Source: a virus
DNA length: 64,000 bases
IMG/VR virus record: IMGVR_UViG_3300032334_001019
Span: 54,465-118,464 of that record
Reading direction: 5' to 3' (one strand)
A model generated the notes under the pieces. The model was not told where the DNA came from, did no database searches, and saw only the letters and a program-made list of their open reading frames with translations. This document shows positions 1 through 64,000 of the stretch, piece by piece. The position numbers and the translations under genes are program-made. The stretch's first letter is position 1; each line of letters opens with the position of its first letter.

Positions 1-669
1 TTTAATTCTTTTCTTTTCATGCTTACCAATAACCTCACCCTTGTGATTTAGTGCATCCCTGTATCTATCTGTCCATTTACCCTGTGCTGCAACTGCTTCA
101 AATGCTTTACCAGATTCCATCAATTCGTCATAATATGATTGAGGTAAATCTTTATCTGATAATTCTAATTCTGTAAGTTCTAGTTCTGTTAGTGATATTG
201 GCATTATAGATCCTATTGGAGTACCTGCTGGAATTGTAATAATAGTATCTGGTCTTGTAACTTTATAAACAATTGGCAATGGACCTTTATATACTGAAGT
301 ACTCAATATTGCTGTAAATGCTTGTATTCCATCGATGAACTGATTTGGAACTGGCATTGTTAATAAACTTACATTCTCTTCAGACTCAAATGTAAGTCCA
401 GAATTTAAACTAATACTCTGATTTGCCCTGTTGGTGTTTGCATATTGATGACCAGACAAAATCTCAACTTGAGTATTATGACTATGCCAGATAAAAGTAA
501 TATCTTCATTAAAAGAAAATGTCCAACCTAAAAAATTTGCCAAGGTAACAGGAAAACACCTATAAGCATGATGATCCCAACTAGCATCCATCCAATCACG
601 CTTAACTCCAAGCACATCGAAATTAACATCATAGTTATCTCGTTTGTATACTTTTATTTTATTTGTCAT
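1..669 (-). CDS. DUF6065-like protein, 3' end outside window
   Basis: Open reading frame of 223 codons that runs off the left edge, so its C-terminus is missing. It begins with ATG at 669, overlapping the stop of the upstream 41-residue gene as ATGA, so it is translationally coupled. The visible part has a Trp-rich N-terminal region (DWMDASWDHHAYRCFPVTLAN), then a beta-rich middle with FIWHS, GLTFES, TMPVPNQFIDGIQAFTAILST and IPAGTPIGSIMPISL. This pattern resembles the DUF6065 family, known from bacteria and phages but without assigned function; the resemblance is from memory of the family pattern only. It closes the leftward auxiliary operon that holds the sulfotransferases. Confidence 0.6.
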   Translation of the reverse strand, partial: MTNKIKVYKRDNYDVNFDVLGVKRDWMDASWDHHAYRCFPVTLANFLGWTFSFNEDITFIWHSHNTQVEILSGHQYANTNRANQSISLNSGLTFESEENVSLLTMPVPNQFIDGIQAFTAILSTSVYKGPLPIVYKVTRPDTIITIPAGTPIGSIMPISLTELELTELELSDKDLPQSYYDELMESGKAFEAVAAQGKWTDRYRDALNHKGEVIGKHEKKRIK

Positions 670-791
670 GAGGATTGATAGTTTGTTAAATGTTTCTTGC
701 ATACGCCAACAACAGAATAGTCTGCAAGATCATTGTATAGTGCATCATTGTTGCAATAGTGACATCTTTCTGGTGGTCTGTTTTCAATCAT
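666..791 (-). CDS. 41-residue zinc-ribbon-like miniprotein
   Basis: Short gene encoding MIENRPPERCHYCNN... with CxxC near residues 10-13 and a C..H pair (VCKKH) near residue 33, which could form one zinc site. The start is leaderless: an extended -10 (TGATATAAT, minus strand, hexamer 803..798) is followed by exactly six bases and then ATG. The stop overlaps the ATG of the DUF6065-like gene. No function is assigned; such metal-binding miniproteins recur through this genome. Confidence 0.65.
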   Translation of the reverse strand: MIENRPPERCHYCNNDALYNDLADYSVVGVCKKHLTNYQSS

Positions 792-810
792 AATTTAATT
801 ATATCACAGA

Positions 811-918
811 CTACTTTGTAGACAAATGATGCCCTTTTGTATATTCACACTTAGTACACTTAGAAATAACAAAAGATCCCCTTATGTATAACTGAATATC
901 ATGTTTGCAATCAGGCAC
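811..918 (-). CDS. 35-residue zinc-ribbon-like miniprotein, GTG start
   Basis: Encodes a short protein with CKH near its start and CTKC plus GHH later, consistent with a single zinc-binding site. The GTG start is inferred from an 8-bp overlap (GTGCCTGA) with the stop of the upstream 46-residue gene, which suggests translational coupling; the ribosome-binding site is weak. No function is recognised. Confidence 0.5.
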   Translation of the reverse strand: MPDCKHDIQLYIRGSFVISKCTKCEYTKGHHLSTK

Positions 919-1051
919 GGTAGTTTCTCACTACTGCAGCAGCAAGCATACGCATGCCTAAAGCATTAAGTTGAGAATTATCTTCGCCAAGTGGTATAGA
1001 TTCAATGGCCTTTGCAAGTTCTTCTCTTAGTGTAATTTCATCTAGACTCAT
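911..1051 (-). CDS. 46-residue hypothetical protein
   Basis: Short, predominantly helical protein (MSLDEITLREELAKAIESI... ending LAAAVVRNYRA). It sits four bases downstream of the 36-residue gene and overlaps the next one by 8 bp, so it belongs to the leftward operon. The amphipathic acidic-then-basic helix pattern suggests a small adaptor, but no family is recognised. Confidence 0.6.
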   Translation of the reverse strand: MSLDEITLREELAKAIESIPLGEDNSQLNALGMRMLAAAVVRNYRA

Positions 1052-1054
1052 ATT

Positions 1055-1165
1055 CTACCCCTTATTATCCTTTTGTGGAACCCAAATAAGTTTTCCATCT
1101 TTGTATTCTCTTTCATATCCTAAAGCCTTCCAGTCCATCTGCATAATCTTAGGTTCTTTTGGCAT
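1055..1165 (-). CDS. 36-residue hypothetical protein
   Basis: Small basic protein (MPKEPKIMQMDWKALGYE... WVPQKDNKG) lying 14 bp downstream of a sulfotransferase gene in the same orientation. It is supported mainly by its clean start/stop packing within the operon. No domain is recognised. Confidence 0.5.
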   Translation of the reverse strand: MPKEPKIMQMDWKALGYEREYKDGKLIWVPQKDNKG

Positions 1166-1179
1166 GTCAGACTCCAATC

Positions 1180-1731
1180 TTATATTATAATTTTCTTTTC
1201 TAAAAGTTTATTGTATTCATAATAACATAAATCAGTATTAAAGTCAACCAAACTTATTGTTTTATATTCCTTAAGATTCTGGCTTGATCCTAAATACTTT
1301 TCACCATTAAACTTTTTATAATCTTCAATGGTAAATTCAAGATTGTCTTCTATTTTTATGTTTAGGTAATCCATAAAATTATTAATTACTAAACTAGAAT
1401 CATTGACTAAATCATTAAAATCAATAACATAATCTGCATGTTCATACAAAAATTTATAAAAAAGTATATAGTTTGATAGAACATGATTTATAAAATCTTT
1501 GTTAACATCTTGACCATAACTTGATTGCACTGCTAAAATTGACATAGCAGTTTCTTTTGGGTCTCTGACTATTGTAATAATTTGTTTTGTTTTGTTCATA
1601 TCTTTATAAAACAAATCTAATATTGTATGAGAGCCTTCGATTCTGATACCAGTTTTTTGATAAAACAATTGATGAAAATAGTGTGATCCACTTCTTGGAT
1701 ATGTTAATAGATATGGAGGATTGCTATGCAT
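1180..1731 (-). CDS. Small P-loop sulfotransferase (paralogue 1)
   Basis: A 183-residue protein with the two signature elements of PAPS-dependent sulfotransferases: an N-terminal 5'-phosphosulfate loop (LLTYPRSGSHYFHQLF, residues ~8-23) and a 3'-phosphate binding stretch (IITIVRDPKETAMSI, residues ~51-65). The family transfers sulfate from PAPS to hydroxyl or amine groups. It is shorter than typical cytosolic sulfotransferases (~250-300 residues), so the acceptor-binding lid is probably reduced. It lies two bases after the stop of paralogue 2, and the C-terminal ends of the two proteins are near identical (CYYEYNKLLEKK), indicating a recent tandem duplication. The acceptor is unknown. Confidence 0.85.
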   Translation of the reverse strand: MHSNPPYLLTYPRSGSHYFHQLFYQKTGIRIEGSHTILDLFYKDMNKTKQIITIVRDPKETAMSILAVQSSYGQDVNKDFINHVLSNYILFYKFLYEHADYVIDFNDLVNDSSLVINNFMDYLNIKIEDNLEFTIEDYKKFNGEKYLGSSQNLKEYKTISLVDFNTDLCYYEYNKLLEKKIII

Positions 1732-1733
1732 TT

Positions 1734-2276
1734 TTAAACTATAACTTTCTTTTCTAAAAGTTTATTGTATTCATAATAACATAATCCAATATTAAAATTA
1801 TCTAGTTTTATTTCATTATATGAATCAAATTTTTTGCTTGATTGTATCCATCTCTCACCATTAAATTTTTTATAATCTTCAATAATAAAATTTGAATCTT
1901 TGTTATATTCTATATTTAAAAAATTTAATATTTTATTAACTATGGTATCTGGATATTTAATTAAATCGTTATAATCTATCACATAGTCTGCATGATTATA
2001 CAAACATTGATAAAGTAAGGCATAGTTTGATATGGTATGACGAATAGAGTCGTCATGAACCTCTGTACCCTGTTCTTTTTGCATTGTCAAAAGAGATCGT
2101 ATGCTTTCTTCTGGATTTCTTGCTATTGTAATAATAGTTTTTGTTTTTATTTTATTTTTATCAAAAACATCTCCAATTGTGTGAGATCTTTTAAAGCGAT
2201 ACCCTATTTTTGCATAAACTAAATGTTCAAAATAGTGAGAACCACTTCTTGGGTATGTCAATAAGTGTGGAACCAT
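1734..2276 (-). CDS. Small P-loop sulfotransferase (paralogue 2)
   Basis: A 180-residue sulfotransferase-like protein with TYPRSGSHYFEHLV at the N-terminus and TIITIARNPEESIRSLL about 40 residues later. These match the 5'-PSB and 3'-PB motifs of PAPS-dependent enzymes. The ATG at 2276 is preferred over an in-frame TTG one codon upstream: it has AGGTG at good spacing and overlaps the previous stop as TGATG. It is closely related to paralogue 1 (immediately downstream) and more distantly to the gene at 3311. Like them it is unusually short. The substrate cannot be read from sequence. Confidence 0.85.
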   Translation of the reverse strand: MVPHLLTYPRSGSHYFEHLVYAKIGYRFKRSHTIGDVFDKNKIKTKTIITIARNPEESIRSLLTMQKEQGTEVHDDSIRHTISNYALLYQCLYNHADYVIDYNDLIKYPDTIVNKILNFLNIEYNKDSNFIIEDYKKFNGERWIQSSKKFDSYNEIKLDNFNIGLCYYEYNKLLEKKVIV

Positions 2277-2398
2277 CAAGCACCTATTGAAGGCATGGTT
2301 TGTTCGCAGGGACAGATGATAGACTCAGGTAACTCATGAACCTCAGTCTCAATAGATATAATTGTTGCACAATCTGGACATTTATAAATAGTTTTCAT
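2276..2398 (-). CDS. 40-residue zinc-ribbon miniprotein
   Basis: Encodes MKTIYKCPDCATIISIE... ending with ICPCEQ, giving CPDC and CPC pairs that could bind one zinc ion as a rubredoxin-like knuckle. The start is leaderless: TATACT (2410..2405) is followed by exactly six bases before ATG. The stop overlaps the start of sulfotransferase 2. Function unknown. Confidence 0.65.
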   Translation of the reverse strand: MKTIYKCPDCATIISIETEVHELPESIICPCEQTMPSIGA

Positions 2399-2421
2399 GT
2401 TTTAAGTATATCAGATTAAAA

Positions 2422-3222
2422 CTATGCAGTCAACTCTTTAATTACAGAAAATATACCAGATAGATCCTTTTGATCTGTAACTATAATGAAATCATCTATA
2501 TTGAAATCTTTAGATATCTGTTTAATTTGATTAATAACTTCTTCGTGAGTGCCTTTGATAGTATGATTGGGTTTAATTGTATACTGGTATTGATTATATT
2601 CGACGGTATCTAGGCTTTGACCTTCTTTAAGTACTAGTGGATCAATTATTAGTATTAGTTTAGTATTCGTAATCTTGTCAAGTATATGCTCATTAAGCAT
2701 ATATTCTCCTACAATCAGGTAGTCTGCATAGTTATTTGCTATTCTTATGGTGGTATCAGATGAGCCAACTACACATAACTTTGCATCAAAGTCAAACTCT
2801 TTCATTAAATAAACAAACTTTTCCATCCAAGGCTCAGTTAATGCAACTCTTTTTTCATGATCATCTAGTATGGATGGATCTCCTGGATATGCTTGAATTA
2901 CCATATTTTCTCTATTTTCATCATATCTGCCAGCAACTAGGTTAAGATCTAGTCTTTTATGAGCAAAATTGTTAACTGACTTAAATATTTTTGCAGCATA
3001 TTCTGGTGTAATACCATAGGCAGGCAGTGCAAGCATCATCTTAATCTTTTTGGTTGCATTAAGCATTGGAAACAAATGAATTGAAAAATCTATACCTCTT
3101 GGGCCATAAGGAAGTAATATGGATGTTATGTTTGAATTTTCCATATCTTTAGCCATGCGGATAAGTCCATCACCCTCTACTGGCCAACCCACACGATGCA
3201 TCCAGTGAAATTTTATGCTCAT
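2422..3222 (-). CDS. Luciferase-like (LLM) flavin monooxygenase
   Basis: A 266-residue protein of the bacterial luciferase/alkanesulfonate monooxygenase superfamily. It shows the TIM-barrel pattern MSIKFHWMHRVGWPVEGDGL, ITSILLPYGPRGID, MLALPAYGITPEYAAK, the SsuD-like LDLNLVAGRYDENREN and DDHEKRVALTEPWMEKF, and VVGSSDTTIRIANNYADYLIV. Family members use FMNH2 and O2, for example to release sulfite from alkanesulfonates (SsuD); it is shorter than SsuD (~380). It lies between sulfotransferase genes, so a role in sulfur chemistry is tempting but unproven. The start is leaderless (TATAAT, six bases, ATG). Confidence 0.8.
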   Translation of the reverse strand: MSIKFHWMHRVGWPVEGDGLIRMAKDMENSNITSILLPYGPRGIDFSIHLFPMLNATKKIKMMLALPAYGITPEYAAKIFKSVNNFAHKRLDLNLVAGRYDENRENMVIQAYPGDPSILDDHEKRVALTEPWMEKFVYLMKEFDFDAKLCVVGSSDTTIRIANNYADYLIVGEYMLNEHILDKITNTKLILIIDPLVLKEGQSLDTVEYNQYQYTIKPNHTIKGTHEEVINQIKQISKDFNIDDFIIVTDQKDLSGIFSVIKELTA

Positions 3223-3310
3223 TATTAAATTATACCTGATTTAAAGTTCGGCGGAAAATAGAAGTAACAAACCATCTTATGCCCTACACGGGCGGTATTG
3301 GTTAATATAT

Positions 3311-3808
3311 CTACACAAGCCTACGAGATAGTAATAGATTATATGCCTCATATGCCTTAGATAAGTCATAGCCATCTAAATGGTTTTGACCATACAACTC
3401 TGAAGTAGTACTTGATACTAAATAAACCTCATCAGGCCTATCAATCATAGAGTCTTCATATGTATGGTCAATGACTGGTTTGTTTAATATATAGGATATT
3501 GAGTCTATAACTGCATCTGGGTTTTTTATCAGGGTATCGTAATCAATAACAGCATTAGCCCTAGTATATAACAAACCATATAGTGCCGTATATTTATCTA
3601 TCTCTGCCTGTATGCCTATATCCTGATGATAATGTGATGACATAGTTATGAAAGACTGAAGTGTATCTTTAGGGTTTCTTGCTATAGTAAAGACAAAGCC
3701 ATCTGCATCATCTATCAGGTGTGAGCCATCTATCCTAGTATCTAACTTTTGTACAATCAATGCTCTTAAGTAATGTGAGCCAGATCTAGGATAGGTAATT
3801 ATGATCAT
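3311..3808 (-). CDS. Small P-loop sulfotransferase (paralogue 3)
   Basis: A 165-residue protein beginning MIIITYPRSGSHYLRALIV, the 5'-phosphosulfate binding loop, followed by VFTIARNPKDTLQSFITM, the 3'-phosphate binding element. It is the shortest of the four sulfotransferase-like genes in the window. It shares the TYPRSGSHY motif and the C-terminal YEAYNLLLSRR pattern with paralogues 1 and 2 but is more diverged. An extended -10 (TGTTATACT) lies exactly six bases before the ATG, so it is probably read from its own leaderless transcript. Acceptor unknown. Confidence 0.82.
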   Translation of the reverse strand: MIIITYPRSGSHYLRALIVQKLDTRIDGSHLIDDADGFVFTIARNPKDTLQSFITMSSHYHQDIGIQAEIDKYTALYGLLYTRANAVIDYDTLIKNPDAVIDSISYILNKPVIDHTYEDSMIDRPDEVYLVSSTTSELYGQNHLDGYDLSKAYEAYNLLLSRRLV

Positions 3809-3851
3809 ATATTTAGTATAACATATGGCTCAAAGTTTATATCCCCTGGCT

Positions 3852-4034
3852 TTAGTCACAGGATACACAGTAATATGGAGCACGAAGGTGATCTGGAGCA
3901 ATAAATGATGGTTTGCCACATCTTACACATACTGCTCTGACTAAACCATTGTCTTCCATCTCAAATCTAAATGATCTTGTGTAGTATACCCTTGTGGCAT
4001 ACCAGGTGAAGGCTATAGCGATTATTGTTATCAT
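3852..4034 (-). CDS. 60-residue membrane-anchored zinc-ribbon protein
   Basis: Starts MITIIAIAFTWYATRVYYT, a short hydrophobic N-terminal segment that could be a membrane anchor, followed by CVRCGK and CVSC, a four-cysteine ribbon. The ATG at 4034 is chosen because AGGAG lies five bases upstream; an in-frame TTG at 4046 has no such signal. It follows the 43-residue gene by one base. No family recognised. Confidence 0.6.
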   Translation of the reverse strand: MITIIAIAFTWYATRVYYTRSFRFEMEDNGLVRAVCVRCGKPSFIAPDHLRAPYYCVSCD

Positions 4035-4035
4035 T

Positions 4036-4167
4036 TTACTCCTCAAAACTCATTTGTGATGACCAAAAGTCATTATTGTCTGTTTCAATTTCATCTACAA
4101 CGACATGACAATTAGAACAAGTTACCTTGCCATCTAAGTCAATTTCATAGTAATGTCTACAGTCCAT
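4036..4167 (-). CDS. 43-residue zinc-ribbon miniprotein
   Basis: Encodes MDCRHYYEIDLDGKVTCSNC..., with a C..H pair at the N-terminus and CSNCH, followed by an acidic C-terminal tail. This suggests one zinc site. Gene order and close packing with the neighbouring miniproteins support it as real; function unknown. Confidence 0.6.
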   Translation of the reverse strand: MDCRHYYEIDLDGKVTCSNCHVVVDEIETDNNDFWSSQMSFEE

Positions 4168-4208
4168 AACTCTATAGTACCACATCAAGGTTAACAGATA
4201 TCCACAGG

Positions 4209-4331
4209 TTAGCAGTTATGAGTATAGCCACAATCAGGACATTTCTCTCCTGGATTTGCTACACAATCATCACACCAATCTGGAGCATCCTTCCAAGATT
4301 TACCTAAAGAATCATATTCTGGTTTGTCCAT
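4209..4331 (-). CDS. 40-residue cysteine-rich miniprotein, first gene of leftward auxiliary operon
   Basis: Encodes a protein with CDDC, CPDCG and a terminal HNC, which could co-ordinate zinc. It is the first gene of the leftward block. An extended -10 (TGATATACT, hexamer 4343..4338) lies exactly six bases before the ATG, implying a leaderless transcript beginning at or beside the start codon. Upstream is the repeat-rich non-coding region. Function unknown. Confidence 0.6.
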   Translation of the reverse strand: MDKPEYDSLGKSWKDAPDWCDDCVANPGEKCPDCGYTHNC

Positions 4332-4735
4332 GTGTCTAGTATATCAAAAGATATTGTAATTTGATAGTGGATTTGTCGATAAATCATCTTACTGATGATA
4401 TTTCTAGATAGGGTAGAAGTGGAGTAAAGTGGAGGATAGTGGAGTACTGAGCATTTATTTGAAGGCGCCGTAATTTCCACAACGGCCAAACCACCTATCT
4501 TTCAAACCACCATATCCCTCATATACCACATATGGGGAATATTGTCAAACCTTCGTAATATTGTTTGGGCATTATATACCCTGAAACAGGGTTTGTCAAG
4601 CCCCAAACCACATATATTTGTATAATGTATTGTCGACAAATCTCCAAATATCAGAGAAAAATTAAATAAAAATATATAAAGGTTTGATAAATATTTAAAT
4701 ATCAGGATAAAAGGTTTGATATCGTAATATAGGGG
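4332..4735. other. Repeat-rich AT-rich non-coding region, candidate origin or control locus
   Basis: About 400 bases with no convincing gene. It holds three AGTGGAG copies at an exact 10-bp period (4418, 4428, 4438), GGTTTG or CAAACC at 4487, 4503, 4546, 4590, 4604, 4681 and 4713, and CGTAAT at 4469, 4554 and 4723. From about 4610 the sequence is strongly AT-rich. Iterons at helical spacing beside AT-rich DNA are typical of origins or of arrays for a multimeric DNA-binding protein. The same words continue beyond the next gene (4987-5096). Confidence 0.5.
4418..4444. repeat. Three 10-bp phased AGTGGAG repeats
   Basis: AGTGGAG occurs at 4418-4424, 4428-4434 and 4438-4444, all on one face of the helix. 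It is a candidate iteron or protein-binding array. Confidence 0.6.
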
Positions 4736-4972
4736 TTATTCTGTATCAGAGTTGGCTTGTTTGTATACCTTGCCTAGTTCCCGCCCAATTTTGCGGGGGT
4801 TGAGAACCTCTGGATCTACGCCTGATAAATCGGCGGGGGTAAAAGAGAAGAAACGATTAACAATAGGAACATACTTAGTAACAGATACAAAACCATTCCA
4901 TAGGTTATCACTGAATGCTTGATATTGTTTTGGATCTTGCTTAGCATAGTCTGCAAAATGTGATCTTCCCAT
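4736..4972 (-). CDS. 78-residue hypothetical protein inside repeat region
   Basis: Encodes MGRSHFADYAKQDPKQYQAF... with a basic-aromatic composition and a C-terminal helical, lysine/arginine-containing segment. It is flanked on both sides by the GGTTTG/CGTAAT repeat array, so a role in recognising that array or in replication initiation is conceivable but not shown. The start has GATAAT exactly six bases upstream, the leaderless layout seen elsewhere here. No family recognised. Confidence 0.6.
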   Translation of the reverse strand: MGRSHFADYAKQDPKQYQAFSDNLWNGFVSVTKYVPIVNRFFSFTPADLSGVDPEVLNPRKIGRELGKVYKQANSDTE

Positions 4973-5189
4973 ATAAGAATTATATCATGGTTTGACAAAC
5001 AAGGTTTTATATGATAAAAGGTTTGGTACGGGGAAAAGAATTTGTCTTTCGTAATCTGGTTTGGGGAAAATAATTGTTTGATCGTAATATGGTTTGATAT
5101 GAATGTTTGGTATGTCCGATATGTCCGAATTCACGTGGCGATTTTCTGGCAGCACAAAGCAGGGGCGCAAGGCCCCCACCTGTGACTGA
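4973..5189. repeat. Second arm of GGTTTG/CGTAAT repeat array plus tandem CGGACAT
   Basis: Non-coding stretch with GGTTTG at 4987, 5018, 5058 and 5091 and CGTAAT at 5050 and 5083. The longest shared form is TCGTAATNTGGTTTG. At 5112-5141 there is a TGTCCGATATGTCCG tandem followed by CACGTGGCG, repeated in similar form near 7830. A GC hairpin (GGGGC/GCCCC, 5162-5176) follows the stop of the 5190 gene. Confidence 0.5.
5162..5176 (-). terminator. GC-rich hairpin after early operon
   Basis: GGGGC-GCAAG-GCCCC hairpin just downstream of the leftward gene ending at 5190. There is no U-run, so termination would need a factor. The same GGGGCGCAAGG word forms another hairpin at 5750. Confidence 0.4.
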
Positions 5190-5486
5190 TTATTCTATTG
5201 TGTTTTTCTTGATGTGTGACTCTGCCAAGAGAGCAGGAAGTGTGATTTCATCAAATGATTCAATCTCTTCCTCTGTAAGTTCGATAGCCTGAATAAACAT
5301 CTCAAACGATTCAACAATGTATTGCTCACCTAGTGGTGAGATTTCTTTTACTAAACCTTCAGCAACATAGTATGCCAATGGCAATCCAATGTCGTTATAC
5401 TCAATGAAGTTACTAAAATCCTCATCGTCCCTGAAGTTAATCCACAGTTCTCCTAAGATCCCTGCCTTGTCTGCCAAATCTACCAT
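5190..5486 (-). CDS. 98-residue acidic hypothetical protein
   Basis: Acidic protein (MVDLADKAGILGELWINF... FDEITLPALLAESH) with no recognised domain. It overlaps the stop of the upstream 77-residue gene by 7 bp, so it is translationally coupled. It is the last gene of the operon starting at 5713. Confidence 0.65.
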   Translation of the reverse strand: MVDLADKAGILGELWINFRDDEDFSNFIEYNDIGLPLAYYVAEGLVKEISPLGEQYIVESFEMFIQAIELTEEEIESFDEITLPALLAESHIKKNTIE

Positions 5487-5713
5487 ACTGGTCTCCCTGT
5501 CTTTATCTCTTGCATAAGTTTATCATACTCCTCCCCCGCTGTCAAGGCAACAACCTCAAAGCGGTCATAGACAATCTTAGGCAGGTTTCTAACTAAATAA
5601 TAACCAACTCGTTCTAGGTCAATAGAAAAGTCCTCTGTCATCAACTTGCCAATACGCTCTGCTTGTCGTGTTTCTTTGTTTGCACCATTAAGACTAGTAA
5701 GCCTTCTAGACAT
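5480..5713 (-). CDS. 77-residue hypothetical protein
   Basis: Encodes a small helical protein with a basic N-terminus (MSRRLTSLNGANKETRQAERIGK). GAGGAG lies six bases before the ATG, and an extended -10 (TGGTACAAT, hexamer 5736..5731) lies upstream, so it probably opens a two-gene operon with the 98-residue gene. No family recognised. Confidence 0.65.
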   Translation of the reverse strand: MSRRLTSLNGANKETRQAERIGKLMTEDFSIDLERVGYYLVRNLPKIVYDRFEVVALTAGEEYDKLMQEIKTGRPVW

Positions 5714-5749
5714 AGTTCTCCTCTCTATTCATTGTACCAAAAAAGTATT

Positions 5750-5780
5750 GGGGGCGCAAGGTGGCAGGCCCCACGCCCCC
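5750..5780. terminator. GGGGGCG/CGCCCCC hairpin between early genes
   Basis: Seven-base perfect stem, 17-base loop, located just after the stop of the 5797 gene and before the promoter of the 5713 gene. There is no U-run on the minus strand; it may be a factor-dependent terminator or insulator. Confidence 0.4.
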
Positions 5781-5796
5781 TATAGGTAAGGGAGAC

Positions 5797-6159
5797 CTAG
5801 GCCCCTACCTCCGCAGCAACAGGTGCATAGGCTAAGACAAATACATCCCAGCCAACGGCATTGCCCTGTTCATCAATAACAGTATGATTAATCAAGTCAA
5901 CAATCACAGTGGTCTCGCCCAAATCATAGTTGGTTCCAGTGATGGAGTAAATTCCAAAGCCGTGCTCATCCAGAACAGAATCTTGAATAAGATAACTAAT
6001 CATCATACGGGTGGCATATGATGGATCAGTCCACCTAGGCTTAGCATGCTCCAGGGCCATGGCAATATCACGACGCCAGCCAGTCTCACCCCAATGGCTG
6101 TACAAAACAACTGCAGATGACAGTTCGTCCTTAAAAACAAAGTTAATCCGTGCTCCCAT
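5797..6159 (-). CDS. 120-residue hypothetical early protein
   Basis: Encodes MGARINFVFKDELSSAVVLYSHWGE..., an alpha/beta protein with WRRDIAMALEHAKPRW and a long C-terminal beta region. The ATG at 6159 overlaps the upstream stop (TAATG) and has GGAAGGAAG upstream; an in-frame TTG at 6177 falls inside that ribosome-binding site and is not used here. The SHWGE...RDIA pattern is seen in several phage hypothetical proteins, but no function is known to me. Confidence 0.7.
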   Translation of the reverse strand: MGARINFVFKDELSSAVVLYSHWGETGWRRDIAMALEHAKPRWTDPSYATRMMISYLIQDSVLDEHGFGIYSITGTNYDLGETTVIVDLINHTVIDEQGNAVGWDVFVLAYAPVAAEVGA

Positions 6160-6305
6160 TAGTTTTCTTCCTTCCAAGATACAATTGATAGTTGACTTAA
6201 AATTTCATTGCAAAGGTCAGCCTCATTATCTGATTCAGCCTCATAACTAAATGTCATGTAATCACCTGTTGGTTCAAAGATGATTTCTACTTTATATTCG
6301 TTCAT
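6159..6305 (-). CDS. 48-residue acidic hypothetical protein
   Basis: Small beta-alpha protein (MNEYKVEIIFEPTGDYMTFSYEAES...) coupled by TAATG junctions at both ends. It resembles the many one-domain early miniproteins of actinophages in layout; no family recognised. Confidence 0.65.
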   Translation of the reverse strand: MNEYKVEIIFEPTGDYMTFSYEAESDNEADLCNEILSQLSIVSWKEEN

Positions 6306-6745
6306 TAGATTGCTCCTAGGTCTCTTAGTTCTTCAATACTAGCACAGCCTGCACATTTTTGCAACTCCTCAAACTTTTCAAAATGTAGAGTTGCTTGCTC
6401 GTCATCCCATATCATCTCACAATTTGGGCATTCGTAAGATGGTTCGATAACCGATACCTGATAATCCTTGCTTTCATCCCAAGGTACCTCAGTAACAAAA
6501 TAGCCAATCCTATTAACAATGCAGCGACCATTAATAACATAGGTACCCCCATCATCTCCGTCAATGTATGTCCAAGTATATAATGGGTCAGCGTCAGAAA
6601 CATACTGTACTTCATCACCGTAGGTCTCAAACATAATGCCACCTTCGCCATTGTCAAATGAAGCATTTTCATCTAGATGATTGGTGATAGGCTTGTAGGT
6701 CTCTAGCCATTCATCAAAGTCTATCTCTATAAGTTCGTTAGGCAA
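6305..6745 (-). CDS. 146-residue protein with C-terminal zinc ribbon, TTG start
   Basis: Acidic N-terminal domain followed by a four-cysteine zinc ribbon (CPNC...CAGC) in the last 40 residues. The TTG at 6745 is proposed as start: AGGAG lies seven bases upstream and the codon overlaps the previous stop. The first in-frame TTG at 6760 lies in the ribosome-binding site itself. Its stop overlaps the next ATG. Function unknown. Confidence 0.65.
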   Translation of the reverse strand: MPNELIEIDFDEWLETYKPITNHLDENASFDNGEGGIMFETYGDEVQYVSDADPLYTWTYIDGDDGGTYVINGRCIVNRIGYFVTEVPWDESKDYQVSVIEPSYECPNCEMIWDDEQATLHFEKFEELQKCAGCASIEELRDLGAI

Positions 6746-6977
6746 AGTACTTCTCCTCAATGTTTTTGCGGTCTATAGATAAATTATAGGTCATGCAGTA
6801 TGCACTTGTCAAGGCTTCCATATACCCTTCCAAAAATCTATCAGCATTGCCTTCCATGGCGTACTCGCACTCCAGCATTTCTTGCTTTAGCCACCCATGC
6901 ATGAGGTCAATCAGAGGTATAGAGATGTCCTCTAATGGTTTAGTTAAATATTCGGGGATGAATGGATACTTACTCAT
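6738..6977 (-). CDS. 79-residue hypothetical protein
   Basis: Helical protein (MSKYPFIPEYLTKPLED... MHGWLKQEMLECEYAMEGNADRFLEGYMEAL). It overlaps both neighbours, typical of the compact early operon. No family recognised. Confidence 0.65.
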   Translation of the reverse strand: MSKYPFIPEYLTKPLEDISIPLIDLMHGWLKQEMLECEYAMEGNADRFLEGYMEALTSAYCMTYNLSIDRKNIEEKYFA

Positions 6978-7119
6978 TGATTACTTCAATCAGATGTTTA
7001 ACAGCATAGATTTGTCCCTCGATATCTACCACATGGATAGAGGCTGGGTTTTCTTCAAGGTCTTGTTCAAGACTTATAAGGTGCAGGTTTAGATACTCTT
7101 TAAATGTTTTTAGGTCCAT
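6970..7119 (-). CDS. 49-residue hypothetical protein with leaderless start
   Basis: Small protein (MDLKTFKEYLNLHLISLEQDLEEN...) with a helix and a short beta segment (IHVVDIEGQIYAVKHL). TATAAT (7131..7126) precedes the ATG by exactly six bases, giving an internal leaderless promoter inside the operon. The stop overlaps the next gene. Confidence 0.65.
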   Translation of the reverse strand: MDLKTFKEYLNLHLISLEQDLEENPASIHVVDIEGQIYAVKHLIEVINE

Positions 7120-7122
7120 ATA

Positions 7123-7362
7123 TTAATTATAAGGGTTGGTGTTGATTTTTACAAGTTTTGCTGGTGTGACCTTCATCACAGGCTCATCGTCAGGTGTTGG
7201 ATCTTCATCCACATGTGTAACAGTAGTATTCCATTTGCTTAATAGGATTACATGTGATGTAGCATGGCAAATACAGGCGGGATCAATCTGAGGATTAACA
7301 GATGCGCTAATCTCTATAAGAGCATCACAATCAGTACAAAGATAACTATACTTAGTCCACAT
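7123..7362 (-). CDS. 79-residue zinc-ribbon protein
   Basis: N-terminal ribbon (CTDCD... CICH) in MWTKYSYLCTDCDALIEI, then a Pro/Asp-rich linker and a short C-terminal strand. GGAG precedes the ATG. It is probably a metal-binding adaptor; function unknown. Confidence 0.65.
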   Translation of the reverse strand: MWTKYSYLCTDCDALIEISASVNPQIDPACICHATSHVILLSKWNTTVTHVDEDPTPDDEPVMKVTPAKLVKINTNPYN

Positions 7363-7363
7363 A

Positions 7364-7453
7364 TTAGTCTCCTTGATTAACTAGATAAGCACGAACTTCT
7401 TCCAGGGCATCAATAGCCTGTTCACATACTACAATCATATCTTCTCTAGTCAT
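7364..7453 (-). CDS. 29-residue hypothetical peptide
   Basis: A single predicted helix (MTREDMIVVCEQAIDALEEV...). It is coupled to the upstream gene by TAATG and carries the ribosome-binding site of the next gene in its last codons. Its small size makes it less certain. Confidence 0.5.
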   Translation of the reverse strand: MTREDMIVVCEQAIDALEEVRAYLVNQGD

Positions 7454-7602
7454 TAGTCAAAATACCCTTCTGCCCATAGACCCTGGAGGAATGCATAGGT
7501 CTTAGCCAAACCATCAGAAACAGTTTCATCTGTTGTGTAATCATGAGCGGTACCAACTGAGTTAATCATTTCATCTAACTCTATTTTAGTATATCCTAGC
7601 AT
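7453..7602 (-). CDS. 49-residue hypothetical protein
   Basis: Encodes MLGYTKIELDEMINSVGTAHDYT..., helical, with a C-terminal aromatic segment (LWAEGYFD). It is coupled to both neighbours by TAATG junctions. Confidence 0.6.
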   Translation of the reverse strand: MLGYTKIELDEMINSVGTAHDYTTDETVSDGLAKTYAFLQGLWAEGYFD

Positions 7603-7760
7603 TATTCAACATACCCCACAATCATTTGCATAGCCTGGTGTAGGAAGCAATCGCAATCCCCACCATTCATATTTTCCATTAGTTCAAAGTGTGAGAAGTT
7701 ATCCTCGTAGATAGCGGTAAGTAGTTCATCTATTGTGTATGGTTTATAGGTCGTTGTCAT
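7602..7760 (-). CDS. 52-residue hypothetical protein, first gene of early operon
   Basis: Small acidic protein (MTTTYKPYTIDELLTAIYEDN...) ending in a cysteine-containing helical region. It is preceded by a good promoter (TTGCAT-N17-TAGAAT) whose -10 lies exactly six bases before the ATG, so the operon transcript is predicted to be leaderless. Downstream genes are coupled to it. Confidence 0.65.
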   Translation of the reverse strand: MTTTYKPYTIDELLTAIYEDNFSHFELMENMNGGDCDCFLHQAMQMIVGYVE

Positions 7761-7766
7761 AGATTA

Positions 7767-7795
7767 ATTCTACCCTAGACTGGGGAAAAATGCAA
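7767..7795 (-). promoter_or_regulatory. Early promoter, leaderless
   Basis: TTGCAT (7795..7790), 17-base spacer, TAGAAT (7772..7767), then six bases to ATG at 7760. Confidence 0.65.
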
Positions 7796-7828
7796 GTCAT
7801 CTTAAAGTTTTTATATAAGAAATTTCAT

Positions 7829-7858
7829 TGTCCGAAATGTCCGTTTTTCACGTCCCGC
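7829..7858. promoter_or_regulatory. Tandem TGTCCG operator-like element
   Basis: TTGTCCGAAATGTCCG followed by TTTCACGTCCCG. It matches the element at 5112-5141 (TATGTCCGATATGTCCG, then TTCACGTGGCG). The 9-bp tandem suggests a head-to-tail binding site. Confidence 0.5.
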
Positions 7859-7887
7859 ATTTTTATGCATATCAGTGAATAAAAATT

Positions 7888-7911
7888 GAGCAGTTTATTC
7901 TCATGCTCAGG
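7888..7911 (-). ncRNA. 24-nt conserved hairpin element, copy A
   Basis: Minus strand: CCTGAGCATG, 5 nt, AAACTGCTC. The stem GAGCA/TGCTC is perfect with an 11-nt loop. It lies just after the stop of the DUF932 gene. Four other copies occur at 9106, 9638, 10133 and 12123. Confidence 0.55.
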
Positions 7912-7922
7912 AGATTTTTTAT

Positions 7923-8939
7923 TTATGCAATCTGCAAAGTGCTTTGCACAATTTTGAGCAAACGATTTTTCTCTGCGTTAATTGCAGGGTCAAATCCGCT
8001 TGCACTTGCAAGGATAGATTCGTTAGAACCACCACGAGCAGAACGATACCAATCTAAACGCTCTGTGAGCGCATTGAAAGCGCCCCATGCGTTACCAGCA
8101 ATCATTCCGTTAAACTCGCCTGTGTAGATGTCGTTAATAACATCGACCTTGTTTTCCCACTTCTTGAACGCACCCTTAGAGTCTTTTTCAGGCTTAGGGT
8201 ATGCAGCAAGAATGATGTCGTTGAATTGCTTAGCATTGACTTCTGTTTCAATCATAGCCTTAGCCATGAGGTCAAAAGAATCCATGTACTTATGAGCCAT
8301 GCCTAATGTCTCACGAGCAACTTGTACCTTGCCAGCAGCAGTTTGCGTGTGGCGAATCTTGAAAGATTGCTTGATGCCATTCTTACGCTTAGTAGTGTTA
8401 AGTGCAAGATTGAGGGTGTTAGCGCACACAACACGAACAGGTGTTATGCTTGCTTGAATAGCGATTGAGCCATCGTGTGATGTGTTGATTAGAAGATAAG
8501 TCTTTACCTTATCTGCTACACCGTTAGGGTCAAGAACTGTTTCACGCTCTAGTGCTAAAGCGCCAAATACTACACGACCACCCTTGATTGAGCCAGCGGT
8601 CTCCCAACGACCTCCGCCGTCAAGAATGTTATCACCAAATGAAAATAAATCTTCATTCTGCATAACATGATAACGCTCACCTACGACACCTAAAATGTCT
8701 GTCTGTGAATTATCTGTAGGGTTAGTACGCAAAACATACTGGTATGTCTTGTCGCTTGTTAAATGTGATGGGGTTTCCAAATCTTCCAGACGAACATTCC
8801 AACCATTGAGGTTTGCAGCCTCTAGCATTTCTGCTGTTGTTTTTTCTTCTGTAAATACGGTACCCAATCCATGCCAAGCGGGTTCACGAAATGATGCGAA
8901 TGAAGCCTTACCATTTTGTGTTTCGATTTCATGTGCCAT
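7923..8939 (-). CDS. DUF932 phage/plasmid-like protein
   Basis: A 338-residue protein of the DUF932 (phage/plasmid-like TIGR03299) family. It shows the characteristic order FREPAWHGLGTVF near the N-terminus, VVGERYHVMQNEDLFSF, the glycine-rich GGRVVFGALALE, and TPVRVVCANTLNLAL. It is widespread in phages and plasmids of actinobacteria and other bacteria; the molecular role is not established. The ATG at 8939 is chosen for AAAGGAG upstream and the match to the family start; the frame continues open further upstream through the promoter. It has its own TTGTCAG-type promoter and is probably abundant early in infection. Confidence 0.9.
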   Translation of the reverse strand: MAHEIETQNGKASFASFREPAWHGLGTVFTEEKTTAEMLEAANLNGWNVRLEDLETPSHLTSDKTYQYVLRTNPTDNSQTDILGVVGERYHVMQNEDLFSFGDNILDGGGRWETAGSIKGGRVVFGALALERETVLDPNGVADKVKTYLLINTSHDGSIAIQASITPVRVVCANTLNLALNTTKRKNGIKQSFKIRHTQTAAGKVQVARETLGMAHKYMDSFDLMAKAMIETEVNAKQFNDIILAAYPKPEKDSKGAFKKWENKVDVINDIYTGEFNGMIAGNAWGAFNALTERLDWYRSARGGSNESILASASGFDPAINAEKNRLLKIVQSTLQIA

Positions 8940-8970
8940 GAGTTTACTCCTTTGTTGTTGTTGAGATTTA

Positions 8971-8999
8971 AGTATAACAGGATGGGCTGACAAATGCAA
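8971..8999 (-). promoter_or_regulatory. TTGTCAG-class early promoter of the DUF932 gene
   Basis: TTGCAT (-35, 8999..8994), TTGTCAG (8993..8987), ten bases, TATACT (8976..8971). AAAGGAG ribosome-binding site downstream. Confidence 0.7.
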
Positions 9000-9056
9000 A
9001 TCGGGATAGTTAAACATGGGCAATTTGGACATGGGAAAAGTTTGACTGATCATAAC

Positions 9057-9065
9057 GGCGTGTCG
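9057..9065. promoter_or_regulatory. GGCGTGTCG element
   Basis: One of six exact copies of this 9-mer, all in control regions between 9057 and 14331. Here it is about 58 bp upstream of the DUF932 promoter. Confidence 0.5.
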
Positions 9066-9105
9066 ACTTGACAGGGGACGTGGCAAAATTTTGCAGGGAT
9101 TGAAG

Positions 9106-9129
9106 GAGCAGTTTTAAAACATGCTTAGG
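9106..9129 (-). ncRNA. 24-nt conserved hairpin element, copy B
   Basis: Minus strand: CCTAAGCATG, 5 nt, AAACTGCTC; stem AGCA/TGCT. It is located after the stop of the 9149 gene. Confidence 0.55.
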
Positions 9130-9148
9130 TTTTATTAGTAGCCCCCTA

Positions 9149-9562
9149 CTAAATATCGATACGGTCAACACTGGATGATAAATAAGTTACACCCTGTGGT
9201 TCTGATACAGAATCAAAATCAATGTCATGAATTAAATTCATTGCTGATTCTTCATCTCGTGCATTGACTGTAATTGAATATTGAACTGTAACTTCTAGTT
9301 CAAATTCTTTTGATAATTCAAATCCGCAAATATCTGCAATTGATTGAGCAGTGTCTTCATCAATGGTACCAAATTCCATTGCTTCCAAGGTCCACTCTTG
9401 CATTTCGCTACGCATACGGGAGCGCTCTGCAGCCTCGCCATATGAGCGCTGAGTTACTGTTTGAATGTGCTCTTCAAGTTGCTTGATACGCTCATCCTTT
9501 TGTGCAATTTGAGATTGAAGAAAATCTATTGTTGTGTTTGGTATTACTGTTGTTTGGTCCAT
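9149..9562 (-). CDS. 137-residue coiled-coil protein
   Basis: Residues ~8-45 form a predicted coiled coil (IDFLQSQIAQKDERIKQLEE...), followed by a helical middle and a C-terminal beta domain with an acidic tail (ELEVTVQYSITVNARDEESA). The latter resembles small ACT-like or ferredoxin-like folds but is not assignable. It is a single-gene unit with its own TTGACA/TTGTCAG promoter. Function unknown. Confidence 0.7.
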   Translation of the reverse strand: MDQTTVIPNTTIDFLQSQIAQKDERIKQLEEHIQTVTQRSYGEAAERSRMRSEMQEWTLEAMEFGTIDEDTAQSIADICGFELSKEFELEVTVQYSITVNARDEESAMNLIHDIDFDSVSEPQGVTYLSSSVDRIDI

Positions 9563-9594
9563 GGGGGCCTTTTTCTGTTAGTTTGTTTAATTTA

Positions 9595-9624
9595 ATTGTA
9601 CAGGTGCCCACTGACAAATGTCAA
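9595..9624 (-). promoter_or_regulatory. TTGTCAG-class early promoter
   Basis: TTGACA (9624..9619), TTGTCAG (9617..9611), ten bases, TACAAT (9600..9595). It drives the coiled-coil gene starting at 9562. Confidence 0.7.
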
Positions 9625-9637
9625 GGACCCTTGCGGG

Positions 9638-9661
9638 AAGCAGTTTAGCGACATACTTAGG
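9638..9661 (-). ncRNA. 24-nt conserved hairpin element, copy C
   Basis: Minus strand: CCTAAGTATG, 5 nt, AAACTGCTT; stem AAGTA/TGCTT with one T-G wobble that preserves pairing. It follows the stop of the 9674 gene. Confidence 0.55.
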
Positions 9662-9673
9662 TCGTTTATTTAA

Positions 9674-10096
9674 TTAGAGATAACGAGCAACCGCTTGATA
9701 AGTTGATGTGGAAACTACTTCCTCATCTGTCATCTTGAGGATACGAATTGCATTAAGCATTTCCTCTTTTTGCTCATTGTATGTGTGAGCGTGCATAACT
9801 GTAAAGTCACGCTGAGGCTCTTTAGGCAAATCCTTTTCTGCAACTGTTAGGTCATAGTCAATGTTTAGTGTATTGTTCCATGAACGATAGTTGGTGCGGA
9901 AGTTTTCTGCCTTCTTGATGTTAGCAATAGCATAGTCAGAAATCTCTTTCTGCCAAGCCTTACGAGCCTTCTCATACTTTGCTTCGTTTGCTTCTTGTGA
10001 TGAGTAATCTGACTCTAGTTTTGCTAGTGCAGTTTCTAGTGCCTTGATTACCTTTGGTGTTGCGATTTTAACTGAGATTGCTTTTCCTCTTGCCAT
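9674..10096 (-). CDS. 140-residue helical hypothetical protein
   Basis: Almost entirely helical, Lys/Glu-rich protein (MARGKAISVKIATPKVIKALETALAKLE...). The central WQKEISDYAIANIKKAE and NYRSWNNTLNIDYDL are reminiscent of coiled-coil proteins common in actinophage early regions. No obvious promoter lies in the short gap upstream, so it is probably co-transcribed with the 10334 gene through hairpin copy D. Function unknown. Confidence 0.7.
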   Translation of the reverse strand: MARGKAISVKIATPKVIKALETALAKLESDYSSQEANEAKYEKARKAWQKEISDYAIANIKKAENFRTNYRSWNNTLNIDYDLTVAEKDLPKEPQRDFTVMHAHTYNEQKEEMLNAIRILKMTDEEVVSTSTYQAVARYL

Positions 10097-10132
10097 GTGT
10101 TAGGTCTCTTTCTGTTAGTTGGGGGGTGAGGT

Positions 10133-10156
10133 AAGCAGTTTGTATTCATGCTCAGG
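10133..10156 (-). ncRNA. 24-nt conserved hairpin element, copy D
   Basis: Minus strand: CCTGAGCATG, 5 nt, AAACTGCTT; stem GAGCA/TGCTT with a G-T wobble. It lies between two co-directional genes where no promoter is visible. Confidence 0.55.
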
Positions 10157-10166
10157 AATAAGATAA

Positions 10167-10334
10167 TTACTGCTTAGGTGTCCAAGTGGTATAACGAGTC
10201 ATACCATTAACATCTAACTTTACACGAACATTACCATTTGCTTGTGGGTCAATGGCAAGGATTGTGCCTGTAACCTTTGACTTCTGTGAAGTGTATAGGT
10301 CGCCTACCTTGTATGTATTTGTTGCTACTGACAT
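10167..10334 (-). CDS. 55-residue beta-rich protein with possible longer in-frame isoform
   Basis: Encodes MSVATNTYKVGDLYTSQKSK..., a compact beta-rich protein (VTGTILAIDP, VRVKLDVNGMTRYTTW) resembling small SH3-like folds. AAAGGAG precedes the ATG at 10334, and a TTGAAA/ATGTCAG promoter lies upstream. The frame stays open to a second ATG at 10445 that has TACAAT exactly six bases upstream, so a 92-residue leaderless isoform is possible. Function unknown. Confidence 0.65.
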   Translation of the reverse strand: MSVATNTYKVGDLYTSQKSKVTGTILAIDPQANGNVRVKLDVNGMTRYTTWTPKQ

Positions 10335-10365
10335 TGTGTTTCTCCTTTTGTTTGTTGATAATCCA

Positions 10366-10394
10366 AGTATAACATTTCCTACTGACATTTTCAA
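10366..10394 (-). promoter_or_regulatory. TTGTCAG-class early promoter (ATGTCAG variant)
   Basis: TTGAAA (10394..10389), ATGTCAG (10388..10382), ten bases, TATACT (10371..10366). It drives the gene at 10334. Confidence 0.65.
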
Positions 10395-10500
10395 GCCAGC
10401 CAAGAAAAATCTCACATCTTGGACTACGGGGGTTATTTTTTTCATACCTTAATTGTAGCAAGAAAATGTCAAAAATACAAATCCAAGCCCCAACAAGCGG

Positions 10501-10516
10501 TGTGAGAAAAATCACA
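10501..10516. promoter_or_regulatory. Crp/GlxR-type palindrome 1
   Basis: Perfect TGTGA-GAAAAA-TCACA, upstream of the promoters of the 10334/10445 gene. The same 16-mer recurs at 12035. Confidence 0.6.
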
Positions 10517-10581
10517 TCTTAAAGCGGTGTGTCAATTTGACAAATGACTGGTCAGCGACGTGGCCCTTTTTCAAGGGGATA

Positions 10582-10653
10582 CTAAGATCCAGATGCACCA
10601 AGCATATTAGAAAGAATAACAATAAGAATTAAGATCATGAATAACTGTTTCAT
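10582..10653 (-). CDS. 23-residue membrane peptide
   Basis: Encodes MKQLFMILILIVILSNMLGA..., a single hydrophobic helix. It is coupled by TAATG to the preceding gene and is the last gene of the operon starting at 11920. Tiny membrane peptides in phages may act as toxins, holin modulators or superinfection factors; there is no specific evidence here. Confidence 0.5.
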   Translation of the reverse strand: MKQLFMILILIVILSNMLGASGS

Positions 10654-10895
10654 TACTCTTCGTCTTCAATAAATACATAGAGTGGAATTAAATCAGTATA
10701 AGCAAATTGAATAACTTCTTTTTCACCAAACTCATTTTCTGTTTGAACATCATAGTTATCTCCTGTTGAGTCTGACTCAATAAATACAACCTCAACAATG
10801 TCATCACCAATCTTAACTAAATCACCAAGCATTAACTGGTCTGGTGTTAAAGTATCTGCGTGGATTAATTCCATAGCATTCATTGTAGCATTCAT
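10653..10895 (-). CDS. 80-residue acidic beta-rich protein
   Basis: Encodes MNATMNAMELIHADTLTPDQ... followed by LMLGDLVKIGDDIVEVVFIESD, a small SH3/KOW-like beta pattern, and an acidic tail. GAGGA lies six bases before the ATG at 10895; the frame remains open upstream but without a ribosome-binding site. Function unknown. Confidence 0.65.
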   Translation of the reverse strand: MNATMNAMELIHADTLTPDQLMLGDLVKIGDDIVEVVFIESDSTGDNYDVQTENEFGEKEVIQFAYTDLIPLYVFIEDEE

Positions 10896-10896
10896 T

Positions 10897-11013
10897 TTAT
10901 TCCTCAATTCTGTTTTTGTATTTAAGTTTACGAGTGTATTTCTTTTTATTACGGACAGGGGTAGCCGCATTACTACGGCGTAACTCCTGTATTCGATTAA
11001 CCTTACTCTTCAT
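10897..11013 (-). CDS. 38-residue basic peptide
   Basis: Highly basic (RNKKKYTRKLKYKNR), likely nucleic-acid binding. It lies inside the leftward operon, overlapping the preceding gene by 11 bp and ending two bases before the next ATG. No family recognised. Confidence 0.55.
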   Translation of the reverse strand: MKSKVNRIQELRRSNAATPVRNKKKYTRKLKYKNRIEE

Positions 11014-11311
11014 TACAGATACAATCTTCACAGTCACAACTCCAATCATGAGGCAACCATGCATCTAGGTGGTGTTGCTCAATGATAGCCCATGCTGGTG
11101 CAGTATCTTTGCCTCTGTAAGATACGCCTTCAGGCATCTCAATCTCACGATTAAAGTCCTCGTCATAGGCTGCATCAATAGCATCAATACAAGGCTGAAC
11201 CATGCTTAGTGGTACTGGAGGATAGTGATTACCTCTAAGGTGCATGCCAATAGCACTCTCAAGTGATAGATCAATGTTTTCTGCTAAGTCTAGTGCTGTA
11301 TTCATTCCCAT
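11003..11311 (-). CDS. 102-residue conserved actinophage-type hypothetical protein
   Basis: Contains SLESAIGMHLRGNHYPPVPLSM and IDAAYDEDFNREIEMPEGVSY, a combination that I associate with a conserved family of actinophage early proteins of unknown function. It ends in a Cys/Asp-rich tail (CDCEDCIC) that may bind metal. The start overlaps the upstream stop as TAATG. Confidence 0.7.
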   Translation of the reverse strand: MGMNTALDLAENIDLSLESAIGMHLRGNHYPPVPLSMVQPCIDAIDAAYDEDFNREIEMPEGVSYRGKDTAPAWAIIEQHHLDAWLPHDWSCDCEDCICNEE

Positions 11312-11529
11312 TATCGTGTTACCACCATTCCTGTTGTGTAGAGGGTCTTTGTATGCATCTTACCTGAAGGCTCTGACAAGTTAATTGTTGCGTATTCTTT
11401 AGCATCTCCACTATCAACAAACTGCTGAAAAGTTTCAACGGCACTTAATGCATCTGAGTAGCGACCAACCCAAGTAGGGGTAGGGGCTGAGTCATAGGTA
11501 CAAGTTACTGAGTATAGGTATTCATTCAT
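11311..11529 (-). CDS. 72-residue hypothetical protein
   Basis: Beta-alpha protein (MNEYLYSVTCTYDSAPTPTWVGRYSDALSAVETF). The ATG at 11529 is chosen because GGAG sits at proper spacing; the in-frame ATG at 11538 is only one base from it. Coupled to its neighbours. Confidence 0.6.
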   Translation of the reverse strand: MNEYLYSVTCTYDSAPTPTWVGRYSDALSAVETFQQFVDSGDAKEYATINLSEPSGKMHTKTLYTTGMVVTR

Positions 11530-11530
11530 T

Positions 11531-11707
11531 TTATGCATTCTCCAATGTGTATTCGTTCATTTCGTTACTAGCATACCATTCGGTGTATTCGTTGTAAAGC
11601 GACACACCCAATGAACACTCACAAAATTCTGTGTCGTATTCACCATGTCCATTACCAAAGAATAGGACACCCTCATCATAGCATTCCATGCAATTCCAAT
11701 TATTCAT
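11531..11707 (-). CDS. 58-residue cysteine-containing protein
   Basis: Encodes MNNWNCMECYDEGVLFFGNG... with CMEC and CEC, compatible with a zinc ribbon, then an aromatic acidic tail. It lies three bases after the 11711 gene. Function unknown. Confidence 0.6.
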   Translation of the reverse strand: MNNWNCMECYDEGVLFFGNGHGEYDTEFCECSLGVSLYNEYTEWYASNEMNEYTLENA

Positions 11708-11710
11708 TAT

Positions 11711-11920
11711 TTATTCTCCTGTCTTTACGGCAACTGTTGCCCAAAAATTTTTAATTCCACGAGTGGGGGATACTTCAATGGCATACGCCTCAAAGTTTTC
11801 ACCATACCAAACACCATCACGCTTTTCTGCGTATAGGATAGTGCCTTCATCATGGCGAGAGTGTGAGCGATAGTATTTTCCCTCTAAGAGGCTTTCTATT
11901 GTATAAGGTTTTGCTGACAT
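11711..11920 (-). CDS. 69-residue hypothetical protein, first gene of operon
   Basis: Encodes MSAKPYTIESLLEGKYYRSHSR... GTILYAEKRDGVWYG, a beta-rich small domain. It is the first gene downstream of a TTGTCAG-class promoter, followed by six coupled genes to 10582. Function unknown. Confidence 0.65.
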   Translation of the reverse strand: MSAKPYTIESLLEGKYYRSHSRHDEGTILYAEKRDGVWYGENFEAYAIEVSPTRGIKNFWATVAVKTGE

Positions 11921-11964
11921 GAGCAACCTGCTTTCTTTTTGTTTAATTACTTTATTACTCTGTA

Positions 11965-11993
11965 ATCCTATCATTTTCTACTGACAAATACAA
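11965..11993 (-). promoter_or_regulatory. TTGTCAG-class early promoter
   Basis: TTGTAT (11993..11988), TTGTCAG (11987..11981), ten bases, TAGGAT (11970..11965). GGCGTGTCG (11996-12004, minus strand reading) is immediately upstream. Confidence 0.65.
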
Positions 11994-11995
11994 GA

Positions 11996-12004
11996 CGACA
12001 CGCC
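11996..12004. promoter_or_regulatory. GGCGTGTCG element
   Basis: Exact copy on the minus strand, three bases upstream of the -35. Another exact copy is at 12080-12088. Confidence 0.5.
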
Positions 12005-12034
12005 ATAAATCTTAAAAAGTGAGACGCTGGAGAA

Positions 12035-12050
12035 TGTGAGAAAAATCACA
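12035..12050. promoter_or_regulatory. Crp/GlxR-type palindrome 2
   Basis: Perfect TGTGA-GAAAAA-TCACA, identical to the 10501 site, upstream of the 11920 operon promoter. A TTATACACA near 12062 resembles a weak DnaA box. Confidence 0.6.
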
Positions 12051-12079
12051 CACACTTAAAGTTATACACACCCTGTGGA

Positions 12080-12088
12080 CGACACGCC
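12080..12088. promoter_or_regulatory. GGCGTGTCG element
   Basis: Exact copy (minus-strand reading) in the 11994-12122 control region, next to TGTGGAC. Confidence 0.45.
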
Positions 12089-12122
12089 CGACTGCGGGAC
12101 GTCAAATTTTAGTTGAAAGTTA

Positions 12123-12146
12123 AAGCAGTTTTAAATCGTGCTTAGG
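12123..12146 (-). ncRNA. 24-nt conserved hairpin element, copy E
   Basis: Minus strand: CCTAAGCACG, 5 nt, AAACTGCTT; stem AAGCA/TGCTT perfect. It lies after the stop of the 12171 gene. Confidence 0.55.
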
Positions 12147-12170
12147 ATCTCCCCTTAGCCTGGCTCCAGA

Positions 12171-12353
12171 CTAAACTAATTCATTTTCTTTAACGCAAGC
12201 GTTCCAAAATCTTGTTTCATCAAATCTTGGATTATCTGCACTAAACCATTCGCTAAATTCAAAAACTAAATCATTAAAAGAATGTGAATCCATTCTGTTG
12301 ATAAATTGGTTTAGAATGTTTGCAGTTTCTACATAGTCTTTGCGTGTCATCAT
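12171..12353 (-). CDS. 60-residue hypothetical protein
   Basis: Helical protein (MMTRKDYVETANILNQFINRMDSHSFNDLVFEF). Its sequence layout is typical of small actinophage early proteins. Two adjacent ATG codons are possible starts; the first has GGTGAG at good spacing. Last gene of the operon from 12801. Confidence 0.6.
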   Translation of the reverse strand: MMTRKDYVETANILNQFINRMDSHSFNDLVFEFSEWFSADNPRFDETRFWNACVKENELV

Positions 12354-12355
12354 GA

Positions 12356-12616
12356 TTACTCACCATCCAATTTTAAGAATGCGTAGGACCCACCCTCGTT
12401 GATGTGTTCTAATTGTGCAAGGACCTCATCACGAGTTGTATTTTCTGTAATTGTAAGCAACTCGTCAATCATGCCTTTGTTCATGTTAATAAACATTCCT
12501 TCAGGTAGGTTAATTACTTGAGGATAGACAACTGATTCAATTTCTACATGAGAAACAAAATCAAATCCTTTATGTGTAAAAGGAAATAGTGCAAAGCGTG
12601 TTGTTGTGTTAGTCAT
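12356..12616 (-). CDS. 86-residue hypothetical protein
   Basis: Encodes MTNTTTRFALFPFTHKGFDFVSHVEIESV..., beta-rich at the start and helical after. The ATG overlaps the previous stop (TAATG), which decides the start over the longer open frame. Function unknown. Confidence 0.65.
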   Translation of the reverse strand: MTNTTTRFALFPFTHKGFDFVSHVEIESVVYPQVINLPEGMFINMNKGMIDELLTITENTTRDEVLAQLEHINEGGSYAFLKLDGE

Positions 12617-12801
12617 TAGAGTGTAGCCTTTCCTCGTAGTGTGCCAGTAATTCCTAGAGTGTCGCAAGCGACTTTAACAGATACACCAACAGGCAAAGTC
12701 TGAGGGTATTGTGAAATAAATTGAGCAACCGCACCCTTGCTAGGGAGTGAGATAGATTTTACTGAACCTGAAAAAGTTTCTAGTTTTACAGTGTATGACA
12801 T
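12616..12801 (-). CDS. 61-residue hypothetical protein, first gene of operon
   Basis: Encodes MSYTVKLETFSGSVKSISLPSK..., a small beta-alpha-beta domain. AAAGGA lies eight bases before the ATG at 12801, favouring it over ATG 12810, which abuts that site. Downstream of two stacked promoters. Confidence 0.65.
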   Translation of the reverse strand: MSYTVKLETFSGSVKSISLPSKGAVAQFISQYPQTLPVGVSVKVACDTLGITGTLRGKATL

Positions 12802-12833
12802 GGATGTCATCCTTTCGTTTAAGTGATAAGACT

Positions 12834-12856
12834 ATCTTATCTTAGGGGGCTGACAA
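12834..12856 (-). promoter_or_regulatory. TTGTCAG-class early promoter
   Basis: TTGTCAG (12856..12850), ten bases, TAAGAT (12839..12834). No good conventional -35. Confidence 0.55.
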
Positions 12857-12865
12857 ATTGGGCAC

Positions 12866-12917
12866 TTATTTGCTTAGGCTCACTGTGATTTGCATCACAT
12901 TTATTTGCTAAGGCTCA
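12866..12917. repeat. 17-bp direct repeats flanking a Crp-like site
   Basis: TTATTTGCTTAGGCTCA (12866-12882) and TTATTTGCTAAGGCTCA (12901-12917) differ by one base and bracket the palindrome at 12884. Confidence 0.6.
12884..12899. promoter_or_regulatory. Crp/GlxR-type palindrome 3
   Basis: Perfect TGTGA-TTTGCA-TCACA between the two 17-bp repeats. Confidence 0.6.
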
Positions 12918-12952
12918 TGCTTATTTATCTTTATTTAATTGTTATAGTAGCA

Positions 12953-12981
12953 ATACTAGCAGAGAAATGTCAAAAAGTCAA
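12953..12981 (-). promoter_or_regulatory. TTGACT-class promoter
   Basis: TTGACT (12981..12976), 17-base spacer, TAGTAT (12958..12953), upstream of the 12801 operon. GGCGTGTCG lies at 12992-13000 just upstream. Confidence 0.6.
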
Positions 12982-13002
12982 GTCCAAACACGGCGTGTCG
13001 CT

Positions 13003-13018
13003 TGTGATTCGTATCACA
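13003..13018. promoter_or_regulatory. Crp/GlxR-type palindrome 4
   Basis: Perfect TGTGA-TTCGTA-TCACA, two bases from GGCGTGTCG (12992-13000). Confidence 0.6.
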
Positions 13019-13067
13019 TTTTACCTGAGAGTAGTCTGAGAGGCGACGTCGATTTTTTTTGCAGTAT

Positions 13068-13130
13068 TTACAAATTACTTTGTGAATACAAAAAACCAAA
13101 AACAATAAATGCAATCATTACAACGAGCAT
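13068..13130 (-). CDS. 20-residue membrane peptide
   Basis: Encodes MLVVMIAFIVFGFLYSQSNL, one hydrophobic helix. It is coupled to the 54-residue gene by TAATG and ends its operon, the same position as the 23-residue peptide at 10582. Confidence 0.45.
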   Translation of the reverse strand: MLVVMIAFIVFGFLYSQSNL

Positions 13131-13294
13131 TATTTATTCTCCTCATCTTCAAAATCCAAAACTGCTTGATGGTATGCAACGGGGTCTAATTGTTTTAGAA
13201 TTTGCGAAGGATAAAAGTTTAAGTAACCAATCTGCACTACTGGATAAACTAAATCCATGAACTGATCAAATCTATCTTGTAAATCTTGATCCAT
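13130..13294 (-). CDS. 54-residue hypothetical protein
   Basis: Encodes MDQDLQDRFDQFMDLVYPVVQIGY..., helical with a C-terminal acidic stretch. Coupled at both ends by TAATG junctions. The opposite-strand open frame here is considered spurious. Confidence 0.6.
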   Translation of the reverse strand: MDQDLQDRFDQFMDLVYPVVQIGYLNFYPSQILKQLDPVAYHQAVLDFEDEENK

Positions 13295-13440
13295 TACTTA
13301 TCCTCCAAAACTTCCAAAATTGTTTTTAGTTGTTCTTCATTTAACAAAACCTGAGCACAACCCCAAAGATAAGCAAGGTAAGTATCTCCACGATTTTCTT
13401 TTGCAAGGTTAGTTACCTCTTGTACTAATTCTGTTTTCAT
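13294..13440 (-). CDS. 48-residue helical protein
   Basis: Encodes MKTELVQEVTNLAKENRGDTYLAYL..., two predicted helices. Coupled to both neighbours through TAATG. Function unknown. Confidence 0.6.
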   Translation of the reverse strand: MKTELVQEVTNLAKENRGDTYLAYLWGCAQVLLNEEQLKTILEVLEDK

Positions 13441-13580
13441 TATGCAATTTCCATTTCATTATAGTCGATAACCTCAAAGTCAATTTGACTTTCAAGGGGC
13501 ATAGCCTTTAGCCATGATAGTGCAGAGTCAAAATCCTCTGCTTCAACAGTTACGAATAAATCAAAATTAAAAATAGCCAT
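13440..13580 (-). CDS. 46-residue hypothetical protein
   Basis: Beta-alpha-beta miniprotein (MAIFNFDLFVTVEAEDFDSALSW...). AAAGGAG overlaps the end of the upstream gene. Similar in pattern to the C-terminal domain of the 9149 gene product (VTV.A.D..SA). Confidence 0.6.
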   Translation of the reverse strand: MAIFNFDLFVTVEAEDFDSALSWLKAMPLESQIDFEVIDYNEMEIA

Positions 13581-13585
13581 TTTGT

Positions 13586-13750
13586 TTATTCTCCTTTCTT
13601 GTATAAAAAATCCCAAGCCTTACGGCATAACACGATAGAGTTGCAATTATCGCAACAGATAACCCCATGAGGGTTTAACTCGAAATCATAGATGTCTACC
13701 ATAGTGGTAGTTGCGCCACATACAGAGCGCATAGGTGCAAAGGTGCTCAT
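13586..13750 (-). CDS. 54-residue zinc-ribbon-like protein
   Basis: Contains VCG near residue 11 and CCDNCNS...LCRKAWDFLYKK, a plausible ribbon. Its start overlaps the upstream stop as ATGA. Function unknown. Confidence 0.6.
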   Translation of the reverse strand: MSTFAPMRSVCGATTTMVDIYDFELNPHGVICCDNCNSIVLCRKAWDFLYKKGE

Positions 13751-13929
13751 TTAGAAACCTTCCAATCTGTCCACATAGGGAACTGTTCAGGGTCACTATC
13801 ATAGTAGTAACGCTCTACATTGTTTTCACAATCCATGCAGAAAGTGTATTGTGTATCTAGTACCTCAGAGATAGCAGATAGCATAGGGTTATGCTCTACG
13901 CATACTATTGTTTTTTCTAGTGTTATCAT
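13747..13929 (-). CDS. 60-residue cysteine-containing protein, first gene of operon
   Basis: Encodes MITLEKTIVCVEHNPMLSAI... with CVEH and CMDCEN, consistent with a zinc site, and an aromatic acidic C-terminus. AAAGG precedes the ATG at 13929; a longer frame to 14025 would cross the promoter. Opens the operon that runs to 13068. Confidence 0.65.
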   Translation of the reverse strand: MITLEKTIVCVEHNPMLSAISEVLDTQYTFCMDCENNVERYYYDSDPEQFPMWTDWKVSK

Positions 13930-13960
13930 TTTGACAACCTTTCTTTTATTTATGCTAGTA

Positions 13961-13983
13961 AGTCTAGCATGGGGGTCTGACAA
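13961..13983 (-). promoter_or_regulatory. TTGTCAG-class early promoter
   Basis: TTGTCAG (13983..13977), ten bases, TAGACT (13966..13961). Drives the 13929 operon. Confidence 0.6.
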
Positions 13984-14010
13984 ATAAGCCCTACTTGTGA
14001 GGGTGTTTAG

Positions 14011-14026
14011 TGTGATACTAGTCACA
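14011..14026. promoter_or_regulatory. Crp/GlxR-type palindrome 5
   Basis: Perfect TGTGA-TACTAG-TCACA. It contains the stop codon of the 14018 gene and lies just upstream of the 13929 operon promoter. Confidence 0.6.
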
Positions 14027-14119
14027 CTTATGGAACTCTAGGTAGAACCTATCGTTACAGTTTGGACAGAGAGCATACTCTGACTCTGGAGATTTTGTCT
14101 CCCAAATTCTGTTAGTCAT
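14018..14119 (-). CDS. 33-residue zinc-ribbon miniprotein
   Basis: Encodes MTNRIWETKSPESEYALCPNCNDR... ending FHKCD, giving CPNC and H..C ligands. AAAGGTTAGG precedes the ATG. First leftward gene from the divergent control region. Confidence 0.6.
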   Translation of the reverse strand: MTNRIWETKSPESEYALCPNCNDRFYLEFHKCD

Positions 14120-14171
14120 TTTGACCTAACCTTTCTAATCAAGAACCTTTCTTGATTTTCTTTATACTAGT

Positions 14172-14194
14172 AGTATAACAGGCACCACTGACAA
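14172..14194 (-). promoter_or_regulatory. TTGTCAG-class early promoter at divergent region
   Basis: TTGTCAG (14194..14188), ten bases, TATACT (14177..14172). GGCGTGTCG at 14211-14219 lies upstream. Drives the gene at 14119. Confidence 0.65.
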
Positions 14195-14210
14195 ATTAGC
14201 CTGTTTTTCG

Positions 14211-14219
14211 GGCGTGTCG
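14211..14219. promoter_or_regulatory. GGCGTGTCG element
   Basis: Exact copy 16 bp from the TTGTCAG motif of the leftward promoter in the divergent region. The sixth copy is at 14323-14331, abutting the rightward promoter. Confidence 0.5.
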
Positions 14220-14231
14220 GGAAAGTATTTT

Positions 14232-14247
14232 TGTGATAAGGGTCACA
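14232..14247. promoter_or_regulatory. Crp/GlxR-type palindrome 6
   Basis: Perfect TGTGA-TAAGGG-TCACA beside the DnaA boxes. A near-match (TGTGA-N6-ACACA) lies at 14297-14312. Confidence 0.6.
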
Positions 14248-14251
14248 TTAG

Positions 14252-14284
14252 TTATCCACAATGAATGGTCTGACCTGTGGATAA
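14252..14284. other. Inverted pair of perfect DnaA boxes
   Basis: TTATCCACA at 14252-14260 and its inverted repeat TGTGGATAA at 14276-14284, 15 bp apart, in the 291-bp divergent region. Candidate origin or DnaA-controlled switch. Confidence 0.55.
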
Positions 14285-14333
14285 CTCCACGTGGCGTGTG
14301 ATCTAAAACACATTATGTATACGGCGTGTCGTG

Positions 14334-14362
14334 TTGACTTTTGAGGTATGGTGTGCTAGAAT
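14334..14362 (+). promoter_or_regulatory. Early rightward promoter 1
   Basis: TTGACT (14334-14339), 17-base spacer, TAGAAT (14357-14362). GGCGTGTCG ends at 14331, two bases upstream. Confidence 0.7.
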
Positions 14363-14410
14363 ACTAGTATTAGAAAGTTAGAGAAGGTCTCTAAACTAGA
14401 AAGGACTAGA

Positions 14411-14536
14411 ATGTTAGTCAATAAATGTAAGGTCTGCCAATGGCAGACACCAGAAGGGCAAGACTATTTCTGCCCTGTCTGTTCAGACGCTGAAAAGCGT
14501 GTCTTTGTTCGCCTAGAGCAAGATGTGTGGGTGTGA
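14411..14536 (+). CDS. 41-residue zinc-ribbon miniprotein
   Basis: Encodes MLVNKCKVCQWQTPEGQDYFCPVCSD..., a classic CxxC-x14-CxxC ribbon followed by a charged tail. AAAGGA precedes the ATG. First rightward gene of the early region. Many phage ribbons of this kind contact host RNA polymerase or nucleic acids, but no target can be named. Confidence 0.65.
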   Translation: MLVNKCKVCQWQTPEGQDYFCPVCSDAEKRVFVRLEQDVWV

Positions 14537-14557
14537 CCAACACCACACGCTAAAGGC

Positions 14558-14586
14558 TTGACTTTTGGCATGGTATCTGATAAGAT
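14558..14586 (+). promoter_or_regulatory. Early rightward promoter 2
   Basis: TTGACT (14558-14563), 17-base spacer, TAAGAT (14581-14586). Its TTGACTTTTG start is shared with promoter 1 and with the endolysin promoter. Confidence 0.65.
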
Positions 14587-14677
14587 ACTCCTATACAATT
14601 AAATAGAAATCCTAGTGAGCCCCTAGAAATAGGGCAAATAACCTAGGTCAGCAAAACTACTAAAGAAAGGTGTTCAC

Positions 14678-14824
14678 ATGAATACACTAGAAAGAATACA
14701 AGCAGAGCAAGCAGAGCGTCGCCTTGCTCAACGAATTAAGGATAAGGCTATTGTTGAGGCTATGTTCTCCAATAACTCTCGCCCCCTAAATAACGAGTAC
14801 CTACTAGCGAAAGAAGAAAACTAA
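14678..14824 (+). CDS. 48-residue helical protein
   Basis: Encodes MNTLERIQAEQAERRLAQRIKDKAIVEAMF..., a charged helix likely to be coiled coil. AAAGG lies upstream. Function unknown. Confidence 0.6.
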   Translation: MNTLERIQAEQAERRLAQRIKDKAIVEAMFSNNSRPLNNEYLLAKEEN

Positions 14825-14836
14825 TTGCTATCTGCT

Positions 14837-14941
14837 ATGTATGCACATACCTGCGAGTCATGCGGTGACACAGGGTTAATTATCTTTGATGAAAACAATA
14901 CACACATTGACCCTTGCAAGTGCGAGGGTATAAATGAATAA
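14837..14941 (+). CDS. 34-residue zinc-ribbon miniprotein
   Basis: Encodes MYAHTCESCGDTGLIIFDENN... with CESCG and CKCEG, a DnaJ-like CxxCxG knuckle pair. It overlaps the HNH gene start by 8 bp (ATGAATAA). Confidence 0.6.
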   Translation: MYAHTCESCGDTGLIIFDENNTHIDPCKCEGINE

Positions 14942-15356
14942 GCGTTGCAATGTATGCGAATCCCTTATACATACTAAGACTACAGATAGAGCATTATGGT
15001 TTTGTGAGGATTGCCATTCTACATTTAAGTATCAAAGTGACAGATACAAGATAGCCAAGCAAAAGTTCACACAACTAACTAAGTTAGAGCGAGGCTGTGA
15101 GGCTGAGGGTGGTTGTGACTATACACAACAAGGACAAATGCTAAGTCATTACATGTTTGACTATGACCACATGAATCCTAAGATTAAAACTGCTGATGTG
15201 TCTGCTATGTGCGTCAATGGTAAGTGGTCATTTGATGACATTAAAAAAGAGATTGCTCAATGTCGTGTATTGTGCAAGATGCACCACGCACTAGTAACAG
15301 AAAAGCAATGGCTAGACCGCAAAAAGTCAAAGGTGGGTGTACTAGTAAACGCTTAG
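14934..15356 (+). CDS. HNH endonuclease-like protein with N-terminal zinc ribbon
   Basis: A 140-residue protein. An N-terminal ribbon (CNVC...CEDC, residues ~5-26) is followed by an HNH region: FDYDHMNPKIKTADVSAM supplies the catalytic DH pair, then CRVLCKMHHALVT. The distal zinc cysteines and the second HH are present. Such proteins are common in actinophages and algal viruses as small HNH nucleases; the role may be homing, DNA nicking or packaging. It is the last gene of the short rightward operon before a terminator. Confidence 0.8.
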   Translation: MNKRCNVCESLIHTKTTDRALWFCEDCHSTFKYQSDRYKIAKQKFTQLTKLERGCEAEGGCDYTQQGQMLSHYMFDYDHMNPKIKTADVSAMCVNGKWSFDDIKKEIAQCRVLCKMHHALVTEKQWLDRKKSKVGVLVNA

Positions 15357-15375
15357 TGGGTAGTAGTAGCATGAA

Positions 15376-15410
15376 GGTAGTGAGATTATGTGCTCACTAT
15401 CTTTTTTGTT
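15376..15410 (+). terminator. Intrinsic terminator after HNH gene
   Basis: GGTAGTGAG/CTCACTATC stem (one G-T pair), 8-nt loop, followed by TTTTTT. Confidence 0.8.
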
Positions 15411-15520
15411 TTTTGTTTTATAAATCATGTATCATACATCTGGACAAAATATTCAGATTTTAGGCAAATTGGGTTTTACAAATTTTTTCAGATTTGCCAG
15501 GAATACGATATAATTATTAT

Positions 15521-15637
15521 ATGTCAGAAACTGTAGAAAACATTCTATATCCAGAAAACCTCGCTCTAAAAATATTTTCAGATTTTTGTTGCAACGGATG
15601 TTCATGCAAAACTGAAAAAGATCATCAATTAGATTGA
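15521..15637 (+). CDS. 38-residue cysteine-rich protein, leaderless
   Basis: Encodes MSETVENILYPENLALKIFSDF then CCNGCSCK, a compact cysteine cluster. TATAAT (15509-15514) sits exactly six bases before ATG. Its 3' end overlaps the convergent gene ending at 15625 by 13 bp. Function unknown. Confidence 0.55.
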   Translation: MSETVENILYPENLALKIFSDFCCNGCSCKTEKDHQLD

Positions 15638-15771
15638 TTTTCTGCAGAGATACGATCTCTCCAATATTGCTCAGTTAGCATACGCATGTTTGCGATATCT
15701 TCGTATTTTTCCTGGGTAGACTCATTAAGATCTTCTAAGTCACAGTTCATTAAGTATTGACGTAAATCCAT
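15625..15771 (-). CDS. 48-residue helical protein
   Basis: Encodes MDLRQYLMNCDLEDLNESTQEKYEDIAN..., acidic and helical. AGGAG precedes the ATG at 15771, which is favoured over the longer open frame. Last gene of the leftward operon from 17779. Function unknown. Confidence 0.6.
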   Translation of the reverse strand: MDLRQYLMNCDLEDLNESTQEKYEDIANMRMLTEQYWRDRISAENQSN

Positions 15772-15775
15772 TTTC

Positions 15776-15955
15776 TTACTCCTTATTGTTTTTAAATTTT
15801 GGCATCGGACGATATATCTCATGTATATCTAAATAATGGACTATCGTCTGATGTGTAACATTACACTCTTCTGCTATTTGTTTGGCAGGTTTGCGTTGCG
15901 TAACATATTGGTCATATAACCAATTTTTGTCACGGTATTTAGCCAATGACGCCAT
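15776..15955 (-). CDS. 59-residue helix-turn-helix protein
   Basis: Contains KPAKQIAEECNVTHQTIVHYLDIH, residues ~22-45, a resolvase/HNH-type helix-turn-helix, preceded by RDKNWLYDQYVTQ. The same HTH arrangement is often found at the N-terminus of phage HNH endonucleases and tip proteins; here it stands alone. It is probably a small DNA-binding regulator. It overlaps the upstream gene by 17 bp. Confidence 0.7.
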   Translation of the reverse strand: MASLAKYRDKNWLYDQYVTQRKPAKQIAEECNVTHQTIVHYLDIHEIYRPMPKFKNNKE

Positions 15956-16124
15956 TATTCTTTAATATATCATACAACATTCCATTAACAAAGTCTAACT
16001 GTGTACGACCTGATGTGATAAATTCCTCTATCTGACTTTCAGGGATTCCAGATTGCTGAGCGCCTTGACGATTCATATTATCAATTGCATCTGACATTAA
16101 CTTTACTACTTCATCTCTATACAT
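15939..16124 (-). CDS. 61-residue hypothetical protein
   Basis: Helical protein (MYRDEVVKLMSDAIDNMNRQGAQQSG... SGRTQLDFVNGMLYDILK). A weak GGTGAAAG signal precedes the ATG. No family recognised. Confidence 0.6.
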   Translation of the reverse strand: MYRDEVVKLMSDAIDNMNRQGAQQSGIPESQIEEFITSGRTQLDFVNGMLYDILKNNGVIG

Positions 16125-16128
16125 TCTT

Positions 16129-16326
16129 TCACCATTTCTCTATTGGACATTTAGCCTGTTTTAAAGTTGACTTTAATTTCATAAAGCAACCACACTTTTT
16201 ACATTTTGCAAGTCGTTTGTTAAACCACTCACACTCATTACAGATTTTTAGGCGGGATTCAATGAGTTCACGATCTGATCTTGGCTGATTAGGATCAAAT
16301 AAGTCACCAAAGGTAACATCACTCAT
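16129..16326 (-). CDS. DUF6171-like zinc-ribbon protein
   Basis: A 65-residue protein with RLKICNECEWFNKRLAKCKKCGCFMKLKSTLKQAKCPIEKW, given here only as pattern CxxC...CxxCGC...C-P: a DUF6171-type ribbon. The same ribbon forms the N-terminus of the glycosyltransferase at 24979. The ATG at 16326 overlaps the upstream stop (ATGA), which decides the start. The ribbon may recruit a partner common to both proteins. Confidence 0.75.
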   Translation of the reverse strand: MSDVTFGDLFDPNQPRSDRELIESRLKICNECEWFNKRLAKCKKCGCFMKLKSTLKQAKCPIEKW

Positions 16327-17093
16327 TTCCAATCCACTTCCTGATCATATGTAACCGAATACTCCCCACCATATACTTCTGCATATGACATGATATCTCT
16401 ATTATACCTTAAAACCGTATTGATACCAACTTTGTCAGCCATAAACTTCATACCCTTGGTCATAGGTAGGAATTCTACTGATCGTGTCTCTAAACCCTCA
16501 TTGAGGGCTTCTAAATACCGTTTCTTTCCAAACCTCTTAGATGTTATAGACTGGTTTGGATATATCTCTCTTAGTGCATCATCTTTGTTTATTTCTTCTT
16601 CCCCGCTATTTATAATATAATCAACTGCCAAATGAGGCATACGTACTGCCCAATTTCGCATGTTATCGCTGTAAGAATTCATATTGCGTAGTGTTGAATC
16701 AGCGTATGCCATGCGTTCTAGGTCATATGGGGTCAATAGAACCTCTGTTGCGAACGAAATTAAAAACGCCGTGGCGAAAGGGAACTTGTCGGTATAGGTT
16801 GTCACGCCGAACTCTACATTGGGATTAAAAGATCTATGCGACATAAAATCTCCTATTAGGCGCATGTGGTTTCCTATCGAAACATAATTAGGATGATTCA
16901 TATCGCAATCAACGAACAAGCAGTCATCTATTGTCACATCTTCGGAAAGACATAAAACATTTTTATCGTATGTGCCGACGACTTTAGAACCGTTATATCG
17001 ATTTAGTAACTCGGCGCAAAGTAGTCCATCCATATCTGGCGAGATGATAAGATTTGTTGAATGCTCTAGTGTCTTAAGAATTGCCGACTTCAC
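16323..17093 (-). CDS. DHH-superfamily phosphoesterase-like protein
   Basis: A 256-residue protein with NLIISPDMDGLLCAELL near the N-terminus (a D-x-D-G metal-binding loop as in DHH/RecJ-like phosphoesterases), a second acidic site at LFVDCDMNHP, and IGNHM about 10 residues on, where the family has its DHH. The C-terminal half is helical, with a lysine/arginine-rich segment. Family members hydrolyse phosphodiester bonds in ssDNA, oligonucleotides or pyrophosphates. The motifs are degenerate (NH in place of DHH), so activity is uncertain. GTG start overlaps the sulfotransferase stop as GTGA. Confidence 0.55.
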   Translation of the reverse strand: MKSAILKTLEHSTNLIISPDMDGLLCAELLNRYNGSKVVGTYDKNVLCLSEDVTIDDCLFVDCDMNHPNYVSIGNHMRLIGDFMSHRSFNPNVEFGVTTYTDKFPFATAFLISFATEVLLTPYDLERMAYADSTLRNMNSYSDNMRNWAVRMPHLAVDYIINSGEEEINKDDALREIYPNQSITSKRFGKKRYLEALNEGLETRSVEFLPMTKGMKFMADKVGINTVLRYNRDIMSYAEVYGGEYSVTYDQEVDWK

Positions 17094-17779
17094 TGCTGCG
17101 CCTTAAAATATTCATACAGTTCAATATCAAGTTGATTGATATCTTCAATTTGATTCTTATATTTATCATATAACTCTTGGCTAATTTTTTGCGAGGAATT
17201 TACATGGGTTTCAATATCATCTGGTATATTCATATCAAGTATAGAGAATACCTTGGTATATAATTCTGTGTCAGAATATTGAAGCACTTGAATGTTGTTA
17301 TTTGATAAATGTTCGATAACATCTTGTGCGTTAGTCTTATAGTCAACAAGGTTCCACCCCTTAAGAATCATCTCTCTCTGGTTATGAACATATCTGTTAT
17401 ACTTTTCAAGATTAAGAAATCCTGAGAAAAACTTAGAATGTTGATTTGACAGGTTTTTTCTAGTAATCTCATTATTTAAGAAAAGTGTAAAAGCATGGTC
17501 TATTGGCATGTGTGAATAAAAAACAGAAGCCATACCTTTTATATAACTAAATGTTCTTTCAACTGGATCTCTCATAATAGTAAATGTTTTATCAGCAAAT
17601 TTTACTGGTGTATTAGAATAATGACCAGCGATGTAGTCAGCCTGTTCTAAACTATCAAGTGATATTGGATATTTATGTCCTGCTACTATATTTGAGTCTG
17701 GCTTTTGTTCCCGCAAATTTTGAACTATAAAAGTTCCAGATGTGCGTGGAACATGCATATAGTAAACACACTGTTTCAT
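17090..17779 (-). CDS. Sulfotransferase-family protein (second type)
   Basis: A 229-residue protein with CVYYMHVPRTSGTFIVQNL (5'-phosphosulfate loop of the carbohydrate sulfotransferase branch) and KTFTIMRDPVERTFSYIKGM (3'-phosphate binding R-D-P). This pattern is that of membrane-type polysaccharide sulfotransferases (Sulfotransfer_2/heparan-like), unlike the TYPRSGSHY enzymes at 1180-3808. It is soluble as predicted, with no membrane helix. First gene of the leftward operon to 15625. The acceptor is unknown; a glycan is the family expectation. Confidence 0.8.
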   Translation of the reverse strand: MKQCVYYMHVPRTSGTFIVQNLREQKPDSNIVAGHKYPISLDSLEQADYIAGHYSNTPVKFADKTFTIMRDPVERTFSYIKGMASVFYSHMPIDHAFTLFLNNEITRKNLSNQHSKFFSGFLNLEKYNRYVHNQREMILKGWNLVDYKTNAQDVIEHLSNNNIQVLQYSDTELYTKVFSILDMNIPDDIETHVNSSQKISQELYDKYKNQIEDINQLDIELYEYFKAQQ

Positions 17780-17812
17780 TTTTTAAAAAACTCCCCTTAT
17801 AATAATCTAGTT

Positions 17813-18064
17813 ATGAATATCCAAGACTGGGCTTCCCTAATCGTAGCAATACTTACAATTGTATCATCAATAGCCTTTGCGATAAAGTGGTTGGTAAAAC
17901 ATTATCTCAGTGAACTTAAAACCAATGGTGGATCAAGTGTCAAGGATCAAATCAACAGGCTAGAAGTGCGAGCCAATGAAGCAGATGTAAAAATAAAAGA
18001 TATGGATCGTAAATTAGATCACATGTATGATATTCTAATTGAGTATATCTCTAAATCTAAATAA
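17813..18064 (+). CDS. Holin-like / DUF2746-like membrane protein
   Basis: An 83-residue protein: short N-terminus, one transmembrane helix (ASLIVAILTIVSSIAFAIKW, residues ~6-26), then KHYLSELKTNGGSSVKDQINRLE and a coiled coil. This layout matches a family of small actinophage proteins annotated as holin or DUF2746. It is the first gene of the rightward late block; TATAAT lies nine bases before the ATG. A role in lysis is likely but the endolysin is 8 kb away on the other strand. Confidence 0.65.
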   Translation: MNIQDWASLIVAILTIVSSIAFAIKWLVKHYLSELKTNGGSSVKDQINRLEVRANEADVKIKDMDRKLDHMYDILIEYISKSK

Positions 18065-18329
18065 TTACTATATATATAATATATAAATATATAAACCACT
18101 AAAAGATAGTTCTTTTTTCTTATATATATTTAAGTATACACCATCTCTTTTCTGATGACTTATTACATAATAGACAAAACGGACATAATAGACAATAACA
18201 ATTTGATAACTTTAAATTTCAATGTCCAAATTATACTGATATGATATACTTTAATCTGACTAGTACTCTGGTTTGTCTTTCATACCCACCAGCCTGAGTA
18301 CTAGTCTTTTTTCATGGTATAATCTCAAT
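18065..18329. other. AT-rich intergenic region with promoter-hairpin unit
   Basis: No gene seen. It holds TATA-rich tracts, repeats of AATAGACAA and GGACATAATAGACAA, and a -10 (TATACT 18245-18250) followed by a strong hairpin and then the promoter of the 18330 gene. Confidence 0.5.
18258..18312 (+). terminator. 11-bp perfect hairpin with U6, possible short RNA
   Basis: GACTAGTACTC (18258-18268) and GAGTACTAGTC (18296-18306) pair perfectly around a 27-nt loop and are followed by six T. A -10 just upstream places the predicted RNA start at the base of the hairpin, so it could be a ~55-nt self-terminating RNA as well as a terminator. Confidence 0.6.
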
Positions 18330-18710
18330 ATGAATCTTTGTGGTCCTGAAGTATTTGGAGCAGATCCTGCTCGTATCAAATGGCAAATCGTTAGAGGAGA
18401 TACCTCACCTCTTAGAGTTGAATTTTTACAGGATGATGAAATAACATATTTTGATACATCTGATTGGACATATGAGGCTACTTCTTATGATCCTCAGTCT
18501 GATGTTCTTGATTCCCTGGAAGTTACTGCTTCAAATGGTTATGTTGATATTATGGCTCCAGCATCTATTACCCAGTATTGGGGTACTGGATATAAGTCAG
18601 TTGTAACAGAATTAACTTTTGACCTCCAAGTAACTATTGATAATGATACTATTTGGACACCACTGATTGGAACTATCTCTGTACTTGGAGATATTACAGG
18701 TAGTCTATAA
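18330..18710 (+). CDS. BppU-like appendage protein (copy 1)
   Basis: A 126-residue protein with IKWQIVRGDTSPLRVEFLQDD at the N-terminus and IWTPLIGTISVLGDIT at the C-terminus. This is the pattern of the BppU N-terminal/tail-fibre attachment domain (V-R-G-D-T ... G-x-I-x-V-x-x-D-V-T). The gene is leaderless: TATAAT, six bases, ATG. Related genes lie at 21384 and 26913. It is likely a structural part of a fibre or baseplate appendage. Confidence 0.7.
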   Translation: MNLCGPEVFGADPARIKWQIVRGDTSPLRVEFLQDDEITYFDTSDWTYEATSYDPQSDVLDSLEVTASNGYVDIMAPASITQYWGTGYKSVVTELTFDLQVTIDNDTIWTPLIGTISVLGDITGSL

Positions 18711-18796
18711 TGGCAGTAGTAAAAGTTACAACTCCAAGACCTGATTTGCCATCAGTAATTAGAATTAAAAATAAAACCTTTAAGGTAGGTAAATAA
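18710..18796 (+). CDS. 28-residue hypothetical peptide
   Basis: Encodes MAVVKVTTPRPDLPSVIRIK..., coupled by TAATG to the previous gene and abutting the next start. Tight packing is the main support. Confidence 0.45.
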   Translation: MAVVKVTTPRPDLPSVIRIKNKTFKVGK

Positions 18797-19072
18797 ATGA
18801 CAACACATGCACTAACACAACTGAGTAACACAACTGCTACTCGTTTAACTCCAAATGGAGTACACTCTGGTATGGATGTAACTTTACAAAATGTAAATGC
18901 AGAAGCATATATCTATATTGGTGGAGAAGATGTAAATTCAGAAAATTATGGATATAGAATTTCTCCTAACAATGCTTGGTCTGTAGAACTACCTGGCCAA
19001 GATGCACTATATGCAATTTCAGATACTAATGGTGCATATATTGCAATCTTACAGATGGGGCTTGAAAACTAA
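18797..19072 (+). CDS. 91-residue putative virion protein
   Basis: Encodes a small beta-rich domain (TATRLTPNGVHSGMDVTLQNV, AYIYIGGEDVNSENYGYRI, ELPGQDALYAIS). The pattern is like small phage decoration or tail-associated domains that stabilise larger proteins. It overlaps the next start by one base. Function inferred from context only. Confidence 0.6.
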   Translation: MTTHALTQLSNTTATRLTPNGVHSGMDVTLQNVNAEAYIYIGGEDVNSENYGYRISPNNAWSVELPGQDALYAISDTNGAYIAILQMGLEN

Positions 19073-20592
19073 TGTCACGATTTACACAACCAGGTGGTGG
19101 AAGCGGATCTGGTACTCCAGGACCACAAGGACCACAAGGTCCACAGGGAGAACCTGGAGATGCTGGTGCACAAGGTGCTGCTGGAGATCCATTTGGTATT
19201 TACTATTTAGGAAATTACAATTCAGAGTCTGGATATCTTCCAAACATTGCAGTAGTTAGAGGATCAGATGGACAACTATATCTTGCAAAAGCAAGTGGAC
19301 AACTTGGTGATCCAGTTTATTATGAAGTTAATGGACAATGGGAAGTATGGATTCCTAAAGGTGCAGATGGGGCAAATGGAGCATCTTCATATTTTCTTGG
19401 TACATGGAATAGTGTAGATGAATTTCTTGCAGTATATCAAGGTGGTCCAATAGGATTAGCAGTAGGAGATTGGTGGGCTTTTGTAAAGGATAATGAAAAC
19501 CCAAATAAAATTTATGTAGTTCGTGAAAACCCTGCTTCTTTAACTGGATGGGTAATTGATGATAACGAACATTTTGTCTTGCCTCAAGGACCAGCAGGTG
19601 AAAATGGAGCAAGCCCCTTTACTCTTGTAGGTGCATACGATAATGGTGTTTCATATAACTTAGGAATTGCTGTTTATTATAATGGCGGAACATATGTAAG
19701 AACTGGTAATCCACTTAATCCTGGATACCCTCCAACAGTAGGCTCTGTAAATGCATCATGGACACCTCTTGCAGAAAAGGGGTATGATGGAAGCCAACTT
19801 AATTATTGGGATGGAACTGGCACACCTTTAAATCCAGCAGAAGATGGTTTCTTAATTATTGACGGTGTTGTTACTGGATTAGGACGGGGGCTATTAGTAT
19901 CTGCTTCAGATAAAATTACAATAAATGCAAACAACGGTGAATTTTTAAATGATTCAAATGTTTCATCAAATCAGATTGCAACTATTGGAGATTTGCCAAA
20001 CCTTTCATCATACGAAGGAGATATTCTTCCATCACAAGACAACCAATATGTTTTAGGTAATTCAGAAAATAGATGGAAGTCTATATCTATTGGTGAAGGA
20101 ACTATTTATATTACTGACGCTACCCTGGGAACAGAAGTAGGGTTAACTATTGATGATGGTATTTTCTTTATTGACGGAATTGCACAAGCACAATTGCCTG
20201 ATGTTAAAATTACAAACTTAACTTTTGCCGATAACCACACTCAAACACACTCCTCAGATATTCTTCTCATCAGTCACCAAGATGGTAATCAGACACCATT
20301 TGAGACTGTTGATCTAACAAAACAAATTTTGGTAATGAGTGACGGAACATGGACACTGCCAGATGGTGCAGAAGGACAGATCATGTATTTTGTTCAAGGA
20401 AACGGCGGGAGTGCTGAAGATTCATATCTTAATGTTGCACACTTAAAATACAATAATAATGGACTAGCAACACAAATGAATAATGGTGTATGGTCTCCAT
20501 TTAATTATGAATCTGGACATGCACAAAGCCCAATGTGCACAGCAATATTTACTGATGGATATTGGTCATTTAGTAATGGAAGAAAACGATAG
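19072..20592 (+). CDS. Collagen-like tail fibre protein
   Basis: A 506-residue protein. Residues ~7-38 are Gly-rich followed by Gly-X-Y repeats (GPQGPQGPQGEPGDAG), a collagen-like trimerising stalk. Several short repeat modules follow (YLGNYNSESGYLPNIAVVRGSDGQLYLA and similar), each like carbohydrate-binding or fibre shaft units. Then comes LPSQDNQYVLGNSENRWKSISIG, a motif typical of tail-fibre shafts near the tip. The C-terminus (LATQMNNGVWSPFNYESGHA) may form the receptor-binding head. It is a likely host-recognition protein and a candidate substrate of the oxygenases downstream. Confidence 0.8.
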   Translation: MSRFTQPGGGSGSGTPGPQGPQGPQGEPGDAGAQGAAGDPFGIYYLGNYNSESGYLPNIAVVRGSDGQLYLAKASGQLGDPVYYEVNGQWEVWIPKGADGANGASSYFLGTWNSVDEFLAVYQGGPIGLAVGDWWAFVKDNENPNKIYVVRENPASLTGWVIDDNEHFVLPQGPAGENGASPFTLVGAYDNGVSYNLGIAVYYNGGTYVRTGNPLNPGYPPTVGSVNASWTPLAEKGYDGSQLNYWDGTGTPLNPAEDGFLIIDGVVTGLGRGLLVSASDKITINANNGEFLNDSNVSSNQIATIGDLPNLSSYEGDILPSQDNQYVLGNSENRWKSISIGEGTIYITDATLGTEVGLTIDDGIFFIDGIAQAQLPDVKITNLTFADNHTQTHSSDILLISHQDGNQTPFETVDLTKQILVMSDGTWTLPDGAEGQIMYFVQGNGGSAEDSYLNVAHLKYNNNGLATQMNNGVWSPFNYESGHAQSPMCTAIFTDGYWSFSNGRKR

Positions 20593-20647
20593 AATTAACT
20601 GGTCTGGCGGAAACTGGTAATTTAAAATACAATGAGATAATGTCGTT

Positions 20648-21376
20648 ATGGCTACTTCTAAATCTATGGATTTCCCTGGTGCAAAAAAATCTAGTTATGC
20701 TGCACAAGTAGAGCAAAGCCAAGCATCTACATATCAAGAAAACACTCTTTCATTCCTTCCAGTGCCAGGCCCAGTAGGACCACAGGGGCCTGCAGGTAGA
20801 GACGGCAAAGATGGAAAGCAAGGACCTGAAGGTCCAGAAGGAAAACAGGGTCCTAAAGGTTTACAGGGTCCAGCAGGAAAAGATGGCCTAAGTTCTCTAT
20901 CATCTTCAGGACAGCAAGCAGGATGGGCTTCATATCATAATAAGTCTCAAAAAGCATTTAAACTTGGAATTTCAGAAGGAGATGATGGGTGGGCAACAGT
21001 ATTCATTATTTCTGATGATTCATCAAATGAAAAATTTTTACCTAAAGGCTGCACATCCTTATGGAATGATAATTCAAGATCTTTTAACTTTAAAGGTTTG
21101 GAAATCGGTGCACAAGTATTCATTACATATAGTTTTGAGTTGACTACATATAGTAGTAATACTGAAACATGGATTAGGACATATTCACCTAATAGTGACT
21201 TAGATGTTGCTCAATTTATAGGTTCTATGAAATATCAGCATACATACCCAATAACAGTTACTCAGCAAATATTCATAGAAAACCAAAAAATCTGGGGTAA
21301 CGGGGCAATTCCTCAAATTAGAACAGATTATGATGCATCAGTAATTCTTAAATCTGTATATGTCAGCGTGGTATAA
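20648..21376 (+). CDS. Collagen-like fibre protein 2
   Basis: A 242-residue protein with a long Gly-X-Y tract at residues ~39-79 ([20 protein letters not shown] and on), then a C-terminal ~150-residue beta-rich domain with no recognised family. The collagen tract is charged ([14 protein letters not shown]), typical of bacterial and phage collagen-like stalks. Leaderless: GATAAT, six bases, ATG. Probably a trimeric fibre. Confidence 0.8.
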
Positions 21377-21383
21377 TAAAAGC

Positions 21384-21770
21384 ATGGCATTTCCAGGAGA
21401 ATTAAATATCAATTATTATAAGGGTGATACTTATGAGTTTAATGTATTCCCAAGAAAAACAGACGGAACCAGTTTTGACCTTACTGGATTTATAAATGCA
21501 ACATTTAAGATTGCTACAACTCGTGGCTCAGCAGGTGTAACAGCAGGACAAATTACTGGTTCTGCAAAAATATCAGATGATAAAAAACATATTGCTTGTG
21601 CTATTACACCAGCAAATGGTGATTTAATGAATGCTGGCACAACATATGTTTATGATATACAGGCATATTTGCCAACACCAGGTTCTTATAATAAAGTAAT
21701 TACTTTTATAACTGGATCTATTTCAGTTACAGATGATGTAACGCAAGGGTATGGAGATGCATCGGCGTGA
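21384..21770 (+). CDS. BppU-like appendage protein (copy 2)
   Basis: A 128-residue protein with LNINYYKGDTYEFNVFPRKTDG, a central INATFKIATTRGS, and C-terminal YNKVITFITGSISVTDDVTQ, the BppU-like attachment-domain pattern. The ATG at 21384 follows TGGTATAAT by six bases; an upstream in-frame ATG inside the previous gene lacks signals. Adjacent genes suggest it docks or caps a fibre. Confidence 0.7.
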   Translation: MAFPGELNINYYKGDTYEFNVFPRKTDGTSFDLTGFINATFKIATTRGSAGVTAGQITGSAKISDDKKHIACAITPANGDLMNAGTTYVYDIQAYLPTPGSYNKVITFITGSISVTDDVTQGYGDASA

Positions 21771-22363
21771 CAGATGTATTTGTATCCAGTGATTCATTAA
21801 CAGTTATTGGCGGAACAGCGTCAGTAGATGTCAATGTAGATTACGGTCCACAAGGAGACAGAGGAAGTTCTTTTTTTGTTGGTTATGGAAATCCAAATTC
21901 AATTACACACACATCTTCATTACAAGTTTTAGACATATACATAAATGTTCAATCAACAGATGATGATTATTTGGTTATGTATCAATATCAACTTTCAGAT
22001 GGAATTTTATCTTGGATTTCTATTGGTAAACTACTTACAGATCAATTTAGTTCAAATCGTCAGTTAAGATTTGTAAATGGAGTTACAGAAAATTCAGTAG
22101 ATTTTAATGTTGCAAATATTGTTCCAATGTCCATTTTGTCTAGTCTTACAAAAAATAACTTTAATGTTCAGTGTACATTTGTATCTGATAACCCAGTAGC
22201 AGCATCTACAGTAGTTGGTGATATTTATATAGATTCTTTAACTGGTAATACATATCTTCCAGTAGATATAAATGCTGCTGAATACTCAGAAGGGAATTGG
22301 GTTCCGCTGCACACTGGATCATCTCCATTGTCTAACGTACATTTTTTTGTTACGGTGGTATAA
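21767..22363 (+). CDS. 198-residue putative fibre protein, GTG start
   Basis: Begins at GTG 21767, overlapping the previous stop as GTGA. It contains a short collagen-like fragment (YGPQGDRGSS) and a repeat-like region (FVSDNPVAASTVVGDIYIDSLTGNTYLP), as in fibre-associated carbohydrate or shaft modules. Function inferred from position within the fibre array. Confidence 0.65.
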   Translation: MTDVFVSSDSLTVIGGTASVDVNVDYGPQGDRGSSFFVGYGNPNSITHTSSLQVLDIYINVQSTDDDYLVMYQYQLSDGILSWISIGKLLTDQFSSNRQLRFVNGVTENSVDFNVANIVPMSILSSLTKNNFNVQCTFVSDNPVAASTVVGDIYIDSLTGNTYLPVDINAAEYSEGNWVPLHTGSSPLSNVHFFVTVV

Positions 22364-22381
22364 TCCTAATGGTGATATATT

Positions 22382-22834
22382 ATGGCTTCTGAATACATTG
22401 ATGATACTGAAACTGGCACTGGGATATACCCAACAAAAATACCAGGGTACGAAGATGCTGCAGATATTCAAGAAGCATTAAAAATATATCACTATGGAAC
22501 AACAACGATTCCACAAACAACAGGGGCAGTAGATTCAAAATCTGTTGCAGGACATTTATTATCATTAAGACAAGATCTTAATACAGAGATTGCAAGAGGA
22601 ATTGGGTCTCAGATATCTAACTCAGCACCAGTATCTCCTGAAGATGGTTTTATTTGGGTAGATGCAGATACAGATGTTCCAGGTGTTGCAACATATTCAA
22701 CTGCTGTGTATACAAATATTGCACCAACTACTGGATTAACAAATGGGATAATCTGGGTAGAAAAAGGTTCTAGTCCATTAAAAATGTATGTATATAACAG
22801 CGATACATCTGCATGGGATGAGATTGGTGCATAA
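22382..22834 (+). CDS. 150-residue putative fibre-associated protein
   Basis: Contains KIPGYEDAADIQEALKIYHYG, a motif like those in phage short tail-fibre or hinge proteins, and two repeated modules (SPEDGFIWVDADTDVP, LTNGIIWVEKGSSP). It is coupled to the next gene, which overlaps its stop. An extended -10 lies 18 bases upstream of the ATG. Confidence 0.6.
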   Translation: MASEYIDDTETGTGIYPTKIPGYEDAADIQEALKIYHYGTTTIPQTTGAVDSKSVAGHLLSLRQDLNTEIARGIGSQISNSAPVSPEDGFIWVDADTDVPGVATYSTAVYTNIAPTTGLTNGIIWVEKGSSPLKMYVYNSDTSAWDEIGA

Positions 22835-24957
22835 TGACAACATTTAGCAGCACTCCAAAACCAGCATATATTTATGATGAGGCATCTGATACTTGGTATC
22901 TTGTTAGTGGAATAGTAAATACTGCATATCCATATACATGGACAGCGCCCAACACATTTGATGCTGTATTAACAGCAAAGGCTGGTGTTAATAATTTTGC
23001 AACATTAGCAGATAGAGATACTGCACTTGGACTAACACCAAGTAGTGGAGTTGTTTGTTTTGTTAGAGCAGATAATAGTTTAAACTCAATTAATCAATTA
23101 CAGTATTTTGATGGCTCAAAATGGAAAACAATTCATGATGCAACATTTGTTGATAAGTCATCAAACTATGTTATACAAAAGCATGATGTTAATAAAACAA
23201 TTAAAGTTGGATCACCATCTGATTCGTCAAGCGGTACAATAACTATAACTATTCCAAATAACTCAACTCAATCATTTGAAATTGGAAATAAAATTAATGT
23301 TGTTAGATATACTCCAAAACAAGTTTCTATTGTTCAAGGTTCTGGTGTAACAGTTTTTAGTAAATATAGTTCATTAGATATTGTTCCACAATTTGGAATG
23401 GTTGTACTTACAAAAATTGATACTAATTCTTGGTTGGTTACTGGAGATTTAGTTGGATCTATTCCATCAACACCAACTCCAACTCCAACTGCTACTCCTA
23501 CCCCTACACCTACTCCTACAACTCCACCACCAATTACAGATCCACCAATTACTCCAACACCTACCCCAACACCACCAATTACAGATCCACCAGTAACCCC
23601 AACACCTACTCCAACAGTAACCCCAACGCCTACTCCAACAGTAACTCCAACGCCTACGCCGACACCTACTCCTACACCTACGCCAGATAATAAATATTAT
23701 TATACATATTGCTATGGTGGTCAGACTTATAATGGAAATTCAAGCGTTCTTAATTGTGCAGAAATTGAAGCCAACCTTGGAGAAGGATCAACCAGTTTTG
23801 CTTGTCAACAAGGATCTGCACCAACACCTGCAGTTTGTAGCGTAACACCAACGCCTACTCCAACAGCAACACCAATTCCAACTTGGTATTTCTGCTGTAG
23901 TAATGGCGCAGGTGGATCTGTATCTGCAGCAAATGCTGGAATAGCAGCAGGATTAGCAAGTACATGGTGTGCTAATGAAGAACCTGGAAATACTTTATCT
24001 GGTGGAGTTTATTCAACACCACAAAGTTGTAATTCTATAACTCCTACACCAACACCGACTTCTACACCAACACCTACACCTTTAGATTGTTCTGACGCTG
24101 GATTCTTAAATCAAGCAGATTGTTTAGCATGTGGATATACCTATACAGGTGGAACTTGTTATGATACACCAAACCCTAGTGCAACACCTAATCCAACACC
24201 TACACCAACACCTACTCCTTTAAATTGTTCTGATGCTTCATTCTTAAACCAAGCAGACTGTTTGGCATGTGGTTACACTTACACAGGTGGAACTTGTTAT
24301 GATACACCAAATTTCACTCCTACACCAACACCAACTGCAAGCCCTAGCCCTACCCCTTCTCCAACTCCTTCACCAAGCCCTAGCCCTACTCCAACACCAA
24401 CTCCTACACCTACTCAAAACTGTACACCAATTTATCAAGGTATTGAAAATAGACAGTGCAATGGAAACTCAACACCAGTTGCAATTTATTTAAATCCATG
24501 TACTGGAGTTTATACTTGGAATTGCCCACCAGTAACTCCTACCCCTACACCTACACAACCACCAGTAACACCAACACCTACACCTACACAACCACCAGTT
24601 ACCCCTACACCTACACCAACACAGCCACCAGCAACACCAACACCAACACCAAGTTGTAGTCCAAATCAAGGTAATTCTTGTTTAGGTCCTGATGGATGTG
24701 CTGGAACAATTGGATGTAATGGAATTTGTTCATGTAATCCATCTCCATTTAGCGTCTTTAGTTTCTCACCATTTAGCGTATTTGGTTTCTCACCATTTAG
24801 CGCAGCCTTCTCAGTCTTTGGTTTCTCACCATTTGGCGCAGCCTTCTCAGTCTTTGGTTTCTCACCATTTAGTGCTGCATTTGGCGTATTTGGTTTCTCA
24901 CCATTTAGCGCAACATTCTCAGTCTTTGGATTTGCACCATTTACTGCACCAGACTAA
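22834..24957 (+). CDS. Thr-Pro-rich, Cys-rich virion protein with FSPF-repeat tail
   Basis: A 707-residue mosaic. Residues ~1-210 form an ordered beta-rich domain ending LVTGDLVG. Long Thr-Pro linkers follow (for example TPTPTPTATPTPTPTPTT near 215), separating cysteine-rich modules. One ~40-residue module (DCSDAGFLNQADCLACGY...) is present twice in tandem (residues ~420-490). The last ~70 residues are FSPF-type repeats (FSVFSFSPFSVFGFSPF...), extremely rich in Phe, Ser and Pro. It is probably a mucin-like surface fibre; the Thr-Pro linkers are plausible glycosylation sites for the GlcNAc-transferase encoded 21 bases downstream. Confidence 0.7.
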   Translation: MTTFSSTPKPAYIYDEASDTWYLVSGIVNTAYPYTWTAPNTFDAVLTAKAGVNNFATLADRDTALGLTPSSGVVCFVRADNSLNSINQLQYFDGSKWKTIHDATFVDKSSNYVIQKHDVNKTIKVGSPSDSSSGTITITIPNNSTQSFEIGNKINVVRYTPKQVSIVQGSGVTVFSKYSSLDIVPQFGMVVLTKIDTNSWLVTGDLVGSIPSTPTPTPTATPTPTPTPTTPPPITDPPITPTPTPTPPITDPPVTPTPTPTVTPTPTPTVTPTPTPTPTPTPTPDNKYYYTYCYGGQTYNGNSSVLNCAEIEANLGEGSTSFACQQGSAPTPAVCSVTPTPTPTATPIPTWYFCCSNGAGGSVSAANAGIAAGLASTWCANEEPGNTLSGGVYSTPQSCNSITPTPTPTSTPTPTPLDCSDAGFLNQADCLACGYTYTGGTCYDTPNPSATPNPTPTPTPTPLNCSDASFLNQADCLACGYTYTGGTCYDTPNFTPTPTPTASPSPTPSPTPSPSPSPTPTPTPTPTQNCTPIYQGIENRQCNGNSTPVAIYLNPCTGVYTWNCPPVTPTPTPTQPPVTPTPTPTQPPVTPTPTPTQPPATPTPTPSCSPNQGNSCLGPDGCAGTIGCNGICSCNPSPFSVFSFSPFSVFGFSPFSAAFSVFGFSPFGAAFSVFGFSPFSAAFGVFGFSPFSATFSVFGFAPFTAPD

Positions 24958-24978
24958 TCATTATGATATACTTTTAAG

Positions 24979-26187
24979 ATGTCAGAAATTGATAAAAAAG
25001 AAGAAGATCTTAGACAAGTTAGACCATGGGATTTTTTTAATCCAAATACTGAATATGCAACAAAAGAAGTTCAGTCTGCAAGATTTGATATTTGTAAATC
25101 TTGTCCAGAATTAATTAAACTAACATCGCAATGTAAAAAATGTGGTTGTGTCATGAGATTAAAAACTAAGTTAGCACTTGCAACATGTCCTATAGGTAAA
25201 TGGGGTACTGCAGAAAAATTAACTCCAGAATTAATACAAGAAGACTCAGTATCTAGAATATTTATTAATATACCTTCATATAAAGATCCAGAAATTTGGC
25301 TAACAGTAGAAAACTTTATTAAAAATGCTAAATATCCAGAAAGAGTTTTTTTTGGCATTACATTACAATCTAATAATATTTATCAAGATAGAATTCAGTC
25401 ATTTGAATATAATAATGTTAGTCTAGATGCTATTGAACCTGGATCAATTGTAGGCTGTCAGCCAGCCAGAAAAAATTCTCATAAATTTTATAGAAATGAA
25501 GAATATTATTTAAATATGGATTCACACATGAGGTCTATAAAAAACTGGGATGTAGAAATAATTAGAGAATACGAATTTAATAAAGAACATTATGGTGTAT
25601 CAATATTTACTGCCTATGCCCCACCTTATGATTTATTGCCAGATGGAACAGATGATATTAATCCAGATATAAGTTCAAACCCTACATTTTTTATGTCTGA
25701 ATCAAACATATCTAATTTTTATAAAAATTTAGTTCCACAGTTTACATCTCAATATACCAATCCTGGACACAATGTATTATCTCCATATATTTCTGGACAT
25801 TTTTTCTTTACAGAAAAACAAGTAATTGAAAGGGTTCCATTTATGTCTGAGATAACATTTACAGAAGAGGAACCCTTAATGGCTTTAAGATTTTTTACTG
25901 CTGGATTTAATCTTGTAACACCTAGTAAGGTTTTTGTATATCATAGATATGGAAGAGGTGGAAGAAGCCTATTTTGGGAAGATTTTCCAGAAAAGTTTTT
26001 CCCAGAAGATGAAAAATCTAGAAACTATTTTAGAGAATTAGTTACAACAAATAAAATAGACCCAGTAAGTGGTCTTTTTACAGAAAGATCACTAGAAGAT
26101 TATGAGAAGTATTCTGGTATAAGTTTTTCAACAGCAACCCTTCATGAGGGAGTAAAGTCTGGACTTCCTTCTGGTTCTTTCAAATAA
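24979..26187 (+). CDS. GT60-like GlcNAc-transferase with N-terminal DUF6171 ribbon
   Basis: A 402-residue fusion. Residues ~38-75 are a DUF6171-type zinc ribbon (CKSCPEL...CKKCGCVMRLK...CPIGKWG). From ~95 it matches the Skp1-type GlcNAc-transferase family: IFINIPSYKDPEIWLTVENF, GCQPARKNSHKFYRNEEYYLNM, the DSHMR metal motif, KNWD, and EEEPLMALRFFTAGFNLVTP. Family members add GlcNAc from UDP-GlcNAc, in Skp1 to hydroxyproline. Leaderless start (TATACT, six bases, ATG). It follows the Thr-Pro-rich protein gene directly and ends at a convergent terminator facing the endolysin. Confidence 0.88.
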   Translation: MSEIDKKEEDLRQVRPWDFFNPNTEYATKEVQSARFDICKSCPELIKLTSQCKKCGCVMRLKTKLALATCPIGKWGTAEKLTPELIQEDSVSRIFINIPSYKDPEIWLTVENFIKNAKYPERVFFGITLQSNNIYQDRIQSFEYNNVSLDAIEPGSIVGCQPARKNSHKFYRNEEYYLNMDSHMRSIKNWDVEIIREYEFNKEHYGVSIFTAYAPPYDLLPDGTDDINPDISSNPTFFMSESNISNFYKNLVPQFTSQYTNPGHNVLSPYISGHFFFTEKQVIERVPFMSEITFTEEEPLMALRFFTAGFNLVTPSKVFVYHRYGRGGRSLFWEDFPEKFFPEDEKSRNYFRELVTTNKIDPVSGLFTERSLEDYEKYSGISFSTATLHEGVKSGLPSGSFK

Positions 26188-26188
26188 A

Positions 26189-26222
26189 AAAGGGCCAGGT
26201 ATATAACCTGACCCAATTTTAT
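26189..26222. terminator. Bidirectional terminator between GT and endolysin
   Basis: GGGCCAGGT/ACCTGACCC stem at ~26191-26214. On the minus strand the one mismatch becomes a G-U pair and the stem is followed by TTTTTT; on the plus strand it is followed by AATTTT. Confidence 0.75.
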
Positions 26223-26229
26223 ATAATTT

Positions 26230-26781
26230 TTATGATGGGAATTGTGTCATTAAATTTTTTGTTTTTGGCGTAATACCGTGCCAAGATGACCAATCTTTTC
26301 CACCGTTACTCATATGATATGCAATTTGAGCATTTAAAACTGGATTGAATAATTCAGCATTAGAAGAGAGTTCAAACTTATCTCTTCTATCTGGACCAAG
26401 AATTCCTAGCATGTTAATTTGAAAAAGTCCAAAAGATGAGTCTCCAGTGCTTGCATTTCCGTTAAATGCTAGAGGTCTTCCTCCAGATTCTTTTTTAGCA
26501 ACAGCCCAGGCCTCAATAAGGTCCTTTCCTTTAAATCCAACTAAAGATAATAAACTTTTTAACTCTAGATCAGTTAGAGAAACCTTATTTGAAAAACTCT
26601 CCAACATTTTCTCTTTAGAAACCAAAAAAACCTCTTTCGAGGTAGTTTGCGATGTCTGAGCCTGTTCGGGACTCAAATTATTAATAGTATTAGCGTTAGC
26701 AGCATTAGAAAAAACACTGATAAGTGCTACGGTACTGAGTATGCTAATGATCTCTTTGTTTCTTTCGATAAATTTAATCAT
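26230..26781 (-). CDS. Secreted lysozyme-like endolysin (transglycosylase fold)
   Basis: A 183-residue protein. Residues 1-30 form a signal peptide (basic start, ISILSTVALISVF core, AANA cleavage region), implying export by host Sec rather than release by a holin. The C-terminal domain has AWAVAKKESGGRPLAFNGNAS and GDSSFGLFQINMLG, the lysozyme-like/SLT pattern with the catalytic Glu in KKESGG. AAGGAGG precedes the ATG at 26781. It is the only minus-strand gene in the 17.8-64 kb block and has its own TTGACT promoter, so it can be timed separately from the fibres. Confidence 0.85.
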   Translation of the reverse strand: MIKFIERNKEIISILSTVALISVFSNAANANTINNLSPEQAQTSQTTSKEVFLVSKEKMLESFSNKVSLTDLELKSLLSLVGFKGKDLIEAWAVAKKESGGRPLAFNGNASTGDSSFGLFQINMLGILGPDRRDKFELSSNAELFNPVLNAQIAYHMSNGGKDWSSWHGITPKTKNLMTQFPS

Positions 26782-26804
26782 AGTTTCCTCCTTAGAAAAC
26801 AATA

Positions 26805-26820
26805 ACACCCTGGTAGGTGT
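26805..26820 (-). promoter_or_regulatory. Hairpin in endolysin 5' leader
   Basis: ACACC-6 nt-GGTGT stem in the leader between promoter and ribosome-binding site, followed by U-rich sequence. Possible attenuator or stability element. Confidence 0.35.
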
Positions 26821-26829
26821 CTACTGATA

Positions 26830-26859
26830 AGTATAACATGTTTTTGTCTCAAAAGTCAA
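26830..26859 (-). promoter_or_regulatory. Endolysin promoter
   Basis: TTGACT (26859..26854), 18-base spacer, TATACT (26835..26830). The TTGACTTTTG start matches the early rightward promoters rather than the extended -10 late promoters around it. Confidence 0.7.
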
Positions 26860-26912
26860 ATATTGTAACATTTTTTATAAAATAATTTATTCAAACATGG
26901 TATAATAATTAA

Positions 26913-27323
26913 ATGGCTACGCTCAGAGGGTCTCAATCATCATATGATATTGGAAACAAACCACCAACAGTTATTTGGACAGTTGTTCGTGGTGATACAT
27001 CTGGTTTTAAAGTTTATGTTACAGATGATGCTCAAGTTCCTTTAATTTTAAAGGGTGATGAGTCTGAATGGGATATTGCCATGAAGATTAAAAGACCAAA
27101 CTCAACACCTGGAGTTATTACTGATGATGCAGTTACAATTATGGCATTGCATCCAAGAGCAGATGAAGATGATCTAGTTGGTGAATTTACGGTTTGGCTT
27201 ACAGCAGAAGAATCTAATGTCTTACAGACAGGAGACATCTTTGATATTCAGGTTAGCGACCCAACAAGAGTCTGGACAGTTTGCCAGGGTAGCATGAAGA
27301 TTCTTGAAGATGTAACAGATTAA
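26913..27323 (+). CDS. BppU-like appendage protein (copy 3)
   Basis: A 136-residue protein with VIWTVVRGDTSGFKVYVTDDAQ, WDIAMKIKRPN, LTAEESNVLQTGDIFDIQV and WTVCQGSMKILEDVTD. This is the fullest version here of the BppU-like N-terminal domain (V-R-G-D-T ... G-S-x-K-I-x-x-D-V-T). Leaderless: TATAAT (26901-26906), six bases, ATG. It probably anchors the following fibre proteins. Confidence 0.75.
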   Translation: MATLRGSQSSYDIGNKPPTVIWTVVRGDTSGFKVYVTDDAQVPLILKGDESEWDIAMKIKRPNSTPGVITDDAVTIMALHPRADEDDLVGEFTVWLTAEESNVLQTGDIFDIQVSDPTRVWTVCQGSMKILEDVTD

Positions 27324-27547
27324 TGGCAACAGCAATACTACTAGATAACTTAAACGGTAAAACTAAAAAAATATTCCCAATTGATTATTCATTAATTGAA
27401 ATTAAAGGTTCAAATCAAAAAGTTATTATAAATGATGTTTTACCTTTTAGAGTTAGGTTTACAGCAATACAAATTGAAGGAATTGGTTTGGGTAATACCC
27501 CAGCAATTCCATTGCAGGTTATTGGATATAGCAACTATATTCTTTAA
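27323..27547 (+). CDS. 74-residue hypothetical structural protein
   Basis: Encodes MATAILLDNLNGKTKKIFPIDYSLIEIKG..., beta-rich and short. It overlaps the previous gene by one base, so likely co-translated. Its function may be as an accessory of the BppU-like protein; none is recognised. Confidence 0.55.
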   Translation: MATAILLDNLNGKTKKIFPIDYSLIEIKGSNQKVIINDVLPFRVRFTAIQIEGIGLGNTPAIPLQVIGYSNYIL

Positions 27548-27582
27548 TAATATTATTTAAAAAGAGGGGTTATAATTACCAC

Positions 27583-28029
27583 ATGGCTAAAATATCAGTT
27601 CCAGGAGTAAAAAGTCTATTTCAAACAGGTGATAGACCAACTCAAGAAAATTATGTAGATTTAATTGATACCCTTGTTGCTCAATCAACAGATTTGGGAT
27701 CAGCAGGTAATAATGAAAATACAATCAATGGTATTGAGAATGTAACTGTAGTTGATAATTTTGACGCCACAGTTTGGCGTATGGTTAAGTACATTGTTTC
27801 AATATCAAAGACCTCTGCAGGGGACAACAAGTTCTATGCAACCGAACTAACAATTCTCGTTGACGGTACAGATGTATCAGTTAGCGAATATGGCACAATC
27901 GACAACGATGGGAATATTGGCACCATTAGCGTCTCTCGCACTGGAAATACCGTGGCTTTAACAGTCACTCCAGATCCTGCGATCAAGCCAGTCACTGTAC
28001 GATTTGCTCGTATGGGACTTAAGGCATAA
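27583..28029 (+). CDS. 148-residue fibre-associated beta-domain protein
   Basis: N-terminal ~45 residues helical (VKSLFQTGDRPTQENYVDLIDTL), followed by a beta domain (VWRMVKYIVSISK, ATELTILVDGTDVSVSEYGTI, VALTVTPDPAIKPVTVRFARMGLKA). The same domain ends the 28046 fibre (AEFLVKVAYGTHTEISKVL... TEYGIVG). It is therefore a free-standing version of a fibre tip domain. Leaderless: TATAAT, six bases, ATG. Confidence 0.65.
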   Translation: MAKISVPGVKSLFQTGDRPTQENYVDLIDTLVAQSTDLGSAGNNENTINGIENVTVVDNFDATVWRMVKYIVSISKTSAGDNKFYATELTILVDGTDVSVSEYGTIDNDGNIGTISVSRTGNTVALTVTPDPAIKPVTVRFARMGLKA

Positions 28030-28045
28030 TAAAAGGAGATAAAAA

Positions 28046-29854
28046 ATGGCAACAGTAAATAAAGACTTTAAGATTAAGAGTGGCCTTATTGTTGAGGGTA
28101 CAACAGGTACAATCAACGGTTACGATATTCTTACAAAGAAAACAGCAGACCAAAACTATATTATTGGTCTTATTGGTGGATCAGCATCATCAGATGCTAC
28201 ACCAGATACAGTAGTACTTCGTGATGGAGATGCAAACTTTGCTGCAAACGAAATTACAGCAAATCTTTTTGTTGGAGATCTTGATGGCCAGGCTGCAACA
28301 GTTGATAGCCTTTCAGGTCATACAACAACAGAAATCTCAGAAGGTTCAAACCTTTACTTCACAAACCAAAGAGCACTTGATGCAACTAATGCTGCATATG
28401 ATCCAGCAGGTTCTGCAGCAGATGCTCAGGATGCAGCAGAAACTTATGCAGAGGGTTTAATCTCTACAGAAGTTACAAACCGCAACTCAGCAATCTCAAC
28501 TGCAAAGGGTGAAGCAATTTCTTCTGCTAATTCATACACAGATGGAGAAATCACAGACGCACTTACAACTGCACAAGGCTATGCTACAACAGCACAGGGC
28601 AATGCAGAAGATTATGCAGAGGGACTTATTTCAACAGAAGTAACAAACAGAAATTCAGCAATCACAACAGCAATTGATTCAGAAGTTACAGCACGTAACT
28701 CAGCAATTGCTACTGCTAAGGGTGAGGCAATTTATTCTGCTAACTCATACACAGACAGTGAAATTGCTTCTCTTGTAGGTACAGCACCAGATATTCTTGA
28801 TACTCTTGGAGAATTGGCAACAGCACTTCAGGAAAACCCAGATATTATCTCTGATCTTCAGGATATTGCAGCAGGAAAGCAAGATTCATTTACAGCAGGT
28901 GACGGACTTACATTTAATGGTACAAGCCTTGATGTAGAACTAGATCCAACAAGTGGTCTTTCACTTGCAACAGGAATGCTTGCAGTTGATACAAACATAA
29001 TTGCTACAACAGTTTATGCTGACGGAGTTGCTTCAGATGCACTTGATAGTGCAGAAGATTACACAAACTCTGCAATCTCAACAGAGGTTTCAAACCGTAA
29101 CTCTGCTATCTCTGATGCAATCTCAACTGAAGTTACAAATCGTAACTCAGCAATCTCAGATGCAATCTCAACAGAGGTTTCAAACCGCAATGGTGCAATC
29201 TCAGATGCGATTTCAACAGAAGTTTCAGATCGTAACTCTGCAATCACATCAGCAGTAAATGCACTTACAACATCTGATATCGAAGAGGGAACAAACCTTT
29301 ACTTCACAGATGGTCGTGCTAAGACTTCAGCAGCAGATCTTTTGACTGGTGCAACTCTTACAAATATCACAATCACAGGTTCAGGTTCAGGACTTACTAT
29401 CACCGCAGAAAACGGTGTAGCAGATTCTACAACTGATGATCTTGATGAGGGTACAACAAACAAATACTTTACAGCACAAAGAGCAGTAGATGCCCTTGAA
29501 GCAGTTGTTCCAAACTTTACAGCAGTTGAGTTAAACTCAGTTGCTAAGCAGGTTGCAGCAACAACATCAGTTCCAGTAGCAGGAATCTCAACAGGATATG
29601 CATGGGCTAAGGCTGACTACCGTTCAGCAGAGTTCCTTGTAAAGGTTGCTTATGGAACACATACAGAAATCTCAAAGGTACTTGTTACACTTGACACTTC
29701 TGATAATATCGCAATCACTGAGTATGGCATTGTTGGAACAAATGGTTCAGCATCATCAGTTTCAGCAGGAATCTCAGGAAACGATGTACAACTTCAGGTA
29801 ACAACAGTTAATAACAACTCAACAGTTACTGTAGTTGGAACATTGCTTGCTTAA
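28046..29854 (+). CDS. Coiled-coil tail fibre protein
   Basis: A 602-residue protein. It begins MATVNKDFKIKSGLIVEGTTG, a short adaptor shared with the 29890 gene, then shaft repeats. Residues ~130-215 and ~340-405 hold many copies of a STEVTNRNSAISDA unit, a coiled-coil heptad-like trimer segment. The C-terminal ~110 residues are the domain shared with the 27583 protein. Repeats are also seen at DNA level, so the gene can expand or contract by recombination. AAGGAG precedes the ATG. Confidence 0.8.
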   Translation: MATVNKDFKIKSGLIVEGTTGTINGYDILTKKTADQNYIIGLIGGSASSDATPDTVVLRDGDANFAANEITANLFVGDLDGQAATVDSLSGHTTTEISEGSNLYFTNQRALDATNAAYDPAGSAADAQDAAETYAEGLISTEVTNRNSAISTAKGEAISSANSYTDGEITDALTTAQGYATTAQGNAEDYAEGLISTEVTNRNSAITTAIDSEVTARNSAIATAKGEAIYSANSYTDSEIASLVGTAPDILDTLGELATALQENPDIISDLQDIAAGKQDSFTAGDGLTFNGTSLDVELDPTSGLSLATGMLAVDTNIIATTVYADGVASDALDSAEDYTNSAISTEVSNRNSAISDAISTEVTNRNSAISDAISTEVSNRNGAISDAISTEVSDRNSAITSAVNALTTSDIEEGTNLYFTDGRAKTSAADLLTGATLTNITITGSGSGLTITAENGVADSTTDDLDEGTTNKYFTAQRAVDALEAVVPNFTAVELNSVAKQVAATTSVPVAGISTGYAWAKADYRSAEFLVKVAYGTHTEISKVLVTLDTSDNIAITEYGIVGTNGSASSVSAGISGNDVQLQVTTVNNNSTVTVVGTLLA

Positions 29855-29889
29855 TAAAAAATAAAAATAGTTGGAAGAAGGAGTAGTAA

Positions 29890-30339
29890 ATGGCAACAGT
29901 CGATAAAGACTTCAAGGTAAAGAATGGATTAGTCGTTGCAAACGGCGGTACATTTGGAGATGCAGTAACAGTAGGAGCACCAACTCTTGCTGATCATGCA
30001 GCAACTAAGGAGTATGTTGATTCAAGATCTATGGCTGTAGGTAATACTGCTCCTTCTTCACCAACTAATGGAACACAATGGTTAGATACTCTAACAAATA
30101 GAGTTAACTTTTACTATAATGGTGATTGGTATACACAGGCAACTATTGATGATACCTTGACATTACCACAGCACATTCACGATACAGCAATTGATGGAAC
30201 TGGTTTCATAGTATCTCAGTTCTATGAAGGTGGATCATTTAATAGTCCACAAGGAACAGGTTTAGATGCTGGTGGACCAGGTACAACAACTTGGACATCA
30301 GTATTTGATGGCGGTACAGCAGTAGATAACTTCAATTAA
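29890..30339 (+). CDS. 149-residue fibre-associated protein
   Basis: Starts MATVDKDFKVKNGLVVANGGTFG, nearly the same adaptor as the 28046 fibre. It continues with LADHAATKEYVDSR, a common tail-fibre shaft motif, and NGTQWLDTLTNRVNFYYNGDWY. A Gly-rich C-terminal segment follows. Good ribosome-binding site (AAGGAG). Likely a short fibre sharing the attachment point. Confidence 0.7.
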   Translation: MATVDKDFKVKNGLVVANGGTFGDAVTVGAPTLADHAATKEYVDSRSMAVGNTAPSSPTNGTQWLDTLTNRVNFYYNGDWYTQATIDDTLTLPQHIHDTAIDGTGFIVSQFYEGGSFNSPQGTGLDAGGPGTTTWTSVFDGGTAVDNFN

Positions 30340-30396
30340 AAACTGATGTTATAATAAGATAAGTTAATGGGCAGCCCCCATAAAAGGAGAATATAA

Positions 30397-33024
30397 ATGG
30401 CAACAAGAATGCAACAGCGCAGAGGAACTGCACAGCAATGGTTAGATGCAGACCCAGTTTTAGCAGCAGGAGAAATTGGATTTGAGACAGACACTAATGA
30501 GTTCCGTATTGGCGATGGTGTTAACGTTTGGTCAGACCTATCTCCTTTCAAGAATTTAGAAGACCTTGGTGGATCACTTGACGATTATGTCACAGTTGCA
30601 TCAAAGGGTCAAGTTAATGGTGTAGCACCACTTGGTTCAAATGGTCAGATCCCAATCGCATTTTTAGCAGATCTAATTGATGAAGCACCTGAAGCACTAA
30701 ATACACTTGGAGAAATTGCAGATCTTTTGACTACAGTTCAGTCAAGTGTTTCATCTTCAGTTGCAGCACACTCTGGAGACACAACAAATGTTCACGGAAT
30801 TGCAGATACAGCAAATCTTGCGTATCAAGCAGACATAACTACACACAATACTGACACAACAAATGTACACGGTATTGCAAATACAGCAGATCTTGCAACA
30901 AAGACATATGCAGATTCAGCAGTATCAACACATAATTCAGATACAACATCTGTTCATGGCATTTCAAACACTGCAGATCTAGCATTACAGGATGATGTAA
31001 CTGGTGCAGTATCAGCACACAATGATGAAACAGAAAATGTTCATGGAATTGCTGACACATCACTTCTAATAACAACAACTGCAATGGCAAGTGCAATTAC
31101 AACACACAATGATGATACTACATCTGTTCATGGTATTGCAGACACTACAGCACTTGCTACAAAGACTTATGCAGATGGCAAGGCTTCTGACGCTCAAACA
31201 GCAGCAATCTCAGCAGCAGCAACAGCAGCAGATGGCAAGGTTTCAGACCATAATGCTGATACTACATCTGTTCACGGTATTGCAGACACTACGGCACTTG
31301 CTACAAAAACATATGCTGACGGAGCAGTTTCAACTGCAGTATCAGCACTAACAAAATCTTCAGTAGGTCTAGGAAATGTAGATAACACTTCAGATGCATC
31401 TAAGCCAGTTTCAACCGCTACTCAAACAGCACTTGATCTAAAGGCACCACTTGCAAACCCAACATTTACAGGAACTGTTTCAGGTATTACAAAGTCAATG
31501 GTTGGTCTTGCAAATGTAACTAATACAGCAGATGCTGACAAGCCAGTTTCATCTGCTACCCAGACAGCACTTGACCTTAAGGCTAACCTTGCAGGTCCAA
31601 CATTTACAGGAACAGTAACACTTCCTGCAAATACAATTACAAATTCAATGATGGCTGATGATTCTGTAGATACTGCAGAAATCAAAAATTCAGCAGTTAC
31701 AAACGCTAAACTAGCAGGTTCGATTGGATGGGACAAGTTGTCAGTTTCTTCAACAGTTTCATCAACAGAACTTGGATATGTTGATGGCGTAACATCAGCA
31801 ATTCAGACACAGTTGGATTCTAAACTACCACTTGCTGGTGGAACAATGACTGGAGCACTTACACTTTCAGGTGCACCAACATCAGATCTTCATGCAGCAA
31901 CAAAGTTGTATGTTGATAACGTAACTGCTGGAATTAACTTCCATGAATCAGTTCACGCAGCATCAACTACAAACCTTGCAACAATTTATGCAAACGGAAC
32001 ATCTGGAGTAGGGGCAACTCTTACAGCAAATACAAACCGTGCATTTGCAACTCTTGATGGAGAATCTGTTACTCTTGGACAGAGAGTTCTTATTAAGGAT
32101 CAAACAGACGCAAAGCAAAACGGTATTTATACATTAACAACAGTAGGTTCAGTATCTGCTCCATGGGTATTAACTCGTGCAACAGATGCAGATAATAACC
32201 CAACTGGAGAACTAAAGGCTGGAGACTTCTGTTTAGTAATTAATGGAACTGTAAATGCTGGTTATGGATATATTAATAACTCAACAGCAAATCCAATCGT
32301 AATTGGAACTGATAACATTACTTACACAGCATTTAGTGCTGGCAAGACAGTAACTGCAGGCTCTGGTCTTACAGAGTCTACACCAGGAACACTTGATATT
32401 GCAACTGGTGGAGTTACATCAGCAATGATCGCTGATGGAACAATCGTAGATGCAGATATCAATGCTTCAGCAGCAATTGCTAAGACAAAGATTTCTGGAA
32501 CAGCGATCACTGCAGCAGATTCAGGTACAGTTACATCAGCAATGATTGCAGATGGAACAATTGTAGATGGAGACATTAATGCTTCAGCAGCAATTGCACA
32601 GTCTAAGATCTCAGGCCTAACATCAGCACTTTCTGCTAAGGCACCAGTTGATGCACCAACATTTACTAACCTAGTAACAGTTGCAGCATCTGGTGTAGCA
32701 TTTACAGATGGTACACAGACAAAGGCTGGCGTTCCTTCTATCACATCATTTGCAACAGCAATTTCTTCTAGTGCAACTCTTGCTTCTGGTCAACAGGACA
32801 AGTTCGTTCCACTAACTGGAGGAGTTCAGATCACATTGCCTGCAACTGGTTATTCAACTGGTCAATCAATTGATTTCTACCAAGAATCAGGTACAGGAGC
32901 ATCATTTGCTTCAACTAACGGCGTTGTTGGAACACCAGGTTTAAAGTTTAGAACTACAAACTCAGTTGTAACAGCAATGAAGACTTCTGCAGGATGGTTG
33001 GTCTTTGGAGACCTATCACTATAA
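30397..33024 (+). CDS. Phage-tail-repeat fibre protein
   Basis: An 875-residue protein. Residues 1-50 (MATRMQQRRGTAQQWLDADP... GEIGFETDTNEFRIGDG) form the head seen in many tail fibres and major tropism determinants. Six or so H-N-D-T-T-x-V-H-G-I repeats follow (residues ~125-310), typical of phage tail repeats with histidine-co-ordinated metal. Then come GLGNVDNTSDASKP and LANVTNTADADKP shaft repeats, a beta-helix-like region and a C-terminal tip (FYQESGTGASFASTNGVVG). It likely forms the main long fibre. AAAGGAG and an extended -10 (TGTTATAAT) precede it. Confidence 0.82.
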   Translation: MATRMQQRRGTAQQWLDADPVLAAGEIGFETDTNEFRIGDGVNVWSDLSPFKNLEDLGGSLDDYVTVASKGQVNGVAPLGSNGQIPIAFLADLIDEAPEALNTLGEIADLLTTVQSSVSSSVAAHSGDTTNVHGIADTANLAYQADITTHNTDTTNVHGIANTADLATKTYADSAVSTHNSDTTSVHGISNTADLALQDDVTGAVSAHNDETENVHGIADTSLLITTTAMASAITTHNDDTTSVHGIADTTALATKTYADGKASDAQTAAISAAATAADGKVSDHNADTTSVHGIADTTALATKTYADGAVSTAVSALTKSSVGLGNVDNTSDASKPVSTATQTALDLKAPLANPTFTGTVSGITKSMVGLANVTNTADADKPVSSATQTALDLKANLAGPTFTGTVTLPANTITNSMMADDSVDTAEIKNSAVTNAKLAGSIGWDKLSVSSTVSSTELGYVDGVTSAIQTQLDSKLPLAGGTMTGALTLSGAPTSDLHAATKLYVDNVTAGINFHESVHAASTTNLATIYANGTSGVGATLTANTNRAFATLDGESVTLGQRVLIKDQTDAKQNGIYTLTTVGSVSAPWVLTRATDADNNPTGELKAGDFCLVINGTVNAGYGYINNSTANPIVIGTDNITYTAFSAGKTVTAGSGLTESTPGTLDIATGGVTSAMIADGTIVDADINASAAIAKTKISGTAITAADSGTVTSAMIADGTIVDGDINASAAIAQSKISGLTSALSAKAPVDAPTFTNLVTVAASGVAFTDGTQTKAGVPSITSFATAISSSATLASGQQDKFVPLTGGVQITLPATGYSTGQSIDFYQESGTGASFASTNGVVGTPGLKFRTTNSVVTAMKTSAGWLVFGDLSL

Positions 33025-33047
33025 TACGAAATTAAAGGAGATTAATA

Positions 33048-34196
33048 ATGTCAAAACAAGCAGGTAGAATGAGCCAAGGTGCAAATGATTTCTTGGCTCC
33101 ATACGCACCAACAATAGGAACAGCAACAGATGTCGGAACAGCACGTCCATATAATAATGGAGCAGCAACCGTAACATTTACTGCAACAGGTCCAAATACA
33201 GCGGACTCATTCACAGTTTATGCTGTTGAAGATCCTACAAAGACTGCTACTGGCGCATCATCTCCTTTAACAGTAACAGGTCTAGCATCTGCAACAAATT
33301 ATACATTTAAGGTATATGGTACAAATACTGCAGGTGGTCGTGGTTCTGATTCTTCAGCATCTAACCAAATTACAGCAACAACAGTTCCTGCTGCACCAAC
33401 AATTGGCACAGCAACAGATGTTGGAACGGGCCGTGCATATAATAATGGTGCAGCAACTGTTACAGCAACTGCAGGAGCAACTGGTGGAAAAGCAATCACT
33501 GGATATACTGCACTTTCTAGCGCAGCACAAACAGGAACTGCTGCAACTAGCCCAGTAACTGTTGGAGGTTTAGCATCATCAACTGGTTACACTTTTACAG
33601 TTAAGGCAACAAATGCTAATGGTGATTCAGCGTATTCTTCAGCATCAAACTCTATAACAGCAACTACAGTTCCAGAAACTGTTGGCACACCTGGTGTAAC
33701 AACCGCTGCAGTTGGTGGTTCAGCAGCACAGGGTGCAGCAAATACTGCAAATGATACAGTTTCATGGTCAGCACCAGCAAATGGTGGAAAAGCAATTGAT
33801 CTGTATTATTGGACATGTTCAGACGGCAAATCAGGAAGCACTGCATCTACATCTATAGTTGTAGGACAAGAATCAAATACAGCACAGACATATAGTGTTT
33901 ATGCACACAACCCTAATGGAAATGGTGGCACTGGAACATCTGCATCAATTACATCAGCGTTCTCATTTACACCATTCTCAGTGTTCTCATTTTCACCATT
34001 TGGTGTGTTCTCGTTTTCACCGTTTGGTGTTTTCTCGTTCTCACCATTCGGATTCTCTCCATTTGGATTCTCGCCATTTGGATTCTCACCATTTGGTGTA
34101 TTCGGATTCTCACCATTCTCAGCAGCGTTTGGTGTATTTGGATTCTCACCATTTGGTGCATCGTTTGGCTTTGCACCATTCTCAGCATGGACATAA
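33048..34196 (+). CDS. Fibronectin III protein with FSPF-repeat tail
   Basis: A 382-residue protein. Three fibronectin type III-like domains (~20-110, ~115-205, ~210-300) show IGTATDVGTGRAYNNGAATV, the linker SITATTVPE and GKAIDLYYW. The last ~78 residues are FSPF-type repeats (FSVFSFSPFGVFSFSPFG...), the same low-complexity pattern as at the end of the 22834 protein. Fn3 domains on phage virions bind carbohydrates on cells. A terminator follows. The protein is probably a decoration or appendage; the repeat tail may mediate assembly or self-association. Confidence 0.75.
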   Translation: MSKQAGRMSQGANDFLAPYAPTIGTATDVGTARPYNNGAATVTFTATGPNTADSFTVYAVEDPTKTATGASSPLTVTGLASATNYTFKVYGTNTAGGRGSDSSASNQITATTVPAAPTIGTATDVGTGRAYNNGAATVTATAGATGGKAITGYTALSSAAQTGTAATSPVTVGGLASSTGYTFTVKATNANGDSAYSSASNSITATTVPETVGTPGVTTAAVGGSAAQGAANTANDTVSWSAPANGGKAIDLYYWTCSDGKSGSTASTSIVVGQESNTAQTYSVYAHNPNGNGGTGTSASITSAFSFTPFSVFSFSPFGVFSFSPFGVFSFSPFGFSPFGFSPFGFSPFGVFGFSPFSAAFGVFGFSPFGASFGFAPFSAWT

Positions 34197-34213
34197 AAAT
34201 AAAATAAAGATTG

Positions 34214-34243
34214 GCCCTCCTGAAATACGGAGGGCTATTTCTT
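34214..34243 (+). terminator. Intrinsic terminator ending the fibre array
   Basis: GCCCTCC/GGAGGGC stem, 8-nt loop, then TATTTCTTT. Confidence 0.8.
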
Positions 34244-34279
34244 TATGGTATACTTTTATTATAGTAGATAGGACTTAAA

Positions 34280-34939
34280 ATGCAATATAGCATGAATATA
34301 CCACCAAGTGTGAGCAAGTCAACACAGCCACACAGATTCTTTGAAAGATTTTTAAATAATGATCTTCAAGAATTAACAGTAGAACTTCAAGATAGATATC
34401 AAAAAATCCAGGAAGCAAAAGTTGCTGGTGTTACACCAGTAGGAGAAAATGAATTTTGGAAGCAGTCTAATAGTGTTTCTACTATGAAGTGGAGACAGTA
34501 TAATGTTTTTCAGTTTCACTCATCTGGACTCTATAATCTTTATTCATCAATCTCTGATATGGTTAAAGAAGCATGTCAGTATTATGGTTTAGATTTTAAT
34601 GAACAGCAATATATGGTTCAGGGTTGGTTCAATATTAACTATACAAAATCTGGTAAGTTAGATTGGCATGACCATGGCCCAGAAGGTGCACCAAACTTTC
34701 ACGGATACTATTGTGTAAGTGCAGAACCTTCTACAACACATTATCGTGTTTTTGATAAGAATGTTGAAAATAATAACTTAAACAACCGTGCAATTTTGTC
34801 TGAAATGGGCCATCCACATGCTCAAGCAGACTGGGACTGGGAAGGTCCAAGAATTACAGTTGCATATGATGTAATTCCATTGAAAGATTTAAAGAAATTT
34901 GCAATGGATCAAGAACAGCATTGGATACCACTAATATGA
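34280..34939 (+). CDS. 2OG-Fe(II) oxygenase-like protein (type A, copy 1)
   Basis: A 219-residue protein with the metal and 2-oxoglutarate pattern of the 2OG-FeII_Oxy_5-like group: LDWHDHGPEGAPNFHGYYCV (proximal His ligands), a distal MGHPHAQ, and the arginine of RITVAYDV. The N-terminal half is helical. Family members hydroxylate proteins or small molecules. It is paralogous to the next gene and overlaps it as ATGA. An extended -10 (TGGTATACT) lies upstream, with AGGACTT before the ATG. Confidence 0.7.
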   Translation: MQYSMNIPPSVSKSTQPHRFFERFLNNDLQELTVELQDRYQKIQEAKVAGVTPVGENEFWKQSNSVSTMKWRQYNVFQFHSSGLYNLYSSISDMVKEACQYYGLDFNEQQYMVQGWFNINYTKSGKLDWHDHGPEGAPNFHGYYCVSAEPSTTHYRVFDKNVENNNLNNRAILSEMGHPHAQADWDWEGPRITVAYDVIPLKDLKKFAMDQEQHWIPLI

Positions 34940-35574
34940 GCGAAAAGAAAGCACACAGATTTTATTTTAGACATTTAGAAAATGATTTAGAAGAACTTAG
35001 TCAGTATTTAACACAAAAACAAGAAGAACTTTTAAACGGAACATGGCTAAATATAGATAAAGAGATTTTATCTGAATACAATAAGTATAATGGACCAACC
35101 ACACAACTTGGTTCACTATACAACATCTTTAATCTTGATGTACCAAGCATAGTTAATCTAAAGTCTGCAATTAGAGATGCAGTAAAAGATGCTTGTGATT
35201 ACTACGAGTTAGATTTTGAGGCATTGGATTATATGATTCATGGATGGTTTAATCTTGACTATAAGACTGAGGGTGACAATGGTGTTAACCCAGTAAAGAA
35301 TGAAGTCTTCATGCATGACCATATGGGTGGAGAAGGTGCACCAGTTTTCCATGGCTACTACTGTGTAAATGCAGAACCATCAATAACATACTATAAGATT
35401 GACGGCAAGCATCTGCATGAAAACCATAATCAAAATAATAAACTAATTGTTTCAGAAACTGGTCATCCACATGGAAGAGATGATTGGTATGAAGATAAGC
35501 CAAGAATCACTATTGCATATGATATCTCTCCTTTAGAAAGAGATGGCAAAGGCGAAAAGTGGATAAAGTTATAA
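34936..35574 (+). CDS. 2OG-Fe(II) oxygenase-like protein (type A, copy 2)
   Basis: A 212-residue paralogue of the previous protein: FMHDHMGGEGAPVFHGYYCVNA, TGHPHGRDDW and RITIAYDISPLE keep the same His and Arg positions. The ATG at 34936 overlaps the previous stop and defines the start; the in-frame TTG at 34921 does not. The duplication is old enough for clear divergence, so the two may have distinct substrates. Confidence 0.7.
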   Translation: MSEKKAHRFYFRHLENDLEELSQYLTQKQEELLNGTWLNIDKEILSEYNKYNGPTTQLGSLYNIFNLDVPSIVNLKSAIRDAVKDACDYYELDFEALDYMIHGWFNLDYKTEGDNGVNPVKNEVFMHDHMGGEGAPVFHGYYCVNAEPSITYYKIDGKHLHENHNQNNKLIVSETGHPHGRDDWYEDKPRITIAYDISPLERDGKGEKWIKL

Positions 35575-35702
35575 AGAAGTTGGTTTGCAAAGTTATTGGG
35601 CATTCTATTAATATTCAAGAGTGCCCAGTAACTGGTGCAAAGTTGTCACAGTGTAATAGATGTTCTCCAATTACACATTCATCTAATATGTCTTTTAGAT
35701 AA
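35559..35702 (+). CDS. 47-residue zinc-ribbon miniprotein, GTG start
   Basis: Encodes VDKVIKKLVCKVIGHSINIQECPVTGA then LSQCNRCS, a C..H..C..CxxC ribbon. GTG at 35559 has AAAGG upstream and overlaps the previous gene by 16 bp. A terminator begins at its stop codon. No function assigned. Confidence 0.6.
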   Translation: MDKVIKKLVCKVIGHSINIQECPVTGAKLSQCNRCSPITHSSNMSFR

Positions 35703-35738
35703 CTCTACAGTTTACATTGAGGTAGAGTTTTACTTTTT
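35701..35738 (+). terminator. Intrinsic terminator before nrdJ
   Basis: AACTCTAC/GTAGAGTT perfect 8-bp stem followed by TTACTTTTT. The nrdJ extended -10 (TGCTATACT, 35748-35756) lies just beyond. Confidence 0.8.
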
Positions 35739-35789
35739 CAAAAACTCTGCTATACTTAACACTATTCCGTTTTTGAAAGGACGATACAC

Positions 35790-37823
35790 ATGTCAGATTT
35801 TTTTAGTTTTAGACTTCCAGAAGATTTTGTAGAAAAGTACAAGAATACAGAAAGCCCATTTGGATTTAAAGATGCAGCAGAAAATTCACTTGGAGAGATT
35901 ACTTTTATTCGTACATATTCTCGGATGAAGGAAGATGGAACTAAGGAAAGATGGCACGAAGTATGTCGTCGTGTAATTGAAGGTATGTATTCAGTTCAAA
36001 AGAATCATGCTAAAGAAAACCGTCTTCCATGGAATGACTATAAGGCTCAGAAGTCAGCACAAGAAGCATTCCAAAGAATGTTTGAGTTGAAGTGGACCCC
36101 ACCAGGACGAGGTATGTGGGCATTTGGAACTCCTATGACTATGGAGAAAAAGAACTCAGCAGCACTGCAAAACTGTGCAATGGTTTCTACAAAGGACCTT
36201 GACAAGAATGATCCAGGAGCATTATTTGCTTGGGTTATGGATGCACTTATGCTTGGCATTGGTGTAGGGTTTGATACAGTTGGACAGGATAAGAATTTTT
36301 CAATCTATGCCCCAACAGAACCAGAACAGGTGTTTGAAATCCCAGATACCCGTGAAGGATGGGTAGAATCAGTTAGACTTTTAATCAACTCTTACCTAAG
36401 ACCAAACCAGAGCATTCAGAAGTTTAACTATGATTTGATTAGACCTCTTGGAGCACCTATTAAGGGCTTTGGAGGCGTTGCATCAGGACCTGCACCTCTT
36501 ATCAAGTTGCACGACCAGATAGACCGTGTAATCGGCTCCAGAGGCGGGGAAACACTAGATTCTCGTGCCATCGTAGACTTAGTAAACCTTATTGGTACAT
36601 GCGTTGTATCAGGCAATGTACGTAGGTCAGCAACACTTGCTTTAGGTAACGCTGGTGATGATACATTTATGAATTTAAAGAACTCAGAAATGTTCCCAGA
36701 GCGCAACTCGTTTGATCCAGAAAATCCAGGTTGGGCTTGGATGTCAAACAATTCTATTTCAGCAGAAGTAGGAACAAAGTACGAAGATTATGTAGATTTA
36801 ATTACAGAAAACGGAGAACCAGGTTTTATTTGGCTTGATGTTGCTCGTAATTATGGACGACTAAAGGATGCGCCAGACGGTAAGGATTATCGTGTGATGG
36901 GATTTAACCCATGTGCGGAGCAGCCATTGGAATCATATGAATTGTGTACACTTGTAGAAGTGCACTTGAATCGTCATGAATCTAAGGAAGACTTCCTGCG
37001 TACCCTGAAGTTTGCATACCTTTATGGAAAGACTGTAACTCTTGTTCCAACACACTGGCCACAAACAAACGGTATCATGCAACGCAACCGTCGTATTGGT
37101 ACATCACTAACAGGTATTGCGTCATTTGCAGATCAAAAGGGTTTGCCAATTGTTCGTGAGTGGATGGACGAAGGATACAACAAGATCCGTCACTATGACC
37201 ACCAGTATTCAGAATGGCTTTGTGTTCGTGAATCAATTCGTGTAACAACAGTTAAACCATCAGGATCAGTTTCAATTCTTTCTGGTGCAACTCCTGGAGT
37301 TCACTGGGGTCCTGGAGGAAACTTCTTCCTTCGTGCAGTTAGATTTGGAAACACAGATCCAATGATGCACTTGTTTAAAGCAGCAGGGTACACAATTGAA
37401 GATGACGTAGTATCAGCAAATACATCAGTAGTTTACTTCCCAATTAAATCAGGCCATCCAAGATCTGAAAAAGATGTAACATTGTTTGAAAAAATTGCAC
37501 TTGCTGCAACTGCTCAAAAGTATTGGTCTGATAACGGTGTTTCTGTAACGCTTTCTTTTGACAAGGAAACAGAATCAAAGCATGTTGTTCCAGCACTTCA
37601 TATGTACGAAGGACAACTAAAGGCAGTATCATTCCTTCCAATGGGAAATACAGTTTATCCACAACAGCCATATACTCAGATTACTGAAGAAGAGTATAAT
37701 AGTTATGTTGGAAAGTTGAAGCACATTGACTTTGGAGCAATTTACGACGGTGTGGACAATCTAGAAGCACAAGGTGAAGCATATTGCACAACTGATTATT
37801 GTGAAATTAAGATAGGAAAGTAA
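35790..37823 (+). CDS. nrdJ: Class II (adenosylcobalamin-dependent) ribonucleotide reductase
   Basis: A 677-residue monomeric class II reductase. It shows TFIRTYSRMKEDGT near the N-terminus, ALQNCAMVST (first redox cysteine), GIGVGFDT, GFNPCAEQPLESYELCTLVEV (catalytic N-x-C-x-E with the thiyl cysteine), TVKPSGSVSILSGATPGVHWG, and a C-terminal EAYCTTDYCEIK shuttle pair. It makes deoxynucleotides from ribonucleotides using B12, and works with or without oxygen. Length fits the monomeric (Lactobacillus-type RTPR) group. AAAGGA precedes the ATG; its own promoter follows the terminator at 35701. It supplies dNTPs for phage replication. Confidence 0.95.
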   Translation: MSDFFSFRLPEDFVEKYKNTESPFGFKDAAENSLGEITFIRTYSRMKEDGTKERWHEVCRRVIEGMYSVQKNHAKENRLPWNDYKAQKSAQEAFQRMFELKWTPPGRGMWAFGTPMTMEKKNSAALQNCAMVSTKDLDKNDPGALFAWVMDALMLGIGVGFDTVGQDKNFSIYAPTEPEQVFEIPDTREGWVESVRLLINSYLRPNQSIQKFNYDLIRPLGAPIKGFGGVASGPAPLIKLHDQIDRVIGSRGGETLDSRAIVDLVNLIGTCVVSGNVRRSATLALGNAGDDTFMNLKNSEMFPERNSFDPENPGWAWMSNNSISAEVGTKYEDYVDLITENGEPGFIWLDVARNYGRLKDAPDGKDYRVMGFNPCAEQPLESYELCTLVEVHLNRHESKEDFLRTLKFAYLYGKTVTLVPTHWPQTNGIMQRNRRIGTSLTGIASFADQKGLPIVREWMDEGYNKIRHYDHQYSEWLCVRESIRVTTVKPSGSVSILSGATPGVHWGPGGNFFLRAVRFGNTDPMMHLFKAAGYTIEDDVVSANTSVVYFPIKSGHPRSEKDVTLFEKIALAATAQKYWSDNGVSVTLSFDKETESKHVVPALHMYEGQLKAVSFLPMGNTVYPQQPYTQITEEEYNSYVGKLKHIDFGAIYDGVDNLEAQGEAYCTTDYCEIKIGK

Positions 37824-38428
37824 TGAATATAGTAGAAGGTTTTATTGATAAAGATGATCTAAAAGTTGTACAAGATTATCTTAGTACAATTGTTTTTCAC
37901 ACAAAAGAAGAACATGTCCCTCTTCATGATAATCTATTTGATAATGGTGCACCTTTCGATATTCATACTCGTGGAGAGATGCCAGATCATATCCTAGAAG
38001 TTTTTTCAAAGTATTCAAAGGGTTACTATAATTTAGTTCAATCAGAGAATACAGATGAATACCATCCAGCAATGTTTTCAAAACACTACATTGCAAGATA
38101 TAAGCCAGGATCTTCAGATCAACCACATCACAATGAGCATTCAAAGCCAGAAGGAACATATGTTTCATACATTGTTTGGCAGAACGCTAACTCTGGTGGA
38201 GAATTTATTTTTCCTAAATTAGAAAAAACATTTTTGGCAAACCCTGGAGATCTTATTTATTTTAAGGATACAGAAGAAAATATGCATGGTCTATCAGAAA
38301 TTAAAGATGGGTTCTTATTTTTATCTGAGGCATGGATGGGTAAAAAGGGTCAACTTTGGATGGAAAATAGAAGTACATATGAAGAGGTTCAGTGGGATGA
38401 CTGGGAGATAAAAGGTTTTCATGAGTGA
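37823..38428 (+). CDS. Prolyl-4-hydroxylase-like 2OG-Fe(II) oxygenase (type B)
   Basis: A 201-residue protein with ARYKPGSSDQPHHNEHSKPEG (HxE metal pair), SYIVWQNANSGGEFIFPKL, NPGDLIYFKDTEENMHGL (distal His) and a C-terminal FLSEAWMG. This is the P4H-like double-stranded beta-helix pattern; the usual HxD is HxE, which is tolerated in the family. The 2OG-binding Arg/Lys is not obvious after the distal His. It is coupled to nrdJ (TAATG). Substrate unknown; P4H relatives modify proline in collagen-like proteins. Confidence 0.75.
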   Translation: MNIVEGFIDKDDLKVVQDYLSTIVFHTKEEHVPLHDNLFDNGAPFDIHTRGEMPDHILEVFSKYSKGYYNLVQSENTDEYHPAMFSKHYIARYKPGSSDQPHHNEHSKPEGTYVSYIVWQNANSGGEFIFPKLEKTFLANPGDLIYFKDTEENMHGLSEIKDGFLFLSEAWMGKKGQLWMENRSTYEEVQWDDWEIKGFHE

Positions 38429-38930
38429 CAAGATTAAACTTGTAAAAGGTTTTATGGATGCTAAAGATGCAGAAATAATCTCATCATATGCTAAATCTGT
38501 AGATCACACTTTTACTGAGTTTGGTAATGGAGAAAAAGAGTTTACCTTTCATGCTTCTTTTGAAAATACAGATGTCTTAAATCTTTTAAATGATTATGGC
38601 AAGTTAGTTCTTGGCTTTGTTAATAACAATTACGAAGGACCATTTCCAGACTTTGATTCATCAAAAACACATATTGCTCGTTTCCAAGAGGGAGTGGGTA
38701 TGCATGAGCACTTTGACTCAACAAAGCCAAATGATATTGCAACACTCATATATTTAAATGACTCTTACGAGGGTGGAGATATATATTTCCCAGATCATGG
38801 TGTAAGCATAAAGCCAGAACCAGGAGATTTAGTTTGTTTTCCAGATACTCCAGATTTTGTGCATGGAGTTAGACCAATTACAAGTGGTATTAGATATACA
38901 TCACCCCGTTGGTTTACACGCATAGTGTGA
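38421..38930 (+). CDS. 2OG-Fe(II) oxygenase (P4H-like, type C)
   Basis: A 169-residue protein with IARFQEGVGMHEHFDSTKPND (HxD), LIYLNDSYEGGDIYFPDHGV, KPEPGDLVCFPDTPDFVHGV (distal His) and the 2OG arginine in SGIRYTSPRWF. All active-site residues of the P4H-like group are present, so it is probably active. It overlaps the previous gene by 8 bp. It ends the oxygenase/nrdJ operon before the 38946 structural gene. Confidence 0.8.
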   Translation: MSDKIKLVKGFMDAKDAEIISSYAKSVDHTFTEFGNGEKEFTFHASFENTDVLNLLNDYGKLVLGFVNNNYEGPFPDFDSSKTHIARFQEGVGMHEHFDSTKPNDIATLIYLNDSYEGGDIYFPDHGVSIKPEPGDLVCFPDTPDFVHGVRPITSGIRYTSPRWFTRIV

Positions 38931-38945
38931 TAAAATAGACTTATA

Positions 38946-41900
38946 ATGTCTAGTCCATCAAATCTATATGCAGAAAAAATTTTCGCAGAACACCCCATTA
39001 GTCTTTGGGCACTAGACGATGCAGCAGACTATATAGATTTATTAACTGATGCAAAAAGAGATTTTTCTCTTTGGTCAATTACTGGCGGTACATCTGAAAT
39101 ATTAGGACTCGCACAGTATGACCAACCATTTGTAGATTCACCAGTTGTTAGGCTAGAGGGTGCAATACCATCATCAGAATCTGGACAGATTGTATTTGTA
39201 AGTTCAAACGTTCTAAATTTAAATACACTCAACGATACACTTGGAACATTCTCTATTGGATGTGTCGTAAACTCTGAGAGCGCATATTTGTCTAGTGTTG
39301 AAATTGGATATGAGTATGACAATCCAGTTGTTGGAGAAAACCCAATACAAGAGTTAAAAAGATTTAATGCATCGTTTAAGGATAGATGGTTTTTTATATC
39401 TCAAACAGTAGAAACACCAAATGTTAATGCAAACGTAAGAATAGTTTTAAAGATTAACTATATTGGTGGAGCAACAGAAACAGATAGTTATAGATTTTTG
39501 GTAAATGGCTTTACTTTTGGTCAGTGGTCTGAAGAGTTTAACGCATCATCTTTGGGAGTTCAAAAAGTATTAGTTCCAAGTTCAATTGCGTTGCCAACAA
39601 CATATGGAATTGAAGCATCAGCATATGGTTTGCAAGAAAACAAGGGTTACTATTTATTATCAGACAATGCTCTTCTTGCAAAAAATACTGGAATACCATT
39701 GGTATATGGTGCATCTAATCTAACAAGGCTTTCGCCAAATAACAATCTGCCATCATTAATAATTCCTGGCTTAGGATTTCTTGGTGAAGATGGGCAGTAT
39801 AAAGATTACACATTAGAGATGTGGCTAAGAGTAAATTCAGATAGTTCAACATCAAAAAGAATTGTAGGACCAATAGGATCTACTGATGGGCTATACGTAA
39901 ATGGTCCATTTCTAACATTAAAAATAAATAATAACATTGGCTCTTATTATGTTGGAGAATGGGCACGACCAATGTTGATTCATATAAGAGTTTCAAATAA
40001 CTATGCTTCATTATTGGTAAATGGTGAAGAGGTTATATCTTTAAATTATATTACTTCTGATTTGTCTTTTCCTTCAAGATTAAACAGTGATGGCAAAGAT
40101 CAGGATTGGCTTGGCTTCTATGCTTACAATGATGTTACTCCAGTTGAAGTAGACTGCGTTGCATTATATACATATCAGGTACCAATTGTCTTAGCAAAAA
40201 AGAGATTCGTATATGGTCAGGGTGTAGAGTTTCCAGAGGGTATAAATCAAGCATATAGTGGATCATCTGTTTATATTGATTATCCATTTGCAGATTATAC
40301 AAATAACTATTCGTATCCGACTATAGGTAATTGGAATCAGGCAACTATTGATAATCTTGTTGTTAAAAATAATACACTTACAACACCAGATTATTCTTTG
40401 CCATCCATAGTTTTGAGTAATGGAACTACTGAAGATTTTTACTCAGATATGAAGCAATTAAATGAAGACTATACTGAGTCAGATACATTCTTATCTTTTA
40501 AAAATCTAGATGGTGGTCATTTAGTATTTGAAGACTTAAACTTTTTAAAACAAAACATTAAGTCTTTTTATGGATCATTCAAGTTTTTAGAAGAGCCTAC
40601 ATCACAACAAACATTATTGCGTTTAGAATCAGATATAACATCAGACTATTTTGAAGTTGTAACTGATGGACTTTCAATAAAATATAATCTTAGTTACATG
40701 TCAAACATAGAAACACTTGCAACATTTTCATGGATGGGGATTGGAGAAATTTTTTCAGTTGGCATAGATATAGATAGAATGTGTGAATACTATGGTGGTT
40801 CAGTGTCATCATTTTTTGGTAACATAAATAGCCTCAAGTGTTATGTTGGCGGTATGTCAGATTTATCAGAAACCTTTCAGGGCAATATCTATAAGATTGG
40901 TTTTTGTACAGCAAGAAATCATCAAAAAATAAAAGATTTGTTTAGTGAGCGTGGAGTTCCAATAGACTATGAAAGCGTATTTGATTCATATATGGAAACA
41001 CCAGATGTTGACTACAACTCTACAGATGATTATTTTGGAACAAGTTCATATATTTGGGAAGAAATAATCGATGGCGGGTTTGAGACATCATTTGCATCAG
41101 ACGGACTGCAGGCTCACACAGCAAGTTATACACTTGTACCACAACTATATTTTGATAACTATGCTTTAGATATTGATATTCATTCATATTGGGAAGACTA
41201 TGTGCCAGTTACATATTTTGCACAGTATGTTGAGGATGAGTTTGGTGATTTATCTTATGATGTAGATTTTATTCAGTTTAATATAAACTATCCATCACCT
41301 TCTAAAACAACAGATGATATATATGATGCATCTAATTCTATGCTTAGATCTTATGTAAGTTTTCAATATGTTCAAAATGGAGCAAATCTTCCAGAAACTA
41401 ACTTTACAAATATTGAGTTGCCATCAAGCAGTTTAATTGTTTCTCCTCAGTCTGATTGGATGCAAACAAGGTATGAAGTTCTAAACAATAGCATTATATA
41501 TATGCCAGATTCTGTAAGTAAGACTGACCTTGCTCTGGTTACACATTTAGATTTTAATGTGAAAGGTATTTTGAAAAATAAAATAACTATAAGAAGTTTA
41601 GAGTATGCTTCACAGGCATTCAATTCTACATCTCCAAATCCAATTGGAACAAGATTTGGTAATGAAATTTATCCATATAAAAAGTCTGGATTCTATTATA
41701 GTTATAAAGATCAAAACCCATTTTCAATTTATAAAGGAAGTTCTCCATACCTATATCTAACTAGATATTCTGGAATAGAAGTAAAGGGTGATAATCATCC
41801 AGGAGTTAATCGTGGACTTGCTATTCCAATTAATACAAAATTGGCAACCAACTATAAAGTTATGGCTATGCAATCTGCAATACGATACGATCATGACTCA

Positions 41901-42503
41901 TTCCCAACAGCACCAGTTGAGATATTTGAGATTGAGTCAAAAAATGCACACATAAAGTTTTTCCTTGTATCTGTACATTCAAGCGGGGAAAGAGGAAAGA
42001 TTTATGCAGTAAATGCAAAGAATGGAATTATTGAAGAAGGTATTGGCTTTTATTGGAATGGCAAAATTGTTAGAGAGCCAGTAATCAATATAAAGGAATG
42101 GGGATTCTTGGGAATCTCATTTCCAAATACACTAGATTTTAAAAATGTAGTTGGTGCAATTAGAATTAATGGACCAATGACATTTAATACGATATCTCAC
42201 TATCAGTCAACAAACTTGCAAGAGGTCCAGCAGGTTGAGGTTAGACCTTGGTTCAATGTTAAGTATGTTGGTCCGCTAACCCTTGAGTGGGATTACTGGA
42301 GATCTTCCTCATTTGTATGGAATGAGGTTTTGGTCTTGTCTTCAACAAGTTATTATGGTGTTGATCCATCCACAATTTATAAGAGTTATACTGGAACAAA
42401 TAAGATTATTATTGATAGTGAAAAGGTCTTAACTCTAAATAAGTATGAATATAATGTGTATCAAGATATAACTTGGCAGCAAACAACCTCAAATGCTGTC
42501 TAA
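38946..42503 (+). CDS. LamG-like large virion protein (tail tip or baseplate)
   Basis: An 1185-residue protein, beta-rich throughout. Residues ~275-415 match a LamG/concanavalin-like carbohydrate-binding sandwich (YTLEMWLRVNS... IHIRVSNNYASLLVNGEEVISL), and a second such region appears near ~470-660 (FKNLDGGHLVF, FYGSFKFLEEP, FSVGIDIDRMCEYYGG). The N-terminus (AEHPISLWALDDAADYIDLL) is typical of phage LamG proteins. Likely a receptor- or glycan-binding structural component. Position is between metabolic genes and the head genes. Confidence 0.7.
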   Translation: MSSPSNLYAEKIFAEHPISLWALDDAADYIDLLTDAKRDFSLWSITGGTSEILGLAQYDQPFVDSPVVRLEGAIPSSESGQIVFVSSNVLNLNTLNDTLGTFSIGCVVNSESAYLSSVEIGYEYDNPVVGENPIQELKRFNASFKDRWFFISQTVETPNVNANVRIVLKINYIGGATETDSYRFLVNGFTFGQWSEEFNASSLGVQKVLVPSSIALPTTYGIEASAYGLQENKGYYLLSDNALLAKNTGIPLVYGASNLTRLSPNNNLPSLIIPGLGFLGEDGQYKDYTLEMWLRVNSDSSTSKRIVGPIGSTDGLYVNGPFLTLKINNNIGSYYVGEWARPMLIHIRVSNNYASLLVNGEEVISLNYITSDLSFPSRLNSDGKDQDWLGFYAYNDVTPVEVDCVALYTYQVPIVLAKKRFVYGQGVEFPEGINQAYSGSSVYIDYPFADYTNNYSYPTIGNWNQATIDNLVVKNNTLTTPDYSLPSIVLSNGTTEDFYSDMKQLNEDYTESDTFLSFKNLDGGHLVFEDLNFLKQNIKSFYGSFKFLEEPTSQQTLLRLESDITSDYFEVVTDGLSIKYNLSYMSNIETLATFSWMGIGEIFSVGIDIDRMCEYYGGSVSSFFGNINSLKCYVGGMSDLSETFQGNIYKIGFCTARNHQKIKDLFSERGVPIDYESVFDSYMETPDVDYNSTDDYFGTSSYIWEEIIDGGFETSFASDGLQAHTASYTLVPQLYFDNYALDIDIHSYWEDYVPVTYFAQYVEDEFGDLSYDVDFIQFNINYPSPSKTTDDIYDASNSMLRSYVSFQYVQNGANLPETNFTNIELPSSSLIVSPQSDWMQTRYEVLNNSIIYMPDSVSKTDLALVTHLDFNVKGILKNKITIRSLEYASQAFNSTSPNPIGTRFGNEIYPYKKSGFYYSYKDQNPFSIYKGSSPYLYLTRYSGIEVKGDNHPGVNRGLAIPINTKLATNYKVMAMQSAIRYDHDSFPTAPVEIFEIESKNAHIKFFLVSVHSSGERGKIYAVNAKNGIIEEGIGFYWNGKIVREPVINIKEWGFLGISFPNTLDFKNVVGAIRINGPMTFNTISHYQSTNLQEVQQVEVRPWFNVKYVGPLTLEWDYWRSSSFVWNEVLVLSSTSYYGVDPSTIYKSYTGTNKIIIDSEKVLTLNKYEYNVYQDITWQQTTSNAV

Positions 42504-42521
42504 TATGGTATACTTGTAGTT

Positions 42522-42926
42522 ATGAATCTCGAAAATCCAAAGAAAAAGCGTAAAGCATTGCCTAAAATGAAGGGGCAGGTGGGCGAGTCTCGTGCAAAAA
42601 TTATTGAAAAGCATTATGACTGGGGTTTATATGTTTACAAAAAGGCCAATGGAAAATGGTTTACAGACGGAACTGGTTCAGTTTTAAACATTGAATCAAT
42701 GAAGGGTGACATACTTCAGATATCTAAACTTAAAGAGGCAGCAAAATATTATGGTGATGAGGGAGATGGCGAATGCATCTTCGTGCCAGGATTAACTAGA
42801 ATTTCAGAAGAGGAATATTCTGAGCAAAAGCAAAGATTGTCTGAAGGACTAATTCCTTCAATGAATGACCTTGGAGCAGTTCAAGCAGCCAAGGATACTA
42901 TTGCAAAATATGGAAGTGATGACTAA
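42522..42926 (+). CDS. 134-residue hypothetical protein upstream of portal
   Basis: Basic N-terminus (NPKKKRKALPKMKGQ), then GLYVYKKANGKWFTDGTGSVL and a helical C-terminus. Its position just before the portal, where small terminase or head accessory genes often lie, is the only functional clue; no terminase motifs are seen. TGGTATACT lies seven bases before the ATG. Confidence 0.6.
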   Translation: MNLENPKKKRKALPKMKGQVGESRAKIIEKHYDWGLYVYKKANGKWFTDGTGSVLNIESMKGDILQISKLKEAAKYYGDEGDGECIFVPGLTRISEEEYSEQKQRLSEGLIPSMNDLGAVQAAKDTIAKYGSDD

Positions 42927-44512
42927 TGGCAGAAGAAAAAGAATTTTTTATTAGAGCAAAAATAGATTCACCTTTGCCAGAAGATGATACTTTTGCCAAG
43001 CAAGATCCATTTAACCAAACCTGGGATGTAATCAAAGATTTGCAGGGATTAGATAATAACTTTAAAAGAAGAACATCAAGACTAGTAAAGACAGAAGCAT
43101 CACAAGGATACATAGATAGTTCAAGAGCAGTAAGTTCTGGAATTGACGGAGCACAGTCAAAAGAAATAAACCCAGGAACAGTTTATAGAAATGCATACGG
43201 TCTGTTTGATGTAATTACTCCTCCATGGAACCTGTATGAACTTGCAAGTTTTTATGATACATCATTTGCAAACCATGCCGCTATTGATGCAAAGGTAGAA
43301 AATATTGTTGGACTTGGATACGAGTTTGAGGTATCAGCAAGAACAATGCTTAAACTAGAAGCATCTGAACCAAAGACAGCAGAAAATGCAAGAAAAAGAA
43401 TTGAACGAGCAAAGATTGAAATGCGTGATTGGCTTGAATCGCTAAATGATGAAGATTCATTTACAACTACAATGGAAAAGGTTTTTACAGATCTACAATC
43501 TACAGGAAATGCTTACCTAGAAATTGGTCGCACAGTTCGTGGAGAGATTGGATATGTTGGACACATACCATCTACTACCATGCGTGTGCGTAGACTTCGT
43601 GATGGTTTTGTTCAGGTAATTGGAAATAAAGTTGTTTACTTCCGTAACTTTGGGGCAACAAATCCTAATCCAATTGGAACAGATGCACGACCAAATGAAA
43701 TTATTCACTTTAAAGAATACTCACCACTAAATACTTTTTATGGTGTTCCAGATATCATGTCTGCAATTGGTTCTCTTCATGGAGACATGCTTGCATCTCA
43801 GTACAACATTGATTATTTCCAGAACAAAGCAACACCAAGATATGTTGTAACATTAAAGGGTGCTAAGTTATCACCAGAAGCAGAAGACAAAATGTTTAGA
43901 TTCCTTCAAACAGGACTCAAAGGGCAAAACCACAGAACACTTTATATTCCACTTCCTGGAGATTCTGATACCAACAAGGTAGAGTTTAAAATGGATCCAG
44001 TTGAAAATGGAATTCAAGAGGCATCATTTAAGGAGTACAGAAAGCAAAACCGTGATGATATTCTTGTTGCACATCAAGTTCCACTTTCTAAGATTGGTGG
44101 TTCTGACTCAGCAGCAATCGCTGCAGCACTTTCACAGGACCGTACATTCAAAGAGCAGGTTGCAAGACCAGCACAAAGAAATCTAGAAAAAATGATCAAT
44201 AAGATCGTAAAGGAAAAGACAGACATCCTTGATTTTAAGTTTAATGAACTCACCTTAACAGATGAGATTGCTCAGTCACAAATTATTGAAAGACTTGTTA
44301 AGACACAAGTCATGCTTCCTAACGAGGGTAGAGAGATTCTTGGGCTACCACAAAGAAAGGGAGGAGACGAGCCATTCAATCCAAAGCCAGAGCAGGCAGC
44401 AAATGATAACGCAAATCGTGCACGGGATACGGAACGAACAAACAACCAGTCTGATGGAGCAGCCACTATAAGTGGTAGAAATCCAAAGGGTGAAGGACGA
44501 TCATCTCAATAA
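42926..44512 (+). CDS. Portal protein
   Basis: A 528-residue portal of the HK97/PBSX type. It shows PPWNLYELASFYDTSFANHAAI, GLGYEFEV, TGNAYLEIGRTVRGEIGYVGHIP, EIIHFKEYSPLNTFYGVPDI, SQYNIDYFQNKATPRYVVTL and the C-terminal QSQIIERLVKTQVMLPNEGREILGLP. It forms the dodecameric ring at the capsid vertex through which DNA is packaged. The low-complexity polar tail (NDNANRARDTERTNNQ) is typical. Overlaps the previous stop by one base and is followed by a promoter for the protease. Confidence 0.9.
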   Translation: MAEEKEFFIRAKIDSPLPEDDTFAKQDPFNQTWDVIKDLQGLDNNFKRRTSRLVKTEASQGYIDSSRAVSSGIDGAQSKEINPGTVYRNAYGLFDVITPPWNLYELASFYDTSFANHAAIDAKVENIVGLGYEFEVSARTMLKLEASEPKTAENARKRIERAKIEMRDWLESLNDEDSFTTTMEKVFTDLQSTGNAYLEIGRTVRGEIGYVGHIPSTTMRVRRLRDGFVQVIGNKVVYFRNFGATNPNPIGTDARPNEIIHFKEYSPLNTFYGVPDIMSAIGSLHGDMLASQYNIDYFQNKATPRYVVTLKGAKLSPEAEDKMFRFLQTGLKGQNHRTLYIPLPGDSDTNKVEFKMDPVENGIQEASFKEYRKQNRDDILVAHQVPLSKIGGSDSAAIAAALSQDRTFKEQVARPAQRNLEKMINKIVKEKTDILDFKFNELTLTDEIAQSQIIERLVKTQVMLPNEGREILGLPQRKGGDEPFNPKPEQAANDNANRARDTERTNNQSDGAATISGRNPKGEGRSSQ

Positions 44513-44551
44513 ATGAGACTTGTCTAAAAAGGCGCTATAATATATACTACC

Positions 44552-45868
44552 ATGACTATCTCTAAAGCCCATTGGAACACTGAGGGCGACAATGTTCGCC
44601 TATCGATGCCACTTACCAAGGTTGACAAGGAAAGACGTATTGTCTCTGGTTTTGCATCTTTAGATAATGTTGATAAGCAAGATGACATTGTAACATCAGA
44701 GGCATCACTAGATGCATTTGCAAGATTTCGTGGAAACATTAGAGAAATGCATCAACCATCAGCAGTAGGCAAGATGGTTTCATTTAAAGAAGATAAGTAT
44801 TTTGATCCAGAGACAAAGAAATTTTATAAGGGCGTTTTTGTCTCCGCCTATATTTCTAAAGGTGCACAAGATGCATGGGAAAAAGTTCTAGATGGAACAT
44901 ACACTGGTTTTTCTATCGGCGGTAGAATGAACAAGTGGGATGATGCATATGATGAGAAATCAGATAAAACAATTCGTGTTATTAAGGAATATGATTTAGT
45001 AGAGTTGAGTCTTGTAGATTCACCAGCAAATCAATTTGCAAATATTGTTTCAGTAGAAAAAGTTGATGGTGTAGATGTAGTCAAAGGTGACGAAACAATT
45101 TTAGAGAATGTTTTTTATGATAAAGAATCTGGTATAGTAATTGCTTCAGAAAATGAATCAGAATTAAGCCCAGTTACAGGTGAACAGATGACAAATATAG
45201 GATTCGTTGAAAAAACGGATAGCGAAAAAGTTAACATGATAAAATTCTTAGTTGATAGTGCTAAAGGCATTAATACTTCTAAGATTAACAAGGAGGTAAG
45301 TCCTATGACAGAAAACACAGAAACAGTTGCAGAAGTTATTGAAACAGAAGCAGTAGTAGAAGTAGAAACGTCAGAGGTCGCTCCAGAGGTTGATGCCGTA
45401 GTTGAAACACCTACAGAAGATGTTGTTAAGGCTGATGAAGCCACATCATCTGAAGAAATTGTAAAGTCTGAAGAGACTCCTGCAGTTGAAGTAGTTGCAG
45501 AAACTTCAGAGGTATCTAAGTCAGACGAAGCAATTGTTGATGCAGTTGCAGAAATCAAGAATACCCTAACATCTGCCTTTAGCGATCTAGTATCAACAGT
45601 AAAGTCTTTGCAAGCAGAAGTAGAACTTCTTAAGTCTTCAAAGGTTGATGTTGAAGAAGCAAGAAAATCATTTGAAGCAGTTGCAAAAGATATTGCAACA
45701 GCAGCACATGAGTTCAATGAATTTGGTAAGCGAGTAGACGCTGTAGAAGCAGATACCGCTTTCCGAAAGTCTGGCGATCTCGGCGAGATAGTACAGAATC
45801 AACCTGAAACGGTTGAAAAATCCCTATGGGGCGGTAGTTTCCTCAAAACAGCCGACTTATTCAATTAA
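44552..45868 (+). CDS. Prohead protease fused to scaffold-like region
   Basis: A 438-residue protein. Residues ~1-190 are an S78-type prohead protease: ERRIVSGFASLDNVDKQDDIV, NIREMHQPSAVGKMVSF (catalytic His), TGFSIGGRMNKW (catalytic Ser) and VELSLVDSPANQFANI. From ~250 it is acidic (Val/Glu repeats) and then helical coiled coil (SAFSDLVSTVKSLQAEVELLKS), a scaffold-like domain. The protease matures the capsid and degrades the scaffold. An in-frame ATG with perfect AAGGAGGT at 45290 suggests a separate scaffold product from the same gene. Confidence 0.85.
   Translation: MTISKAHWNTEGDNVRLSMPLTKVDKERRIVSGFASLDNVDKQDDIVTSEASLDAFARFRGNIREMHQPSAVGKMVSFKEDKYFDPETKKFYKGVFVSAYISKGAQDAWEKVLDGTYTGFSIGGRMNKWDDAYDEKSDKTIRVIKEYDLVELSLVDSPANQFANIVSVEKVDGVDVVKGDETILENVFYDKESGIVIASENESELSPVTGEQMTNIGFVEKTDSEKVNMIKFLVDSAKGINTSKINKEVSPMTENTETVAEVIETEAVVEVETSEVAPEVDAVVETPTEDVVKADEATSSEEIVKSEETPAVEVVAETSEVSKSDEAIVDAVAEIKNTLTSAFSDLVSTVKSLQAEVELLKSSKVDVEEARKSFEAVAKDIATAAHEFNEFGKRVDAVEADTAFRKSGDLGEIVQNQPETVEKSLWGGSFLKTADLFN
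45305..45868 (+). CDS. Predicted nested scaffold protein (internal in-frame start)
   Basis: In frame with the protease. AAGGAGGT (45290-45297), seven bases, ATG at 45305 would give a 187-residue protein starting MTENTETVAEVIETE: acidic repeats followed by a coiled coil, ending NQPETVEKSLWGGSFLKTADLFN. The arrangement is that of lambda C/Nu3, where the scaffold is the C-terminal part of the protease gene read from an internal start. The ribosome-binding site here is among the best in the window. Confidence 0.65.
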   Translation: MTENTETVAEVIETEAVVEVETSEVAPEVDAVVETPTEDVVKADEATSSEEIVKSEETPAVEVVAETSEVSKSDEAIVDAVAEIKNTLTSAFSDLVSTVKSLQAEVELLKSSKVDVEEARKSFEAVAKDIATAAHEFNEFGKRVDAVEADTAFRKSGDLGEIVQNQPETVEKSLWGGSFLKTADLFN

Positions 45869-45906
45869 AAAAAATAAAATAAGTAAAATCACTAGGAGGT
45901 GACAAT

Positions 45907-47058
45907 ATGTCGGAGCAAGAAATAATCAAGAACCAGCCAGGTACTACAGGTACAGGGCACGTAGGTGGAACAGCACCAGGACTCTATCAGGGTCAGGGAG
46001 CATTCGCATCAGGTTCAGATGCAGGAGTTAACGTACCAGGAAACTACACAGATGGTGGAGTTTTGGGTAACATTCCTGCAGCAAATTACGGTCTAACAGA
46101 TGGACCAAACGCAGTAAACCCTTCAGGTGAGGCTGGATCAGGTATCCTACGCCCAGAGCAAGCACGTCGTTTTATTGACTACGTGTGGGATGCAACCACT
46201 CTCGCCCAAGATGGCCGTCGTGTTACTATGAGAGCCAATACAATGGAACTCGAAAAGGTAAACGTCGGAGAGCGTGTAATTCGTGCAGCAGCGCAAGCAG
46301 TTGGCGACTACACAAACGCAGGTGCAACATTCTCAAAGGTTGAATTGACTACAAAGAAGATTCGTCTTGACTGGGAAGTATCTGCAGAAGCACTAGAAGA
46401 TAACATCGAAGGTGCAGCACTAGAAGATCACATTGTCCGTTTGATGACAAATGCTTTCGGTAATGATATCGAAGACCTTGCAATCAATGGCGATGGCGCA
46501 ACAGGCAACTTCTTGTCAATCATGAATGGTTTCGTAAACCATGTTAAGACTGACGGAGATGCTCACGAAGCAGTTGTTACAGTATCTAACGATAACTGGA
46601 CAACAGATGCAATGCAGAAGATCATTCTAGCAATGCCACGCAAGTATCGTGCTATCAAGTCTAACTTGAAGTTCTATGCTGGTACAGACGCATTCCAGGG
46701 AATCATTAAGAATAATGGTACTTTGGCAGATGCAATCGCAGAAGCATTTGCTGGTACACCAGCAGGTACACCTGCAAACCGTCAGGCATACCTTGATGGT
46801 ACAGCACAGACATTCGGTGGAGCACGTACAACTCGTGTTCTAGGAATCGATGTACAGGAAGTTCCTTACTACCCTGCAGGATATGTCGACTTGACATTCC
46901 CACAGAACCGTGTTTGGGGATTCCAGCGTGACATCACTGTAAACCGTGAGTACAAGCCAAAGAAGGATACAGTAGAATATACAGTATTCGTTCGCTTCGG
47001 TATTCAGTGGGAAGAGCAGGATGCAATCGCATTCGCTGATGCTGCAGCAGATGCATAA
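45907..47058 (+). CDS. Major capsid protein (HK97 fold)
   Basis: A 383-residue capsid protein. The N-terminal ~80 residues are Gly-rich and flexible (delta-domain-like region). Then GILRPEQARRFIDYVWDATTLAQDGRRVTMRANTME leads into the shell domain, with AGATFSKVELTTKKIRLDWEVSAEALEDNIE (spine helix and E-loop context), DIEDLAINGDG and VLGIDVQEVPYYPAGYVDLTFPQ. These are typical HK97-fold features. TAGGAGGTGACAAT precedes the ATG, as expected for the most expressed virion gene. Followed by a strong terminator. Confidence 0.92.
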   Translation: MSEQEIIKNQPGTTGTGHVGGTAPGLYQGQGAFASGSDAGVNVPGNYTDGGVLGNIPAANYGLTDGPNAVNPSGEAGSGILRPEQARRFIDYVWDATTLAQDGRRVTMRANTMELEKVNVGERVIRAAAQAVGDYTNAGATFSKVELTTKKIRLDWEVSAEALEDNIEGAALEDHIVRLMTNAFGNDIEDLAINGDGATGNFLSIMNGFVNHVKTDGDAHEAVVTVSNDNWTTDAMQKIILAMPRKYRAIKSNLKFYAGTDAFQGIIKNNGTLADAIAEAFAGTPAGTPANRQAYLDGTAQTFGGARTTRVLGIDVQEVPYYPAGYVDLTFPQNRVWGFQRDITVNREYKPKKDTVEYTVFVRFGIQWEEQDAIAFADAAADA

Positions 47059-47079
47059 TCTGTAAACAGTACACTTTTA

Positions 47080-47118
47080 GGGGGAGTAGGAGTTAATTCT
47101 CCTGCTCCCCTTATTAAC
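47080..47118 (+). terminator. Strong terminator after the capsid gene
   Basis: GGGGAGTAGGAG/CTCCTGCTCCCC, 12-bp stem with one T-G pair and a 6-nt loop, then TTATTAACTT. It limits read-through from the capsid gene into the connector genes. Confidence 0.85.
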
Positions 47119-47150
47119 TTATAATGATATAATACTATTTAGGAGGAATC

Positions 47151-47609
47151 ATGGAAAATATTAATGAAAATCCAATTGTAGAAGAAGCAGTAGTAGAAGC
47201 ACCAGTAGTTGAGACACCAGTTGTTGAGGCTCCAGTTGCAGAACCTATTGTTGAGGCTCCAGTTGCAGAAGAGGCTTTTGTTCCACCACACCTACAGAAT
47301 GAGCCAGATGCTATTACAGCACCAGCATATTCAGCACCTGAAGAAGTTCAGGCTCTAGGTTCAGTTGCAGAGGGAGTCATTGGTGCTACAACAGCAGCCA
47401 AGGCACCTGCAAAAAAGAAGGAAGCATCAAAGCCAGTAAAGAAAGAAACAGTTGCATTACATTCAACTAAGAATGTTACATGGACAGGAGTAGGCAAGGT
47501 CTACCGTGGATATAACATTGTTGAAAAAGATGCAGCAGACCAGTGGCTAACTCGCTCACACATTCGTGTAGCAACACCAGAGGAAGTCGCAAAGGAATTC
47601 GGTCAGTAA
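47151..47609 (+). CDS. 152-residue head-associated protein with Glu-Ala-Pro-Val repeats
   Basis: Residues ~8-45 are repeats of E-A-P-V (PVVEAPVAEPIVEAPVAEE). A Lys/Ala-rich linker (KAPAKKKEASKPVKKE) follows, then a C-terminal ~50-residue domain (NVTWTGVGKVYRGYNIVEKDAADQWL... VATPEEVAKEFG). The position after the capsid gene and the bipartite layout fit a head decoration or connector-linked protein. AGGAGG precedes the ATG. Confidence 0.6.
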   Translation: MENINENPIVEEAVVEAPVVETPVVEAPVAEPIVEAPVAEEAFVPPHLQNEPDAITAPAYSAPEEVQALGSVAEGVIGATTAAKAPAKKKEASKPVKKETVALHSTKNVTWTGVGKVYRGYNIVEKDAADQWLTRSHIRVATPEEVAKEFGQ

Positions 47610-47612
47610 TTC

Positions 47613-48521
47613 ATGGAGGTCATGAGAGTTCCACCTTATCCTATTACAACAACTTGGAATTTGCCTTATGCAAATTATAACTATATCCAATATGTTGAGG
47701 ATCTGGTGGACCACTCAGTCGTTGAAACAGAGGTAACTTCAGATGCTAATGGAATAGTTGAGTATATCCTACCATTAGAAAAAGTTCAGTACGACAGAAA
47801 GTTTTACATTAAATTTTATGATGCAGAGCATATACATACATTGTATGAAGAAAATTTAGACATTATTAGACCATATGTAAATGCAAATAAACTTGCATCA
47901 ACTGCATCTGAAATCACAGAATACAGAATGCTTGAGTTAGTATCAAGATCCATTATTGATACCATTATTCCAAATGGTTTTTATAATCACAAACAAATTA
48001 TTCAAGCAGTAGGTCAGGGATCTGACTATTTCCCATTGTGGTATGACACAAATAAAATTTTAAAAGTTTATGAAAATAATATTTTAGTATATGATGTTGA
48101 TACACCAGAATCAAATGAGTTTGAGTATGTTATTACATTGGATAACTCTGCAATCCAAAGAACTGTTTCTGGTTTATATAATAGAGCAGAGCAGTCATTT
48201 CCAAACTTACCAGTTGGAAGAGGAGATTTGGGCTATTATGGAAGAGCATTTGTTGCATTCCCAGAAGGATATGACTATACCTTTGTTATCGATAGTGGAT
48301 ATAAAACAATTCCATCAGATGTTGAATATGCAACACAAGTATTGATGGAAGATATTAAGTGCGGTAAACTTGATTACTACAAGAGATATGTAACAGCATA
48401 TAATACAGATCAGTTTAGAATTCAATTTGATAAGTCAGTTCTTGATGGAACTGGAAACATGCTAGTAGATAAGATATTAGATAAGTACTCAAATACTATT
48501 CTTAAACCAGGGATAATCTAA
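47613..48521 (+). CDS. Head-tail connector/adaptor-like protein
   Basis: A 302-residue protein in the position of the head-tail adaptor. The first ~95 residues are beta-rich (TTTWNLPYANYNYIQYVEDLVD). The middle has EYRMLELVSRSIIDTIIPNGFYNHKQ, a helical adaptor-like segment, and the end includes TQVLMEDIKCGKLDYYKRYVTAYNTDQ. The start may be ATG 47613 or 47622, neither with a good ribosome-binding site. Function assigned by order and by this helical part. Confidence 0.6.
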   Translation: MEVMRVPPYPITTTWNLPYANYNYIQYVEDLVDHSVVETEVTSDANGIVEYILPLEKVQYDRKFYIKFYDAEHIHTLYEENLDIIRPYVNANKLASTASEITEYRMLELVSRSIIDTIIPNGFYNHKQIIQAVGQGSDYFPLWYDTNKILKVYENNILVYDVDTPESNEFEYVITLDNSAIQRTVSGLYNRAEQSFPNLPVGRGDLGYYGRAFVAFPEGYDYTFVIDSGYKTIPSDVEYATQVLMEDIKCGKLDYYKRYVTAYNTDQFRIQFDKSVLDGTGNMLVDKILDKYSNTILKPGII

Positions 48522-48967
48522 TGATATGCGAAGAGCCAGACTTTATCTTCCCTATGCAGGCAGACATATATTATCCAATTGTTGAGCAGGGTACGTACGG
48601 AAATGTTAAGAAGACTTGGATTTTAGACAAGACTATTGCTGCCAACTTTAATGCTGTAGGCTCTGCAGGTAAAGAAGAAATAACTCCTAATGTTAATATA
48701 ACACAAAAGACTCACCTTATTGGAAGAGTAAAGACAGACCTTAGAATCTCAAGTTTAGATTCCCCTCACTCAATAACAAATATCATTCTGACTAATGTTC
48801 GTGATAAGAACTGTAATTATATATACACAGAAACATCTGGTCCACGATCAGGTAAGTCTACAATATTTGAAATTGCAACACAGGAGCCTTTTGTTGGCCC
48901 ATTTGGTGGAATTGAGTATTATAATTTAGTTATCCGTAGATCTGAGAATCAGGCGGTGGATGTATGA
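48521..48967 (+). CDS. Head-closure (stopper)-like protein
   Basis: A 148-residue beta-rich protein (FIFPMQADIYYPIVEQGTYGNVKKTW, LIGRVKTDLR, STIFEIATQEPFVGP) in the usual place of the head-closure protein between adaptor and tail-completion genes. Coupled by TAATG upstream and ATGA downstream. The assignment rests mainly on order and size. Confidence 0.55.
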   Translation: MICEEPDFIFPMQADIYYPIVEQGTYGNVKKTWILDKTIAANFNAVGSAGKEEITPNVNITQKTHLIGRVKTDLRISSLDSPHSITNIILTNVRDKNCNYIYTETSGPRSGKSTIFEIATQEPFVGPFGGIEYYNLVIRRSENQAVDV

Positions 48968-49632
48968 AATTAGCATTTGATGCAAGAGCATTTAATAAAG
49001 AAATGAAGAATATTATAGATTACTCAACAGGTTTTCTTGATGGTGTTCAAAATGGTAAGAAGCAGTTTTTAAATAATCTTGGTCCAGAAATTGCAGAACT
49101 TGCATCACAATACATTGACTCAAATGCAAGGGTAGATGAACAATCACTGCACCATATCTATGAATGGTACCAAACGGGAGACTCCAATGCAAGACTATTT
49201 GATATCAAGTACACAGTAAGCAATCTTGGACTTTCATTTATAACAGAATTTAAACAGTCAACAACTATTAAAAATGGCTCTCGTGTTCCATTTTACAACA
49301 AGGCATCAATTATGGAATCTGGACAGTCAGTAACTATTGCACCAGTAAAAGCACAGGCTTTAAGATTTGAAGTTGGCGGAGAAGTTGTTTATACAAAGAG
49401 CCCAGTTGTAGTTGATAATCCTGGAGGAAATACTGCAGGTAAGTTTGCTCAAGTATTTGATACATTTTTTGGAAGATATTTTTCACAAGCGTTTTTAAGA
49501 TCTAGTGGCTTAGCAGAATATTTCAATAAGCCAGTAGTTTATAAAAAGAATTTGCCTCAAGGTTCTCGTGCAGGAAGATCTCATGGTCTTAATGTAGGGT
49601 ATCGTTGGGTAGCGAATGCGAGGATTGCATAA
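48964..49632 (+). CDS. Neck / HK97 gp10-like protein
   Basis: A 222-residue protein with an N-terminal helical stretch (FNKEMKNIIDYSTGFLDGVQNGKKQFLNNLGPEIAELASQYID) and a C-terminal basic end. The layout matches HK97 gp10-like neck proteins that join head and tail. Coupled to both neighbours. Assignment by pattern and order. Confidence 0.6.
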   Translation: MKLAFDARAFNKEMKNIIDYSTGFLDGVQNGKKQFLNNLGPEIAELASQYIDSNARVDEQSLHHIYEWYQTGDSNARLFDIKYTVSNLGLSFITEFKQSTTIKNGSRVPFYNKASIMESGQSVTIAPVKAQALRFEVGGEVVYTKSPVVVDNPGGNTAGKFAQVFDTFFGRYFSQAFLRSSGLAEYFNKPVVYKKNLPQGSRAGRSHGLNVGYRWVANARIA

Positions 49633-50177
49633 TGGCTAGTCCAACATCAACATTAAATACTCCAGGCTTATGGGTAAACAAATATCTGCAGGAAAAAATT
49701 TTTAATAACACGGAAATAGCAATGCCATTTTTCCCAACAATGCCAAGCACTATTGATGATTTGACAGAGCAGTGGGTAGTTATAAATGGAGAGAGGCTAT
49801 CTTATCAGGGTGTAGTTGCCGTATTTGACAGACTAATAAGAATGAGAAGATCTCCATTTCCACATATTAAGTGTGAGCAACTTCTTTATTATTTTTATGC
49901 TACTCAAGAAAATGTTACAGAAAATATGATTCAAGTACAGGAGGCAGTTTTAAGATTAATGGATCGTGGGGATGAAACTGCACAGGATATAAATGTCTGG
50001 GCAAAAGATAAGACTTTTGATGGTATGACTTGTAAGTTCTATTTTCATAACTTTAAGATTTACCAGTTAGAAGAAGTAAGAGACATTATTGACTTTGGAA
50101 CAGCACGTACCTTTGGCGGTAATAAGATGATCATTGACTATGATTACCACCAGCGTCAAGATATCATAAATAACTAA
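49632..50177 (+). CDS. Tail terminator-like protein
   Basis: A 181-residue protein (MASPTSTLNTPGLWVNKYLQE... FPTMPSTIDDLTEQW, PFPHIKCEQLLYYFYATQENV, LRLMDRGDETAQDIN). It sits where the tail terminator is found, just before the tail tube gene. The ATG at 49632 overlaps the previous stop (TAATG), so the longer frame from 49605 is not preferred. Confidence 0.6.
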   Translation: MASPTSTLNTPGLWVNKYLQEKIFNNTEIAMPFFPTMPSTIDDLTEQWVVINGERLSYQGVVAVFDRLIRMRRSPFPHIKCEQLLYYFYATQENVTENMIQVQEAVLRLMDRGDETAQDINVWAKDKTFDGMTCKFYFHNFKIYQLEEVRDIIDFGTARTFGGNKMIIDYDYHQRQDIINN

Positions 50178-50251
50178 TCTAAAAAAGGTGCTATAATTAA
50201 TCTTGAGGAAACAAGCCCTTTATTCCATAAAGAAAAAAGAGGTGAAAGAAT

Positions 50252-50872
50252 ATGGCTTTAGGTAATAGCAGTAACATTATCGTAGGCGCAGCGCAACTCT
50301 GGACTTTTGAAGCAGGCCAGATGGTAGACGGCGATCTTCCAGCATATGCAAGTGGCGTTAAGTACGCAACAACACTTAATGATGCAGATGAAGATTTCCG
50401 CAACATCGGTTACACCATGAACGGTTTGGAAATTCAGTTCCAACCTGATTTTGGTGAGGTTCAAGTAGACCAGGTTCTAGACGTTGCAAAGTTGTACAAG
50501 CAGGGTATGCAGGTAAATCTAAATACTACATTTGCTGAGTCAACACTTGAGAATCTTCTTGTTGCTATCGCAGCATCAGATGATGATCTAAATACTGTAG
50601 CAGGAAATCCAACACTTAACTTGAAGGCAGGAAACCTTGGTGAATGTCCAGTTGAGCGTGGTCTTGTAGCAGTAGGTCCAGGTACAGGTGACTGTGCACT
50701 TGGATCAGAATTGGAAAGAATTTATGTAGCATACCGTGCACTATCAATTGAGAATGTATCAGTATCTGCAAAGCGTGATGAAGCAACAATGTTTGAAGTT
50801 TCATTCCGTCTACTTCCAAACGATGCAGGTTCATACGGTAAGATCGTTGATCGTACAGTAACACCAGCATAA
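50252..50872 (+). CDS. Major tail (tube) protein
   Basis: A 206-residue protein starting MALGNSSNIIVGAAQLWTFEAG..., with EIQFQPDFGEVQVDQVLDVAKLYK and a beta-rich end (ALSIENVSVSAKRDEATMFEVSFRLLPND). These match siphovirus tail tube proteins, which polymerise as hexameric rings around the tape measure. Strong AGAGGTGAAAG ribosome-binding site, own extended -10 (TGCTATAAT) and a following terminator fit high expression. Confidence 0.85.
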   Translation: MALGNSSNIIVGAAQLWTFEAGQMVDGDLPAYASGVKYATTLNDADEDFRNIGYTMNGLEIQFQPDFGEVQVDQVLDVAKLYKQGMQVNLNTTFAESTLENLLVAIAASDDDLNTVAGNPTLNLKAGNLGECPVERGLVAVGPGTGDCALGSELERIYVAYRALSIENVSVSAKRDEATMFEVSFRLLPNDAGSYGKIVDRTVTPA

Positions 50873-50891
50873 TATAACTTAATATAAGATT

Positions 50892-50918
50892 GGCCCAGAC
50901 TAAAAATCTGGGCCTTTC
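50892..50918 (+). terminator. Intrinsic terminator after tail tube gene
   Basis: GGCCCAGA/TCTGGGCC perfect 8-bp stem, 7-nt loop, then TTTCT. Confidence 0.85.
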
Positions 50919-50937
50919 TGTTTGGTATACTTATATA

Positions 50938-51618
50938 ATGGCAACAGAAATATATAAATTAGGATATATCAATCTAATCGATGGAGAAGAGTTAGAAATA
51001 TCTCCACTTAAGATTAAGTATCTTAGAAGACTTATGGATGAGTTTGAAAATGTCAGGGCATCTAAAAATGATTATGAAGCAATAAGCGCATTAGCAGTAT
51101 GTGCAATGCACTGTATGAAACAATATAAACCACAAATAGCAAACTCAATTGAAGAGTTTGAAAATCACATAGATTTAAAATCAATCTATAAACTACTTGA
51201 TCTTGCAGCGGGAATTAAAATTAATGATGACTCAGAAGAACCAGTAAAAGAACAAGCAGAAAAAAGTGGAGATACATGGGAAAACCTAGATCTTGCTAAA
51301 TTAGAGTCTGAGGTATTTCTTTTGGGAATCTGGAAAGATTATGAAGAACTAGAAAAATCTTTATCTATGCCAGAATTAACATCAATATTAAATATTAAAA
51401 GAGAAGAAGATTATAATCATAAAAAATTTCTTGCAGCAATGCAAGGTGTAGACCTTGATAAAGGCAATAAAACTGATGCTTGGGAAGACTTAAAGGCAAG
51501 AGTTTTTAGTAAGGGTCAAGCAAAAGATGCAAACGACATAGTTGCTCTTCAAGGACAAAATGCACAAAAGGCTGGTTTTGGAATTGGAATGGGTCTTTCC
51601 TACGAAAAAATAGAGTAA
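50938..51618 (+). CDS. Tail-assembly chaperone, long form (gpGT-like)
   Basis: A 226-residue protein. Residues 1-100 (YKLGYINLIDGEELEISPLKIKYLRRLMDEFENV... DLKSIYKLLDLAAGIKIND) align with the whole short chaperone at 51672. The C-terminal extension (LESEVFLLGIWKDYEELEKSLSMPELTSIL, KFLAAMQGVDLDKG, DANDIVALQGQNAQKAGFGIGMGLSYE) is the T-type domain that phages normally add by programmed frameshift. Here it is encoded directly in one frame. Leaderless: TGGTATACT, six bases, ATG. Confidence 0.8.
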   Translation: MATEIYKLGYINLIDGEELEISPLKIKYLRRLMDEFENVRASKNDYEAISALAVCAMHCMKQYKPQIANSIEEFENHIDLKSIYKLLDLAAGIKINDDSEEPVKEQAEKSGDTWENLDLAKLESEVFLLGIWKDYEELEKSLSMPELTSILNIKREEDYNHKKFLAAMQGVDLDKGNKTDAWEDLKARVFSKGQAKDANDIVALQGQNAQKAGFGIGMGLSYEKIE

Positions 51619-51671
51619 AAATAAAGGTCCGCTATGGTATAATTAAGTGTTAACAACCTATGGAGGAAATA

Positions 51672-52007
51672 ATGGCTAACGCTAATGCAAAGAACGACAA
51701 GACAGAAAAGTTGTCCCTTATTGATGGAACAACATTTGAAGTTAAACCGCTAAAAATCTCACTACTAAAGCCCTTCATGAAAACTTTCCAGGGACTTTCA
51801 GAGGTAGCGGATGATAATGAGAAGTCAATGGATGTATTAATTGAATGCGTACAAATCGCTTTCCAGCAGTACTACCCAGAACTCGCTGATGACAAAGAAA
51901 AGATTGAAGATAGTTTGGATCTTCCAACTGTTTACAAAATCGTTGATGCTGCATCAGGAATTCAACTATCAGACGCTACAGCGCTGATGGGTCAAATTTC
52001 AAAGTAA
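51672..52007 (+). CDS. Tail-assembly chaperone, short form (gpG-like)
   Basis: A 111-residue protein (KLSLIDGTTFEVKPLKISLLKPFMKTF... DLPTVYKIVDAASGIQLSD) that corresponds to the N-terminal domain of the 50938 protein. GGAGG precedes the ATG at 51672 and TGGTATAAT lies upstream. No slippery heptamer is seen near its stop, so it appears to be a stand-alone G product. It binds the tape measure with the long form during tail assembly in lambda-like systems. Confidence 0.8.
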   Translation: MANANAKNDKTEKLSLIDGTTFEVKPLKISLLKPFMKTFQGLSEVADDNEKSMDVLIECVQIAFQQYYPELADDKEKIEDSLDLPTVYKIVDAASGIQLSDATALMGQISK

Positions 52008-52021
52008 AGAGGGTGTAATGA

Positions 52022-55000
52022 TTGTCTGATGTAAACGCCAATATTGGTATAGTCTTTGATACTAAAGACGCCCTTGCCAGTTTACGTCAATTACAGGCTG
52101 GATTAAGCAAGTTTAATCAGGCTTTAACTGTAGGCAATGTTAATGCAGCCAATGCACAAAAAGGATTAAATGCCCAGTTAATTCAGGCAATTAATTCAAC
52201 AGGAAAATTTGTTGCATCTCAAAAGAATGTAGTAAATAGTACAACTTCTTTTACTGAAGCACTTGAAAAAAATAAACTCAGCATGCGGGAATACTTTAGG
52301 TATACCGCTGCTGCTGCAACTGCAAATACAAAAACATTTAGCAGAATGTTTGCAGCAGAGCGAGACATTATTAATCGTGCTCGTAAAGATAGAGTCAAGT
52401 CTCTACAGACACAGTATATACAACTAACAAATGCACAGGGCGAACTTGTAAAAGTTTTACAGATAGTTCCAAAGCACCTTGAAATGGCCAACGGTCAGTA
52501 TGCTGATTATGCTACACGTGTTCAGATGGCTGCACAAAGACAGCAGTTAATGAATCAACTTCTGAAGCAGGGTTCTACACAACTTCTAAATTTTGGTAAA
52601 AATACACAGTGGGCTGGCCGTCAGTTGATGGTTGGTTTAACTATTCCGTTGTCTATGCTTGGTTCTTTTGCTGCTCAAACATTTAGAGACATGGAAAAAG
52701 AAGTTGTTAATTTTAAGCGTGTTTATGGTGACATGTTTACTGACAACGGTGCAACTGATAAGGCTGTAGCAGACATTCAAAGACTTGGTATGGAATTTAC
52801 TAAGTATGGAGTTGCAGTTAAAGATACTATGGCTATGGCTTCAAAGGCTGCTGCAATGGGTCTTACTGGATCAGATTTACAATCTCAAGTATCTGCAGCG
52901 ACAAAACTTTCAGTTCTTGGTCAAGTAGAACAGCAGCAAGCATTAGAAACAACTATATCATTGCAAAATGCATTTGGAATTTCTGCAGATCAACTTGCAA
53001 ATAAAATTAACTTTCTTAACGCAGTTGAAAACCAAACTGTACTTTCTATTGAAGATTTAACAACAGCAATTCCAAAGGCTGGTCCAGTTGTCCAGCAACT
53101 TGGTGGATCAGTAGAAGACCTTGCATTCTTTATGACTGCAATGAAGGAAGGTGGAATTAATGCATCAGAAGGCGCTAATGCACTTAAGTCTGGTCTTGCA
53201 TCTTTAATTAATCCATCAAAGAAAGCAAGTGATTTTCTTGCAGGTCTTGGAATTAACATTAAGGGAATTGTTGAATCAAACGCTGGTAACTTAAAGGGAA
53301 CTGTTGTAGCATTTGCACAAGCACTTGATACACTTGATCCACTTAACCGTGCTCGTGCTATTGAGCAACTTTTTGGTAAGTTCCAGTTTGCTCGTCTATC
53401 TACATTATTTCAAAATGTAACTAAGGATTCATCACAGGCTGCAAGGGCGCTTGGACTTGCTGGTGCATCAGTAGAAGAATTAGCAATCTTATCTGAACGA
53501 GAATTAGGTAAGGTTGAAGATGCTGTTGGAGTTAAGTTTCAAAAAACAATTGAACAACTAAAAGTTCAATTAATACCAGTAGGAAAAGCATTCCTTGAAG
53601 CATTAACACCTGTCGTTGCGTTCTTTGGAAAGATTTTAGAAAAGTTTAATAATTTTAGTGATGGAACAAAAAAAGCAATTGCAATTGTTATTGGAGTTGT
53701 TGGAGGTCTTGCTCCTATTGCACTTATGACATTTGGTCTTCTTGCAAACGGTCTTGCAAACTTGATTAAGTTTTTTGCAATGCTTCGTGGAGGAATGGCA
53801 AAACTTAATGGACAAAACTCAGTACTTGGTGCAGGATTTGATTATTTAACACAACAAGAAATTGAAAATCTAGCACAATCAAATGCTTTGCATACATCTC
53901 ATCAAAATCTTATTGAAACATTCAACATTGAAGCAGGTGCAGCAAATGCTTTGGCAACAGCATACGCAAATGCATCATCACAGGCAAGAACTCTTGCTGC
54001 AACATCTCCAGGATTATTTAATTCTGTTCCAGGTGCAAAGGGGGCAGTATCTAAACTGCCTAAGTTTGCTGATGGCGGAGTTGTTCCTGGTAGTGGTAAT
54101 AGTGACACTGTTGCCTCAATGCTTACACCAGGTGAAGTTGTACTTACAAAGCAAACAGTAAAAGAAAATCCAGAACTAGTTGCTGCACTTATGAATGGAA
54201 ATATTAAGAGATACAATGGTGGTACTGGACAAGAAGGAAATGGAATTCCAGGAGCAAGACAGTCAGATAATTTTGCAACAAGTGGAAGATATACAGATAT
54301 TGGTTCTGCAGCACAAAAATATATCCAAAGACAAATTAATAATATTATGGCAGAAAATGAAAGTGCAACAGCACGAGTAATTGAGTGGGCAAGAAAATCT
54401 GGCAAGGATGTTTCAAACGTAACAAAAGAATCAATTGATTTATGGCGTCAAGAAATGGTTACTAGTCTCAAGTCATCAGTTGATAACATAAGTGATGAAA
54501 CAGTAAAATCTCTTGCTGGTTTGTCAGATAAAGCAGCAAAGGCAAAGATTAAAGAAGGATTAAAACAAACCTCAGTTGGTAAAGATTCTAATTTATTTGA
54601 ATTTGTAGACCCAAGAGGCGGACAGCAGAAGAAGCAACAAGAAGCACATGCAGATGTTCATCCAAAAATGAATGCAAAACAAGTTTTAGATCAGTATGAT
54701 ATAACTGATGATCAGGCAGTAAAAGAACTTACAATGTTTGCTGAAGAATTCCCAGATCAATTATTCAGACCAGTTACAGCACACATGTATAAACTGGTTG
54801 GATTAGTAAATCGTGGAATGACTGGTGCAACTAAAAAGAGTGAAGCAGCATTTGAAAAGAAAAATGGAATGTCTTTATTTGATGCTTGGGAAAGCGATTT
54901 TTCTGGAAAGGGTTCTGGAAAATCTTCAATTGATGTTGCAAAAGACAAGTGGTCTCCAACATTTGATGCAATTGGAGAGAACATTGATACATATGGAGAA

Positions 55001-58000
55001 GAAGTAGATCTTTATCATAAAGATATTATTGCTGGTGCAAGAGAGTGGAAAAAACTTCATGGAGAAACTAAGGCATGGAACGATGAGGCTTTTGCAGAGG
55101 TAGAAAAAATTGCTAGATCAAGAAGAAGTGCTGGATTTAATAGTGTAATCCAAAAGGCCGAAGATAGACTTACTGGATTACGCACATCATTTAAAGATGA
55201 TGTTGCAACAGATGTTGAGGCTGTTGCTGGAAGAAGAGGCGTATCTGGCGGTATCATGAATGTTCTTCGTGGTGGAAGAGCAAAGATTGCAAACGTAGAA
55301 GATAGAGTTAAAGGACTTGGATCTAGAAAGAGACGTGCTAAACAAGACGGTGCCGAAATTGGAAGATCTACAATTGATGGTATTAGATCTAATGCTGGAA
55401 CAAATGCTAATTCTCCATCTATAGAAGCAGAAAAGGCTGGAGTGGAAGTCTCTGACGGACTAGCAAAAGGAATGAAAGAATCAAAAGGCAAGGTTAAAGC
55501 AGCAGCAGCAGAAACAGGAAGAGCAGCCACAGATGAAGTTAAAAGACAGGTACAGTCTGATACATTACAAAATGGAAATGTTGTAGATGCTTATGTTCCA
55601 ACATTTTATCCAGATGGTTCAATAGTTGCAGATGGAGATGGAAATCCACTACCTCCAAGACAAGCAAAGAAGTTAGTTACAAAGTATAAGCGTGGACTTA
55701 GAAGAGAAAAGGTTGGAAGATTTTCTGGTAAATCAGCAGGTGCTTTAGGAACAGCAGCAATGGTCTCTGGAATGGCAGGTGCACCAACAGCAGTTACAGG
55801 AGCACTAGGTGGTGCATCAATGGTTGCATCTATGGCACCAGCACTTGCAGGAATGGGTGCAGTTGGTTGGACAGTAACTGCTATTGCAGCAGTTGGCGTT
55901 GGACTTAAATTATTAGATAAGCATTTTAAAGATTCAGCAAAGAAACAAGCAGAGTATGTAAAGTCAGTTTCAGCAACAACTGAAAAAATGAAAAAGATTG
56001 GCGAAGTTACTGGAAAAGTTGGTGCCTCAGAACTTATGTCAAAAAGAAGAAGTGGCTCATTATTTAATGATTATAATGATGCTAATAGGGCTGGTACACA
56101 ATTTGGAGATCAGTTCTTAACATCAGATATTGGAAAGAGTATAACTAAATCATTTGTAGATAATATGTCAAAGAGTGGTTCTCCAGAAGCAGCAAAGACT
56201 TTGGCACTTGAACTAGCAGCATATATATCAGATGGTATTTTAACAGCAGAACAAGCAAACAGCATTGCTGAGCAAATTGGAACAAATCTTGGAAGTCACA
56301 CAATAACAACAAATATTGAAGGTAATCTTAGAATGCTTGTTGGTCCAAATGGAGAAGACATATTAAATAATCCAATTGAAGCAAGAGTTCGTCTTGTAAC
56401 TCAGCAGGGCATGGAAGTTGATAAAGCAATTAAAGCAATGAATAAATCTATTAGTGCTGGAAACAGTGGAAGAAATGAAGCAGCACAAGTAGTTGCCTTT
56501 GGAGTGCAAACAGTACAACTTGCACAAGCACAAGCAGATGCCGTTGCTAAATACTCTGACGATTTGATTCGTGCAAAAGAAGCAGAACTGGCTGCAACAA
56601 CAAATAAAGAAAAACAAATAACTTTACAAAAAGAACTAAATGATTTAACATCAAAGGCAGCATCAGACACTGCAAGAATGAATAGCAATACTGCAAGAAC
56701 TATTGATATGCAGATGAAGAATTTTGAAAAACTTCAAGCAACTGGAATGTATTCTGGAGGTCTTGGTCAAGATCCATTCAACAATTCAGGTGCACGAGAG
56801 GCTGCTGCATTTGATTCAGTAAAGGCTATGGCAAAAGATAGATATGCCAATACTGAATATAAGACTATGGCACAAACAGTTCTTAGCAGAACGGCAAAAA
56901 TTAGTGATAACCGTCAGTATGGACAGCAAGGATTTAAGACCGCCAAGGAAGCGCAAAAGTTAGAATATAAGATTGACTTCTTAATGGCAAGTGGATTGAT
57001 GAATCCAGCACAAGCAACAACACTACTTGATTTGTTCCAAGGAAACCTAGATCAACTTGCAACTACTCTTGATGTTGGAGTAAAAACTCATGGTGCAGCA
57101 AAAGTAGAAGAACTTGGAATGCTTCTTTCAGTTGGTAACAAAAAGGGTAAGATGCAAAATATTATGCTTAATGTTTCAAAAAGAACACCAGCAGACTTTG
57201 ACAAGTTCTCAAAGATGCTATCAACAATGACTGCTTTAGATGGACATGAGATAAACATGCAGGTAGTTCTAGACACACTTGGTCAAGATGAACTAGACAA
57301 GTTAGCAAATAATTTAGATAAGATTGAAAAAATTAACACACCAATAACAAAAGAAGTTATTGCAAAATTTATTCAAGACAATTCCGATATGCCAGGAATG
57401 ACACAAACAAATATTGATTTACTTACATCTAAGTGGGCAAATTGGGATAAACTTCCAGACTCAATTAAAAAAGAAGCCATATCAAAGTTTGAAACAATTT
57501 ATGCATCTACATATGAAACACATTTTAAAGATGATGCAGCAAGAATGAAATTTGCAGCAGAGTATGCAAATAGCAAGGTCAATGAACTTCCAGAAAATTC
57601 TCCTTCACAGGTTAAAGAATTTACATATAGATATAATTATGAAACAGTTGCTGCAGGAGATCCAGCAAAGGCTGCTGCTGCTATAACTGCAGACAAGGTT
57701 AAAACATACCTTGGCGAAAAACCAACACTTGACACTAAAAATCCAAAGAGTGGTGGCACCAGTGGAGGAACTGGAACTAACCCATTATCTTTCTTAGATG
57801 AACTTGCAATGAGATTAAAGCAGGTAAGAGATAATTCATTTAATGCTTTAAAACCAGTTCAATCATTACTTGCTGCATTTACAAGCAAGAAAGCACAAAA
57901 GAACGCAGCAGCAATGTTTGATATCTTTGATGGAATTCAGAATAGACTTTTAAACATGGGAGTTGGAAAAGATTTTAGAGATGCTATTGCATCAATGTCA

Positions 58001-60364
58001 GCAGAAGATTTTGCAAAGGTTGCTGCCCTTAAAGGTAAAAATGCATTGTTTACATTTAAAGATGGCGCAGCAAAGACAAAAGATACTATTACTGGTTTAA
58101 CTCAAACTGGCAAGGCAGTTGATAAGGGATACAATGAGGCAAACCTTGGACAATATAATTTTGTAAATGAGCAAACAATTAAAGAAGTTCAAGATCAAGC
58201 AACTGCATACAATATGCTTATTGCAAATGGGTTAGATGCATCTCAGGCTTTGGCTGTTGTAGAAGATAAGGCACAAGCAGCAGCACTTGCATCTGGAGCA
58301 ATTAAAGCATCTGATCCAGAATGGAAAAAATATATAGCAAATATTACTAAGGCAAATGATGCACTTGAAAGACAAGCAGTTCTTAATGAAGCAATTAAGG
58401 CAAATGAAGATTTCAAAATTTATCAAGAAATGCCAAAACTTGTTTCTCAATTGAGTAGTCTTGGCTATAGTACAGATCAAATTGATGCAGTTCTTGGCAA
58501 CCCAAATCTTGCAAAATTCTTAGTTGAAGACTTACAAGATGGTCGTATTGATGCCCAGGCAATTGCAGATTATTTAAATAATATTGAAGCAAGAAAAATT
58601 ATTGATATTCAGGTTAAGTTAAATAAGGGAGATCTTGCAGGGGCAGCAGAGCAAGGTCGTGCACTTATGGAAGAGTACTTCTCTGTTATGGAGGCAGTAA
58701 TTAGAACTGGCCCAGAAGCAATGCAACTAAATGCAAACAATAGAATTATTGCTGACCTAGAATTACAGTTAATGCCATTCAAGCAACAGATTGAGTCAAT
58801 TAATAAATTAATTGCAGATGCACAGCGTGAGATAGAAATGTCTTATTCAAGACCAATTGAAAACTTGCAGGAACAAGTAAATGATTTAACTCGTGAACTT
58901 GAAATGAATCCTTTGTTTGGTGATCGTGCAATGAAAAAGATTCAAGATGAAAATACTATGCTTTCAAATGATCTTACAGTTATATCTCATGCAGCAGACG
59001 AAATAAATAAAAAGTACGATGCACAAGCAGAAGCCTTGGCAAAGGTACAGGAAATTAATTCAAACATTATTGAACAACAAAAAAATCAACTTGATCTAGC
59101 AGATGCTTTAACACAAGGAGATATTTCAGCAGCAGCCCGTGCTGCTCAAACTATGAGAGCAACTGGAGCACAGCAGTTTGCTGGTGGCGTAACAGATGCA
59201 CTTGCACAGGCTAGAGCCAATGCTTTAGGTGGATTAACTGGACCTCAAAGTGGTTTAACACAAGATCAGATTAATGAAAAACAATATCAAAATTCACAAA
59301 AACTTTATCAAATGGAAACTGATCCAAGAAGACTTCAGATTATTGCAGACATTCAACTTAAGCAAGATGAGATTTATCAACTTGAAGAAAAGCGTGAGGC
59401 TGCACTACTTAATATTCAAAAACTTGAAGATCAAATTTACAACATTCAGAAAAATTCTATTCAACCAATTCAAGATAGAATTGATCGATTAACATATGAA
59501 AATCAAATTCTTCAAGCAAACATTGATAGACAGATTGCAGGACTTACATTCTTAGGTAAAACAAGAGAAGAGTGGGCAGCAATTACTGCTAAGATGGATG
59601 CATCAGCACTGCTTACAAAGTTGATGAATTCAAGTGCATATTTAGGAGCATTACTTGCAGCAGCAGAAGAACTTAACAATACCTGGGCAGATATTCTTGC
59701 GAAGTTATTGGAATATGCAAATACCCTTGCTTCTATTACAGCAGCACAAGGACAATTTAATACTCCAAGCACATCTTATATTCCACCAGCAGATACTCCA
59801 GAATCTAAGCAGTATCTTGAAAATACAATTAATGCAGCAACTGCTTTAGATGCTGCACAAGCAGCATATGATCAGGCAGTTATAAATGCATCAGAAAATA
59901 AGGGTGGAGGACCTGATGCTCAATATGATCAAAGAGCAGTTGCTGCTGCTGCAGCAGCCCTTGCTAAAGCACAGGATGCATACGATGCAGTAACTGGCAT
60001 TGAAGAACTTCTTGCAAACTATGACGGAAACTCAACTGGAGGAGGAGCAGGATATCAATATGCTGCAAAGGGTGGACTAATTAAGCCAAAGTATTTTGCA
60101 GTAGGTGGAAATGTTCGTGGAACAGATTCAGTTCCAGCAATGCTAACTCCTGGAGAATTTGTCATGAGTAGGTATGCTGTTAACTCACACGGTGTTGATA
60201 GAATGAGGGCTATCAATAATGGCTCATCAGTTGGTGACTCAGTGTATAATTATAGTATTAGTGTTAATGTTAAATCAGATGCAGATGCAAATGAAATTGC
60301 AAGAGCAGTAATAACACAAATAAAGAGCGTTGAATCACAAAAACTCAGGGGGACTAGATTCTAA
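52022..60364 (+). CDS. Tape measure protein
   Basis: A 2780-residue protein starting at TTG 52022 (GAGGGTG upstream, no closer in-frame ATG). The first ~150 residues are helical. Then comes the TP901/PhageMin core (GRQLMVGLTIPLSMLGSFAAQTF, SIEDLTTAIPKAGPVVQQLGGSVEDLAFFMTAMKE), a glycine-rich block (DGGVVPGSGNSDTVASMLTPGEVVL), hydrophobic segments near 1240-1290, and a long coiled coil near 2240-2520. A second KGGLIKP...PAMLTPGEFVMSRYAVNSHG block follows near the end. It sets tail length and passes DNA; at 1.5 angstrom per residue it would predict a tail near 0.4 micrometre. Confidence 0.95.
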   Translation: MSDVNANIGIVFDTKDALASLRQLQAGLSKFNQALTVGNVNAANAQKGLNAQLIQAINSTGKFVASQKNVVNSTTSFTEALEKNKLSMREYFRYTAAAATANTKTFSRMFAAERDIINRARKDRVKSLQTQYIQLTNAQGELVKVLQIVPKHLEMANGQYADYATRVQMAAQRQQLMNQLLKQGSTQLLNFGKNTQWAGRQLMVGLTIPLSMLGSFAAQTFRDMEKEVVNFKRVYGDMFTDNGATDKAVADIQRLGMEFTKYGVAVKDTMAMASKAAAMGLTGSDLQSQVSAATKLSVLGQVEQQQALETTISLQNAFGISADQLANKINFLNAVENQTVLSIEDLTTAIPKAGPVVQQLGGSVEDLAFFMTAMKEGGINASEGANALKSGLASLINPSKKASDFLAGLGINIKGIVESNAGNLKGTVVAFAQALDTLDPLNRARAIEQLFGKFQFARLSTLFQNVTKDSSQAARALGLAGASVEELAILSERELGKVEDAVGVKFQKTIEQLKVQLIPVGKAFLEALTPVVAFFGKILEKFNNFSDGTKKAIAIVIGVVGGLAPIALMTFGLLANGLANLIKFFAMLRGGMAKLNGQNSVLGAGFDYLTQQEIENLAQSNALHTSHQNLIETFNIEAGAANALATAYANASSQARTLAATSPGLFNSVPGAKGAVSKLPKFADGGVVPGSGNSDTVASMLTPGEVVLTKQTVKENPELVAALMNGNIKRYNGGTGQEGNGIPGARQSDNFATSGRYTDIGSAAQKYIQRQINNIMAENESATARVIEWARKSGKDVSNVTKESIDLWRQEMVTSLKSSVDNISDETVKSLAGLSDKAAKAKIKEGLKQTSVGKDSNLFEFVDPRGGQQKKQQEAHADVHPKMNAKQVLDQYDITDDQAVKELTMFAEEFPDQLFRPVTAHMYKLVGLVNRGMTGATKKSEAAFEKKNGMSLFDAWESDFSGKGSGKSSIDVAKDKWSPTFDAIGENIDTYGEEVDLYHKDIIAGAREWKKLHGETKAWNDEAFAEVEKIARSRRSAGFNSVIQKAEDRLTGLRTSFKDDVATDVEAVAGRRGVSGGIMNVLRGGRAKIANVEDRVKGLGSRKRRAKQDGAEIGRSTIDGIRSNAGTNANSPSIEAEKAGVEVSDGLAKGMKESKGKVKAAAAETGRAATDEVKRQVQSDTLQNGNVVDAYVPTFYPDGSIVADGDGNPLPPRQAKKLVTKYKRGLRREKVGRFSGKSAGALGTAAMVSGMAGAPTAVTGALGGASMVASMAPALAGMGAVGWTVTAIAAVGVGLKLLDKHFKDSAKKQAEYVKSVSATTEKMKKIGEVTGKVGASELMSKRRSGSLFNDYNDANRAGTQFGDQFLTSDIGKSITKSFVDNMSKSGSPEAAKTLALELAAYISDGILTAEQANSIAEQIGTNLGSHTITTNIEGNLRMLVGPNGEDILNNPIEARVRLVTQQGMEVDKAIKAMNKSISAGNSGRNEAAQVVAFGVQTVQLAQAQADAVAKYSDDLIRAKEAELAATTNKEKQITLQKELNDLTSKAASDTARMNSNTARTIDMQMKNFEKLQATGMYSGGLGQDPFNNSGAREAAAFDSVKAMAKDRYANTEYKTMAQTVLSRTAKISDNRQYGQQGFKTAKEAQKLEYKIDFLMASGLMNPAQATTLLDLFQGNLDQLATTLDVGVKTHGAAKVEELGMLLSVGNKKGKMQNIMLNVSKRTPADFDKFSKMLSTMTALDGHEINMQVVLDTLGQDELDKLANNLDKIEKINTPITKEVIAKFIQDNSDMPGMTQTNIDLLTSKWANWDKLPDSIKKEAISKFETIYASTYETHFKDDAARMKFAAEYANSKVNELPENSPSQVKEFTYRYNYETVAAGDPAKAAAAITADKVKTYLGEKPTLDTKNPKSGGTSGGTGTNPLSFLDELAMRLKQVRDNSFNALKPVQSLLAAFTSKKAQKNAAAMFDIFDGIQNRLLNMGVGKDFRDAIASMSAEDFAKVAALKGKNALFTFKDGAAKTKDTITGLTQTGKAVDKGYNEANLGQYNFVNEQTIKEVQDQATAYNMLIANGLDASQALAVVEDKAQAAALASGAIKASDPEWKKYIANITKANDALERQAVLNEAIKANEDFKIYQEMPKLVSQLSSLGYSTDQIDAVLGNPNLAKFLVEDLQDGRIDAQAIADYLNNIEARKIIDIQVKLNKGDLAGAAEQGRALMEEYFSVMEAVIRTGPEAMQLNANNRIIADLELQLMPFKQQIESINKLIADAQREIEMSYSRPIENLQEQVNDLTRELEMNPLFGDRAMKKIQDENTMLSNDLTVISHAADEINKKYDAQAEALAKVQEINSNIIEQQKNQLDLADALTQGDISAAARAAQTMRATGAQQFAGGVTDALAQARANALGGLTGPQSGLTQDQINEKQYQNSQKLYQMETDPRRLQIIADIQLKQDEIYQLEEKREAALLNIQKLEDQIYNIQKNSIQPIQDRIDRLTYENQILQANIDRQIAGLTFLGKTREEWAAITAKMDASALLTKLMNSSAYLGALLAAAEELNNTWADILAKLLEYANTLASITAAQGQFNTPSTSYIPPADTPESKQYLENTINAATALDAAQAAYDQAVINASENKGGGPDAQYDQRAVAAAAAALAKAQDAYDAVTGIEELLANYDGNSTGGGAGYQYAAKGGLIKPKYFAVGGNVRGTDSVPAMLTPGEFVMSRYAVNSHGVDRMRAINNGSSVGDSVYNYSISVNVKSDADANEIARAVITQIKSVESQKLRGTRF

Positions 60365-61029
60365 TGGCAACTAATACCTACATGTCTGGAAGAAAGAAAT
60401 ATTCAAGACCACAGGCTATGCTATGGGCAGACAACCCTGGTACTAAAATTAATGGTTTCTATGTTCCAGACGGTTATGAGGTAGGGGCTAATCCAGGCCT
60501 AGAGGTCGATACAAGCCTATTTAACGAGTTTTTAATACTGTCAGATGATAACAGGTCATCCATAGACTTTAAGCCAGTTAGAATCGAAAAACGGGAGAGA
60601 ATGATCAATGGTCGAATGAGGTCATATCACATAGCAGATAAGACACAAATAACAGTGTCTTGGAATATGCTTCCATCCAGAGCCTACGATTCATTTGCTG
60701 ACTTTAATGCTAACGGTGAGCCAGACCTATCAGTAACACCATCAAGAACAAACCCATATGAATTTACTACAGATGGCGGAGCAGGTGGAGTTGAACTTTT
60801 GAATTGGTACGAAAATCACAATGGTTCATTCTGGGTTTATCTTTCATATGACAAATATACAAATTTTGAAAATGATCCAGAAGTAGAAGGTGATGATAGA
60901 TTTAATAATGTCAATAAATATAACGAAATCATAGAAGTATTCTTTTCAGACTTTAACTATACTGTTGTTAAAAGAAGTGGTTTGAACTTTGATTTCTGGA
61001 ATGTATCAGTAACTCTGGAAGAGGCATAA
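60364..61029 (+). CDS. Distal tail-like / minor tail protein
   Basis: A 221-residue protein directly after the tape measure (overlapping its stop by one base). It contains DFKPVRIEKRERMINGRMRSYHIADKTQITVSWNMLPSRAYDSF and a beta-rich remainder ending VVKRSGLNFDFWNVSVTLEEA. The position and length fit a distal tail or minor tail protein; the assignment is by context. Confidence 0.65.
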   Translation: MATNTYMSGRKKYSRPQAMLWADNPGTKINGFYVPDGYEVGANPGLEVDTSLFNEFLILSDDNRSSIDFKPVRIEKRERMINGRMRSYHIADKTQITVSWNMLPSRAYDSFADFNANGEPDLSVTPSRTNPYEFTTDGGAGGVELLNWYENHNGSFWVYLSYDKYTNFENDPEVEGDDRFNNVNKYNEIIEVFFSDFNYTVVKRSGLNFDFWNVSVTLEEA

Positions 61030-64000
61030 TGTTTCAGAATGATGATTTATTAAATCATATAGAAACTAGTTCTTCTATAAAAACACAGTCAGTGGTAATT
61101 GCTGAATGGAACATGAATATCCCATCAAACATGTTGCAAATTGGAAATTATAGATACAGACCAAACCAATCAGACTCAGTATATAGCGCCTTACCAAATA
61201 CCTTTGATTTAACAGACTCTGGAAATTCAACTGGTGCTGTAAAATATTATACTGATGCAACCGATTCAGATGTTGTTATTGATGGAGGTTTTGATGATAA
61301 TAATGAACCAACAACACTGACATCATATAAAGAAAAACTAAAGATGCTTTATTCTTTAGAAGATTGCTTTAAACCTTTTAGACCTAGATCTGGCATAAAT
61401 AAAGCAACATATCTTAATGGCAAGTATTTGCATAACCCAAATATCAACATGGCAAAAAGACCAAGATATTATATGTCTGATAAAAATGATGCTTTTAAAT
61501 ATTGGACATCGTTTAGAACAGAAAACGGTATAGAATACGGTATTTCAAATAAGATAGTCGGCAATAGATATCACATAGAAGATACAGTTCCATTTATTGT
61601 ATATAAAGAAAAAATGCCAGTAAATAGAATAGTCGTAAAGATGCAAACAAATGTTGGAGACCTTGACTACGGAACATTTTCTAACTCTGCAACAACATTT
61701 TTAGACCCATACTACGGAGAACAAAATAAAACAATTCCTTTAAAATGGAAGATTCAAGTTTTAAAAAATAATAACTGGGTAGATGCTATTTCATTTTCAG
61801 ACAGCGATAAGCGTAAAGATGGAACAGCAATAATAAAATCAGATGGTTATCTAGAGGTATCATATGGACTAATTGTTCCAGATCGATATCGCTCAATATT
61901 TTTGTTTTCTGGCGAACTAGCATCTGAGACACTATTGACTAAACTTCCCAATGAAGGAGAGGCATATTTAGTTTCTGCAAATGATTCAGAACTTGGTGCT
62001 TTTCATATTTGGTATAAGGGAAATTGGGAAACATTTACTCCAAATTATGGTTGGCAAGTTGCAGATCCAGAAACTGATAGACTTACAAACTTTGTAACAG
62101 ATTTAACAAGCCCCCCAAGTTATTTGGCAGAATATGACACTGTGGTTAGATATAAAGAATTTGAATATATTTCTGGAATCAGACTAGTTATAGATACCAT
62201 GAGCAAGTTTGACTGTGCATTTGATTTAATTGAGTTATCCCCAAGACTTGCAGTCGATCTATCTGAAAAGGTGTTAGAGTTTTCAGTCAATAAGAGTGCT
62301 TCAGATTTAGGAGTAAGTGGATTACCAGTTGGACAATTACTTGCATCTACTGGAAAATTAAGTCTTTTTGATTTTGATAATGCATTCAACTCTAATAATA
62401 CTGATAGCATAATCAGTAATTATGTTTCAAAAAATATTCAAATTAAAATGTATGAGTCGATTACTGGTCCAGATAATTACTCATATTTTATTCCTATCAA
62501 GACAATGTACTCAGATGGTTTTCCAAAACTAGATAATGCAGCAAAGCATGTTTCTTTAGATCTTAGAGATCTATATTTTTATTTTGAATCTCAAACAGCA
62601 CCACAGATACTTTCAACAAGCACATCTGTAAGTTCGGCAGTATCTCTACTTCTAGACTCTATTGGATTTTCTAACTATGTATTTAAGCGTGTTGATGGAG
62701 AAGCAGAAGTTATCATTCCGTACTTCTTTATTCCGCCAGATAAGAGCATTGCACAAGTTCTTCAAGATATTGCAATCTCAACTCAGACAGCAATGTTCTT
62801 TGATGAATTTAATAACTTTGTAATGATGAGTAAAAACTATATTATGCCATCTATTGCAGAAAGACAAACAGACATAACGCTATTTGGATCAATTGACTAT
62901 GAGGATTCAGGTGTAGTTAAGAATCAAAACACTAATTTGAAACTAGCAAATGTTATAGAACTAACATCACAAAATAACGATGTATATAATGATGGAAAAA
63001 TAACATACACTACAAGACATATTCAAAGATCAATTGGAAGCATTAAGCAGGCAAGCCTAGTTGATAATGAAAAAACTTGGATATACAAGCCAGTATTGTT
63101 ATGGGAAGTTTCTGGAACCGAAAACACAAAGTCGATAAATAGTGAGGTGGGCAATCAGTCAACATATATGCTTAGCGCCATCCCTCTAAACTCAACTCTC
63201 TCTGATGCCGTACCTACAGTATCAAATAATCAGATACTTAATAATGTTATGGATCTTGGTGAAGGAGTTTATTGGATAACTAGATACAATGGATACTTCT
63301 ATTCTAATAGTGAAATAATTAAGTATGATGCTGTTCAGTATAATGTTTCTGGAACTGGGGATGTTTGGATTAATGATGTTCAGGAATATGATAAGTATTT
63401 TTCAGCGCTACCATTTAATGGGAAGATATATCCAACAGGATTAGTTAGAATATATTCTGAGCCAGATTATGAAGAAGTAAATGGCATAGTTAAATTAAAA
63501 AATGGAACTGTAGCAAAACATGGTAGAGGGCAATTCGGCACACCAGTTACAACTCATCATGCAGGATTAAACCCATACTGGTCTAATAATAGCAATGTTC
63601 GTGGCTGCACTATGCAGTCTAAGTACTTGTTTAAAACTAACCAAACGCTTCCAGTTACATATATTGGCCCAGCAGGTGTTAACAATACTCTTGCACAAAA
63701 AACAACCAGAAATGGTGTTATCAAAAATTTCTTGTCATCAAAGTATATCTCTGAATCAAATCTAAATACAATGGTTGCAACACAGTCTGGAACAATTCAG
63801 TCATCTGCACTAGTTATGAATGGTCCAGGATTTACAACCACAGAGTCTCCAATAGATTTTATTTCATATGTCTATAAACCACTAACTGATAGTTATAAAC
63901 ATTTTGGAACTAGAATGAGAATTATTGGCAAGATTGAAAATGATGCTAATCGTGGACAAACACCAGTAGGTGCATCAACTTACTTTATAGTTCCAGGAAC
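61029..64000 (+). CDS. Minor tail protein / tail hub, 3' end outside window
   Basis: ATG at 61029 overlaps the previous stop (TAATG). About 990 codons are visible and the frame is open to the right edge. Recognisable parts are LKMLYSLEDCFKPFRPRSGINKA (near residue 100), a beta-sandwich with IKSDGYLEVSYGLIVPDRYRSIFLF, and the conserved PYFFIPPDKSIAQVLQDIAISTQTAMFFDEFNNFV near ~560. This last is typical of siphovirus tail-tip (Tal/hub-like) proteins of actinophages. The product likely binds the distal tail and fibres. Confidence 0.75.
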   Translation, partial: MFQNDDLLNHIETSSSIKTQSVVIAEWNMNIPSNMLQIGNYRYRPNQSDSVYSALPNTFDLTDSGNSTGAVKYYTDATDSDVVIDGGFDDNNEPTTLTSYKEKLKMLYSLEDCFKPFRPRSGINKATYLNGKYLHNPNINMAKRPRYYMSDKNDAFKYWTSFRTENGIEYGISNKIVGNRYHIEDTVPFIVYKEKMPVNRIVVKMQTNVGDLDYGTFSNSATTFLDPYYGEQNKTIPLKWKIQVLKNNNWVDAISFSDSDKRKDGTAIIKSDGYLEVSYGLIVPDRYRSIFLFSGELASETLLTKLPNEGEAYLVSANDSELGAFHIWYKGNWETFTPNYGWQVADPETDRLTNFVTDLTSPPSYLAEYDTVVRYKEFEYISGIRLVIDTMSKFDCAFDLIELSPRLAVDLSEKVLEFSVNKSASDLGVSGLPVGQLLASTGKLSLFDFDNAFNSNNTDSIISNYVSKNIQIKMYESITGPDNYSYFIPIKTMYSDGFPKLDNAAKHVSLDLRDLYFYFESQTAPQILSTSTSVSSAVSLLLDSIGFSNYVFKRVDGEAEVIIPYFFIPPDKSIAQVLQDIAISTQTAMFFDEFNNFVMMSKNYIMPSIAERQTDITLFGSIDYEDSGVVKNQNTNLKLANVIELTSQNNDVYNDGKITYTTRHIQRSIGSIKQASLVDNEKTWIYKPVLLWEVSGTENTKSINSEVGNQSTYMLSAIPLNSTLSDAVPTVSNNQILNNVMDLGEGVYWITRYNGYFYSNSEIIKYDAVQYNVSGTGDVWINDVQEYDKYFSALPFNGKIYPTGLVRIYSEPDYEEVNGIVKLKNGTVAKHGRGQFGTPVTTHHAGLNPYWSNNSNVRGCTMQSKYLFKTNQTLPVTYIGPAGVNNTLAQKTTRNGVIKNFLSSKYISESNLNTMVATQSGTIQSSALVMNGPGFTTTESPIDFISYVYKPLTDSYKHFGTRMRIIGKIENDANRGQTPVGASTYFIVPG

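Follow-up and report, generated by a model that had tools for sequence, protein, structure and literature searches.

The autoprocessing chemistry of Hint domains is an N-S acyl shift. Hint domains, including the bacterial intein-like (BIL) domains, have been described as autoprocessing modules (Amitai 2003 and Dassa 2004, as reviewed in PMC7765530): A-type BILs autocleave (PMC7765530), and BIL2 of Tetrahymena joins its N-flank to the amine of a lysine (PMC8616854). Removable C-terminal domains of fiber proteins are also an established kind, for example, ICA/Peptidase_S74 of phage tailspikes. Short Phe-containing repeats are familiar from the FG-nucleoporins, in which Phe makes up roughly a tenth or less of the residues.

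Here we describe a Phe-rich array of FSPF repeats at the C termini of two fiber proteins encoded by one phage genome. The stretch of DNA that we analyzed (the window; 64,000 nucleotides) is the last 64 kb of a 118,464 bp virus record from IMG/VR. We refer to the two open reading frames that end in arrays as slot A (22834-24957) and slot B (33048-34196). The features discussed below are as follows.

22834..24957, + strand: slot A fiber protein P0001 (707 aa), with an N-domain, a stalk, and a C-terminal FSPF array
24742..24954, + strand: FSPF array of slot A, residues 637-707 of P0001 (71 residues), SPFSVFSFSPFSVFGFSPFSAAFSVFGFSPFGAAFSVFGFSPFSAAFGVFGFSPFSATFSVFGFAPFTAPD
24979..26187, + strand: DUF6171-like plus GlcNAc (PF11397) glycosyltransferase (E = 2.6e-39), directly after slot A
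33048..34196, + strand: slot B fiber protein P0002 (382 aa), with fn3 repeats and a C-terminal FSPF array
33960..34193, + strand: FSPF array of slot B, residues 305-382 of P0002
34280..34939, + strand: neighbor of slot B, possibly 2OG-Fe(II)-oxygenase-like (assigned by eye only)
34936..35574, + strand: second, paralogous oxygenase-like neighbor (the longest open reading frame starts at 34921; in-frame ATG at 34936)

P0001 has a virion-type N-domain (residues 1-206), followed by a mucin-like stalk of TPTP repeats with Cys-rich modules and then by the array. Residues 46-206 match tail, minor-tail, and tail-fiber PHROGs in profile searches, and the cassette around the gene is conserved. By its tail-type domain and gene context, P0001 is probably a tail-fiber protein, in line with the virion protein proposed in the initial annotation, and the mucin-like character noted there is confirmed by TPTPTP linkers between the Cys-rich modules. 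The initial annotation also described near-perfect FSPF repeats over the last ~70 residues. The array does lie there (24742-24954), but it is not built from one fixed unit: it mixes 8-residue units (SVFGFSPF) with 12-residue units (SAAFSVFGFSPF). The generalized forms are (S/G)VF(G/S)F(S/T/A)PF for the 8-residue unit and SAAF(S/G)VFGFSPF for the 12-residue unit; a 5-residue unit, GFSPF, is also present in the second array of the window and in the arrays of relatives. The slot A array is 32% Phe, and its only charged residue is the terminal Asp. FxFxPF occurs six times in P0001, as compared to a maximum of two in 20,000 shuffles of the whole protein, and VFxFxPF occurs six times in the array, whose own shuffles contain it 0.02 times on average. 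The initial annotation had not recognized the array as any known fiber tip, and it indeed has no match in Pfam, PHROGs, NCBIfam, or the PDB (none at E < 0.4; the best PDB match, to coronavirus spike at E = 0.49, is spurious). A degenerate beta-helix or other known fiber tip is not supported, as no profile or structure matched.

Searching the window's own record identified the second array, at the end of P0002 (E = 4.2e-13 against the slot A array). The array is the sole recognizable part that P0001 and P0002 have in common: the N-terminal halves are unrelated, and the repeats of P0002 belong to the fn3 family (Pfam fn3, 2.3e-13). The Phe content of the arrays is 32-40%, and both proteins stop within about 10 amino acids of the last repeat. 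The slot B array has eight core units with eight distinct DNA spellings. Given these eight of eight distinct spellings, together with the diverged codons at the matched tips (described below), we reject the view that the arrays are similar only because of a recent DNA duplication.

We then surveyed the fiber cassette on contigs of 28 relatives. Each of the 28 records has an array match, and every slot B gene that was read keeps its array. An fn3-type homolog of slot B is present in all 28 cassettes; 24 carry the slot A N-domain, 25 a lysozyme-like gene, and 27 the two paralogous genes that follow slot B. Slot A of a relative is usually a gene of its own that begins with a PASTA domain; in the window, slot A is a tail-type N-domain fused to a stalk of TPTP repeats and Cys-rich modules. 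Relatives have short N termini in both their slot A and their slot B proteins, with no recognized virion-binding domain. Downstream, the window contains the genes for the capsid, portal, protease, and tape measure.

Several neighbors could modify the fibers. The tandem paralogs after slot B (34280-34939 and 34936-35574) had no significant match in Pfam or the PDB, and an HxH...H...R pattern is invariant in them; they are possibly 2OG-Fe(II) oxygenase-like and could hydroxylate Pro-rich fibers. Similarly, the glycosyltransferase at 24979-26187 might modify the TPTP stalk. Its PF11397 part belongs to a eukaryote-like Skp1/GT60-type family; in relatives, the DUF6171-like part is common and the transferase part is mostly absent. 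Another fiber protein in the window (30397-33024) has an Mtd_N (major tropism determinant N-terminal) domain. The TTY codons of the array have no A in the coding strand, which bears on the idea that it might be the target of a diversity-generating retroelement. Outside the window, the same record contains six tRNA genes (Asn, Asp, Arg, Glu, Ile(tat), and Met; L125 6802-6952 and L126 12612-12919).

FSPF repeats do occur in other phage proteins, for which the initial annotation had suggested a search: besides the second copy in the same phage, arrays are present at at least 130 loci in IMG/VR, all of them with the same fiber cassette. (Two IMG/VR scans yielded 42 loci and 131 confirmed stretches, of which 80 were kept, and later scans added more.) At least two other cassette genes adjoin the array in 139 of 139 loci checked, so as far as it has been sampled, the array is confined to one phage lineage. 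Among the 593 pattern matches in GTDB species genomes, none was confirmed as an array, and we rejected a bacterial origin on this basis. No array was found among the 50,697 phage records of INPHARED by tblastn, whose low-complexity filter limits the search. The nearest isolated relatives of the window's genome are the Actinomycetia phage DSL-LC01, which is from a lake and has a B12-dependent ribonucleotide reductase (RNR) with 62% identity to that of our phage, and the BE-type Streptomyces phages: the capsid protein is 45% identical to those of LukeCage and BillNye, and the tape measure is 27-31% identical to those of BE-type phages such as LukeCage, BillNye, and Evy. Unlike the window phage, DSL-LC01 does not contain an FSPF array, as judged from its six-frame reading. 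Since these nearest relatives are actinophages and include a lake phage, the host of the array phages is likely a freshwater actinobacterium.

The array peptide is under strong purifying selection. In four close pairs of slot B genes, the array has no nonsynonymous changes, as compared to 28 (L070/L073), 23 (L063/L100), 19 (L061/L062), and 9 (L051/L048) synonymous changes. In the fn3 parts of the same pairs, the ratios of nonsynonymous to synonymous changes are 18/59, 39/42, 11/17, and 30/34, respectively. With 0 versus 11-39 nonsynonymous changes, the array is more constrained than the folded fn3 domains next to it. (More distant slot B pairs do have some nonsynonymous changes in the array.) This bears on the simplest explanation of the array, which is that it is a passive, low-complexity spacer like the TPTP, INT, and QNT stretches. 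The array does take the place of TPTP, INT, or QNT linkers before the Hint domain in other relatives, and it has no predicted structure. However, the other linkers in this place change completely, whereas the array peptide is kept while its synonymous sites diverge and is found across all 28 records; also, a peptide with 32-40% Phe would make a poor soluble spacer. Given the selection on the peptide, we consider a passive linker very unlikely.

The stalks of slot A do vary in this way. Between relatives, TPTP switches to INT, QNT, VTP, or TAAT, and in eight loci (L160, L163, L166, L167, L171, L173, L179, and L182), hypervariable stalks with PTPT, VVPP, INT, QNT, TVNT, VTPA, or TTAA repeats lie between Cys-rich modules and are swapped among related phages. 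In L171, slot A (3919-5463) has a Cys-rich end, and a separate short open reading frame downstream (5806-6219) encodes a Hint-like C-terminal part; this is possibly a split gene or a split domain. In G022, an array match near slot A (C1:13167-13334) crosses two in-frame TAA codons, which may reflect a disruption, an assembly error, or an alignment across the end of the gene.

Most relatives of P0001 and P0002 do not end at the array. Of the 61 distinct array proteins, 41 have another 140-215 residues after the array, which is the length of a Hint domain, and 17 end within 20 amino acids of it. Pfam scans barely detect the domain after the array. We compared a profile of 19 copies to the PDB: the best match was 2lwy, a bacterial intein-like domain (E = 1.8e-6), and inteins and BIL2 also matched. 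An AlphaFold model of the domain (pLDDT of 91.9) matched BIL2 of Tetrahymena by Foldseek (6y75; E = 1e-10, TM of 0.77/0.79), as well as other inteins and the hedgehog autoprocessing domain 1at0. Thus, the profile matches and the predicted structure indicate that the post-array domain of most relatives has a Hint/BIL fold. The window proteins, which both end near the last repeat, have no such domain and no Pfam match to one. A search of the window's record for the PT-HINT family also found nothing, which is weak evidence because Pfam scans also miss the Hint domains of the relatives.

The motifs for autoprocessing are only partly kept. In 51 distinct Hint copies, with spurious pattern matches to block B corrected by eye, the full set (Cys1, TxxH in block B, and the terminal HN) is present in 14; another 15 have Cys1 and HN without a clear block B His, 10 have Cys1 only, and 12 have lost both Cys1 and HN. 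As those 12 lack both Cys1 and the final Asn, cleavage cannot be general. Cys1 either follows the array immediately (..FGFSPGC or ..FGFSPIC) or is separated from it by a short pre-Hint stretch (..FSPYGFSTTVYGIRC). As in A-type BILs, HN is not followed by Cys, Ser, or Thr. Cleavage by the established chemistry of Hint domains would make the array the mature C terminus, which is what the window phage already encodes.

A removable domain at the C terminus raises the question of whether the array and the Hint domain together are an intramolecular or transient chaperone, that is, an aid to folding and oligomerization with a role like that of ICA/Peptidase_S74. Their C-terminal position, the removable domain in many relatives, and the exchange of the same module between different fibers are all consistent with this. 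However, 17 of the 61 array proteins have no domain after the array, and others have one that is probably catalytically dead. Also, the array is predicted to be unfolded, and the C-terminal domain does not match ICA/S74. We therefore view a chaperone as improbable.

We asked how the C termini of slots A and B compare within each of 23 genomes that have both slots, using four classes (no Hint, HN-type Hint, degenerate, and other). The two slots agreed in 19 of the 23 genomes. After collapsing three groups of near relatives, they agreed in 12 of 16, versus 4.4 expected (p = 1.5e-5). The last 20 residues of slots A and B score 48 against each other within a genome and 9 between genomes, which was not reached in any of 100,000 permutations; shared ancestry inflates all of these figures, as the collapse covers only the closest relatives. 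In all four discordant genomes (G002, G008, G015, and G023), slot A has no Hint and slot B has one. Tip types that each occur in both slots include FNFAPWG, SAAG, SPY(S/T)R, SPFSVFGFR (FGFR), and VYHLYPID, and LTHDGNEW (HDGNEW), HDGK.WYD, and THNK are also found in both slots of one genome. In the window phage, both arrays have SAAF inserts. The matched tips have the same amino acids with many synonymous differences; because their codons differ, they are not recent DNA copies.

The matching might nevertheless be neutral, with repeated gene conversion through the repeat DNA homogenizing the tips in the absence of a shared function. The two array genes are in the same orientation and about 8-11 kb apart, and in a tree of Hint domains, the two copies from one genome can be sisters (G017, 100/99; G006, 99/98); those of G004, G007, G024, and G025 are in a shared clade. 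These sister pairs indicate that part of the tip matching is due to shared ancestry or old gene conversion. But the codons of the matched tips have diverged, and the class match holds even where the Hint domains of slots A and B are of different subfamilies, both HN-type (G010, G011, G026, and G028). Neutral homogenization also leaves both the presence of the array and the selection on it unexplained, and as a full account it seems quite improbable.

Overall, the initial annotation had caught one instance of a larger phenomenon, which comprises two arrays, many relatives, Hint domains, and matched tips; it had missed that the array is common to two proteins, that a Hint/BIL domain follows it in relatives, that the tips covary, and that the peptide is under purifying selection. 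A docking or self-association role fits this evidence best. Our tentative proposal, which we hold at somewhat less than even confidence, is that the FSPF array is a dedicated C-terminal tail for the attachment or assembly of two fiber proteins displayed by one virion. One of them, slot A, would be an adhesin of the mucin or PASTA type, and the other, slot B, a protein of the fn3 type; the N-terminal parts of both would face outwards or bind the host. The flexible, Phe-rich tail would bind the partner's tail or a common acceptor on the virion through numerous weak contacts of its Phe residues. Most relatives would make the tail as a precursor with a Hint/BIL domain that cuts itself off directly after the array and leaves it as the mature C terminus, possibly via a thioester that could be passed to an amine of the acceptor. 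In the window phage, which lacks the Hint domain, P0001 and P0002 would be made with the array already at the end.

We favor an attachment tail because two co-encoded fibers have in common a constrained peptide with covarying tips, and because the array would be freed, or is already free, at the C terminus in most members. In addition, as slots A and B of the relatives have short N termini with no recognized virion anchor, the C terminus is left as the likely point of attachment. We infer the location on the virion, the binding to self or partner, the cleavage, and the transfer to an acceptor. Array-to-array pairing cannot be universal, since 9 of the 23 genomes have no real array in slot A; in these, a PTPT, INT, QNT, or VTPA stalk is followed directly by the Hint or by a Cys-rich end, and slot B keeps its array. 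The tail may bind its counterpart on the other fiber, some other protein of the virion, or the surface of the host.

The last of these is the basis of a different reading, in which Phe-rich distal tips, on adsorption, stick to or insert into a hydrophobic layer of the host surface, be it the membrane or another one, and both fibers have the same tip because both meet the same surface. The layout of P0001 argues for this and against an attachment tail: its N-domain is the virion-type part and resembles tail-attached domains, so its array would be at the far end. The composition of the array strongly favors the membrane interface (Wimley-White sums of -17 and -25 kcal/mol for the two window arrays), PASTA and fn3 partners would suit contact with the cell wall, and the tips vary between lineages, like receptor-facing parts. 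However, the hydropathy of the array is below the level of a transmembrane helix (the maximum 19-residue mean is 1.4-1.5), and the array is internal in the class with degenerate Hint domains. Its near-absolute conservation in close relatives is also unlike that of receptor-binding tips, which vary fast. On balance, we consider contact with the host envelope less likely than an attachment tail, but a real contender.

Transfer of the array to an acceptor is chemically possible, because BIL2 conjugates its N-flank to an amine and A-type BILs autocleave. An attachment tail might extend to a self-ligating display, in which C-terminal Phe-rich tails hold the adhesins on the virion or join them to one another, with the BIL thioester being transferred to an acceptor amine in many members. 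This would be an energy-free, sortase-like surface attachment in which the tail sequence and the acceptor coevolve in two genes. We consider this stronger form a long shot. Low-complexity repeats in phages are usually dismissed as linkers, and this one is more constrained as a peptide than the folded domains next to it. If the array is an attachment tail, then phages would have a new way to mount or mature adhesins, intein-like domains would gain a role in virion assembly, and the array would be a genetically encoded sticky tail with natural variants in length and tip.

We did not find a report of an FGFSPF repeat in the literature that we searched, nor a Phe-rich array, a BIL linked to phage fibers, or the matching of tips between two genes in that literature (which included few subscription journals) or in the structures and profile libraries that we searched. 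Both Hint/BIL domains and removable C-terminal domains of fibers are already known kinds. Like the FG-nucleoporins, the array consists of short Phe-containing repeats that are predicted to be disordered: in an AlphaFold model of the slot B monomer, which is a prediction and not a measurement of disorder, the fn3 domains have pLDDT above 90, and the array has pLDDT of 36-51 and no secondary structure, so it is predicted to be flexible as a monomer; the model has no bearing on assembly. The array differs from the FG-nucleoporins in its 32-40% Phe, in having Pro in nearly every unit, and in lacking charged spacers, and we found no homology. Like ICA/Peptidase_S74, the array and Hint would work as a removable C-terminal module that is exchanged among fibers, but the likeness is in the way of working only: the fold differs from Hint, there is no Pfam match, and the chemistry of the Hint would be an N-S acyl shift. 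Finally, compared to known BILs, the copies in the relatives terminate phage fiber proteins behind a Phe-rich array, and many of these array-linked copies are probably catalytically dead.
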